Shown: piece after piece, positions 1 to 32,764 of the stretch
Position numbering within the stretch: the first letter of the stretch is position 1
Layout of the letters: each line of letters begins with the position of its first letter
NCBI GenBank assembly: GCA_017439555.1
Contig: JAFSIZ010000032.1
Coordinates: 1-32,764, forward strand
Reading direction: 5' to 3'
Length of the DNA stretch: 32,764 nt
DNA from: Oscillospiraceae bacterium
GTDB lineage: Bacteria; Bacillota; Clostridia; Oscillospirales; JAAYXM01
The notes under the pieces: generated by a model
Databases searched by the model: none
What the model saw: the letters and a program-made list of their open reading frames with translations, nothing else
Told to the model about the DNA's origin: nothing
Made by a program: the position numbers and the translations under genes

Positions 1-1
1 C

Positions 2-36
2 AAAATCCCTTGAAACATCGAGTTTCAAGGGATTTT
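2..36. terminator. Hairpin, probable intrinsic terminator
   Basis: Left arm AAAATCCCTTGAAAC (2-16) pairs perfectly with 22-36 around a 5-nt loop. The arm ends are A-rich and T-rich, so it could stop transcription on either strand. The gene it would serve lies outside the window. Confidence 0.5.
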
Positions 37-128
37 CCGCTTGTTTTGCCCGAATGTCACCTCTCGGAGTATTCATATACACCTTCGGGTTCCATTCTGC
101 CAATCTCACGCCTTTTTGGACAGCCCGT

Positions 129-188
129 CAGCGTGTCGAAAGTTTTTCGACACGCTGTGACTCCGTTTTTTAAACGGAGTCAGTTTTA
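129..188 (+). terminator. Double hairpin, strong terminator
   Basis: Two perfect hairpins sit end to end. The first (129-157) has a 13-bp stem beginning CAGCGTGTCGAAA with a 3-nt loop. The second (158-182) has an 11-bp stem beginning TGACTCCGTTT with a TTT loop and is followed by GTTTTATT. The second has classical rho-independent form on the plus strand; the first adds an unusual extra stem. Confidence 0.6.
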
Positions 189-284
189 TTGCTTGCCGCT
201 ATTGCAGAAATAAATATGGCTGTAAGATGGGCGGTTCAAAATACGGCGGCAGGTGAGATAATAAAAATATATTGCGAGTTTGGC

Positions 285-313
285 TTGACTAATATTTTGA
301 ATTATTTTATACT
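285..313 (+). promoter_or_regulatory. Sigma-A promoter of the GH20 gene
   Basis: TTGACT at 285-290, a 17-nt spacer and TATACT at 308-313. It lies about 50 nt upstream of the ATG at 364, giving a short leader. Confidence 0.7.
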
Positions 314-363
314 TAACTCAATGATGAAAGCAGTTGCTTATTAAGGAAAAAGGAGAAGATGAA

Positions 364-2583
364 ATGAGTTTGTTGACAAAAATTAAACCGGTTCCTCAGA
401 TTCTTGAGGAGACAGAGGGAAGAATAGTTCTCGGCGCGCTTGCTGAGCCGAATTTTAAAATAAATGCTTCGGGTATCAAGGGCGAGTTGGCTTTATCGGC
501 AGTTGCTCTTCTCGAGAAACGCCTTTCGGAGCTTGCGGACGCCTGCGCGAAAAAGGCTGACGGAGAGGTTGAAATAGTGCTGGCTATTTCCGATAAAGCT
601 CCTGAGGCGGTAAAAATAAACGCAGACCAGGCATACAGCATCGAAGCCGGGGGCAACAGTATCGTTCTGACAGGCTATGGAGAGGCAGGTCTCTATTATG
701 CTGTGACGACGTTTATTCAGAGCATAGCTGTTGAAGATAATATAATCTCTCTTCCTGAGTTTTCTCTGCTTGACTGGCCTGACCTCAGAACGCGCGGACA
801 TTTTATGGAATGCCGCTTCGGATCAAATCTTATGACGCTCGAGGATTGGAAGGGCGTCGTTGACGATATGGTCGAAATGAAGATGAATCAGCTTGTTGTT
901 GCGCTTTATGGATGCTGGTGCATTCAGTATGATGGCATTATAAGCGAATATATTTATATTCCTCTCGAAACGAGACCGGAGCTTCGCGTGGATGTTATCA
1001 AGCGCTATTATTCGCCGAAGGAAGATAAGTGGATAAACGAAACCGTCAGAGTTCCGATGGCTGAGAAAGACTTTTTCGGAGATCTTATTGCCTATGGAAA
1101 GCAGCGCGGCGTTGAAATTGTACCACTTTGGAACAGCTATGGTCACAATACGCTTCTTCCGAGAAAATATCCGGAAGTAAGCGCGAAGGATGAAAACGGA
1201 AATCTGACTTCACACGGCTTCTGTCTCTCGCATCCCGGAACATATGAGCTTCTCTATTCGATATTTGATGAAATCATAGACAAGTATCTCAGACCCAACG
1301 GAATCGAATCATTCCATATCGGGCTTGATGAGGTTGCGGATGATTTTGAGCTTGCAACAGACGTGAGCGATCCGTTCAAGGCATATTCTCCGTGGTGTAA
1401 GTGTGAAGAGTGTTCAAAGCTCACAAACGAAGAAAAGTTTTTAAACCACGCAATCAAGCTTATAAGCCATCTGAAATCTCGCGGAATGAAGAATGTATAC
1501 ATATATTCCGATATGCTTACAAAGATTGTCAAGCCGGAGAATTTCAAAAAGCTTCTTGTAGAGAACGATCTTCTCGATGTGACGGTCATTGACTGGTGGA
1601 CATATACAAACAACAAAGAGCTTATGATGTTTGAAACAATGCATCCCGAGCTCGGCTTCCGATCGACTGTAAAGCCCTGGAACTCCTATTACCATTGGGA
1701 TATGATTTTCGATTCGGTTCCGAATGTAAGACACCTCACAGAGCTTGCATATGAGGAGCAGAGCGCAGAGGGGCTACAGTCCTATTCGGCCTGGGATAAG
1801 AGCTGTGATAAAAACCATATGAGTATGGCGGATTATAGCTGGAACTTCGCAGGCACAGGCAGTGTCGGGGAATTCAACGACAGATATGCAATGCGCGAAT
1901 TCCCGACGGCATATGAAGCTGCAAAGCGCGCGCTTGCCCTGATGGATGAGATAACCTTTGAGGGCCTTGATTTCAACCGTTTCAGCGATTTCCTTGTAGA
2001 TAAAAAAGGACTCAGCAATGTTGCTCTTATGCGTTCGCTGACATATTACAGATATTCATATGTAAAGGCCGATAAGCCCTATCCGAGAAACTTCCCGGGT
2101 GAGCCGTTCTCTCTTGTTCTTTCCGAGAAGAACAGCTACACGGCGCAGCTTCGCGAAATTGCCAAGCTTGCAAAAGAGGCGCTCGAAATCTTTGAAAGGC
2201 TTTCTGCAGTTCCGGGCGGCAATATAAAGCTCGCCGCAAGATTCGCTTGCGAGGCAAACAATTATCTCTGTGTTGCCGAGGACTATCTTGCACTTATGGA
2301 GATGTATGATATTTTGCAGAAGGGCGAGCGCAACGCGAAGGTTTCAGAGCGTATTGCAGCTATTGCAGCTGAGAGAAAAACGGCGAGATTTGAATTGATG
2401 CTCAGAATAGAGAATGTCAAGGAGGCGTTCCTCATTCCGAGCCATCTCAGGAACCAGACGATATTCATGCAGGCATTTGCCGATATCGAGGCATATGTCA
2501 ACAGAACAAGCCCGGAAAAGCTTGAGCTTGACATCTGCGATCTTCGCGATATCGGAAGCCGTGCGTTTTATAAGCTCCGCTGA
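364..2583 (+). CDS. GH20-type beta-N-acetylhexosaminidase, cytoplasmic
   Basis: The 739-residue product resembles family 20 glycoside hydrolases, which remove terminal beta-linked GlcNAc or GalNAc by substrate-assisted catalysis. An N-terminal alpha/beta domain (about 1-135) resembles the GH20b domain and precedes a TIM barrel. The barrel carries the signature HIGLDE (residues 318-323), whose Asp-Glu pair (322/323) is the usual polarising Asp and acid/base Glu. A helical C-terminal region of roughly 200 residues follows. There is no signal peptide, so it should act on imported oligosaccharides. I chose ATG 364 because GGAG at 352-355 is spaced 8 nt from it; an in-frame ATG at 334 has no such site. 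It stands alone between its own promoter and a strong terminator. Exact substrate is unknown; the family call is firm at fold level, less so for specificity. Confidence 0.85.
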   Translation: MSLLTKIKPVPQILEETEGRIVLGALAEPNFKINASGIKGELALSAVALLEKRLSELADACAKKADGEVEIVLAISDKAPEAVKINADQAYSIEAGGNSIVLTGYGEAGLYYAVTTFIQSIAVEDNIISLPEFSLLDWPDLRTRGHFMECRFGSNLMTLEDWKGVVDDMVEMKMNQLVVALYGCWCIQYDGIISEYIYIPLETRPELRVDVIKRYYSPKEDKWINETVRVPMAEKDFFGDLIAYGKQRGVEIVPLWNSYGHNTLLPRKYPEVSAKDENGNLTSHGFCLSHPGTYELLYSIFDEIIDKYLRPNGIESFHIGLDEVADDFELATDVSDPFKAYSPWCKCEECSKLTNEEKFLNHAIKLISHLKSRGMKNVYIYSDMLTKIVKPENFKKLLVENDLLDVTVIDWWTYTNNKELMMFETMHPELGFRSTVKPWNSYYHWDMIFDSVPNVRHLTELAYEEQSAEGLQSYSAWDKSCDKNHMSMADYSWNFAGTGSVGEFNDRYAMREFPTAYEAAKRALALMDEITFEGLDFNRFSDFLVDKKGLSNVALMRSLTYYRYSYVKADKPYPRNFPGEPFSLVLSEKNSYTAQLREIAKLAKEALEIFERLSAVPGGNIKLAARFACEANNYLCVAEDYLALMEMYDILQKGERNAKVSERIAAIAAERKTARFELMLRIENVKEAFLIPSHLRNQTIFMQAFADIEAYVNRTSPEKLELDICDLRDIGSRAFYKLR

Positions 2584-2601
2584 TTTGAAAACCGCAGATA
2601 A

Positions 2602-2643
2602 AACCGGGAGGAAGCAGAAAAATCTGCTTCCTCCCGGTTGTTT
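2602..2643 (+). terminator. Intrinsic terminator after the GH20 gene
   Basis: A perfect 17-bp stem, left arm AACCGGGAGGAAGCAGA (2602-2618) and right arm 2623-2639, closes an AAAA loop and is followed by GTTT. It begins 18 nt after the GH20 stop codon. Confidence 0.85.
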
Positions 2644-2690
2644 ACGGCTGTGTTTTTCAGCCCTTGTAATTTTCATAGCAGCGAAAAGTG

Positions 2691-2719
2691 TTGAGCATTC
2701 GCTTTTTGTGTGGTATAAT
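2691..2719 (+). promoter_or_regulatory. Promoter of the first MATE gene
   Basis: TTGAGC at 2691-2696, 17-nt spacer, perfect TATAAT at 2714-2719, about 57 nt before the start codon. Confidence 0.7.
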
Positions 2720-2775
2720 CATAGAATACAAAACACGTAAATTTCGTGCGTATGAAACGGAGATAAGAATTTAAA

Positions 2776-4146
2776 TTGGCAGGAAACAGGATTTCAAAGG
2801 ATTTTACACAGGGCAATATATGGAGGCAGCTTTTGTGGTTTACGCTTCCGTTTATGGCATCCAATGCTCTGCAGGTGCTTTACAGCACGATCGATATGAT
2901 AATAGTCGGAAAATATGTAGGTACAGCCGGGCTTTCTGCCGTTGCGCAGAGCAGCCAGATTGTAAATTTCGCGACGATGGTATGCCTTGGCTTTTCAAAT
3001 GCGGGGCAGGTGCTTGTGTCGCAGGCGATAGGCTCGGGCAAGAGAAAGGAAATGAATGATATAATCGGCTCTCTGTTCAGCCTTCTTGCAATTTTTGCGC
3101 TCGTGCTTTCTGCGATAATTCTCTGTGCGCGCATATGGATTCTCGATGTTATGAACGTTCCTCCGGAATCATATGATATGGCTATGGAATATCTTATTAT
3201 CTGCGCTGCCGGGCTTATATTCACAGCAGGTTATAATATGGTATCCGCTGTGCTTCGCGGTATGGGCGACTCGAAACGGCCGCTTCTGTTCATCGCCATT
3301 GCATCGGTTGTCAATCTCGCTCTTGATATCTTGTTTACGGGCTTTCTCGGTTGGGGCGTTGCAGGTGCTGCGTGGGCGACGATTATCGGACAGGCTGTAT
3401 CTTTTCTGTTCTCGATATATTATCTTTATTCAAACAGAATTGACTTTGGTTTTGACTTTGAAAAGGAAAGCTTTGTCATAAACAAAAAATATGCTGTGAT
3501 GATAGGTTCTCTCGGTATGCCTATGGCGATACAGTCAGGTTTTATCAATCTCTCGATGCTTTTTGTAAACTCGATGATAAACAGTGTCGGTGTGGTTGCT
3601 TCGGCGACATTTGGTGTCGGCGTGAGAATAGACGATATCATAAACAAGATTTCACAGGGAATCCAGCACGCAGCAATGCCTATGATAAGCCAGAATATCG
3701 GCGCAAACCAAAAGGAGCGCGCAAAAAAAGTCGTATATGTTGCCTGGGTGTTTTCTGCAATATTCACGGCGTTCTGTATGGTTCTTTATATCTTCTTCGG
3801 GCGTCAGATGTTTATGCTTTTCTCAGACGATCCGCTCGTTCACGAGATGTCCGGCACATTCATAAAGGCTATTCTCTGGATGTTCCCGGCATTTGCGGTT
3901 ATGCGCGGAAGCGGTGCATTCATTCAGGGAATAGGAAACGCAAAGCTCAGTATGGTCCTTGCAATGCTTGACGGCGTTGTCCTGAGGATAGGGCTCAGCT
4001 GGCTCTTTGGAATTGCGCTCGGTTTCGGGTTCTACGGTTTCGTTCTCGGCTATGGGCTTGCGCCATATGGATTCGGCATACCGAGTATGATATATTTCCT
4101 TTCGGGAATATGGGAAAAGCGCAGAACACTTGCAGAAGAGTTATAG
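2776..4146 (+). CDS. MATE family multidrug/Na+ antiporter
   Basis: The 456-residue protein has the usual length and twelve hydrophobic segments of MATE (COG0534) exporters, which expel cationic compounds in exchange for Na+ or H+. The N-terminus has the typical short amphipathic lead (TQGNIWRQLLWFTLPFMASN) before TM1. The repeat-like motifs RGMGDSKRPL near the middle and QGIGNAKLSM late in the second half are characteristic of the two six-helix bundles. The start is a TTG at 2776. GGAG at 2759-2762 is 13 nt upstream, a rather long gap, but no better in-frame start exists and the N-terminal family pattern begins here. It has its own promoter and is not in an operon. It differs clearly from the MATE pair at 17832-20511. 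Substrate unknown. Confidence 0.9.
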   Translation: MAGNRISKDFTQGNIWRQLLWFTLPFMASNALQVLYSTIDMIIVGKYVGTAGLSAVAQSSQIVNFATMVCLGFSNAGQVLVSQAIGSGKRKEMNDIIGSLFSLLAIFALVLSAIILCARIWILDVMNVPPESYDMAMEYLIICAAGLIFTAGYNMVSAVLRGMGDSKRPLLFIAIASVVNLALDILFTGFLGWGVAGAAWATIIGQAVSFLFSIYYLYSNRIDFGFDFEKESFVINKKYAVMIGSLGMPMAIQSGFINLSMLFVNSMINSVGVVASATFGVGVRIDDIINKISQGIQHAAMPMISQNIGANQKERAKKVVYVAWVFSAIFTAFCMVLYIFFGRQMFMLFSDDPLVHEMSGTFIKAILWMFPAFAVMRGSGAFIQGIGNAKLSMVLAMLDGVVLRIGLSWLFGIALGFGFYGFVLGYGLAPYGFGIPSMIYFLSGIWEKRRTLAEEL

Positions 4147-4196
4147 AGTGTAAATATGCGGCGCGCAAGGTGATGCCCGTGTATTCGGGATGATAA

Positions 4197-4225
4197 TTGA
4201 CTAAAACACTGTAAGGTGTTATACT
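4197..4225 (+). promoter_or_regulatory. Promoter of glnA with inverted repeat in the spacer
   Basis: TTGACT at 4197-4202, 17-nt spacer, TATACT at 4220-4225. The spacer contains the inverted repeat AACAC-N6-GTGTT (4205-4220), which overlaps the first base of the -10. It does not match the GlnR consensus (TGTNA-N7-TNACA); whether it binds a regulator is unknown. Confidence 0.65.
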
Positions 4226-4259
4226 AAAATAAAAATTATATGTGTGTGGAGGGCGTTTT

Positions 4260-5684
4260 ATGGCAAAGACAGCAAAAGACATTATGAAGCTTATTCGCGA
4301 AAACGACATTCAGATGGTCGATTTCAAAATGGTTGACATCAACGGTCAATACCGTCACGTTACCATTCCGGCAAAGAATTTTTCAGAGACAACGATGCAG
4401 AACGGAATCGGCTTTGATGCTTCAAACTATGGCTATGCCGTTGTTGAGAAGAGCGATATGGTGTTCATTCCGGATCCTGACACGGCGGTTATGGACCCGT
4501 TCTGCGAAATTCCGACTCTTTCGATGACGGGAAATGCAATGATTATCGACAATCCCGAAAACCGTCCGCTTGCGCAGTATCCGAGAAATATTGTTCTCGC
4601 GGCGGAAAAATATATGAAGGACAGTGGCATTGCGGACACGATGCTCATCCTTCCCGAATTTGAATTCTATCTTTTTGACGATGTTGCCTGGAATGTCTCT
4701 CCGAACAACATCAGTATGAGCCTCGATGCTCGCCAGACATATTGGAACAGCGGTATGGAAGGTCACGGCGTTGTCGTTCCGAAGCAGAAGAACTATCACG
4801 TCGCAAAGCCGTTTGACCCGACATATGAATGCCGCAGCGAAATGTGTATGCTTATGGAGGAAGCAGGCATAACCATCAAATATCATCACCCCGAGGTTGG
4901 TGCGGCAGGTCAGTTTGAGATTGAGCCGCAGCTCGGTGAGATGTCAAAGATGGCGGATGCGACGATGATGATAAAATATATCATCCGCAACACAGCTCTC
5001 AAACACGGGCTTTCCGCAACTCTTATGCCAAAGCCCGTCTATGGCGAGGCCGGCAACGGAATGCACGTCCATATCCTTCTTATGAAGGACGGCGAGCCTG
5101 TATTCTCTGATGACAACGGTTATTCAAACCTCAGCGAGACGGCACACTACTTTATGGGTGGACTTCTCAAGCATATCGCGTCTCTTTGCGCAATCACAAA
5201 TCCGAGCACAAATTCGTTCAAGCGCCTTGTTCCGGGCTTTGAAGCTCCTGTAACAGTCGGTTATGCGACATCAAACAGAAGTGCTGTCATTCGTATACCG
5301 GCATATGCAAAGACGCCGAATCTCCGCCGCTTTGAAATCCGCAATCCTGATGCTACCTGCAACCCGTATTTCTGCTATGCGGCAATACTTATGGCAGGTC
5401 TTGACGGCATCAAGAACAAGATCGACCCACACGCGAACGGCTGGGGCCCCTATGACGTCAACCTCTTCAATCTTCCCGAGGAAGAGAAGGCAAAGCTCAA
5501 GAGCCTTCCGACATCGCTTGATGCGGCTCTCGATGCGCTTGAGGTTGACCACGATTACCTCACTGCAGGCGGAGTCTTCCCTGAAGAGCTTATTGCGAAC
5601 TTCATCAAGACAAAGCGCGCAGAATGCCTCCGTCTTTCGCAGATCCCGAATCCTGCGGAATTTGAGCAGTACTATAACCTTTAA
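4260..5684 (+). CDS. glnA: Glutamine synthetase type I (GSI-beta-like)
   Basis: It makes glutamine from glutamate, ammonia and ATP. The 474-residue length fits GSI-beta better than the ~444-residue GSI-alpha typical of Bacillota. Recognisable elements are the N-terminal beta-grasp domain, EFEFYLFD, EIEPQLGEMSKMAD, the catalytic GNGMHVHI, the ATP-site loop NPSTNSFKRLVPG and the metal-binding RRFEIRNPDA. At the position of the adenylylated Tyr of enteric enzymes (NLYDLP) the sequence reads NLFNLP, so that Tyr is Phe and classical adenylylation should be impossible. ATG 4260 was chosen because GGAGG at 4247-4251 is 8 nt upstream; an upstream in-frame ATG at 4242 overlaps that site. The gene is monocistronic with its own promoter and a strong terminator. 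Confidence 0.95.
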   Translation: MAKTAKDIMKLIRENDIQMVDFKMVDINGQYRHVTIPAKNFSETTMQNGIGFDASNYGYAVVEKSDMVFIPDPDTAVMDPFCEIPTLSMTGNAMIIDNPENRPLAQYPRNIVLAAEKYMKDSGIADTMLILPEFEFYLFDDVAWNVSPNNISMSLDARQTYWNSGMEGHGVVVPKQKNYHVAKPFDPTYECRSEMCMLMEEAGITIKYHHPEVGAAGQFEIEPQLGEMSKMADATMMIKYIIRNTALKHGLSATLMPKPVYGEAGNGMHVHILLMKDGEPVFSDDNGYSNLSETAHYFMGGLLKHIASLCAITNPSTNSFKRLVPGFEAPVTVGYATSNRSAVIRIPAYAKTPNLRRFEIRNPDATCNPYFCYAAILMAGLDGIKNKIDPHANGWGPYDVNLFNLPEEEKAKLKSLPTSLDAALDALEVDHDYLTAGGVFPEELIANFIKTKRAECLRLSQIPNPAEFEQYYNL

Positions 5685-5689
5685 AAGAA

Positions 5690-5729
5690 AAAGAACACCT
5701 TTCGCATATTTTTGCGAAAGGTGTTCTTT
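5690..5729. terminator. Bidirectional terminator between glnA and DUF1292 gene
   Basis: A perfect 17-bp stem (5690-5706 with 5713-5729, left arm AAAGAACACCTTTCGCA) encloses a 6-nt loop. On the minus strand it is followed by TTTTTCTTTT, a strong U-tract, so it best serves the minus-strand gene ending at 5739. It begins 6 nt after the glnA stop, so it can serve both. Confidence 0.85.
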
Positions 5730-5738
5730 GGTTTGTCA

Positions 5739-6008
5739 TCAGTCTTCAAATGTGAATTCGTCTTTGAATTTTTCTTTGAAAAGCTCAAAGACTGCCATAA
5801 GCTCGGCTTCGTTGTCGATGCTCTCATAGGATTCTTCATTATCTCCGGCAGGAACAACCTTGAGAATTACGACCTCGCCCGAATCGTCGTCTTCCGTCGG
5901 GAAAAGAACAACATATTCGCTGTTTTCGTATTCGATGAGAGCGAGAAACTCAAAGGCAACGTCGTTGCCGTCATCGTCTGTAAGTATGATTGTGTTATCG
6001 ATATCCAT
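5739..6008 (-). CDS. DUF1292 family small acidic protein
   Basis: This 89-residue, strongly acidic protein matches the DUF1292 (YrzB-like) pattern: an N-terminal DNTIILTDDDGNDVAFEFL strand pair, then EYVVLFP and EVVILKV, ending in an acidic FxxFKEKF-like helix. The family is widespread in Bacillota and often lies near alanyl-tRNA synthetase or Holliday-resolvase genes; here it is alone. Its function is not established. The start at 6008 is supported by AAGGAGGA (complement of 6015-6022) 6 nt upstream. It has its own promoter and shares a terminator with glnA. Confidence 0.85.
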   Translation of the reverse strand: MDIDNTIILTDDDGNDVAFEFLALIEYENSEYVVLFPTEDDDSGEVVILKVVPAGDNEESYESIDNEAELMAVFELFKEKFKDEFTFED

Positions 6009-6056
6009 TATTAAATCCTCCTTGTTTTGTCTTTTATAATTTATGGTTTTTTGATT

Positions 6057-6085
6057 AATATACCACGTTTTTGAAGCGCGGTCAA
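6057..6085 (-). promoter_or_regulatory. Promoter of the DUF1292 gene
   Basis: Read on the minus strand: TTGACC (6085-6080), 17-nt spacer, TATATT (6062-6057). It starts one base after the stop codon of the FliB-like gene, so the DUF1292 gene can be transcribed independently of that neighbour. Confidence 0.65.
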
Positions 6086-7003
6086 TTATAAGCTGCTGAG
6101 AATAATATCGCGGTTTTCATCAGAATATTCAATTTCGGATGAAAATAAGCGCGCGAGTCCGACCTGAGTTTCAAAGCTGAGTTCGCCGTTTTCAGCAAAC
6201 AGCGCCATTCCTGCGGCGTATATGATTTCATATGCGAATGCCGCAAATGCAGCTCTTTCAGCCATTCCTTCGTCATCGGATGCGTTTGCAAAATGGCGAT
6301 AGATAAAATATACAAGCAGCTGCTCATATTCCGTTTCGCGCCCTTGTATATAAAGCGCAAAATCGTCCTTTATCGGCTGAGGCTGTGATATTTTTTCAAG
6401 CACATCTTCCCATTGGCTGTCCATGCGCTCGAGCGACATAAGGAGCGGCACATAGTGATAAACCTCGCGGAGCGGCTTTGAATTGCAGAGCGAGAGCATT
6501 TCGGTTATGCGTTCACTGATGCTTTCTGTGCGGTTCTGCAATATGGATATGATTTCATCGCGCTTCCGGATGATTTCGTCTTGGGTGTCGCCATCTCCGC
6601 TGATTTCGAGCGTCATAGGCGTCGCTTTTCCGAGAATCAGCCTTGCTGCTTCTTCGCAGCAAAGGCCGAGCCCTGTCTCTATCCTGCCGGGCAGCTCGTT
6701 GCGGAACCGCGGATGCTCTGTGCAGATATCACAGAGCGCTTCTTCGCCGAGTGTGAGAATGATATCGCAAAGATTATCGCAGTTGAGAAACGGACATCTC
6801 TCATCTTTGGTGAGAATGAAATGTGTATCACCCTCGTGTGATATGTTTTTGCAAAGCCGTTTTCCAAGCTCATCCGGAACTGTTTCATAGAAGGCGGCGG
6901 TGTCGGCATCAATATCTATCTCCCAGCCGATACAGCAATTGTGGCGGCACGATGAGGCGATGCATTTGAAATTTTTGTAGTAGTCGGGAAAAACAAAGAG
7001 CAT
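6086..7003 (-). CDS. FliB-like Cys-rich protein (flagellin lysine-N-methylase family)
   Basis: The 305-residue protein matches the FliB/lysine-N-methylase family, named for Salmonella FliB, which methylates flagellin lysines. Visible are the N-terminal CIASSCRHNCCIGWEIDID block (Cys14, 19, 23, 24, Trp27) and the second cluster CPFLNCDNLCDI...GEEALCDICTEHPRF. These resemble the CxxxCC metal-binding proteins, and a bound metal or Fe-S cluster is likely. The C-terminal half is helical and poorly conserved. No flagellar or chemotaxis gene is in the window, so the methylase name should be treated as a family label. It is transcribed divergently from the reductase operon from its own consensus promoter; a weak AAGGA lies about 9 nt before the ATG. 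Confidence 0.8.
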   Translation of the reverse strand: MLFVFPDYYKNFKCIASSCRHNCCIGWEIDIDADTAAFYETVPDELGKRLCKNISHEGDTHFILTKDERCPFLNCDNLCDIILTLGEEALCDICTEHPRFRNELPGRIETGLGLCCEEAARLILGKATPMTLEISGDGDTQDEIIRKRDEIISILQNRTESISERITEMLSLCNSKPLREVYHYVPLLMSLERMDSQWEDVLEKISQPQPIKDDFALYIQGRETEYEQLLVYFIYRHFANASDDEGMAERAAFAAFAYEIIYAAGMALFAENGELSFETQVGLARLFSSEIEYSDENRDIILSSL

Positions 7004-7034
7004 AGCTTAAAATCCTTTACATTTTTCTAAAATA

Positions 7035-7063
7035 ATTATATGCCCGGCGTATAAAGTTGTCAA
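7035..7063 (-). promoter_or_regulatory. Promoter of the FliB-like gene
   Basis: Minus strand TTGACA (7063-7058), 17-nt spacer, TATAAT (7040-7035): a perfect sigma-A consensus. It sits back to back with the promoter at 7083-7112, with only 19 nt between the two -35 boxes. Confidence 0.8.
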
Positions 7064-7082
7064 TCGCTTTCTTGGATGTGAT

Positions 7083-7112
7083 TTGACATCCGGGTATGTG
7101 AAGAGGTATAAT
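7083..7112 (+). promoter_or_regulatory. Promoter of the reductase/AcnX operon
   Basis: TTGACA at 7083-7088, an 18-nt spacer and TATAAT at 7107-7112, both boxes perfect. The leader to the ATG at 7160 is about 40 nt. This is the only good promoter seen ahead of the five-gene operon that ends at 12656. Confidence 0.8.
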
Positions 7113-7159
7113 TAAATAATTGAGAAACAGCAAGGCGAATGTAAGAGGAGTTGAAAAAT

Positions 7160-9220
7160 ATGGATCAGAAATATGAAGCATTGTTCACCCCCTGGAAAAT
7201 AGGCAATGTCGAGATAAAGAACCGCATTGTTATGTGTCCGATGGGCGGAACATCCCTTTTCGGCTGGTTTGAGCTGACGGGCTGTCATTTTGATAAGGAA
7301 GCCGCAAAGCTTTTCCTCGAGAGAGCGAAAAACAATGTCGGTCTCATCATACCTGGAATTGCGCCCTTGCGCGATACGTTCTGGGGCAAATGGCTCTGGC
7401 AGAATCCGAAAATGTTCCGTGACCTTAAGGTGTTTATGGATGAAATACATAAGACGGGGGCAAAGCTCTTCATTCAGCTGACGGCAGGTATGGGGCGCTC
7501 TTGGGCGATAACGGAGCTTGTCGCTCCCTTACACAAAAATAAATTTACCCGTGCGCTCATCAAGCCGATTATCGACACAAGCCACGAGCTTGCATCTCCT
7601 TCTCCGCAGAAATCGCGCTGGGCACACGATATTGAGTGTCCGGAGATAACAAAGGAGCAGATACACGAAATTATCGAAGCGTTCGTAAAAACCGCCAAGC
7701 TCTGCAAGGAAGCAGGGGTAGACGGTGTTGAGATTCACGCGGTTCACGAAGGCTATCTTCTCGACCAGTTCGCAATCGAATTCTTCAACAAGCGCACTGA
7801 TGAATATGGCGGAAGCTTTGAAAATCGCTATCGCTTTGCCGCAGAGATCGTCAAGGAAATCAAGAAAGCCTGCGGAAAGGATTTCCCCGTATCGCTCCGC
7901 TATTCGGTCGAATCAAAGCTCAAGGACTTCTGCTATGGCGCGATGCCCGGTGAGGATTATGTCGAGGCAGGACGCGCAATGGAGGAATCCGAAAGAGCGG
8001 CAAAATATCTGCAGGATGCGGGCTATGATATGCTCAATGCCGACAACGGAACATACGATTCGTGGTATTGGGCGCATCCGCCAATGTATATGCCGCAGAA
8101 CTGCAACCTCGACGATGTTGCACATATAAAGAAATTTGTCGATATCCCCGTTGTCTGTGCAGGCAGGATGGAGCCGGATGTCGGCGCAAAGGCAGTTGCG
8201 GATGGGCTTATTGATGCCGTCGGCGTTGCCCGTCAGTTCCTGACCGATCCCGAATGGGTGACGAAGCTTATTGAGGACAGACTTGAGGACATCAAGCCCT
8301 GCATCTGCTGTCACAGCGCTTGCTTCAACTTCTCATCCTCCAAGGGGCACGCGAACACGCAGGACCTCAAGGACACGATGGGGCTTGCGCGCTGTGCGCT
8401 CAATCCGCAGACGATGCAGTCGAAGAAATATCATATCGAGCCTGCAAAGAAACAGAAAAAGATTGCTGTTATCGGCGGCGGTATCGGTGGTATGGAGGCG
8501 GCTATCGTCTCGGCAAAGCGCGGTCACACGGTAACGCTTTACGAAAAGAGTGAGAAACTCGGCGGTGTGTTTATTGCGGCGGCGGCTCCTTCCTTCAAGG
8601 AAAAGGACAGAGCGCTCATCGCGTGGTACATCCGCGAGCTGAACAAATATCCCATTGACGTCAGGTTGAACAGCGAAATCAAGGACATTGCGGCTCTTGA
8701 TGCTGACGAGGTTATCGTTGCAACGGGTGCCGTTGCGAAGAAGATTCCCGTCAAGGGCGCGGATAAAGCGGTCGAAGCTGTCGACTATCTTCTCGGAAAC
8801 AAGACAGTTGGCGAGAATGTTGTCATCATCGGCGGCGGACTTACGGGTTGTGAGATAGCGTATGACCTCTATCTCGGCGGCAAGAAGCCGGTTATCGTCG
8901 AAATGATGGATGACCTTATCGTAACACCGGGAATTTCCCTTGCAAACACGAGCTATCTCCGCGATTTCTTCAAGACAAATAAGGTTCCGGTATATCTTGA
9001 AACCTCGCTCTCGGAAATCAATGACGGAAGCGTTACGCTTAAAGATAAGGAAGGAAAGACATTCACGGTGGATGCCGATTCCGTCATCCTCTCCGTCGGA
9101 TATAATCCTTCACCCGTTGCTCCGAAGAGCAAACATGTCCACGTTATAGGCGATGCCGCAAAGGTCGGCAACCTTCGCTCCGTCATCTGGGGCGCTTGGG
9201 ATATTGCAATGAAGCTTTAA
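7160..9220 (+). CDS. OYE-type FMN/Fe-S/FAD oxidoreductase (enoate/2,4-dienoyl-CoA reductase-like)
   Basis: The 686-residue protein has the three-part architecture of 2,4-dienoyl-CoA reductase, enoate reductase and BaiCD/BaiH. An FMN-binding old-yellow-enzyme barrel (about 1-370) opens with LFTPWKIGNVEIKNRIVMCPMG. A [4Fe-4S] motif follows (Cys381, 384, 388 and 412). Then come an FAD domain with VIGGGIGG (about 438-445) and an inserted NAD(P) domain with IIGGGLTG (about 556-563). Such enzymes reduce activated C=C bonds with NAD(P)H, or run demethylation or oxidation reactions. The fourth cluster Cys is 23 residues after the third, against about 11 in E. coli FadH. GGAG (7147-7150) is 9 nt before ATG 7160; a TTG at 7151 touches that site and was rejected. 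First gene of the operon, followed 13 nt later by the AcnX large subunit. Substrate unknown. Confidence 0.88.
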   Translation: MDQKYEALFTPWKIGNVEIKNRIVMCPMGGTSLFGWFELTGCHFDKEAAKLFLERAKNNVGLIIPGIAPLRDTFWGKWLWQNPKMFRDLKVFMDEIHKTGAKLFIQLTAGMGRSWAITELVAPLHKNKFTRALIKPIIDTSHELASPSPQKSRWAHDIECPEITKEQIHEIIEAFVKTAKLCKEAGVDGVEIHAVHEGYLLDQFAIEFFNKRTDEYGGSFENRYRFAAEIVKEIKKACGKDFPVSLRYSVESKLKDFCYGAMPGEDYVEAGRAMEESERAAKYLQDAGYDMLNADNGTYDSWYWAHPPMYMPQNCNLDDVAHIKKFVDIPVVCAGRMEPDVGAKAVADGLIDAVGVARQFLTDPEWVTKLIEDRLEDIKPCICCHSACFNFSSSKGHANTQDLKDTMGLARCALNPQTMQSKKYHIEPAKKQKKIAVIGGGIGGMEAAIVSAKRGHTVTLYEKSEKLGGVFIAAAAPSFKEKDRALIAWYIRELNKYPIDVRLNSEIKDIAALDADEVIVATGAVAKKIPVKGADKAVEAVDYLLGNKTVGENVVIIGGGLTGCEIAYDLYLGGKKPVIVEMMDDLIVTPGISLANTSYLRDFFKTNKVPVYLETSLSEINDGSVTLKDKEGKTFTVDADSVILSVGYNPSPVAPKSKHVHVIGDAAKVGNLRSVIWGAWDIAMKL

Positions 9221-9233
9221 GGAGGCGATTTTT

Positions 9234-10517
9234 ATGGCTATGATTTTAAATGAAGAACAGCAGGCGATACTTGACGGTGCTCGCGGCGAAACTATGGCAA
9301 AGGTTATGAAGACTCTTGTTATGTATGGCGAAGCTTTCGGCGCGGAAAAGCTCGTTCCCGTCACATCTGAATATAACCATCTTGTAACATCGTTCGGTCT
9401 CGGTGTCATCGAGCCCGTCTATGAGCTTATGGAAAAGCTTATAGAGGCAGGTGCGGTCTCCTCGCAGAAATTCTCGATGGATCCGCGTCCGCTTGACAAG
9501 AACGTCCCGCAGAATTTATTGCAGAAGCTCGTTTTCAAGAAGTTTATGTATAACAAGCAGGATTTCTATGAAGGTCAGCTTGAAAAGCTCGGACTTATGG
9601 ACAAGGATGCATTCACCTGCACCTGCTATATGGATGAGGTCGGAAACAAGCCGAAATTCGGAGATGTTCTCAGCTGGGCGGAATCCTCGGCAGTCGTCTA
9701 TGCAAACAGCGTCATAGGCGCACGCTGCAACCGCAACTCGGGAATCATTGACCTTATGGGCTCGATTGTCGGATGCGTTCCGTATTTCGGGCTTCTGACG
9801 GATGAGGGAAGACGCGCTTCTTGGATTGTCCGCGTCGAGACAACGAAGAAGCCTGAAGCTCAGCTTCTCGGTTCTGCGATTGGAATGAAGGTAATGGAGG
9901 ATGTGCCTTATGTCGAAGGTCTCGACAAATGGCTCGGAACAGAGCTTTCCGACAGCGCCTGCACATATCTCAAGGACTTCGGCGCCGCAACCGCTTCAAA
10001 CGGCGCGGTAGGTCTTTACCACATCGATAACCTTACGCCCGAAGCAAAGCTTCAGGGAAAAGAACTCATCCGTGAGGATGCGAAGGTATATGTCATAGAC
10101 GATGAGGAGCTTGCCCGCGTTCAGAGGGAATACCCGATAGTCTGGAAAAATCCCGATGCAAGCCCGAAGCTCTGCTTTGTCGGTTGCCCCCATATGTCAT
10201 TGCGCCAGCTTATCGACTGGACAGAGAATCTTGAAAAAGCGTTCTCCGAAAACGGCAGAAAAAAGGTCACGGTTCCGACGGTATTTACAGCGGCACCCGG
10301 AGTGCTTGAAAAATTCAATGCAACGGAATATGCTGAAAAGCTCAAGTCCTTCGGTGTCATAACCTCATATATATGTCCGCTTATGTATATGAACAATCCA
10401 ATGTGCGCGAAAATGCCGGTTATAACATCGTCAAACAAGCTCCGCACATATACAACCGCAAAATATTACAGAGATGAAGAAATTCTTTCAATTATAACGG
10501 GAGGTGAGCGCAAATGA
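9234..10517 (+). CDS. Aconitase X catalytic (large) subunit, DUF521
   Basis: The 427-residue protein matches the AcnX catalytic domain (formerly DUF521). The key block is AFTCTCYMDEVG, then SWAESSAVVYANSVIGARCNRNSG, with GCPHMSLRQL and an ITSYICPLM segment later. The Cys in these three places are where the family binds its Fe or Fe-S centre. Known AcnX enzymes are dehydratases: cis-3-hydroxy-L-proline dehydratase in bacteria and phosphomevalonate dehydratase in archaea. Some positions differ from the family pattern as I remember it (GARCNR for GARTNR, a Tyr-Ile-Cys for Asp-Thr-Cys near the end), so the substrate could be different. AAGGAGG at 9219-9225 sets the ATG at 9234. It overlaps the small-subunit gene by 4 nt (ATGA), as expected for a 1:1 complex. 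Confidence 0.88.
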   Translation: MAMILNEEQQAILDGARGETMAKVMKTLVMYGEAFGAEKLVPVTSEYNHLVTSFGLGVIEPVYELMEKLIEAGAVSSQKFSMDPRPLDKNVPQNLLQKLVFKKFMYNKQDFYEGQLEKLGLMDKDAFTCTCYMDEVGNKPKFGDVLSWAESSAVVYANSVIGARCNRNSGIIDLMGSIVGCVPYFGLLTDEGRRASWIVRVETTKKPEAQLLGSAIGMKVMEDVPYVEGLDKWLGTELSDSACTYLKDFGAATASNGAVGLYHIDNLTPEAKLQGKELIREDAKVYVIDDEELARVQREYPIVWKNPDASPKLCFVGCPHMSLRQLIDWTENLEKAFSENGRKKVTVPTVFTAAPGVLEKFNATEYAEKLKSFGVITSYICPLMYMNNPMCAKMPVITSSNKLRTYTTAKYYRDEEILSIITGGERK

Positions 10518-10957
10518 AGAAGTTTCAGGGAAGAGTTGTAACTCCGGGAAAGGCGTGTGCCGAGGCGCTCGTCTCAAAGGGCGGACTTAATACGCTCGCA
10601 TCCTTCCAGAAGCCGCTTCAGTTCGGAGACAAGACAGCGAAATGCGGAGATCAGAATAACCCCGATCTTTATGGCAAGCCGATGGCCGGAAAGGCTCTCT
10701 GCATTCCGCAGACGATTGGCTCGACAACGGGCGGAATGGTTCTCTATTGCGCTTGTGCAATGAAGAGAAACCCTGCCTGCATCTTGTTCTCTAAGCCGAT
10801 AGATTCGCTCGCGGCGGCAGGTGCTGTGCTTGCGGATGTCTGGGTCGACGGTGTCTCGATGCCGGTTGTCGATTCGCTAGGTGATGAGTTCCTTGACTAT
10901 GTCAAGGACGGAATGAAAATAACCGTCGGAGAAGACGGTGTTGTTGAGGTAGAATAA
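10514..10957 (+). CDS. Aconitase X swivel (small) subunit, DUF126
   Basis: The 147-residue protein matches the AcnX swivel domain (DUF126), which supplies part of the active site to the catalytic subunit encoded just upstream. It starts with the family-like beta strand FQGRVVTPGKACAEALVS. It keeps the DLYGKPMAGKALCIPQ stretch and the Ser/Thr-rich turn IGSTTGGMVL, which corresponds to the substrate-binding Ser loop (G-R-G-S-S-S-type) of the family. ASAGAVL-like IDSLAAAGAVLADV and PVVDSLGDE follow. GGAGGTG at 10500-10506 precedes the ATG, which overlaps the large-subunit stop (ATGA). Split subunits are one of the two common arrangements; in others the two are fused. Confidence 0.88.
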   Translation: MKKFQGRVVTPGKACAEALVSKGGLNTLASFQKPLQFGDKTAKCGDQNNPDLYGKPMAGKALCIPQTIGSTTGGMVLYCACAMKRNPACILFSKPIDSLAAAGAVLADVWVDGVSMPVVDSLGDEFLDYVKDGMKITVGEDGVVEVE

Positions 10958-10959
10958 AA

Positions 10960-11217
10960 ATGCGATACTCATATAAAACGCGCGGTGTCTGTGCTATGCA
11001 GATAAATTTTGATATTGACGGCGAGGTTATCTCAAACATAGAATTCCTCGGCGGTTGCAACGGAAATCTCAAGGCGATCTCAAAGCTTTGCGAGGGTATG
11101 ACTGTTTCGGAAATCGAGGAAAAGCTCCTCGGCAACACCTGCGGATATAAGGACACATCCTGCGCTGATCAGTTTGCAAAAGCAGTTAGGCGCGCGGCAA
11201 GCGGTGAAAATAGATGA
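10960..11217 (+). CDS. TSCPD-domain small protein (TIGR03905 family)
   Basis: This 85-residue protein matches TIGR03905/TSCPD proteins, small Cys-rich proteins of unknown role related to the C-terminal tail of B12-dependent ribonucleotide reductases. Conserved features are FLGGCNGNLKAISKL (Cys33), LLGNTCGYKDTSCADQ (Cys61, Cys68) and the EGMTVSEIEEKL helix between them. The name motif reads TSCAD here, so the Pro is Ala. Cys11 and Cys44 are extra. A metal-binding or Fe-S-related role is plausible but unproven. The ATG lies 3 nt after the AcnX small-subunit stop and its own stop overlaps the next ATG by 4 nt, so it is translationally coupled within the operon. Confidence 0.85.
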   Translation: MRYSYKTRGVCAMQINFDIDGEVISNIEFLGGCNGNLKAISKLCEGMTVSEIEEKLLGNTCGYKDTSCADQFAKAVRRAASGENR

Positions 11218-12656
11218 AGAAAACCTATGTGACAACAATGCCCGATCATATCGGCGCATTCCTGAAGGCGAGCCGATGCTTTGAGTCTCTTGGGCTCAAT
11301 ATAACGAGAGTAAGCTATAATAAAGCGGTTGATGTCAACACGCTTTTTATAGATGTTGAGGGCGAAAAAGATAAGCTTGAGCTTGCGGAGCTTCAGCTTC
11401 GGGAAATCGGATATCTCAGAAATACCGCGGAGGAAAAGAGCGTTGTTCTGCTTGAATTTCGCTTGCTTGATGTTCCGGGAAGCGTCACTGATGTGCTTGA
11501 GCTTATTGATGAGTTCAAGTTCAACATATCCTATATAAGCTCGCAGGAAAACGGAACTGAATATCAGCTTTTCAAGATGGGGCTCTTTGTCGAGCATCCG
11601 GATAAAATCACGGAGTTTTTAAGCCGTGCGGAAAAGCTCTGCGATGTGAGGGTCATAGATTATAACCGCTCGGAAAAGATCTTTGACAACAGTATATTCT
11701 ATAATTCGTTTGTTTCAAGCCTTGTTGAAACAATGCAGATATCCGAGGAGAACAAGAACGCCTTGCTCGTCAATGCTAATCTTGCGATGCAAACGCTTGA
11801 TGAAACCGGGCTTTCTCCTTATCGGACGTTTGACAGCATAAGCAAATTTGCAGAGCTTCTCGCAGCCTGCCGCGGCGAGGCGTTCAATCCGAGAATAACG
11901 CGCCACGAAATCTCAGAGAATACGGATATTCTGCTCATAGAGCCGCCCTGCGGAAGTAACACGATGATTATAAGAAGCGGCGGAAAACTCTTGTTTATAG
12001 ACAGCGGATATGCCTGCTATAAAGAAGAGATGCTTCGGCTTTTTGAGAAAATTCTTCCCGAATATAAAACCGCGGAAAAGAAAATTCTCATAACTCACGC
12101 AGACCTTGACCACTGTGGGCTTCTTTCTGAGTTCGAAGAGGTTATAGCGAGCGAAAAAACAAAGGAGTGCCTCGCTCTCGAGTTTGAGGAGCAGGGAGGA
12201 TTCCGTGAAAGAAACGCGCTCCATAAGCCATATATCGGGATATGCAAGATATTGACTTCGTATGAACCGTGCAATCCCGAAAAGATCAAGGCACCTTGGA
12301 AAAGCGCAGAAAAAAGCGCGGCTCCGCTTTGCCAGACAGGCTTCTTTGATTTTGGAGAGCTTCATTTTGAAGTATATGAGGGCAGCGGCGGTCACCTTTC
12401 GGGTGAAACTGTTCTCATTGATTATCAGCACCATATCGCCTTTACGGGTGACATATATATAAACCTCAAGGGTATGACACCCGAGCAGGCGAAATATAAC
12501 ACCTATGCTCCCATTCTTATGACCTCTGTAGATACAGACCCTGTATTGTGTGCAGAGGAGAGGCGGGCAGTGCTTCAGCGTCTCGGCGCAGGAGGCTGGA
12601 AGATTTTCGGCTCACACGGCGCCGCAAAAGAATATTCTGTCAATATAGAAAAATAG
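11214..12656 (+). CDS. ACT-ACT-metallo-beta-lactamase fold fusion protein
   Basis: The 480-residue protein has two N-terminal ACT-like domains: about 3-70, with a DHIGAFLKASRCFESLGLNI loop-helix, and about 79-150, with DVPGSVTDVLELIDEF. A helical linker follows, then a metallo-beta-lactamase fold. The metal motifs are THADLDHCG (His295, Asp297, Asp299, His300), GGHLSGET (His394), FTGDIY (Asp413) and GSHG (His468). The first motif is HxDxDH rather than HxHxDH, a variant also seen in ComEC-like proteins. ACT domains usually bind amino acids, so a hydrolase or sensor gated by an amino acid is a reasonable guess. No specific function can be named. It overlaps the TSCPD gene by 4 nt and ends the operon at a strong terminator. 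Confidence 0.8.
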   Translation: MKKTYVTTMPDHIGAFLKASRCFESLGLNITRVSYNKAVDVNTLFIDVEGEKDKLELAELQLREIGYLRNTAEEKSVVLLEFRLLDVPGSVTDVLELIDEFKFNISYISSQENGTEYQLFKMGLFVEHPDKITEFLSRAEKLCDVRVIDYNRSEKIFDNSIFYNSFVSSLVETMQISEENKNALLVNANLAMQTLDETGLSPYRTFDSISKFAELLAACRGEAFNPRITRHEISENTDILLIEPPCGSNTMIIRSGGKLLFIDSGYACYKEEMLRLFEKILPEYKTAEKKILITHADLDHCGLLSEFEEVIASEKTKECLALEFEEQGGFRERNALHKPYIGICKILTSYEPCNPEKIKAPWKSAEKSAAPLCQTGFFDFGELHFEVYEGSGGHLSGETVLIDYQHHIAFTGDIYINLKGMTPEQAKYNTYAPILMTSVDTDPVLCAEERRAVLQRLGAGGWKIFGSHGAAKEYSVNIEK

Positions 12657-12662
12657 GGGATA

Positions 12663-12699
12663 AAAAAGTAAGGGCTTGCTTTGCAAGCCCTTACTTTTT
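12663..12699. terminator. Bidirectional terminator between convergent operons
   Basis: A 17-bp stem (12663-12679 with 12683-12699) around a TTT loop, with A-tract on the left arm and T-tract on the right. It lies 6 nt after the ACT-MBL stop and 11 nt from the DUF554 stop, so it can stop both convergent transcripts. Confidence 0.9.
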
Positions 12700-12710
12700 A
12701 CTTGATTGAA

Positions 12711-13415
12711 TTATAAGGCTATCGGAATGAGCCCGAAAAGGAAATATATCAGGGGGACAAATAAAATTGACGGGAGCATATCTGCAACCTTGAATTTTGA
12801 AATACCGAGAATGTTGAGCCCGAGACCGATGATGATGACGCTGCCTGCGCAAGCTATTTCCGCAACAAGAGCCGCGTCTGTCAGCACGCTCTGCAGAAGA
12901 CCTGAGGCGAGCACGATTGCGCCCTGAAATATAAACACGAAAATTGCGGCAAGCATAACCCCAATGCCGAGTGAGCTTGCAAGCATACAGGACGAGAAAA
13001 GGTCAAGCACGGATTTTGTGAAAATGAGTGTGTGGTCGCCGGAAAGCCCTGAGTTGAGAGAGCCGGTTATCGTCATTGCACCGACGCAGAAGACGAGGCT
13101 GCCTGTAATAAAGCCCTGTGCGACGGTGTTTTTCCCATCTGCTCTTTTGAGCTTGCGCTCGAAAAACTGACCGATGCGGTTTATCTTTCCGTCTATATCG
13201 CAGGCTGTGCCGACTATCGTGCCGAGAACCATTGAAATTATGAGGACGATGGTGTTTGAGCCTGCGAGCGCACCGTCAACGCCGATATAGACAGTGCAGA
13301 GCCCTATCGCGACCATAACCGCGTTTGAGACACGTTCGGGGATTCCGCGTTTGAGAAGCAATCCGATCGCACTTCCGATAATAACAGTAAGCGTATTTAC
13401 AATTACACCTATCAT
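12711..13415 (-). CDS. DUF554 (YdfK-like) membrane protein
   Basis: The 234-residue hydrophobic protein matches DUF554, a family of six- to seven-helix inner membrane proteins of unknown function. The N-terminus (MIGVIVNTLTVIIGSAIG) and the following LLLKRGIPER loop are typical, as are VMVAIGLCTVYIGVDGAL, the Asp-rich DIDGKINRIGQ loop, FCVGAMTITGSLNSGL and the C-terminal IIIGLGLNILGI. It is the last gene of the deoR operon, 25 nt after the MFS stop. The ATG at 13415 has only a weak upstream AAGTGA-type site. Nothing in the family explains its linkage to the transporter, which may simply be an operon passenger. Confidence 0.85.
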   Translation of the reverse strand: MIGVIVNTLTVIIGSAIGLLLKRGIPERVSNAVMVAIGLCTVYIGVDGALAGSNTIVLIISMVLGTIVGTACDIDGKINRIGQFFERKLKRADGKNTVAQGFITGSLVFCVGAMTITGSLNSGLSGDHTLIFTKSVLDLFSSCMLASSLGIGVMLAAIFVFIFQGAIVLASGLLQSVLTDAALVAEIACAGSVIIIGLGLNILGISKFKVADMLPSILFVPLIYFLFGLIPIAL

Positions 13416-13440
13416 AAAGGTTCACTTCCAAATGAAAAAT

Positions 13441-14634
13441 TTATGCTTTTTTTCTTGCGGCGAGCAAGCAGCACATTGCGCCGAAGAGCGCAATTGCGCA
13501 CCATACCGCGATGGTTATATTCCAACCAAAGTTTTCGGAAATCAGCGCGATGCCATAGGTGGAGATTGCGCTTCCGATATAGGTAAAGGCATTGAGCACA
13601 CCCGATGCAGTTGAAGCCTTTGAGAAATATGACGGAATCATACACACGAGAATGAGGTTTACACCGTGCATAGAGCCTGTGAGGACTGCCATAAGAAAAA
13701 CTGAGAGAAAAGCGTTACGCGATGAGCAGAAATAGAGAAGCACAGCCGATGCAACACCGACGAGGAATATATATGCCGCAAGTAGGAGCTCGTTTCGGAC
13801 TTTCGTGTTGCGGAGGCGGAGTGTTATGTTGAAGCATATAATGCTGAATATCGGGAGAATAACACCCGTGAGGATGGAGATTTTGCTTCCGAGATTGAAG
13901 GTATCGTTGATGAATGTCGGCATCCAGGTTGTTATGCCGTCACGGAGCGCGCCCTGAGCGATAATACCGAGGACAATTGCAACGAGCGCAGCTGCTGTGA
14001 ACGGATTTGATGATTTGCCGCTCTCTTCTGCTTCGCGTACAGTTTTTTCAGAAACTGAGGTATCTGTGTTGCGCAGAGCTATGAGCCAGAGCACAGACAT
14101 AGCAACACAGGCGATTGCCGAGACATAGAATGCGCCCTGCCAGCCTGTTGTTGAAATGCATATCGGCGCTATGATATAGACGGCGATTGTGCCTGCAGAG
14201 CTTCCCCAGGATACGCGTACCGTTGCCGTGCGATAGGTATCATCGTCGAACAGCATTGTCATTATCTTTACAAGCGGCGGCCACATAAAGCTTTGTGCAA
14301 AGCCGTTTACAGCCCAGACTGCAACCATATAGGTTGTATTCGGGCAGAGAGGGATGAGGACATTCATTGACGCTGTGAGGAGAAGGCCGAACAGCATAAG
14401 ATATTTCGGATTCAGCCGATCACCAAGCACACCGCTTATAAGCTGACCGACGCCATAGGTGATGAATGCCGCAGTTATGGCGAGCGAAAGATCTGATTTG
14501 AGAAAGCCCTCAGCGTTGACCATTTCGACAATGACGGCACCGAAGTTGATGCGCGAGATATAGCTTGTGAAATATATCACGGCAAACAGAAGCATCATAA
14601 GATTGATTTGCTTTTTATCGGAAAGCTTGTTCAT
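13441..14634 (-). CDS. MFS transporter, organophosphate:phosphate antiporter (OPA)-like
   Basis: The 397-residue protein has twelve hydrophobic segments and resembles the OPA branch of the major facilitator superfamily (GlpT, UhpT). Supporting motifs are the early YISRINFGAVIVEM, YGVGQLISGVLGDRLNPKYLM (loop 2-3 signature) and NGFAQSFMWPPLVKIM. GlpT/UhpT exchange glycerol-3-phosphate or hexose phosphates for phosphate. The sister genes in the operon are a phosphatase-superfamily enzyme and a DeoR regulator, which fits uptake of a phosphorylated compound. ATG 14634 overlaps the upstream stop by 4 nt (ATGA); an in-frame ATG 11 codons earlier lies inside the preceding gene and is less likely. The exact substrate is not readable. 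Confidence 0.82.
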   Translation of the reverse strand: MNKLSDKKQINLMMLLFAVIYFTSYISRINFGAVIVEMVNAEGFLKSDLSLAITAAFITYGVGQLISGVLGDRLNPKYLMLFGLLLTASMNVLIPLCPNTTYMVAVWAVNGFAQSFMWPPLVKIMTMLFDDDTYRTATVRVSWGSSAGTIAVYIIAPICISTTGWQGAFYVSAIACVAMSVLWLIALRNTDTSVSEKTVREAEESGKSSNPFTAAALVAIVLGIIAQGALRDGITTWMPTFINDTFNLGSKISILTGVILPIFSIICFNITLRLRNTKVRNELLLAAYIFLVGVASAVLLYFCSSRNAFLSVFLMAVLTGSMHGVNLILVCMIPSYFSKASTASGVLNAFTYIGSAISTYGIALISENFGWNITIAVWCAIALFGAMCCLLAARKKA

Positions 14635-15389
14635 ATGAGAGGTTTGCCCTCCCATTCGTGAGCACAATTTGCTCCCATAAGCTTTGCGATTGTCGGAGCG
14701 ATGTCCATAATGTTTGCGTGCTCGATTTCTCCCGGTGCAAAGTCCGGGCCGAGGAGCATAAGCGGAATGAGCATATCCTCAGGAATGTTTTCGCCGTGGC
14801 GGCGTTCGTGTCCGCCGTGGTCAGCTGTTACGATTATTGTATATTCATCGGAGCAAGACTCGATAACACGCTCGATCTGATTCCAGACACCCTCAACAGA
14901 TTTCATATATTCTCCGCTCATCCAGCCATGGTCATGGCCTGCACAATCGGGGTTTCCGAGATAGAGGAAGACGAAATCGGGGGATTTTTCTTCGATATAG
15001 GAAAGCGCGGCGACTGTATGCTTTTCATCATTAACCTCATAATCGCCCTTGAGATATGATGCAAGCTCGACGCTTCCTGGACGCCAGAGATCGCGCAGCT
15101 GTTCCCAGTCATAATATACGGTGGAGCGTTTGCCTGCCGCGGCAAGCTGCTCAAGAAGGCCGTTTATCGGGCGGACAGGCGGCATATAGAGATTTGTGCT
15201 GATGCCGTGGCGCTCTGCCGGAACGCTGAGAAACAGCGAAAAATGGCAGGGGAGGGTAACTGAGGGAAAGGTTGTTTCAGCCTTCATTGAATAGGCGCTT
15301 TTTTTCATAAGCTCCTGTACATATGGCAGATGCGCCATAGAATCGGGGCGCATACCGTCTGCAAGGATGAGGATTACTTTTCTGTTCAT
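14631..15389 (-). CDS. Alkaline phosphatase superfamily phosphodiesterase/phosphatase
   Basis: The 252-residue protein belongs to the alkaline phosphatase/NPP superfamily (PF01663-like). It has the first metal Asp in LILADGMRPD (Asp11), a Thr nucleophile region in TTFPSVTLPCH (probably Thr40), and the second-metal ligands in NPDCAGHDHGW and TADHGGHERRHG. It is shorter than most NPPs and has no signal peptide, so it acts in the cytoplasm. It could hydrolyse a phosphomonoester or phosphodiester brought in by the OPA-like transporter encoded next. The ATG at 15389 overlaps the DeoR stop by 4 nt, and its own stop overlaps the transporter ATG by 4 nt, so the three are translationally coupled. Confidence 0.85.
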   Translation of the reverse strand: MNRKVILILADGMRPDSMAHLPYVQELMKKSAYSMKAETTFPSVTLPCHFSLFLSVPAERHGISTNLYMPPVRPINGLLEQLAAAGKRSTVYYDWEQLRDLWRPGSVELASYLKGDYEVNDEKHTVAALSYIEEKSPDFVFLYLGNPDCAGHDHGWMSGEYMKSVEGVWNQIERVIESCSDEYTIIVTADHGGHERRHGENIPEDMLIPLMLLGPDFAPGEIEHANIMDIAPTIAKLMGANCAHEWEGKPLI

Positions 15390-16168
15390 CTGACGTTTTC
15401 TCCTTTCAGGACTGTGATGTTGTTTTCTTTATAGAGCTCGAGGATTCCGTCAGGAAGCTCCGAGTCGGTTACATAGATATGCTCGGGAGACAGGTCGCAA
15501 AGCTTTATGAGCGAAGTCTTCTCAAATTTTGAGCTGTCAGCAAGAACGATTACCTTGTCGGTAATTCCGAGAAGCGTGTGCTGAACATCGGTGAGATTCA
15601 GATGAAAGTCAGACACGCCGAGAGATAGCGAGATTCCCGTCGGGAAGATGAATGCTTTTGAAACATGGAGACGGCGCAGACTTTCCTGGGTGAGATGCCC
15701 CCAGAAAGCGTTTTCAGCCTTGTCATAGGTTCCGCCGATGAGAATTGTCTCAATGTTTTCGCAATCGCTCAGAATATTGAATACGGCAAGCGAATGAGTT
15801 ATAACGACGAAATGTATTTCCAGCGATTTCAGAACCTCGGCAAACTCAACTGCGGTTGTGCCCGAATCAATCGCGATAACATCGCCGTCGCATATAAGCT
15901 CTGCGGCACATACGGAGAGCTCGTTCTTCTCAGGGCGGTGTTCATCCAGCCTTGTGCTGAAATTGCCTGCAGGCTTTAAATGAGCGCGAGGTATTGCTCC
16001 GCCGTGAACCCGGGAAAGCACACCTGCCTTTTCAAGCGCGAGAAGGTCGCGGCGCACCGTTTCTATCGATACGCCAAACTCTGAAACGAGCTCGGATACG
16101 GTTACTGCGCCTTTTTCGCCAATCAGCTTGCGTATTAAGTTTTGTCTTTCACTTGCAAACAAATCCAA
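15386..16168 (-). CDS. DeoR/GlpR family transcriptional regulator
   Basis: The 260-residue protein has the DeoR-type winged helix at the N-terminus (ERQNLIRKLIGEKGAVTVSE, then GVSIETVRRDLLALEKAGVL) and the conserved SRVHGGAI linker. The C-terminal sensor domain, of the ribose-5-phosphate-isomerase-like fold, carries IDSGTTAVEFAE and ILIGGTYD. Such regulators usually sense a sugar phosphate and repress their own operon. The frame begins with TTG at 16168, but TTG at 16162 would give MFASERQ, the usual DeoR beginning. GGAG (16176-16173) is 10 nt from that second TTG and only 4 nt from the first, so 16162 may be the real start. It heads the operon with the phosphatase, transporter and DUF554 genes. 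Confidence 0.9.
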   Translation of the reverse strand: MDLFASERQNLIRKLIGEKGAVTVSELVSEFGVSIETVRRDLLALEKAGVLSRVHGGAIPRAHLKPAGNFSTRLDEHRPEKNELSVCAAELICDGDVIAIDSGTTAVEFAEVLKSLEIHFVVITHSLAVFNILSDCENIETILIGGTYDKAENAFWGHLTQESLRRLHVSKAFIFPTGISLSLGVSDFHLNLTDVQHTLLGITDKVIVLADSSKFEKTSLIKLCDLSPEHIYVTDSELPDGILELYKENNITVLKGENVR

Positions 16169-16186
16169 TCAACTCCAAACATATCC
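16157..16186 (-). promoter_or_regulatory. Candidate DeoR operator: two direct repeats 20 bp apart
   Basis: Plus-strand CAAACAAATCCA (16156-16167) and CAAACATATCCA (16176-16187) differ at one of twelve bases and repeat with a 20-bp period, two helical turns. They cover the region between the -10 box and the start codon, where a DeoR-type repressor would block its own transcription. DeoR-family operators are commonly direct repeats. Confidence 0.5.
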
Positions 16187-16188
16187 AC

Positions 16189-16217
16189 ATAATACCACAA
16201 AACACATTCTGTGTCAA
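16189..16217 (-). promoter_or_regulatory. Promoter of the deoR operon
   Basis: Minus strand TTGACA (16217-16212), 17-nt spacer, TATTAT (16194-16189). The short inverted repeat ACACA-TTC-TGTGT (16202-16214) overlaps the -35 box. The U-tract of the gdhA terminator runs directly into this -35. Confidence 0.8.
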
Positions 16218-16248
16218 TAAAAAAGCAGGTCCGGATTTCCGGACCTGC
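16218..16248 (-). terminator. Intrinsic terminator of gdhA
   Basis: On the minus strand a 10-bp GC-rich stem (arm GCAGGTCCGG, 16248-16239 with 16234-16225) with an AAAT-type loop is followed by TTTTTTA. It lies about 20 nt after the gdhA stop codon. Confidence 0.88.
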
Positions 16249-16267
16249 CAAAGATATGCTGTTTTGT

Positions 16268-17614
16268 TTAGAATATGCCTTCTGCGAGCATTGCTTCCGC
16301 AACCTTCTTGAAGCCTGCGATGTTAGCACCTGCGATGAGGTCATATCCGAGACCGACTTCCTCTGCAGCCTTTGCGGAGTTGTCATGGATATTCTTCATG
16401 ATGAGGCGAAGCTTTGCATCAACCTCTTCCGGCTGCCAGTTGTAGCGCATGGAGTTCTGAGCCATTTCGAGTGCGCTTGTTGCAACGCCGCCTGCATTGA
16501 CTGCCTTTGACGGAGCAACGAGCTTGATGTTTTTCTTGAGGTATTCAACAGCCTCGTTTGTTGTGGGCATATTTGCAACCTCGATATAATACTGAACGCC
16601 GTTTGCAACAATCTGCTCTGCCTCAGCCATACCGATTTCGTTCTGATATGCACACGGCATGCAGATGTCAACTTTCTCGCCCCAGACCTTTGCACCCGGA
16701 ACAAACTTGACGCCGAACTTGTCAGCATAGTCCTGTGCACGGTCGCGGCCTGATGCACGCATCTCGAGGAGGAACTTGATCTTCTCGTCTGTTACGATGC
16801 CATCGGGATCGTAGCAATAGCCGTCAGGACCGGAGATTGTAACAACCTTACCGCCGAGCTGTGCAACCTTTTCGCAGACGCCCCATGCAACGTTGCCGAA
16901 GCCGGAAACTGCAACAGTCTTGCCTTCGATTGTGTCGCCATAGTGTTTGAGGACCTCTTCGAGGTAATATACTGCGCCATAGCCTGTTGCCTCAGGACGG
17001 AAATAGGAGCCGCCGTATGTAAGACCCTTGCCTGTGAGAACGCCGTTCTCCCAGCAAGCCTTGATTCTCTTATACTGACCGAAGAGATAGCCGACCTCGC
17101 GTGCGCCAACGCCGATATCACCTGCCGGAACGTCAACATCCGGGCCGATGTGGCGATAGAGCTCTGTCATAAATGCCTGGCAGAAGCGCATGATTTCATT
17201 GTCAGATCTGCCGCGCGGGTCAAAGTCAGAGCCGCCCTTACCGCCGCCTATCGGAAGACCTGTGAGAGCATTCTTGAAGGTCTGCTCGAAAGCGAGGAAC
17301 TTCATTGTGTCGATAGTTACTGACGGATGGAAGCGAAGACCTCCCTTGTAGGGGCCGATTGCGCCGTTGAACTGAACGCGGTAGCCGCGGTTTGTGTGCC
17401 AGTTGCCGTCATCGTCCTGCCATGTAACGCGGAAGGAGATCTGGCGATCCGGCTCGCAAAGTCTCTCGAGGAGACCTGCTTTTTCATATTCAGGATGCTG
17501 AGCAACGATTGGTTCAATGCTTGCGAAAACCTCTTCTACTGTCTGGATGAACAGTGTTTCGCCTTTGTTTCTTGCCTTGACCTCATCAAGGACTTTTTGC
17601 ATATATGGTGTCAT
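16268..17614 (-). CDS. gdhA: Glutamate dehydrogenase (hexameric, probably NADP-specific)
   Basis: It interconverts glutamate and 2-oxoglutarate plus ammonia. The 448-residue length and sequence fit the hexameric family-I enzymes. Substrate-site blocks are GPYKGGLRFHPSV, LPIGGGKGGSDFDPRGRS and DVPAGDIGVGAREVGYL. The dinucleotide fold carries AVSGFGNVAWG. The C-terminal NAGGVATSALEMAQNS segment is also diagnostic. Similarity to the assimilatory enzymes suggests NADPH, but cofactor specificity was not proven from sequence. It is monocistronic, with a consensus promoter at 17662-17689 and a strong terminator. Together with glnA in this window it gives both ammonia-assimilation routes. The ATG at 17614 has AAACGGAGGC just upstream. 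Confidence 0.96.
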   Translation of the reverse strand: MTPYMQKVLDEVKARNKGETLFIQTVEEVFASIEPIVAQHPEYEKAGLLERLCEPDRQISFRVTWQDDDGNWHTNRGYRVQFNGAIGPYKGGLRFHPSVTIDTMKFLAFEQTFKNALTGLPIGGGKGGSDFDPRGRSDNEIMRFCQAFMTELYRHIGPDVDVPAGDIGVGAREVGYLFGQYKRIKACWENGVLTGKGLTYGGSYFRPEATGYGAVYYLEEVLKHYGDTIEGKTVAVSGFGNVAWGVCEKVAQLGGKVVTISGPDGYCYDPDGIVTDEKIKFLLEMRASGRDRAQDYADKFGVKFVPGAKVWGEKVDICMPCAYQNEIGMAEAEQIVANGVQYYIEVANMPTTNEAVEYLKKNIKLVAPSKAVNAGGVATSALEMAQNSMRYNWQPEEVDAKLRLIMKNIHDNSAKAAEEVGLGYDLIAGANIAGFKKVAEAMLAEGIF

Positions 17615-17661
17615 TACTTATGCCTCCGTTTTTAATATATTTTATTTTTCTCACCATTTAA

Positions 17662-17689
17662 ATTATACCAACTTTAAAAATATTGTCAA
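17662..17689 (-). promoter_or_regulatory. Promoter of gdhA
   Basis: Minus strand TTGACA (17689-17684), 16-nt spacer, TATAAT (17667-17662): both boxes perfect, with AT-rich flanks, suggesting high expression. It is divergent from the MATE promoter at 17770. Confidence 0.85.
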
Positions 17690-17769
17690 CAAAAATCCTT
17701 TAAAAAGCAAAAAAACACATAAAGTACGCAATTTAGTCTGAAAATCAAAGTTTTAACAAGCAATATGTG

Positions 17770-17798
17770 TTGAAAAATGAGCAACTTTGTGCTATACT
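17770..17798 (+). promoter_or_regulatory. Promoter of the tandem MATE genes
   Basis: TTGAAA at 17770-17775, 17-nt spacer, TATACT at 17793-17798. The start codon is at 17832, leaving a leader of about 27 nt with AAGGAG at 17819-17824. Confidence 0.75.
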
Positions 17799-17831
17799 AT
17801 TGCACAGTCTGATTTTTTAAGGAGAAAAATA

Positions 17832-19184
17832 ATGTCGAAAAACAGTCTTACGGAAGGAAAAATATTCCCATCGCTGCTCGGATTTGCCGCTCCTGTGTTT
17901 CTTGCGATGTTTCTGCAGGCGCTTTACGGCGGCGTTGACCTGCTCGTTGTCGGGCAGTTTGCAGAGACCGGTGATGTTTCGGGAGTTGCAACTGGAAGCC
18001 TCATAATGCAGACGTTTACAAGCATCATAACGGGGCTTGCTATGGGTATAACCGTGCTTGTCGGGAGAAGAATAGGCGAAGAAAATCCGGAAGAGGCAGG
18101 GCGCGCTGTAGGCGGCGGAATTGCGCTGTTTTCTGTGTTTGCGCTTTTGTTTACGGTACTCGTTCCGCTCTTTTCCGATCAGCTTGCGCATATGATGCAC
18201 GCGCCGGAGGAGGCCTTTCGCGAGACCTCTGATTATATAAAAATATGCGGAATCGGAAGCGTGTTTATAATTGCATATAACGTTCTCGGAAGCATTTTCA
18301 GAGGCATCGGAGATGCAAAAACACCGCTGATTACGGTTGCGATTGCGGCTGTTGCGAATGTTATCGGAGATATCATTCTCGTAGCAGGCTTTGATATGGG
18401 TGCGGCAGGTGCGGCGATTGCCACTGTCGCGGCTCAGGGTGTGAGTGTCGTTATGTCACTTATATTAATCAGGAAGAAAAAGCTGCCGTTTGATTTCTCG
18501 ATGAGGAGCATAAGGTTTGAGCAGGACATAATAGGTGCGGAGCTTCGCCTTGGTGTTCCGATTGCGTTGCAGGATCTTCTTGTCGGAATATCATTTCTTA
18601 TAATACAGATGATAGTCAATTCAATCGATGTAATTTCATCTGCGGCTGTCGGGATAGGTGATAAGGTATGCGCGTTTCTTCTGCTGATTCCTGCGGCGTA
18701 TATGCAGGCGATGTCTGCATTTGTTGCGCAGAATCTCGGCGCACGCAAGCCTGAGCGTGCGAGGGCGGCTCTCAAATGCAGTATAATATCCGCGCTTGTT
18801 GTGGGTATGCTTATGGCATATCTTGCAATATTCCACGGCGATATGCTTGCGCGCATATTCGACACAGACAGTGTGGTTGTCGAAAGAGCGCATCTCTATC
18901 TTGCCGCATACGGCTTTGACTGCATACTCACGCCGTTCCTTTTCTGCTTCATCGGATATTACAACGGCTGCGGAAATACAACGTTCGTTATGCTTCAGGG
19001 GATATTCGGCGCATTTGCCGTGCGTGTGCCTGTGGTATATCTTATGAGCAGCCTTCAGAATACAAACCTTTTCCTCATAGGAATAAGTACACCGATTTCA
19101 ACTGTGTTCCAGATTATTCTCTGTCTTGCGGTGTTTGGGCATCTTGAGAAAAAAAGGATGATGAAGGAAAGTGAAGCAAAATAA
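17832..19184 (+). CDS. MATE family exporter, first of a tandem pair
   Basis: The 450-residue protein has twelve membrane segments and typical MATE motifs: NSLTEGKIFPSLLGFAAPVF before TM1, IFRGIGDAKTPL in the middle and FIGYYNGCGNTTFVM in the second half. It would export small, often cationic, compounds with Na+ or H+ exchange. ATG 17832 is chosen because AAGGAG (17819-17824) is 7 nt upstream; an in-frame ATG at 17787 lies upstream of the predicted transcript start. It overlaps the next gene by 14 nt, and the two proteins are close paralogues over their whole length, for example the shared VFIIAYNVLG and GAAGAA blocks. Together they look like a recent local duplication. Confidence 0.92.
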   Translation: MSKNSLTEGKIFPSLLGFAAPVFLAMFLQALYGGVDLLVVGQFAETGDVSGVATGSLIMQTFTSIITGLAMGITVLVGRRIGEENPEEAGRAVGGGIALFSVFALLFTVLVPLFSDQLAHMMHAPEEAFRETSDYIKICGIGSVFIIAYNVLGSIFRGIGDAKTPLITVAIAAVANVIGDIILVAGFDMGAAGAAIATVAAQGVSVVMSLILIRKKKLPFDFSMRSIRFEQDIIGAELRLGVPIALQDLLVGISFLIIQMIVNSIDVISSAAVGIGDKVCAFLLLIPAAYMQAMSAFVAQNLGARKPERARAALKCSIISALVVGMLMAYLAIFHGDMLARIFDTDSVVVERAHLYLAAYGFDCILTPFLFCFIGYYNGCGNTTFVMLQGIFGAFAVRVPVVYLMSSLQNTNLFLIGISTPISTVFQIILCLAVFGHLEKKRMMKESEAK

Positions 19185-20511
19185 TCTGACGGAAGGAAAG
19201 ATATTACCCTCACTTCTTGGGTTTGCCGTTCCTGTATTTTTCACAATGCTTCTGCAGTTCCTTTATGGCACTGTCGATATGTTTGTTGTCAGCCGTTTTG
19301 AATCAACTGCCGAAGCTTCGGGAGTTACGACGGGAAGCATCATTATGGCGACTCTGACTAACGCTGTTACAGGTCTCACGACCGGTGTAAGCGTGCTTGT
19401 GGCGCAGCGCATCGGTGAGCGTGATTATGAAGGTTCGGGCAGAGTGGTCGGCGGTGGTATAGCTTTGTTTGCTTTTGTTGCGGCGGCTCTGACTGTTGCG
19501 GTGCCGCTGCTTGCAGAGAGCTTTGCCCATATGATGGATGCGCCCTCTGAGGCATATGAGGCGACAGCTTCATATATAAGGATAACCGGACTCGGAAGCG
19601 TGTTTATAATTGCGTATAATGTCCTTGGCGGAATTTTCAGAGGTCTTGGTGACAGCAGGACTCCTTTGCTCACAGTTGCGGTTGCAGCTGTTGTCAATCT
19701 GATTTTCGATATTGTTCTGGTGCGCGGTTTCGGTATGGGCGCTGCAGGTGCCGCGGTTGCAACTGTCGCAGCTCAGGGGATAAGCGTTGCCATATCACTT
19801 GTTGCCATAAGAAGAACAGGGTTGCCGTTTGCGGTTTCAAAGCAGATTTTTGCAGGCAAAAAAGCATCGGTAGGTGCGATTGTGCGTCTTGGGCTTCCTG
19901 TCGCGGTGCAGAATCTTTTGAGCAGCTTTTCTTTTGTCATAATTCAGGCACTGATAAATGGGCTGAGCCTTGCTGCATCTGTCGGTGCAGGTATCGGCGA
20001 TAAGGTCGGCGGCATACTTCTCTTGCTTCCTGCATCATATCTTCAGGCGATGTCAGCGTTTGTTGCACAGAATATCGGTGCAAAAAAGCGTGAGCGCGCA
20101 AAGCTCGGGCTTATGTGGGGCATTATAACTGCGCTGGGCTTTGGAGTCATAACCGCATATATCTCTGTGGTTCACGGCGATTTTCTCGGCTCACTTTTCA
20201 CAAACGAGCCTGAGGTAATCAAAAATGCACACTGGTATATTGCCTCGGCATATGGAGTTGACTGTATGCTGACTGCTGTTCTATTCTGCCTTGTCGGCTA
20301 TTTCAACGGAAACGGAAAGACCGTGTTTTCTCTCGTGCAGGGGCTGTTCGGTGCATTTGTCATCCGCCTGCCATATGCGTTTTTCGCAAGCAGCCTTGCA
20401 AACACCAATATATTCTTTATCGGGCTTGCGGCGCCTGTTTCCTCTTTTTTTCAGATAATACTCTGTGTGATAGAATATATAAGGTTTGAAAAGAACGCAA
20501 ACAGAGAGTGA
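19171..20511 (+). CDS. MATE family exporter, second of a tandem pair
   Basis: The 446-residue protein is a full-length paralogue of its upstream neighbour. It has the same N-terminus (NNLTEGKILPSLLGFAVPVF), the same central IFRGLGDSRTPL and a matching LVGYFNGNGKTVFSLVQG late motif. The start is a GTG at 19171 inside the end of the preceding gene (14-nt overlap). An AGGA at 19155-19158 is a plausible binding site about 12 nt away, and the family N-terminus begins here. Co-translation suggests balanced amounts of the two pumps. MATE proteins normally act alone, but a heteromeric pair cannot be excluded. The terminator at 20554-20593 follows. Confidence 0.92.
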   Translation: MKQNNLTEGKILPSLLGFAVPVFFTMLLQFLYGTVDMFVVSRFESTAEASGVTTGSIIMATLTNAVTGLTTGVSVLVAQRIGERDYEGSGRVVGGGIALFAFVAAALTVAVPLLAESFAHMMDAPSEAYEATASYIRITGLGSVFIIAYNVLGGIFRGLGDSRTPLLTVAVAAVVNLIFDIVLVRGFGMGAAGAAVATVAAQGISVAISLVAIRRTGLPFAVSKQIFAGKKASVGAIVRLGLPVAVQNLLSSFSFVIIQALINGLSLAASVGAGIGDKVGGILLLLPASYLQAMSAFVAQNIGAKKRERAKLGLMWGIITALGFGVITAYISVVHGDFLGSLFTNEPEVIKNAHWYIASAYGVDCMLTAVLFCLVGYFNGNGKTVFSLVQGLFGAFVIRLPYAFFASSLANTNIFFIGLAAPVSSFFQIILCVIEYIRFEKNANRE

Positions 20512-20553
20512 TTGCATTATTACATAATGCTTATAAGAAAAATAAATATATAA

Positions 20554-20593
20554 AAAAGGATTGCAGCAAAATACATTTTGCTACAATCCTTTT
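20554..20593. terminator. Bidirectional terminator, overlaps end of hydrolase gene
   Basis: Stem 20554-20572 with 20575-20593, arms AAAAGGATTG plus AGCAAAAT with one mismatch (20564/20583). On the minus strand it is followed by a T/A-rich run (TTTTTTATATATTTA). The right arm contains the last four sense codons and the stop of the minus-strand hydrolase gene, so coding and terminator sequence are shared. Confidence 0.8.
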
Positions 20594-21591
20594 ATCATCA
20601 GAAAATCAATTCCCAGACTATCGGGATTAACGAGATGTGCGCCGTTCCAGATATGGAAATTAAAGCTGTCTTTTGCGCCGTCTGCTTTATATGTGCGATA
20701 GGCGGTCTGGGTCTCTCGCTGAGCGCCTTCCGGAGGAAAGATATCGTCATAACGGCCGACTTCTATGTAGATGGGGCGCGGCGAGCACAGTGCGGCGATT
20801 TCACCGTCGCGCATCGGCTCAAAGCCGCTTCGGAAACGCCATTCAGGGAAACGCTCATCAAGCCCTCCGTCAAAGCACGACATAAAATATCCGCGCTGTA
20901 TGCGCCTGTCAAGTGCCATTGCACGCATTGTGTAGAATGCCCCGTAGGACATTCCGCAGACGCTGAGATTTGCCACATCAAGTGCGCGGACGGATGAAAG
21001 TGCATCGATGCTTTTTATTAGGCAGAAGATTTCAAGCGCGATGATTCCGCCACCGAGCTTTTTAAGCTTTTCGTCGAGAAGTAATCTGTCATAGGTGGTT
21101 GAATAATGCGGCTTTGCAGGTGAAAAGCCATAGTTCCAGATAAGAAATTGCGGAGCAAAGACGGCAAAGCCCTTGGATATAAGGCGGTGTATTATTCCTG
21201 AATATCCGTTTTTGCCGTGCATACCGTACATCAGCTCGGGTGTTCCGAGATGGCCGTGTGCCGCAATGCAAAGAGGCAGAGCGCCTTTGGCGTTTTTCGG
21301 GATAAACATAAGCCCATAAAACGGAAGCTGCGGAAGCGCTGTTATGCGGAGCCTGAATATCTCGCATATATCATCTGCAGCGACATATTCCTGCGAAAGG
21401 GAAGGTTTTTCGGTTATAATTCTGTCAAGCGGTGCGCCGAGAGCTTTTGCAAGCGGAGCGGCAGAGGGATCGATTTTATATGAAGAAAAACCGCTGTGAG
21501 CCAGAGCCTCAATCGAGCGCGCATATTCGCGGCGCGCCTGCTCGCTAAGCTCAGGTGATTCTGTGTATAATGAAGCGTGTATGATGTTCAT
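20581..21591 (-). CDS. Alpha/beta hydrolase, esterase/peptidase-like
   Basis: The 336-residue protein has an alpha/beta hydrolase catalytic set: oxyanion-type AAHGHLG segment, nucleophile elbow GMSYG (Ser215), acid in GRYDDIFPP and His in WNGAHLVN near the C-terminus. It resembles acetylxylan-esterase/dienelactone-hydrolase-like proteins, whose substrates range from acetylated sugars to peptides. No signal peptide is visible, so it is probably cytoplasmic. ATG 21591 lies 4 nt after the cysE stop; a longer frame would overlap cysE and lacks support. It is the last gene of the six-gene secA run. A specific substrate cannot be assigned. Confidence 0.75.
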   Translation of the reverse strand: MNIIHASLYTESPELSEQARREYARSIEALAHSGFSSYKIDPSAAPLAKALGAPLDRIITEKPSLSQEYVAADDICEIFRLRITALPQLPFYGLMFIPKNAKGALPLCIAAHGHLGTPELMYGMHGKNGYSGIIHRLISKGFAVFAPQFLIWNYGFSPAKPHYSTTYDRLLLDEKLKKLGGGIIALEIFCLIKSIDALSSVRALDVANLSVCGMSYGAFYTMRAMALDRRIQRGYFMSCFDGGLDERFPEWRFRSGFEPMRDGEIAALCSPRPIYIEVGRYDDIFPPEGAQRETQTAYRTYKADGAKDSFNFHIWNGAHLVNPDSLGIDFLMIKGL

Positions 21592-21595
21592 TGCT

Positions 21596-22243
21596 TTACT
21601 CTTCTTTTGCCTTGAGCTCATCGAGCTCTTTTTGCATACGTTCAAGCCTTATGCGCATTGCACAGAGCTCCTGTGCAATCGGGTCGGGAATATGTATTTG
21701 ATCAAGGTCTGCACACGTCGCCTTTGCGCCATTTCGGCGCACAACTCTGGCGGGAACACCGACTGCTGTTGAATCGGGTGGTATCGGGTCGAGTACAACG
21801 GCATTTGCGGCGATTTTGGAATTGTCGCCGACAGTGAACGGGCCGAGCACCTTTGCGCCTGCGCCGACCATAACGTTGTTGCCGAGCGTCGGGTGACGCT
21901 TTCCGACATCCTTACCCGTTCCGCCGAGCGTTGCCCCCTGATAGATTGTGCAGTTTGCGCCAATTTCCGTGGTCTCGCCGATAACGACGCCTGTACCGTG
22001 GTCAATGAAGAAGCCGGGACCGATTTTTGCTGCAGGGTGGATTTCAACGCCTGTGAAAAACTTGTTCAGCTGGGATGTGAGACGGGCGAGGAAAAACAGC
22101 TTGTGACGATAATAAAAATGCGCTACTCTGTGGTGGCAGATTGCATGGAAACCGGAATAGAGCATAAAGATTTCAAAATTACTGCGTGCCGCAGGGTCGC
22201 GCTCACGTGCTGCGCGCAGATCTGCTTTCATATTTTCAAACAT
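21596..22243 (-). CDS. cysE: Serine O-acetyltransferase
   Basis: It acetylates L-serine with acetyl-CoA, the first step of cysteine synthesis. The 215-residue form is the short EpsC/CysE type common in Bacillota. It has an N-terminal helical region (MFENMKADLRAARERDPA) and a left-handed beta-helix of hexapeptide repeats. Catalytic motifs are FIDHGTGVVIGETTEIG and GGTGKDVGKRHPTLGNN, each with the expected His. ATG 22243 is preceded by GAGGTG at a normal distance and lies 10 nt after the mnmA stop. No cysK is in the window. Proximity to mnmA, which needs cysteine-derived sulfur, is suggestive but may be incidental. Confidence 0.93.
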   Translation of the reverse strand: MFENMKADLRAARERDPAARSNFEIFMLYSGFHAICHHRVAHFYYRHKLFFLARLTSQLNKFFTGVEIHPAAKIGPGFFIDHGTGVVIGETTEIGANCTIYQGATLGGTGKDVGKRHPTLGNNVMVGAGAKVLGPFTVGDNSKIAANAVVLDPIPPDSTAVGVPARVVRRNGAKATCADLDQIHIPDPIAQELCAMRIRLERMQKELDELKAKEE

Positions 22244-22253
22244 ATAGAACACC

Positions 22254-23267
22254 TCACTTGATGATAGCGCCGCCGAGAAGTCTTTCGCCGTCATAGAGGA
22301 CGAGCGACTGTCCCGGTGAAACGCCTCGTTGGGGGGCTTGGAAGGTTGCCTTGATCTCGCCGCCACTGATTTCTACATCACAAGGGGCAGCTTTTGCGTT
22401 ATATCGGATTTTTGCAGTGCAGGAAAAGCTATCCGGCATCGGCTTGTCGCTTATGAAGGTCAGGCCGTCTGCAAGCACTTCGGTTCTGCTCTGCGAGCCC
22501 TCGAGCCCGAGCACAACCTCGTTGGTTTCGATATCGAGCCTTGAGACGAAGATGCGCTCGGAATACGGGATACCGAGACCTCTGCGCTGGCCCACTGTAT
22601 AGCGGATGAGGCCTTTGTGCTCACCGAGATCCTCGCCCCGTGGGCCACGGAAACGGCCGCGTGGCTGTTTGCCGAAGCGCTCTTCAATATATGAAGCATA
22701 ATCACCGCCGGGGATGAAGCATATATCCTGGCTGTCCTGTTTTTCTGCAACGGAAAGCCCGATTTCTCTTGCAATTTCGCGCACCTGTGTTTTAGGAAGC
22801 TCGCCGAGCGGAAAGAGACTTCTTCGCAACTGGCGCTGGCGCAGCCTGCAAAGGGCATATGTCTGATCCTTCTCACCATACAGCGCGCGGGCCGGGAAGA
22901 GCTCACCTTCGTGTTCAACAAGCCGCGAATAATGACCTGTTGCAATGAAATCGGCGCCGAGCTCGTCCGCAAGGTCGAGCATAACTCCGAATTTTATATA
23001 ATAGTTGCACACCACACAGGGGTTCGGAGTGCGCGCCGCGAGATATTCACTTGTGAAGTCTGAAATGACATATTCAGAAAATGCTTTCTCTGCATTATAT
23101 GACATATGCTCTATTCCGAGACGGCGGCAGACGTCCTTTGCGTCCGTGTCGTCATTCCCGTGGAGAAGGAGCGTGACGCCGAGCACATCATAATCCTGCA
23201 TAAGAAGGTGTGCGGCAACGCTCGAATCGACGCCGCCGCTCATTCCGACGATAACCTTTTTCTTCAT
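22254..23267 (-). CDS. mnmA: tRNA-specific 2-thiouridylase
   Basis: MnmA puts sulfur on U34 of Lys, Glu and Gln tRNAs, using ATP to activate the base and a cysteine persulfide as donor. The 337-residue protein starts with the PP-loop GMSGGVDSS (8-16). It keeps the catalytic Cys in NPCVVCNYYIKF and the second Cys in DSQDICFIPGGDY, followed by the GQRRGLGIPY motif and the C-terminal beta-barrel with SPGQSLVLY. All catalytic parts are intact. It is in the middle of the secA operon, 12 nt after the M24 peptidase stop. Confidence 0.95.
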   Translation of the reverse strand: MKKKVIVGMSGGVDSSVAAHLLMQDYDVLGVTLLLHGNDDTDAKDVCRRLGIEHMSYNAEKAFSEYVISDFTSEYLAARTPNPCVVCNYYIKFGVMLDLADELGADFIATGHYSRLVEHEGELFPARALYGEKDQTYALCRLRQRQLRRSLFPLGELPKTQVREIAREIGLSVAEKQDSQDICFIPGGDYASYIEERFGKQPRGRFRGPRGEDLGEHKGLIRYTVGQRRGLGIPYSERIFVSRLDIETNEVVLGLEGSQSRTEVLADGLTFISDKPMPDSFSCTAKIRYNAKAAPCDVEISGGEIKATFQAPQRGVSPGQSLVLYDGERLLGGAIIK

Positions 23268-23279
23268 AAGCTCAAAATC

Positions 23280-24347
23280 CTATAGCTTTATATTTATTCT
23301 GTGCGGAGTGCGTGTCAGCGCTTCTCCGCCGTCTTTTGTTATGAGAACCGTGTCTTCGATTCTCACGCCGCCGAGATCCTTTATATAGAGGCCGGGCTCA
23401 ATTGTGATTATCATATTCTCACAGAGCACGGTTTCTGAGCGTCTCGACACTGTCGGTGCTTCGTGTATCGCAAGGCCGACACCGTGGCCGAGCGAGTGCA
23501 TAACATAGTTTTCCATACCGTGTGCGGCGAAGAGCGAGCGCTGATATTCGTCAAGCTCACGGGCGCGCATTCCGGGTTTTATATGGCTGATGCATTTTTG
23601 CTGAACCTCAAACACAAGCTCCCAGAGCTCGAGGAGTTCATAAGGGGGAACGCCTATATGGACTGTGCGCGTGATGTCTGACATATAGCCGCCGACCGTA
23701 GCGCCGAAATCAAAGGTCATAAGGCAGTTGTCGGGTATTTCTTCGTCAGTCGGCTCAGCATGGGGCATTGCACTTCTGAGGCCTGATGCCGCGATTGTCT
23801 CAAATGCGGGGGCGCGGCTTCCGCGACGAGCCATCTCATATTCGAGAAGGGCAGCCGCTTCGCGCTCTGTCATACCCTTTATAAGCTTTGGAACAAGAGC
23901 GGAAAAAGCCTCATCAGAGCATATGACTGCACGGCGGATCGCCGCTATTTCCGCATCGTCCTTGACGGAGCGGATTTCTTCTCCGAAATCCGGACAGGGG
24001 ACGAATTCGACATTCTCAGACATCGATTTTATATTGCGCAGCTCAAAATCGGTTATTTTCGATGTTTCGTAGCCGACGCGCGAAAACGGCGAGAGCAGCT
24101 TTGCGATATGCTCGTGCATTGAAGCGGTGATTACCGTTATGTCAAAGCCCTTTGCCTGTTCGCGTATCTGGATATCATAGCGCCCGTCGGTCAGTGCGTA
24201 GCATTTGTCATCTGTTATGATGAGTGCGCAGTTGCTTCCTGTGAAGCCTGAGAAATAGCGATAGTTCTCATATGAGGTTATGAGATAGGCAGAAAGCCCT
24301 TGCTCCTGCATTTTTTCGCGGAGATTTTTTATTCTGCGTTCTGTCAT
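23280..24347 (-). CDS. M24 family Xaa-Pro aminopeptidase/dipeptidase
   Basis: The 355-residue protein has the creatinase-like N-terminal domain (about 1-120, with ENYRYFSGFTGSNCALIIT) and a pita-bread catalytic domain. All five metal ligands are visible: two Asp in FDFGATVGGYMSDITRT, His in SLGHGVGLAIHE, Glu in ITIEPGLY and Glu in VRIEDTVLI. Such enzymes cleave the bond before proline, or Xaa-Pro dipeptides, in the cytoplasm with Mn or Co. ATG 24347 overlaps the preceding stop by 4 nt (ATGA) and has GTAAGGAA just upstream; an earlier ATG at 24368 lies within the neighbour. Aminopeptidase (PepP-like) and dipeptidase (PepQ-like) activities cannot be separated by eye. Confidence 0.92.
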   Translation of the reverse strand: MTERRIKNLREKMQEQGLSAYLITSYENYRYFSGFTGSNCALIITDDKCYALTDGRYDIQIREQAKGFDITVITASMHEHIAKLLSPFSRVGYETSKITDFELRNIKSMSENVEFVPCPDFGEEIRSVKDDAEIAAIRRAVICSDEAFSALVPKLIKGMTEREAAALLEYEMARRGSRAPAFETIAASGLRSAMPHAEPTDEEIPDNCLMTFDFGATVGGYMSDITRTVHIGVPPYELLELWELVFEVQQKCISHIKPGMRARELDEYQRSLFAAHGMENYVMHSLGHGVGLAIHEAPTVSRRSETVLCENMIITIEPGLYIKDLGGVRIEDTVLITKDGGEALTRTPHRINIKL

Positions 24348-26866
24348 TTCCTTACTCCAAACAAACATTCATAAAATATTGGATTTCCGACTTTGTCGCG
24401 TGCAAAGAGGATGAACGAATGGCCTCCATTTGCAAGCTCGTTCTTTACGGTATATGAAAGCTTGCCACTTGCGGCATCAAAGCCCGGTGAGTTACAGCGT
24501 ATACCGTCGATATAGAGCTCGATTGAGCTTTCGTCTATGCCGCTTGCATCGGAGAGAACAATGCCGATTGACGGGGTTGCCGTGGTTATCCATTGTCCGT
24601 TCTCAGGCCACGCCTTTGTGAGTGAAGGTGAGGTTGTGTCGAGATTTTTCTCTGTGTATATTGCTGTGAGGCCGTCAAAATAGAGCGTGCCCTGCGTGAG
24701 CTTTGACGGGTTCGAAACGAGATATACGGGAACCTTTACAAATACCTGCCCCGAAATTTCTTCGGGGATATTGGCGGTCATATATTTCCAGCCGCTGTGT
24801 TCAATTTTTCCATAGGAAACGGTGTGCTGTTTTCCGCTCTCTTCTTCAACTATGCTGCGAAGCTCGACTCCGCTCGCATCGCCATAGACCATCATACCGA
24901 GCTTTTTCGGCGCATTGGAAAGGCGATATGCGGATGTGTCAACGGAGTTGCTTGATACCATATAATATGACCCGACAGAGGTTGTCGTGTTGAGGAAATT
25001 ATAATAGACCTTGAGCGAGCGGTTGCCTGTGTGAGCGAATTTCAGGATGGATTCTTCAGCAACGCCCGGTGCGACCTTTGTGCCGACGGATACGGGCACA
25101 AAAGAGACCTTGTTGTCCTCGAAGCCGCTGATGACAACGGGAGGTGTCTCAACATTGACTTTGACGGATGCAACTGCGCCACCGAGACCTATTCTGATTT
25201 CGCCGGATACTGCATTATCGTAAACCTTGAATTTTCCGGGGGCTGTAAATTCGCCGAGCGAGCCGGGGGCCTCCCAGGAGAAAAGATCCTGTCCGGCCTC
25301 AATCTGCTTTCCGCCAAGTGTTGCGCTCGCTGTGAGCTCAAATGTATCGCTCGGCTTTACGGTAAGCTCAGTTTCGCTGACTGTCACGCTGTCTGCGTGG
25401 GAAACAATTTCAAGCTCGGCTGTGCCGCTTGCGCCGCCTCCGATTGCCGTGACGGTGAATTTACCTGTTTCTGCGGCAGTGAGCTCACCGTTTTCGGTAA
25501 ATCCGTTGATTGAGGAATCGATTTCCCAGGCTATGTCAGCCGGGACTTTATGTGGCTTATAGTTTTCATCATATGCGCCTGTCACAGCGAAGGAATAGGT
25601 TCCTCCTGCAAAGCAAAGGCGCGATTTCGGGCTTATTGTAAGTGATGAAGGATAGGAAAGTGTCGGCAATGTGTTCATAAGGACAAGTGCATTTGCAACC
25701 TGCCTTGAGCTTCCGCCTGAAACATTGTTTACAACGCTTGTCTTCATCTCACCGGGTTTTCGGAGAACGAAGGTTGTGCTGCCACCGCCGTCGAGGTTGA
25801 GCGCATCAACACAACCGAGCGCACGCATTGCCTGCGCTGCTGTTTTATAGGACATTCCGGCAGCGCCGCCAGCGTTTCTGCCGTCTATTGTTGCCATTAC
25901 AACCGTTCCGTCCGGGCGGATGCCGATTGAGGTGCGCGGCTGATTGGACGAATCGGAGGTTGAATAGATTTCTCCGTCTTTTAAGAGAAGTTCTATTCCA
26001 CCGATTGCGAATTTTACATTTGCCCAGAACTCGTTGAATCGGAAAGACATCTCAAGAGTGTCACCGACAGAAAGCTGCTTCAGTGTTCCGATGCTTTGTG
26101 CACCCTGAGCGGAGAGGACAACATACCCGTCTCCGAGTGTGGTATTGCCTGTTGCATCGTTTATCTCCTCAACTGTGAAGCTGAGGGTGCTTCCGTGGCG
26201 CACTTCGCCAGAATTTATGCGGCATCGGAGCTCATAGGTCTCGCTGCCTGTTTTGGTTCCGCGCGCATATTCCTCTGTGTAGAGCATAATCGATTCCGCA
26301 TTCTTTGCGTGTGCCATATTGATTCCTGCAACATTTACGAGAGAACCGTTTATGCGGAATTCTTTGTCGAGAATTGTGCCGTGTCTGACGATGAAGGGCT
26401 CGTTGTCATAGGTGAGGCCGAATGCCGCATAATACTGAGGTGGTGTTGAGAGTATGATGCCATCCTCGATGAATATGCCGTGGGGAACGCCGACGCCAAA
26501 CGTGAAATAGTCGCCGTTTATTGCAGCAACGGCAACATCGCCGCCGCTCTCTGCATCGCTCATATTGTTTGCGATTGTATTTACTGTTTGTGTGCTCCAG
26601 ACATAGCCCTGGCTCTTGCCGGCGCGAAGCACGGTGTCTTCGCTCTTCGGGTCAAATTCAACAGCCTGTATGTTCTGATTTCCGCTTGCATTTGATGCGC
26701 GCAGATTTATATGCTGAACGCCGGGGGCGACAGTTGTTATTTCATAACCGCGTATGCCCAGTTCGCTTTGCATTTGTGTGTATGAGAATGCGCCTGCAGC
26801 AGGCACGAGAGAGAAGGTGAGTGCCGCTGCAAGGAGCAGAGATATCAGTCTTTTGCTTTTTTTCAT
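24344..26866 (-). CDS. Secreted NAGPA-domain phosphodiester glycosidase with Ig-like repeats
   Basis: The 840-residue protein starts with a signal peptide (KKSKR, a hydrophobic core, likely cleavage after Ala26). A NAGPA (phosphodiester glycosidase, DUF2233) domain spans about 70-410. Its motifs are AINGDYF, RTSIGIRPDG (311-320), TIDGRN (326-331) and the metal/substrate loop NLDGGGSTTFVL (357-368). The rest resembles bacterial Ig-like (Big-type) repeats (YPSSLTISPKSRL, VSETELTVKPSDTFEL) and a C-terminal beta-sandwich. NAGPA proteins remove GlcNAc-1-phosphate-type caps in animals; bacterial relatives act on cell-wall glycopolymers such as teichoic acids. GGAGG lies 6 nt before the ATG. It follows secA by 30 nt in the same operon. 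Confidence 0.88.
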   Translation of the reverse strand: MKKSKRLISLLLAAALTFSLVPAAGAFSYTQMQSELGIRGYEITTVAPGVQHINLRASNASGNQNIQAVEFDPKSEDTVLRAGKSQGYVWSTQTVNTIANNMSDAESGGDVAVAAINGDYFTFGVGVPHGIFIEDGIILSTPPQYYAAFGLTYDNEPFIVRHGTILDKEFRINGSLVNVAGINMAHAKNAESIMLYTEEYARGTKTGSETYELRCRINSGEVRHGSTLSFTVEEINDATGNTTLGDGYVVLSAQGAQSIGTLKQLSVGDTLEMSFRFNEFWANVKFAIGGIELLLKDGEIYSTSDSSNQPRTSIGIRPDGTVVMATIDGRNAGGAAGMSYKTAAQAMRALGCVDALNLDGGGSTTFVLRKPGEMKTSVVNNVSGGSSRQVANALVLMNTLPTLSYPSSLTISPKSRLCFAGGTYSFAVTGAYDENYKPHKVPADIAWEIDSSINGFTENGELTAAETGKFTVTAIGGGASGTAELEIVSHADSVTVSETELTVKPSDTFELTASATLGGKQIEAGQDLFSWEAPGSLGEFTAPGKFKVYDNAVSGEIRIGLGGAVASVKVNVETPPVVISGFEDNKVSFVPVSVGTKVAPGVAEESILKFAHTGNRSLKVYYNFLNTTTSVGSYYMVSSNSVDTSAYRLSNAPKKLGMMVYGDASGVELRSIVEEESGKQHTVSYGKIEHSGWKYMTANIPEEISGQVFVKVPVYLVSNPSKLTQGTLYFDGLTAIYTEKNLDTTSPSLTKAWPENGQWITTATPSIGIVLSDASGIDESSIELYIDGIRCNSPGFDAASGKLSYTVKNELANGGHSFILFARDKVGNPIFYECLFGVRK

Positions 26867-26896
26867 TCTTTATCCTCCGTGTGGTTTCGGGTGGGG

Positions 26897-29641
26897 TTAT
26901 TCGTTTGCGCCGCAGCACTTTTTATATTTCTTGCCGCTTCCGCAAGGACATGGGTCGTTTCTTCCGACCTTTTCGACCTTGCGCGGAGTTTTTCTGACAG
27001 GTGTGTCATCGCCGCCGTGCTCACCCGTTATTTTTGCAACGGCTTCGCGCTTGGGTGCATCAGCGCCGCGGACGCGCATCGTGAATATCATTCTGACAGT
27101 ATTTTCCCGGATTGTGTTGTTCATATCCATATACATCTCATAGCCCTCATTTGTATAGGCGATGAGCGGATCGTGCTGTGCGTATGCACGCAGACCTATG
27201 CCGCGGCGAAGCTCGCTCATAGCATCGATGTGGTCCATCCAGTTTTCATCCACATTGTGAAGCAGGACAACGCGCTCGAGCTCGCGCATCATTGTTGCGC
27301 CAAGCTCCGCCTCGCGTGCTTCATATACAGAAAATGCGATTTCGCAGAGATCTGACTTGAGATCGGCTGCGTCATAGTCAACAGCATTGAGATCCTCAAT
27401 TGTCATTTTAAGATCGTTCTGAGTGAGGAATATTCCGAGATATCTCATACGGATTGCATCGAGATGCTCAATCTGGACATATTTTTCTTCGCCGAGAACT
27501 TCATCGACAGCAACAGAGATTGACCCTTCAATCATGCTCTTTATAGAAGCTTCGAGATCCTTGCCGTCGAGAACTGCCTGACGCTGTTCATAGATGCTTG
27601 TGCGCTGCTTGTTGATAACATCGTCATATTGAAGGACGCTCTTACGGATTGCAAAGTTGCGTGATTCAACGCGCTTCTGCGCATTTTCTATAGCGCCGGA
27701 GAGCATCTTGTGGTCAATGGGAGTGTCCTCGTCAATGCCGAGGGAATTCATCATACCCATAATGCGTTCGCTTCCGAAAAGTCGCATTATGTCATCCTCA
27801 AGGGAGAGAAAGAAGCGTGATGCGCCCGGGTCACCCTGACGCCCGGCACGTCCGCGGAGCTGGTTGTCAATACGGCGTGATTCGTGGCGCTCTGTGCCGA
27901 TGATGAAGAGACCGCCTGCAGCTCTGACCTTTTCGGCCTCTGCATCGGTTTGCTTTTTATATTCTGTATAAAGCTCTTTATAAAGCTCGCGTGCGGAGAG
28001 GATTTCTTCGTTGTCCGTTGGCGCGCTGCCGCCTGCATCGATGATGAGATCTTCATCCATACCGCGGCGGCGAAGCTCGCTTTTTGCGAGAAAATCTGCG
28101 TTGCCGCCGAGCATAATGTCAGTTCCTCGGCCTGCCATATTCGTGGCGATGGTAACTGCGCCGCAGCGGCCAGCCTGTGCAACGATTTCTGCTTCCTTGT
28201 CGTGGTGCTTTGCGTTGAGAACAACGTGTTTTATTCCGCTTCTTTTGAGAAGTGCGGAAACAAGCTCACTCTTTTCGATGGACACCGTGCCGACGAGCAC
28301 CGGCTGTCCGCGGTCTGCACATTCTTTTATCTGCGCGACAACTGCGCGGAACTTGCCTGCCTCAGTTTTGTATATGACGTCTGTTCTGTCATTGCGTATC
28401 ATCGGCTTGTTCGTCGGGATTTCGATGACATCAAGGCTGTATATTGCCTCGAATTCGTCCGCCTCTGTAAGAGCGGTACCGGTCATTCCCGAAAGCTTGT
28501 CATACATTCTGAAATAGTTCTGGAATGTTATGGTTGCGAGCGTTTTGCTCTCGTTCTGGATATCGACGCGCTCTTTCGCTTCAATCGCCTGATGCAGACC
28601 CTCGGAATAGCGGCGACCTATCATAAGGCGGCCTGTGAATTCATCAACAATGATTATTTCGCCGTCGCGCACGACATAGTCAACATCGCGCTGCATAATT
28701 CCGCGTGCGCGGATAGCCTGATTTATGTGGTGGAAAAGCTCGGCGTTTTCGGGATCGGAAAGGTTTTCGAGGTTGAACATCTCCTCTGCTTTTCTGATTC
28801 CCGATGCGGTGAGAGTTGCGGTTCTCGCCTTTTCGTCAACAATATAATCACCGTCAACATCGTCGTTATTTTCTTTTTCGTCGACCGATGCCATAACGAT
28901 TCTTTTGAGTGATGCGGCAAACTTATCTGCCTGCTGATAGACGAATGTTGGCTTGTCACCCTGACCGGAGATGATGAGCGGAGTACGGGCCTCATCGATG
29001 AGAATGGAGTCAACCTCGTCGACGATTGCGAAGGCATATTCGCCGCGGCCGACCATCTGGCTTTTATAAAGCGCCATATTGTCGCGAAGATAATCAAAGC
29101 CGAATTCGTTGTTGGTGCCATAGGTGATATCGGAGAAATGCGCTTCGCGGCGTTCTTCATGGGTCAGACCGTGGACGACAACGCCGACGCTCATTCCGAG
29201 AAAGCGGAAAACTCTTCCCATAAGCTCGCCCTGATATTTTGCAAGGTAATCGTTTACCGTTACGATGTGAACTCCGCGCCCGGTGAGCGCGTTCAAATAG
29301 GCGGGGAAGATGGCAACGAGGGTTTTTCCTTCACCTGTTTTCATTTCGGCGATTCTGCCTTGATGGAGAACTATGCCGCCGATGAGCTGGACGCGGAAGG
29401 CAAAGAGCCCGAGTACGCGCCAAGCCGCCTCGCGCACTGTGGCAAAGGCTTCGGGAATGAGAGAATCGAGAGTTTCGCCCCCACTAAGACGTTCGCGGAA
29501 CTGCGCCGTCTTTGCGGAGAGCTCTGCGTCGCTTAGCGCGCGGTATTCATCGGCAAGTGCCTCACACTTATCCACGAGCGGAAGAAGTTTTTTGATTTCG
29601 CGCTCGCTTTTTGTGCCGAAAATTTTTGAAATAATACTCAT
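26897..29641 (-). CDS. secA: Preprotein translocase ATPase SecA
   Basis: SecA drives unfolded preproteins through SecYEG using ATP. The 914-residue protein contains the Walker A motif MKTGEGKT (100-107), Walker B-type [16 protein letters not shown], the preprotein cross-linking and helical scaffold regions, motif [13 protein letters not shown] (motif VI) and the C-terminal zinc-binding [15 protein letters not shown]. The length is at the long end of the family because of a modest insertion around the [18 protein letters not shown] segment in the second nucleotide-binding domain. The start at 29641 matches the usual [10 protein letters not shown]-terminus; an ATG at 29653 touches the AAAGGA site and was rejected. 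It heads the six-gene operon, which is an unusual neighbourhood since secA more often sits beside prfB. Confidence 0.96.
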
Positions 29642-29690
29642 TTTATATAACATTTCCTTTCAAGAAAAAATAATTTACCATTGTAAAAAC

Positions 29691-29699
29691 AGTATATCA
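29691..29699 (-). promoter_or_regulatory. Extended -10 promoter of secA
   Basis: Minus strand TGATATACT (29699-29691): a TATACT -10 preceded by the TGn extension. No good -35 is visible (only a T-run about 17 nt upstream), which is normal for extended -10 promoters. The start codon is about 50 nt downstream. Confidence 0.5.
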
Positions 29700-29755
29700 C
29701 ATTTTAATATGATAAAAAAGGGATTTAACGCAAAATTATTTTAAAATTTACAATA

Positions 29756-29784
29756 TTGAAAATTTGCCGTAAATTGTGTATTAT
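29756..29784 (+). promoter_or_regulatory. Promoter of ahcY
   Basis: TTGAAA at 29756-29761, 17-nt spacer, TATTAT at 29779-29784, about 25 nt before the ATG at 29809. It is divergent from the secA promoter. No SAH or SAM riboswitch-like fold fits in so short a leader. Confidence 0.7.
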
Positions 29785-29808
29785 ATATCTCAGGAGTTGA
29801 TGATTGAA

Positions 29809-31047
29809 ATGAGCATAGTAAAAGACAAATCACTTGCGCCCTCGGGCATAAAAAAGATTGAATGGGTAAAATCGTATATGCCTGTTCTCACAAATATTGC
29901 AAAGCGCTTTGAGAAAGAGCGTCCGTTTGAAGGAAAGACGATTGCAATGTCAATACATCTTGAGGCAAAGACGGCATATCTTGCACTTGTCCTGAAAGCA
30001 GGCGGCGCAAGAGTCTGTGCGACGGGCTGTAACCCTCTTTCGACACAGGATGACGTTGCGGCGGGGCTTGAGTCGCTCGGCGTTGAGGTTTTTGCAATCC
30101 ACGGTGTCAACGAAGAGGAATATACTGCACATCTCACGGAAACGCTTCGCTGCACGCCCGATATTATAATCGACGATGGCGGCGATTTCGTGTCGATTCT
30201 TCACGAGCACGAGCCGTCTCTTGCGAAAAATCTTCTTGGCGGCTGCGAGGAAACGACAACAGGTGTTGCGCGCCTTGCGGCAAGAGCGGAAGCAGGCAAA
30301 CTCAATTTCCCGATGTTTGCTGTCAACAATGCAAAATGCAAGCATCTTTTTGACAATCGCCACGGCACGGGCCAGTCCGTCTGGGATGCGATTATGAACA
30401 CGACAAACTGCTTCATTGCAGGAAAGAAGGTCGTTGTCGCAGGCTATGGCTTCTGTGGCAGAGGCGTTGCGCTCCGCGCAAAGGGGCTTGGTGCAAATGT
30501 AATCATATGCGAGGCAGACCCGTTCCGCGCGCTTGAAGCATATGCCGAGGGATATTCGGTTATGAGCATGGACGAGGCGGCCGCAGTCGGCGATATTTTC
30601 GTCACAACAACGGGGTGCCGCGACATAATCGTTAAGCGTCATCTCGAAAAGATGCACGATGGCGTTCTCCTTGCAAATGCAGGACATTTTGATTGTGAGA
30701 TAAACAAGGATGATCTCCGCGCACTTTCGGAAAGCGTTGAGACGAGAAAGCCGAATATCGAGGGTTATAAGCTTTATGACGGCAGAGTTCTCAATCTTCT
30801 CGGCGAGGGGCGTCTTGTGAACCTCGCGGCAGGAAACGGGCATCCGGCGGAGATTATGGACTTGAGCTTTGCAGTGCAGGCTCTTATGATGGAGCACATC
30901 GCACGTCTTCCGGAAAAGCTCTCACCTGCGCTCTATGAGGTGCCGGCTGAGATTGACCGCCTCGTTGCAAGCGAAAAGCTCCGCGCAGAAGGCATTAAAA
31001 TTGATGAACTGACAAAAGATCAGGAAGAATATTTAAAATCCTGGTAA
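29809..31047 (+). CDS. ahcY: Adenosylhomocysteinase (SAH hydrolase)
   Basis: It splits S-adenosylhomocysteine into homocysteine and adenosine, renewing the methyl cycle. The 412-residue protein keeps SIHLEAKTA, DDGGD, the GGCEETTTGV block, the catalytic VNNAKCKHLFDNRHGTGQS and the NAD-binding AGYGFCGRGVA, followed by VFVTTTGC-type and LANAGHFDCEI motifs. It ends with a short LTKDQEEYLKSW tail, as in short-form bacterial enzymes without the ~40-residue insert. AGGAG at 29792-29796 is 12 nt before ATG 29809 and 3 nt before an in-frame ATG at 29800, so the start is uncertain by three codons. It is monocistronic and divergent from secA. Confidence 0.95.
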   Translation: MSIVKDKSLAPSGIKKIEWVKSYMPVLTNIAKRFEKERPFEGKTIAMSIHLEAKTAYLALVLKAGGARVCATGCNPLSTQDDVAAGLESLGVEVFAIHGVNEEEYTAHLTETLRCTPDIIIDDGGDFVSILHEHEPSLAKNLLGGCEETTTGVARLAARAEAGKLNFPMFAVNNAKCKHLFDNRHGTGQSVWDAIMNTTNCFIAGKKVVVAGYGFCGRGVALRAKGLGANVIICEADPFRALEAYAEGYSVMSMDEAAAVGDIFVTTTGCRDIIVKRHLEKMHDGVLLANAGHFDCEINKDDLRALSESVETRKPNIEGYKLYDGRVLNLLGEGRLVNLAAGNGHPAEIMDLSFAVQALMMEHIARLPEKLSPALYEVPAEIDRLVASEKLRAEGIKIDELTKDQEEYLKSW

Positions 31048-31474
31048 AGAAAATGACTTCGGGAGAAGTGCTTTGAGTGTGGCGATAAATCTACTCAAAA
31101 GGTGGTAAATGGTTTTGTAAAGGTTAAAAACAGGTGCGATTATGAAAAAGAGAATACAAATTAACCGTGCAATAATATCGTTGCACAGCTTTCCCTCAAT
31201 TCCAGAATACAACATTAAAAGCGATTTTGAAAATTCACATTGCAACATCGCTTGTGTCGTTTCGCCCTGTTACAAACATTATCACTATGCAACAGACAAA
31301 ATTAAAAGCTCGTTTTCGACATTCCATTTATGCAAATTGAATGTCGGACGGGCTTTTGTTGTATTTTGAGAAAAATCAAGTCGGATGCAACATTTCAGAT
31401 TGATGAAAAGTATTATGTATAAGGAAACTTTTACCTGTGTTTTTTCGTCTAAACAGATAATGGAGGTATTTTTG
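31048..31474. other. AT-rich gene-free stretch
   Basis: Between ahcY and the small membrane protein cluster I see no convincing gene. A 75-codon frame at 31142-31369 has an AGGTG upstream but its 3' third is the hairpin at 31304-31357 and its composition is unlike a real protein. Base composition drops visibly compared with the left side. The stretch probably holds the 3' end of the ahcY transcript and the leader of the next unit; I could not place a good promoter for the latter. Confidence 0.5.
31304..31367 (+). terminator. Imperfect long hairpin with T-rich tail
   Basis: Arm AAAAGCTCGTTTTCGACATTC (31304-31324) pairs with 31339-31357, leaving a 2-nt bulge and one G-T pair, with a 14-nt loop. 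GTTGTATTTT follows. It is a plausible rho-independent terminator or an intergenic hairpin repeat. Confidence 0.55.
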
Positions 31475-31912
31475 ATGAAACAAAACAGACTTTATACTCT
31501 TTTACAATCACATAGGAAAACAGGCATAGCTATATTTTGGATAGTCGCTATATTTTTTGGTTGTTTCTGCTTTCCTTTTGTCAATCTCACAAAGATTTTA
31601 AGTGATACTCAGAAGCAAATCAGCATAATAAATCTTTTTCTTTGCATGTTTGCCTATGCAGAAGTAGGTCTGCTTTCAGGCTATATATTCGATAAGAAAA
31701 AGATTGGTATTGTGTTACTAATCAATGTAGCTCACATAATTGCCGGGATGATATGCAGATATTTTCTCGAATTTGGTGAAGTGTCAAATACATATAACTT
31801 TACCTTGCCGAATATAGCAATTCACATCGTAGTAGTTTCGTGTATCTGCATTTGCGGTTACCTGCACGCAAAGAAACAAATTGAAGAAAACAAAGACAAT
31901 GACAACCATTAA
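31475..31912 (+). CDS. Small four-helix membrane protein, unknown function
   Basis: I do not recognise this 145-residue protein. It has four hydrophobic segments (about 18-37, 49-70, 76-95 and 108-128), with a basic start (MKQNRLYTLLQSHRKTG) and a Lys/Glu/Asp-rich tail ending KDNDNH. ATG 31475 follows GGAGG (31462-31466) by 8 nt; the frame is open upstream but has no better start. It opens a string of short AT-rich membrane-protein genes on the same strand. It uses many more A/T-ending codons (AAA, ATA, AAT) than the genes to the left, which suggests a different origin. Confidence 0.75.
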   Translation: MKQNRLYTLLQSHRKTGIAIFWIVAIFFGCFCFPFVNLTKILSDTQKQISIINLFLCMFAYAEVGLLSGYIFDKKKIGIVLLINVAHIIAGMICRYFLEFGEVSNTYNFTLPNIAIHIVVVSCICICGYLHAKKQIEENKDNDNH

Positions 31913-31927
31913 ATAAGGAGGTCGCCT

Positions 31928-32200
31928 ATGAAAACAAAATGGAATGAAAAATCTACTGCTGATAAAATAATGTTGGTATTAAGAATTGTTATATCCGTTG
32001 TTGTTTTAGCAGGAGCAGTATTACAGATAATGGATGTATGGGATAAAGCTCTCAATGTATCTATTCCGCTTTTGAGTGTTCTGATTCTGATACAATCTAT
32101 TCAAGAACACAAAGAACAGAAAAAGGCATCTGCAATCGTTGGCTATGTTTGCTTTGTAGCTATGGTTGTTATGATTATAGGAGCTTTATTTGTTAAATAA
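31928..32200 (+). CDS. Small membrane protein (possibly DUF3953-like)
   Basis: The 90-residue protein has three hydrophobic stretches (about 14-38, 43-57 and 68-89) separated by a charged loop EHKEQKKA. The arrangement and size recall DUF3953 proteins of Bacillota, but I cannot confirm this by eye. A perfect AAGGAGGT lies 8 nt before the ATG. It starts 15 nt after the previous gene, so the two are very likely co-transcribed. Function unknown. Confidence 0.7.
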   Translation: MKTKWNEKSTADKIMLVLRIVISVVVLAGAVLQIMDVWDKALNVSIPLLSVLILIQSIQEHKEQKKASAIVGYVCFVAMVVMIIGALFVK

Positions 32201-32218
32201 ATTCAGGAGGTATGTGTT

Positions 32219-32497
32219 ATGAAGAAAATTAGTTATAAAAGATTATCATTGACCTTTTTAATAACCTTTTTGACTACACTTGTGCCTGCTTGCCTTCAAA
32301 TTCAGCCATCATTCGTTGCTGAAAACACAAAACTTATGTTGGGATTTCCTTTTGACTTTTATATGATTAAATTTGCAACGGATAAGTTTTGGTTTCATTT
32401 TAACATTACAGGCTTTTTGGCAAATATTGTTGTTACATACCTTGTTCTGACCTTCTTCGTATGGATATGGAGAAAGATTAAGGGTGAGCAAAAATGA
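32219..32497 (+). CDS. Small two-helix membrane protein, unknown function
   Basis: The 92-residue protein has two hydrophobic segments (about 9-27 and 60-83) around a periplasm- or surface-type loop, with a basic C-terminus (WRKIKGEQK). AGGAGGT precedes the ATG at 8 nt or less. It follows the previous gene by 18 nt and overlaps the next by 4 nt (ATGA). I do not recognise the family. Confidence 0.7.
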   Translation: MKKISYKRLSLTFLITFLTTLVPACLQIQPSFVAENTKLMLGFPFDFYMIKFATDKFWFHFNITGFLANIVVTYLVLTFFVWIWRKIKGEQK

Positions 32498-32764
32498 AGA
32501 TAGCTATAATCATCGCCGTATGCGTTGCACTCTTTATCGTGTTAAAGCCTTTAAGAAAACCAATTTTGACATTTGCAATTATTCTTGCCTTTATTGTTGG
32601 CTTTGGAACAATTCAGTATTTCAGCAGACCTGATGGCTCTACACTTGAGAGTCGAGAGGAAATCTGTGCCGAGTTCCCAAGAGGTAAGGATTGGAAAATA
32701 GCCATTGAGCAAGAGCTGAATGGATATATCATAAGCGGTATATATTCTCGTAATGAAATGAGTG
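32494..32764 (+). CDS. Membrane protein, cut by the window edge
   Basis: An open frame starts at ATG 32494, overlapping the previous stop (ATGA), and runs to the window end without a stop (90 codons seen). It has two N-terminal hydrophobic segments (MKIAIIIAVCVALFIVL and PILTFAIILAFIVGFGTI). A polar stretch follows (RPDGSTLESREEICAEFPRG, then KDWKIAIEQELNG) that probably lies outside the membrane. I do not recognise it. Translational coupling ties it to the preceding small genes. Confidence 0.65.
   Translation, partial: MKIAIIIAVCVALFIVLKPLRKPILTFAIILAFIVGFGTIQYFSRPDGSTLESREEICAEFPRGKDWKIAIEQELNGYIISGIYSRNEMS

Follow-up and report, generated by a model that had tools for sequence, protein, structure and literature searches.

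According to PMC8184944, the only AcnX reactions that have been characterised are the dehydration of cis-3-hydroxyproline and that of phosphomevalonate. The hydroxyproline dehydratase also teams up with an NAD(P)H-dependent reductase acting on its product (PMC5144071), this partner being a pyrroline-2-carboxylate (C=N) reductase. The archaeal phosphomevalonate dehydratase (type IIb) is composed of two subunits with a three-Cys pattern of the [4Fe-4S] kind, and turns a free 3-hydroxy acid into a 2-enoate that is subsequently decarboxylated. The AcnX types IIc to IIf are bacterial, also have two subunits and are described in PMC8184944 as lacking the landmark residues of either known function.

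The second group of enzymes relevant to this work are the two-domain Fe-S flavoenzymes, such as BaiCD, bilirubin reductase, FadH and 2-naphthoyl-CoA reductase. FldZ, a clostridial 2-enoate reductase that we compare by description only, combines FMN, [4Fe-4S] and FAD. It catalyses the NADH-driven reduction of free 2-enoates (PMC5882074), and its known partners are CoA-dependent radical dehydratases (PMC11574389).

In the locus presented here, the partner of such a flavoenzyme is AcnX. The window, that is, the whole stretch of DNA analysed, comprises 32,764 nt of an Oscillospiraceae bacterium (GCA_017439555.1, contig JAFSIZ010000032.1, positions 1-32,764, forward strand). The ORF list contains five genes placed back to back on the + strand and forming one operon: an OYE-type FMN/[4Fe-4S]/FAD ene-reductase (OYE, 686 aa, 7160-9220), the AcnX large subunit (AcnX-L, 427 aa, 9234-10517), the AcnX small or swivel subunit (AcnX-S, 147 aa, 10514-10957), a TSCPD protein (85 aa, 10960-11217) and an ACT-MBL protein (480 aa, 11214-12656). 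For OYE, the ATG at 7160, which has AGGAG ahead of it, is preferred to the upstream TTG at 7151 at which the listed ORF opens. The first two genes are separated by 13 nt and AcnX-S and TSCPD by 2 nt, while AcnX-L/AcnX-S and TSCPD/ACT-MBL overlap by 4 nt each. A promoter-like TTGACA-18-TATAAT site with 12/12 consensus matches is found at 7083-7112 (+ strand), and another 12/12 site on the opposite strand (7063-7035) serves the divergent gene. Since 15 such sites were found in 7.5 kb and 8.4 were expected, the assignment of the operon promoter is based only on its perfect score and its position. Behind the ACT-MBL gene, between convergent genes, there is a terminator hairpin (12663-12699, 17-bp stem, -25.5 kcal/mol) that is absent from the terminator-scan listing. 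Thus, the preliminary description of five contiguous, tightly spaced genes under a single consensus promoter and terminator agrees with our results.

The same description also treated all five genes as one functional set. Linkage was analysed in the 80 best of at least 564 relatives, i.e., the nearest ones; in this set OYE immediately precedes AcnX in 76 of 80 loci (at a distance of 9-502 nt, median 24), whereas TSCPD and ACT-MBL adjoin AcnX in none. The conserved unit is therefore formed by OYE, AcnX-L and AcnX-S only, and the proposed linkage in relatives holds for this trio but not for the other two genes. The TSCPD protein matches TIGR03905 (NCBIfam, 114.9 bits); 47 of 59 genomes, including the one from which the window comes, carry its gene, which elsewhere is never found beside AcnX. 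In the ACT-MBL protein, the Pfam score of Lactamase_B (31.5 bits) is above the cut-off and that of ACT (25.8 bits against a cut-off of 27) is just below it. ACT-MBL occurs in 3 of 7 genomes with AcnX and in 10 of 52 without it, which is no association (p = 0.17; the fragment of G308 and the weak matches of G303 and G338 were counted as absent and the AcnX fragment of G309 as present). Both proteins were rejected as members of the module and look like local passengers. Because they are not linked to AcnX, the ACT domains say nothing about the substrate, and the earlier suggestion that they point to an amino acid has to be abandoned.

The coupling between OYE and AcnX extends beyond physical linkage. 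Among 295 genomes of the order, an OYE orthologue is present in 28 of the 29 that carry AcnX of this clade and in 3 of the 266 that do not; where the two genes are unlinked, OYE is still there in 7 of 8 genomes. Of the 19 genomes of the class sample that have this AcnX clade, 18 possess an OYE (12 an orthologue and 6 a divergent adjoining enzyme; one only a fragment). This sample excludes G034, G056 and G214, which have AcnX fragments only, and genomes with another AcnX clade (G220, G109, G134, G063 and G226) were counted as being without it. OYE also adjoins AcnX in 5 of 5 further genomes of the phylum sample. The proposed partnership of AcnX with an OYE-type reductase is consequently well founded, and this pairing appeared in no title or abstract beginning among the papers listed from the open-licence library searched.

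There are exceptions in both directions. Eleven genomes (3/31 in the order and 8/20 in the class sample), including the reduced ones G044, G100 and G271 (0.8-0.9 Mb), have the OYE orthologue without this AcnX, indicating that OYE can serve without AcnX. Two genomes, G832 (on a 4.6-kb contig) and G049, have AcnX with neither an OYE orthologue nor an adjoining OYE. Among plasmids, the AcnX of Rhodococcus opacus (48%), the sole member of the clade found outside Bacillota, has no OYE beside it, and the Enterococcus raffinosus OYE (43%) has no AcnX annotated within 8 kb. Both genes are retained, unlinked, in the reduced genomes G005, G171, G286 and G124 (0.9-1.2 Mb). Such retention would suit a biosynthetic trio that provides a saturated building block (of a lipid, a cofactor or the cell wall) and has no role as an electron sink; the same reading could apply to loci L179 and L180, where Mur-ligase-like and F420-ligase-like genes are lined up with the OYE orthologue. 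However, these two loci are without AcnX, and the distribution of the trio (1/5 genomes of the window's genus) and of this AcnX (29/295 of the order) is patchier than one would normally expect for a core building block, so that a biosynthetic function is unlikely.

The partner of AcnX varies: it can be an OYE of clade A or one of clade B, the latter in either gene order, and in locus L161 the AcnX operon includes a cytochrome-b/FrdA/FrdB-like set as partner. This would be a fitting place for a fumarase, and class I fumarase (PF05681) is absent from 8 of the 12 AcnX genomes searched. AcnX could thus act like a fumarase on malate or a substituted malate, with OYE or the Frd-like complex as a fumarate-type reductase producing (substituted) succinate. 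We consider this quite improbable, since OYE lies outside the fumarate-reductase families and the other 4 genomes, including that of the window and G223, do have a class I fumarase, the only class covered by the search; these 4 genomes also disfavour AcnX as the sole fumarase.

The 80 loci (the best of at least 564) contain 95 neighbours co-directional with the trio, 24 of which were run against the family library, and selected neighbours of later loci were also matched to families. No common theme emerged from the neighbours examined and none of them named a substrate. Besides unrelated genes, they include two-component regulators (L003, L016), an Fe-ADH with an ALDH (L075), a partial FMN-dependent dehydrogenase (L071), a TAXI-TRAP transporter (L065), a xanthine/uracil-type permease (L200), and Met-tRNA ligase and TatD, in clusters of 6 loci each. 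PAS-sigma54 regulators lie immediately upstream in L196 and L198, which fits an inducible catabolic route. Two ORF clusters, of 16 and 8 loci, overlie the OYE region on the opposite strand and are presumed to be antisense ORFs.

Both AcnX subunits belong to the family, AcnX-L with 318.5 bits for PF04412 (cut-off 31.5) and AcnX-S with 45.7 bits for PF01989, AcnX_swivel_put (cut-off 27). The AF2 model of AcnX-L (pLDDT 94.7) has as its best PDB match the archaeal phosphomevalonate dehydratase (7cnr, TM 0.80/0.88; 28% identity in the structural alignment). The residues taken as reference in TkAcnX are Cys110, Cys283, Cys342, Glu129, Ser130, Lys361 and Tyr365, together with Ser62 and Thr63 of the small subunit. 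AcnX-L keeps C129, C318, E150 and S151, assigned by direct alignment to TkAcnX, as well as C381, K402 and Y406, which were assigned by comparison with the clade and with seven further bacterial AcnX because the TkAcnX piece stops short of them. Across 122 rows of AcnX-S, S70 is conserved in 99% and T71 in 97%. The catalytic and cluster residues of the family are therefore present in both subunits, with the two-subunit, three-Cys organisation of type IIb. The hydroxyproline dehydratase shares the fold and the catalytic residues, whereas type I AcnX has a CxC cluster motif that is missing here.

The substrate-selecting residues are a different matter. At the landmark positions of the hydroxyproline enzyme the AcnX described here has L28, T72, V51 and F54, only one of the four being kept; Asp203, Trp35 and Ile206, which hold the proline ring, are replaced, and the NCBIfam model of that enzyme scores 139.5 bits (cut-off 700). 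None of the five phosphate-binding residues of TkAcnX is preserved (Gly48, Val49, Ser50, Asn53 and Asn79 correspond to T52, S53, F54, G57 and D83), the position of G57 being mostly Lys across the clade. In 98-99% of the clade, most of the substrate-selecting residues of both known kinds have given way to others and, in keeping with the preliminary description, the clade separates from both in the AcnX tree (SH-aLRT 100; L091, L189, L190 and L195 were left out by duplicate or length filters). In lacking the landmark residues, it resembles types IIc to IIf as described. That AcnX is nevertheless a cis-3-hydroxyproline or phosphomevalonate dehydratase, with OYE acting on something else, as the only two characterised AcnX reactions would suggest, is extremely doubtful in the light of these residues, the low score for the hydroxyproline enzyme, the separate clade and the near-universal co-occurrence in the order (28/29).

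The Oxidored_FMN domain of the OYE protein scores 193 bits and its Pyr_redox_2 domain 125 bits, and the top PDB match of its AF2 model (pLDDT 89.7) is 2-naphthoyl-CoA reductase. Between the two domains lie four candidate cluster cysteines (C381, C384, C388 and C412), in a CX2CX3CX23C arrangement that differs from the published CX2CX3CX11-13C in its last spacing. The architecture is thus that of the Fe-S flavoenzymes, although the scores for bilirubin reductase (369.9 bits, cut-off 750) and BaiCD (353.4 bits, cut-off 825) are far from those of equivalogs in NCBIfam. OYE carries HEGY at 196-199 and the DNGTYDSWYWAHPP signature. FldZ-type enzymes carry the HEGY motif, which we do not count as evidence. 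No solved FldZ-like relative was found among PDB structures; the candidate 6l6j was rejected, being an amine oxidase. One active-site signature, chosen post hoc after inspection of the alignment, is common to 38 of 38 AcnX-adjacent OYEs in the tree, whose two clades are about 30% identical, and is lacking in 2-naphthoyl-CoA reductase. For the OYE tree, 11 of the 76 OYEs from the 80 loci were used, along with 14 out of 15 OYEs taken for comparison.

With the genes present and coupled, their catalytic residues conserved and the known substrate-selecting residues lost, we infer, with somewhat more confidence than doubt, that the trio would carry out a CoA-free reductive dehydroxylation. The AcnX heterodimer, by means of its three-Cys Fe-S cluster, would remove water from a free 3-hydroxy carboxylate to give a 2-enoate, as the phosphomevalonate enzyme does. 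Here, the next step would be a reduction: OYE would take up electrons from NAD(P)H and hand them on, by way of FAD, [4Fe-4S] and FMN, to the new C=C bond, yielding the saturated acid. Dehydration followed by C=C reduction, as previously put forward, is supported as the simplest chemistry, and its role would most likely be the disposal of reducing power in an anaerobe. For an ene-reductase to be needed, the dehydration product has to last as an alkene, and the substrate should therefore be free of hydroxyl and amino groups at C2.

The trio might also work in the opposite sense, OYE desaturating a saturated acid and AcnX hydrating the product, much as in beta-oxidation but without CoA. With potentials of about 0 V for enoate/alkanoate couples and about -0.32 V for NAD, NAD+-linked desaturation would be strongly uphill in an anaerobe; besides, the Frd-like partner in L161 suits reduction better than oxidation. 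These points make the oxidative direction very unlikely, even if both families are reversible, BaiCD is assigned one oxidative step (PMC11574389) and the assay of phosphomevalonate dehydratase was run as a hydration (PMC10040528).

Reductive dehydroxylation could, more tentatively, form part of a respiration-like, CoA-free pathway of gut anaerobes. In such a pathway, which is possible but less than probable, this AcnX clade would dehydrate a 3-hydroxy acid of the hindgut, and the signature-bearing OYE, or the quinol-type Frd-like complex in one lineage, would reduce the enoate as acceptor. The clade has a nearly invariant Asp83 where TkAcnX has a phosphate-binding Asn, which would match a substrate that is positive at its far end, for example carnitine, although the chance that carnitine itself is the substrate appears very slight.

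If true, reductive dehydroxylation would provide a function for a bacterial AcnX clade beyond both characterised kinds; in PMC10040528, the functions of types IIc to IIf were called unknown in 2023. It would also show which partner and which kind of reaction belong to one lineage of the Fe-S flavoenzymes of gut Clostridia, a large family whose vast majority is without known function according to PMC11574389. Many gut bacteria carry this three-gene cassette, which would probably remove a hydroxyl group from an acid through loss of water and subsequent addition of hydrogen, and the frequency of the AcnX-OYE pair among them makes it likely that the substrate is a metabolite actually present in the gut.

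The five-gene operon of the preliminary description is confirmed by open reading frames, family matches, promoter and hairpin. On the plus strand, family matches identify an OYE-type FMN/Fe-S/FAD reductase (7160-9220), the large (9234-10517) and small (10514-10957) subunits of AcnX, a TIGR03905 TSCPD protein (10960-11217) and an ACT-MBL protein (11214-12656). These co-directional genes have a single consensus promoter at the 5' side and a single hairpin at the 3' side. The window's genome, an assembly of 2.68 Mb in 200 contigs at 84% completeness, contains one AcnX copy. Two perfect sigma-70-type sites lie back to back at 7035-7112, with the operon on one side and a divergent FliB-like lysine-N-methylase gene (6086-7003) on the other. 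The metal motif of the ACT-MBL protein is HADLDH, the usual one being HxHxDH; the protein is kept at 63-74% in relatives, among different neighbours.

Among the five genes, only those of the OYE and the two AcnX subunits belong together. Neighbourhoods were compared for the best 80 of at least 564 AcnX large-subunit relatives (76-81% identity; gut Clostridia, mostly metagenome-assembled). In these best 80, the small subunit is always present (80/80) and an OYE lies upstream on the same strand in 76, the gap between match edges being 9-502 nt (median 24) and staying within 200 nt in 72 loci. The four loci without adjoining OYE are L004, L007, L065 and L024, the contig of the last beginning 672 nt upstream. 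TSCPD and ACT-MBL were found at none of the same 80 loci (tblastn, E <= 1e-5), 69 of which have at least 1 kb of sequence past the small subunit, and at none of the wider locus sets, so the five genes do not hold as a unit. In 59 genomes, TSCPD matches occur in 47, including the window's own, and in none of its four genus-mates. ACT-MBL gives strong scores in 13 of the 59 and AcnX is present in seven (one a fragment), with no association between them (3/7 vs 10/52, p = 0.17). Around ACT-MBL in 11 relatives, and on one contig fragment, there is no AcnX, OYE or TSCPD, several of these contigs being short. Since ACT-MBL shows neither linkage to AcnX in other genomes nor association with it, its ACT domain is uninformative on the AcnX substrate, and the earlier hint of an amino-acid-linked substrate fails.

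The proposed pairing of AcnX and OYE is upheld both by gene order and by co-occurrence. In the order sample (295 genomes), 29 carry AcnX of this clade, 31 an OYE orthologue (E <= 1e-180) and 28 both (contingency table [[28,1],[3,263]], Fisher p = 1e-34, 10 families spanned); because the genomes are related, this and the following co-occurrence p-values overstate the case. G832 has AcnX and no OYE orthologue match. By coordinates, the OYE is adjacent in 21 of the 29 genomes; in seven the two are apart, either about 9-45 kb from each other on one contig (G092, G755, G815) or on different contigs (G760, G775, G853, G947). The OYE partner is still present in 7/8 of the unlinked cases, versus 3/266 genomes without AcnX (p = 4e-11). 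Relatedness notwithstanding, AcnX is patchy, occurring in one of five genomes of the window's own genus. In the class sample (291 genomes), 12 of the 19 with this AcnX have an OYE orthologue, compared to 8 of the other 272 (p = 9e-12). A divergent OYE lies beside AcnX in six class genomes (G039, G144, G199, G209, G272 and G248, the last a fragment at a contig end). G049 has neither form with its AcnX, and its nearest OYE lacks the active-site motifs HEGY and DxGxY[DE]xWxxxHPP. Five further AcnX genomes in the phylum sample (398) all have an adjoining OYE. OYE orthologues living without this AcnX (3/31 order genomes, 8/20 class genomes) speak against a fixed pair; G044, G100 and G271, of 0.8-0.9 Mb, are such cases. 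The OYE orthologue is retained in small genomes of 0.8-1.2 Mb (loci L172-L175, L178), some of which also have an AcnX, unlinked to it, while others lack one.

AcnX large subunits (121 clade rows) were aligned with pieces of TkAcnX, the archaeal phosphomevalonate dehydratase (type IIb), and AtAcnX, a cis-3-hydroxyproline dehydratase (type I). C129, C318, C381, E150, S151, K402 and Y406 are conserved at 98% or more, and S70 and T71 of the small subunit at 99% and 97%, respectively, over 122 rows. Published work assigns the matching residues to cluster binding, contact with the carboxylate and C3 hydroxyl, and C2-proton abstraction (PMC8184944). C318 and C381 match the pattern described for [4Fe-4S] type IIb enzymes (PMC10040528), and the type I cluster motif CxC is absent. 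Substrate-selecting residues are mostly replaced: AtAcnX Asp203, Ile206 and Trp35 correspond to V51, F54 and L28 (Thr72 is retained as T72), and TkAcnX Gly48, Val49, Ser50, Asn53 and Asn79 to T52, S53, F54, G57 and D83, the G57 position being mostly Lys across the clade. The large-subunit model (pLDDT 94.7) has TkAcnX as best structural match. In a tree that also included TkAcnX, AtAcnX and seven further AcnX from bacteria, the clade of this AcnX (39 rows) is separate, split off by a 1.93-change branch (SH-aLRT 100).

Tyr199 of the OYE aligns with FadH Tyr166, which we take to be the proton donor of FadH. The HEGY and DxGxY[DE]xWxxxHPP motifs occur in 38/38 AcnX-adjacent OYEs of the tree and in 18 away from AcnX, and are absent from 13 other OYEs and 2-naphthoyl-CoA reductase; picked after alignment inspection, they describe the superclade and are no independent test. 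The OYE model (pLDDT 89.7) best matches 2-naphthoyl-CoA reductase and 2,4-dienoyl-CoA reductase.

In its phosphomevalonate reaction, AcnX converts a free 3-hydroxy acid into a 2-enoate. Clostridial 2-enoate reductases with the architecture of this OYE use NADH to reduce free 2-enoates (PMC5882074). We infer from this family chemistry that AcnX would dehydrate a free 3-hydroxy acid to the 2-enoate, which the OYE would then reduce, the two in series performing a reductive dehydroxylation; a fumarase-like role of AcnX is less likely, 4 of the 12 AcnX genomes searched having a class I fumarase. Such a dehydroxylation is improbable with sugar acids, serine-like acids or hydroxyprolines as substrates, because a C2 hydroxyl or amino group would convert the alkene, by rearrangement, into a keto or imino acid and leave an ene-reductase pointless. 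Asp83, found in 98% of the clade, takes the place of the phosphate-contacting Asn79 of TkAcnX and could favour a substrate with a positive far end, carnitine being one candidate at low odds. Among the best 80 of at least 564 relatives, 58 locus titles name a gut site (colon 21, caecum 20, rectum 17) and 22 name none, which is only a hint of hindgut life, as the make-up of the source catalogues may shape these counts.

AcnX-adjacent OYEs form two groups inside one superclade. Group A takes in the window's OYE together with relatives as low as 41% identity (L196), and group B shares 29-36% with the window's OYE, standing before AcnX in L153, L154, L156, L157, L159 and L197 and after it in L160, L194, L195 and L198. 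The AcnX and OYE trees are in conflict in at least one clear case: L154 has an AcnX (L096 in the AcnX tree) 72% identical to the window's, beside group-A AcnXs, and a group-B OYE (33%). AcnX adjacency needs at least five changes in the OYE tree, a quick tree with long branches flagged. In five of nine group-B OYEs in the tree (L160, L194, L195, L197, L198), the second Fe-S motif cysteine is Asp (CIGD for CIGC); an Asp-ligated cluster would be unusual. Two distant genomes each have a PAS-sigma54 activator immediately 5' of their AcnX/OYE genes (L196:4328-5728, L198:6421-7779).

At locus L161 of genome G223 (4571-9239, minus strand), AcnX genes (subunits 63% and 62% identical to the window's) lie head to tail with a gene for a 198-aa protein, followed by FrdA/SdhA-like and FrdB/SdhB-like genes. 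The 198-aa protein has no Pfam match; five hydrophobic stretches, together with histidines at positions 32, 64, 108 and 144, suggest that it is cytochrome-b-like. As G223 carries two OYE orthologues as well, both unlinked, the Frd-like set may either replace the OYE or join it. The operon is possibly a quinol-linked form of the AcnX/OYE pathway. L193, on a Sporomusa termitida plasmid, has a different AcnX (25%) next to genes for acyl-CoA dehydrogenases, ETF, CoA-transferase and enoyl-CoA hydratase, which may represent a further reductive pathway linked to AcnX.

The gene families of the three genes are already known, the AcnX clade being uncharacterised as far as the literature consulted shows; a search of open-licence papers, largely by title and abstract start, found no pairing of this clade with an OYE. 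What appears new here is a distinct AcnX clade with a presumably CoA-free OYE partner, within a dehydratase and reductase scheme that is already known.

Follow-up and report, generated by a model that had tools for sequence, protein, structure and literature searches.

Here we describe a gene, referred to below as ACT-MBL, that encodes two ACT units, a helical linker and a metallo-beta-lactamase (MBL) fold in a single chain, and that probably assists gut bacteria in producing isoleucine from 2-methylbutyrate. We propose this role because relatives of the gene share an RNA sensor of isoleucine shortage with an enzyme that resembles those activating 2-methylbutyrate. Our computational analysis shows the architecture, an invariant metal set, linkage to an acyl-CoA synthetase and isoleucine T-boxes in relatives. 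The fuller explanation, that ACT-MBL is an ACT-gated bimetal hydrolase within the isoleucine T-box regulon, serving the salvage of 2-methylbutyrate to isoleucine, is given about even confidence.

Architecture of the ACT-MBL protein

The gene lies in a stretch of 32,764 nucleotides from an Oscillospiraceae bacterium (assembly GCA_017439555.1, contig JAFSIZ010000032.1), which is called the window. The features concerned are the following.

10960..11217, + strand: TSCPD-domain gene; overlaps the ACT-MBL start by 4 bp (ATGA); host-specific
11214..12656, + strand: ACT-ACT-helical linker-MBL gene (P0001); from the ORF list, Pfam, AlphaFold2 and homologues
11214..11417, + strand: first ACT-like unit, residues 1-68; from models, the AcuB ACT match and invariant columns
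11439..11666, + strand: second ACT unit, residues 76-151, with DxPGxV and NISY motifs; from Pfam ACT, the AHAS subunit match and the IlvN alignment
11691..11867, + strand: helical linker, residues 160-218; from the AlphaFold2 model
11892..12641, + strand: MBL fold, residues 227-476; from Pfam Lactamase_B and PDB matches (Z 17-18)
12096..12113, + strand: motif H295-A-D297-L-D299-H300 (HxDxDH); from alignments
12393..12395, + strand: predicted metal ligand H394 (GGH); from the 40-row alignment
12450..12452, + strand: predicted bridging ligand D413 (TGD); from the 40-row alignment
12615..12617, + strand: predicted metal ligand H468 (GSHG); from the 40-row alignment

The open reading frame is intact, its 480 codons (window 11214-12656, +) specifying a 480-residue protein. 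Pfam Lactamase_B matched residues 245-414 with 31.5 bits, as compared to a cut-off of 22.7. Pfam ACT matched residues 79-119 with 25.8 bits against a cut-off of 27 when the whole protein was scanned, and with 30.4 bits, over the cut-off, when the N-terminal 157 residues were scanned alone; the ACT match was obtained in all 39 of the 39 aligned ACT-MBL N-termini. An AlphaFold2 model, for which a 40-row alignment was the input (mean pLDDT 81), showed a strand-helix-strand-strand-helix order over residues 2-64, a full beta-alpha-beta-beta-alpha-beta unit over residues 76-151, helices over residues 160-218 and then an alpha-beta-beta-alpha MBL fold over residues 227-476. A separate AlphaFold2-type model of the N-terminus alone again gave two ACT-like units.

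Comparison with the PDB by VIA-align matched the first unit to the ACT domain of AcuB (residues 1-69, Z 10.1, 2.2 A) and the second to the regulatory ACT domain of acetohydroxyacid synthase (AHAS; residues 74-151, Z 10.9, 1.8 A). The N-terminal model as a whole matched the tandem-ACT proteins 2F06, 1U8S and 2NYI in the PDB across almost its full length. The sequence-only reading had placed two ACT-like domains ahead of the MBL fold, and Pfam, AlphaFold2 and the PDB matches bear it out: both units, and with them the N-terminal 150 residues, take ACT folds in the models and in the structure comparison. Nor does the fusion appear to be a well-described family, since no description of an ACT-MBL family, or of a T-box-controlled one, was found in the openly licensed literature, which gave sparse returns.

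The first ACT unit holds family-invariant residues at G14, N29, I30, R32, Y35, K37 and D40. In the putative amino-acid sites of the ACT pair, the ligand-loop positions are conserved. The second unit is among the closest to IlvN/IlvH in both sequence and fold and keeps the Asn and the PG loop, while the Pfam ACT_AHAS_ss cut-off of 27 bits was not reached (16.8 and 21.5 bits). Unlike IlvN/IlvH, the ACT part of ACT-MBL is fused to a hydrolase fold and has no AHAS catalytic subunit adjacent to it, and its ligand is only putative. Two tandem ACT units likewise make up BT0572 (2F06) and the GcvR-like 1U8S, but these are without an enzyme domain.

A recurrent acyl-CoA synthetase partner

A survey of occurrence and neighbours, suggested along with the sequence-only reading, found ACT-MBL in 37 of the 391 class genomes sampled, and its recurrent neighbour in relatives was an HTH-cupin-AMP-ligase fusion on the same strand, that is, an HTH-cupin acyl-CoA synthetase. 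The synthetase lay within 800 bp of ACT-MBL in 18 of 66 dereplicated loci, which fall in two well-separated clades and show both gene orders; in a tree test, none of 500 sets of shuffled labels clustered as tightly as synthetase adjacency. With the synthetase upstream, the two genes overlapped by up to 3 bp or stood as much as about 140 bp apart, L005 being wider at 458 bp; with it downstream, they were separated by about 380-430 bp. In Ruminococcus flavefaciens, ACT-MBL and the synthetase overlap or lie directly against each other. At E<=1e-200, the synthetase was present in 36 of the 37 genomes carrying ACT-MBL as compared to 149 of 354 others, and the closest synthetase clade co-occurred in 17/28 versus 20/363 genomes, kinship being ignored in both comparisons. 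Among genomes in which an Ile-type synthetase was not beside ACT-MBL, we found no recurring gene that took the place of ACT-MBL after the synthetase.

The nearest structure to the ligase part was 3ETC (680 bits, the next best being 386), which is MacsMa, an enzyme whose preferred substrate is 2-methylbutyrate (PMC10455477). The nearest NCBIfam model of the synthetase was MbcS, which activates 2-methylbutyrate and isobutyrate (PMC10026030).

T-box leaders with isoleucine specifiers

T-box leaders were identified with Rfam RF00230 (gathering score 93), and their specifiers were read against the Rfam alignment or by positional scan. Such leaders precede the synthetases adjoining ACT-MBL, with an AUC (isoleucine) specifier in L028, L005, L022, L082, L128 and L131. 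Among the ligases adjoining ACT-MBL, all those whose leader gave a plausible specifier had AUC, L032 and L138 being unreadable by positional scan. An isoleucine T-box also stands directly before ACT-MBL at loci where no synthetase is next to it. In L033 this leader spans 214-477 and scores 111 bits, with the gene starting at 533 and AUC as the specifier; in L130 (90.3 bits) and L019 (85.3 bits) an AUC T-box directly before ACT-MBL falls under the gathering score. Between the isoleucine T-box and ACT-MBL of L130 (6090-6290) there is a short frame, MDYSLHLPYPI followed by a stop, which by eye looks like the decayed start of an HTH-cupin ligase.

Leaders of other ligases served as controls of the register. 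The T-box of PaaK, a phenylacetate-CoA ligase, carries UUC (Phe) in L019 (10671-12328) and L082 (10548-12220), and UUC in this place fits phenylalanine being made from phenylacetate. The T-box of an R. flavefaciens xylose-isomerase-like AMP-ligase carries CUC (Leu); in R. flavefaciens 007c (L028, 8616-11548) the gene behind this CUC T-box fuses a xylose-isomerase-like TIM barrel to an AMP-ligase, and it is a candidate isovalerate ligase for leucine. On contig C56 of the host (L157, 1669-6960), tandem HTH-cupin-AMP-ligases have T-boxes of their own, the first with AUC and the second with GUA (Val). The two different specifiers on these tandem copies suggest that the host has separate ligases for 2-methylbutyrate and isobutyrate.

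T-box specifiers label four acid-CoA ligases by end product: isoleucine and valine for the two HTH-cupin ligases, leucine for the TIM-barrel ligase and phenylalanine for PaaK. For the route from branched-chain acids to amino acids, this gives candidate genes and regulators along with a so far unstudied partner; the ACT-MBL fusion is the unexplained part of its isoleucine branch.

Membership of the isoleucine T-box regulon was found in relatives and not for the copy in the window. In the window, RF00230 was not matched and no antiterminator motif was found within 450 nt upstream of ACT-MBL; a synthetase is not adjacent either, the host's Ile-type synthetase being on another contig, C56. Since the window copy has neither a T-box nor an adjacent ligase, the case for the function of ACT-MBL rests on its relatives. 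In the clades that carry the leader, we regard the link of ACT-MBL to the isoleucine T-box regulon as highly likely. The leader is standard and its specifier is AUC, as in other T-box-controlled branched-chain amino-acid genes; unlike those, the gene controlled here is the ACT-MBL fusion itself or an acid-CoA ligase operon that holds it. The amino-acid gating suggested by the sequence-only reading thereby gains support and is narrowed to isoleucine by the AUC leaders; that what is gated is a hydrolase, we still infer.

A proposed role in making isoleucine from 2-methylbutyrate

For ruminococci, branched-chain volatile fatty acids serve as growth factors and as precursors of isoleucine, valine and leucine, 2-methylbutyrate being the precursor of isoleucine and isobutyrate that of valine (PMC7356843). 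This ruminococcal need has been known since the 1960s (PMC7356843, citing Allison 1962). Neither ilvC nor ilvD was detected in the host genome, which is 84% complete, while both were present in 14 of 14 control genomes. In the class sample, ilvC was absent from 31 of 37 genomes with ACT-MBL as compared to 154 of 354 others (p 3e-6, kinship ignored); when a completeness of at least 90% was required, the contrast was modest (15/21 versus 121/296, p 0.01). A gene for the IlvE transaminase adjoins ACT-MBL in L009.

In the rumen, the CoA ester of the acid is reductively carboxylated and then transaminated to isoleucine. We propose that the HTH-cupin ligase would activate 2-methylbutyrate, whose CoA ester would follow this course. 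Uncharged tRNA-Ile would induce the ligase operon through the T-box and, in clades with the leader, the ACT-MBL protein would likewise be made under isoleucine limitation. The ACT pair may bind isoleucine or a near relative and so change the activity of the hydrolase, for which the putative substrate is 2-methylbutyryl-CoA or some related adduct or thioester of the pathway. Given such a substrate, ACT-MBL would set the amount of activated acid that is kept once isoleucine is sufficient. Either sign of control is possible: if isoleucine activates hydrolysis, ACT-MBL would be a relief valve, and if isoleucine inhibits it, a supply step. Were isoleucine to gate the hydrolase, this would be, to our knowledge, the first MBL enzyme under ACT control, no earlier case being known to us. 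A more specific form of the proposal is only tentative: an isoleucine-gated thioesterase and the HTH-cupin ligase would together make a substrate cycle, in which the T-box senses uncharged tRNA-Ile and the ACT pair senses free isoleucine, and which would control the amount of 2-methylbutyrate converted to isoleucine by bacteria of the rumen and gut. ACT-MBL, with its MBL fold and HxDxDH site, would then be a new type of allosteric metallohydrolase.

Somewhat less likely than that cycle is that ACT-MBL is a supply enzyme of the isoleucine regulon, whose hydrolysis would yield 2-methylbutyrate or another precursor and which isoleucine would feedback-inhibit through the ACT pair. T-box induction on isoleucine starvation, combined with a regulatory domain that binds an amino acid, is the usual logic of feedback inhibition, and ilvC is mostly absent from the carriers. 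Such an enzyme sits poorly with the route, in which we know of no step from 2-methylbutyrate to isoleucine that requires a hydrolase, and with the loci, as no conserved second enzyme that would feed it a substrate was seen among the neighbours examined.

An invariant metal site with a variant motif

H295, D297, D299, H300, H394, D413 and H468 are invariant both in the 40-row alignment and in a 16-row alignment of ACT-MBL relatives which reaches down to 21% identity; D263 is invariant too in the 40-row alignment. The motifs HxDxDH, GGH, GD and GSH had thus been read correctly from the sequence, all the ligands being retained in both alignments. The second His of HxHxDH, the hallmark of the MBL superfamily, is replaced by Asp in 70 of 70 ACT-MBL members counted, and the hallmark is thus lacking. 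By comparison, 11 of the 12 other MBL-domain genes of the host carry HxHxDH and the twelfth, flavodiiron-like, carries HxExDH. Membership of the MBL-fold superfamily is nevertheless supported by the Pfam match over cut-off, by matches of the MBL part to many MBL structures in the PDB at Z of about 17-18, and by the invariant ligands.

All the ligands of the predicted metal site are invariant throughout the family, which favours catalysis. It is improbable, in our view, that ACT-MBL is instead a non-catalytic metal or ligand sensor, or a deacylator of the synthetase, with the ACT pair signalling isoleucine to the synthetase. The tight and repeated linkage to a synthetase that is itself fused to HTH and cupin domains would suit such a regulator, as would the unusual change of the second His to Asp, but a full metal set held down to 21% identity argues for catalysis and ACT-MBL persists where no synthetase is adjacent.

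Zinc lactamases and flavodiiron proteins tie as structural matches in the PDB (Thermotoga flavodiiron chains, Z 17.0-17.3), and so the fold names neither the metal nor the reaction. The NCBIfam models of class B beta-lactamases remained under cut-off (17.6 versus 100 and 16.6 versus 200 bits). Class B lactamases, glyoxalase II and lactonases share with ACT-MBL the fold, the order of motifs and the bimetal ligand positions, but not the Asp that always replaces the second His. That replacement is found in the C-terminal MBL domain of ComEC, the DNA uptake nuclease, in which a conserved Asp stands in place of the same His and the metal site is predicted to be kept (PMC5031224); ComEC, unlike ACT-MBL, is a membrane protein without ACT domains. 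In the ComEC-like protein of the host itself, the motif is HAHADH.

A di-iron site stays in contention, since acidic ligand sets of MBL-type sites tend to hold iron (PMC7785958). With four His and three Asp, the ACT-MBL set equals in acidity the set found in flavodiiron proteins, which is H, E, D, H, H, D, H with Glu at the variable position (PMC6033852). ACT-MBL would then be a redox or oxygen sensor of the flavodiiron or ODP kind with an ACT input, a reading we rate slightly lower again than the non-catalytic regulator. Like flavodiiron proteins and ODP, it has a carboxylate in motif 2 at the second position, and its fold score is similar; the Thermotoga chains are among its best matches, and Pfam ODP was matched weakly. 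Against this, the residue is Asp rather than the Glu of HxExDH in all members, no flavodoxin domain was matched by Pfam, the ComEC-type domains share the Asp with a divalent metal site predicted, and zinc enzymes match the fold equally well. Identity with the ODP oxygen sensor itself was rejected, as Pfam ODP gave 19 bits against a cut-off of 27.2.

Distribution and spread

Relatives of ACT-MBL were found at 41 named loci, mostly in ruminant-gut Clostridia, R. flavefaciens 007c having two copies. Together with the 37 class genomes, this recurrence shows that the fusion is no chance product. The gene was present in 16 of 59 near relatives and in 8 of 398 genomes of the phylum. A Methanosphaera rumen plasmid, the only plasmid found and seen in two versions, carries a copy with 37% identity. 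No relative was found on the viral contigs searched. L088 holds a distant member (about 21-27% identity) that keeps an ACT domain and the MBL fold; in this locus, from another genus (6749-8203, -), an upstream stop seems to cut the first ACT unit, perhaps by a frameshift.

In a maximum-likelihood tree, copies from the genus of the window fall in several separate places, which suggests that ACT-MBL has spread horizontally. That it is merely a horizontally moving stand-alone hydrolase with no fixed pathway and an accidental synthetase link is very improbable: its patchy presence, the scatter over the tree and unrelated neighbours at many loci would agree with this, but the isoleucine T-box directly before ACT-MBL where no synthetase adjoins, the apparent remnant of a synthetase start in L130 (by eye) and the synthetase adjacency in separate clades and both orders speak against it.

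On contigs longer than 15 kb, 11 of 52 ACT-MBL genes lay no more than 1 kb from the end of the contig, as compared to 2.2 expected (L004, L010, L013, L015, L025, L026, L031, L033, L038, L040 and G044). Something near the gene perhaps breaks assemblies, whether repeats, strain variation or mobility.

A divergent clade (L073-L076, L119-L121 and the Methanosphaera locus L063) showed neither synthetase adjacency nor a T-box, and its members may do something else. L063 is plasmid pNP174 of Methanosphaera sp. ISO3-F5, where ACT-MBL is annotated merely as an MBL fold metallo-hydrolase. An aldo/keto reductase is found near this copy, and an aldo/keto-reductase-like gene adjoins the divergent-clade copy in L074. 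As a common partner of the clade the reductase was dropped, being beside L074 and L063 only.

Neighbourhood in the window

Upstream of ACT-MBL and on the same strand, the window carries a flavin oxidoreductase (7151-9220), the AcnX large subunit (9234-10517) and the AcnX swivel subunit (10514-10957), followed by the TSCPD-domain gene. This string was absent beside every other ACT-MBL locus examined, including that of a sister species (74% identity), and therefore says little about function; as a functional partner it was rejected, not being conserved at other loci. The AcnX proteins (within window 7151-10957, +) resemble cis-3-hydroxy-L-proline dehydratase, under the NCBIfam cut-off. Further upstream, on the opposite strand (window 6086-7003, -), there is a strong NCBIfam match (222 bits) to the flagellin lysine-N-methylase FliB.
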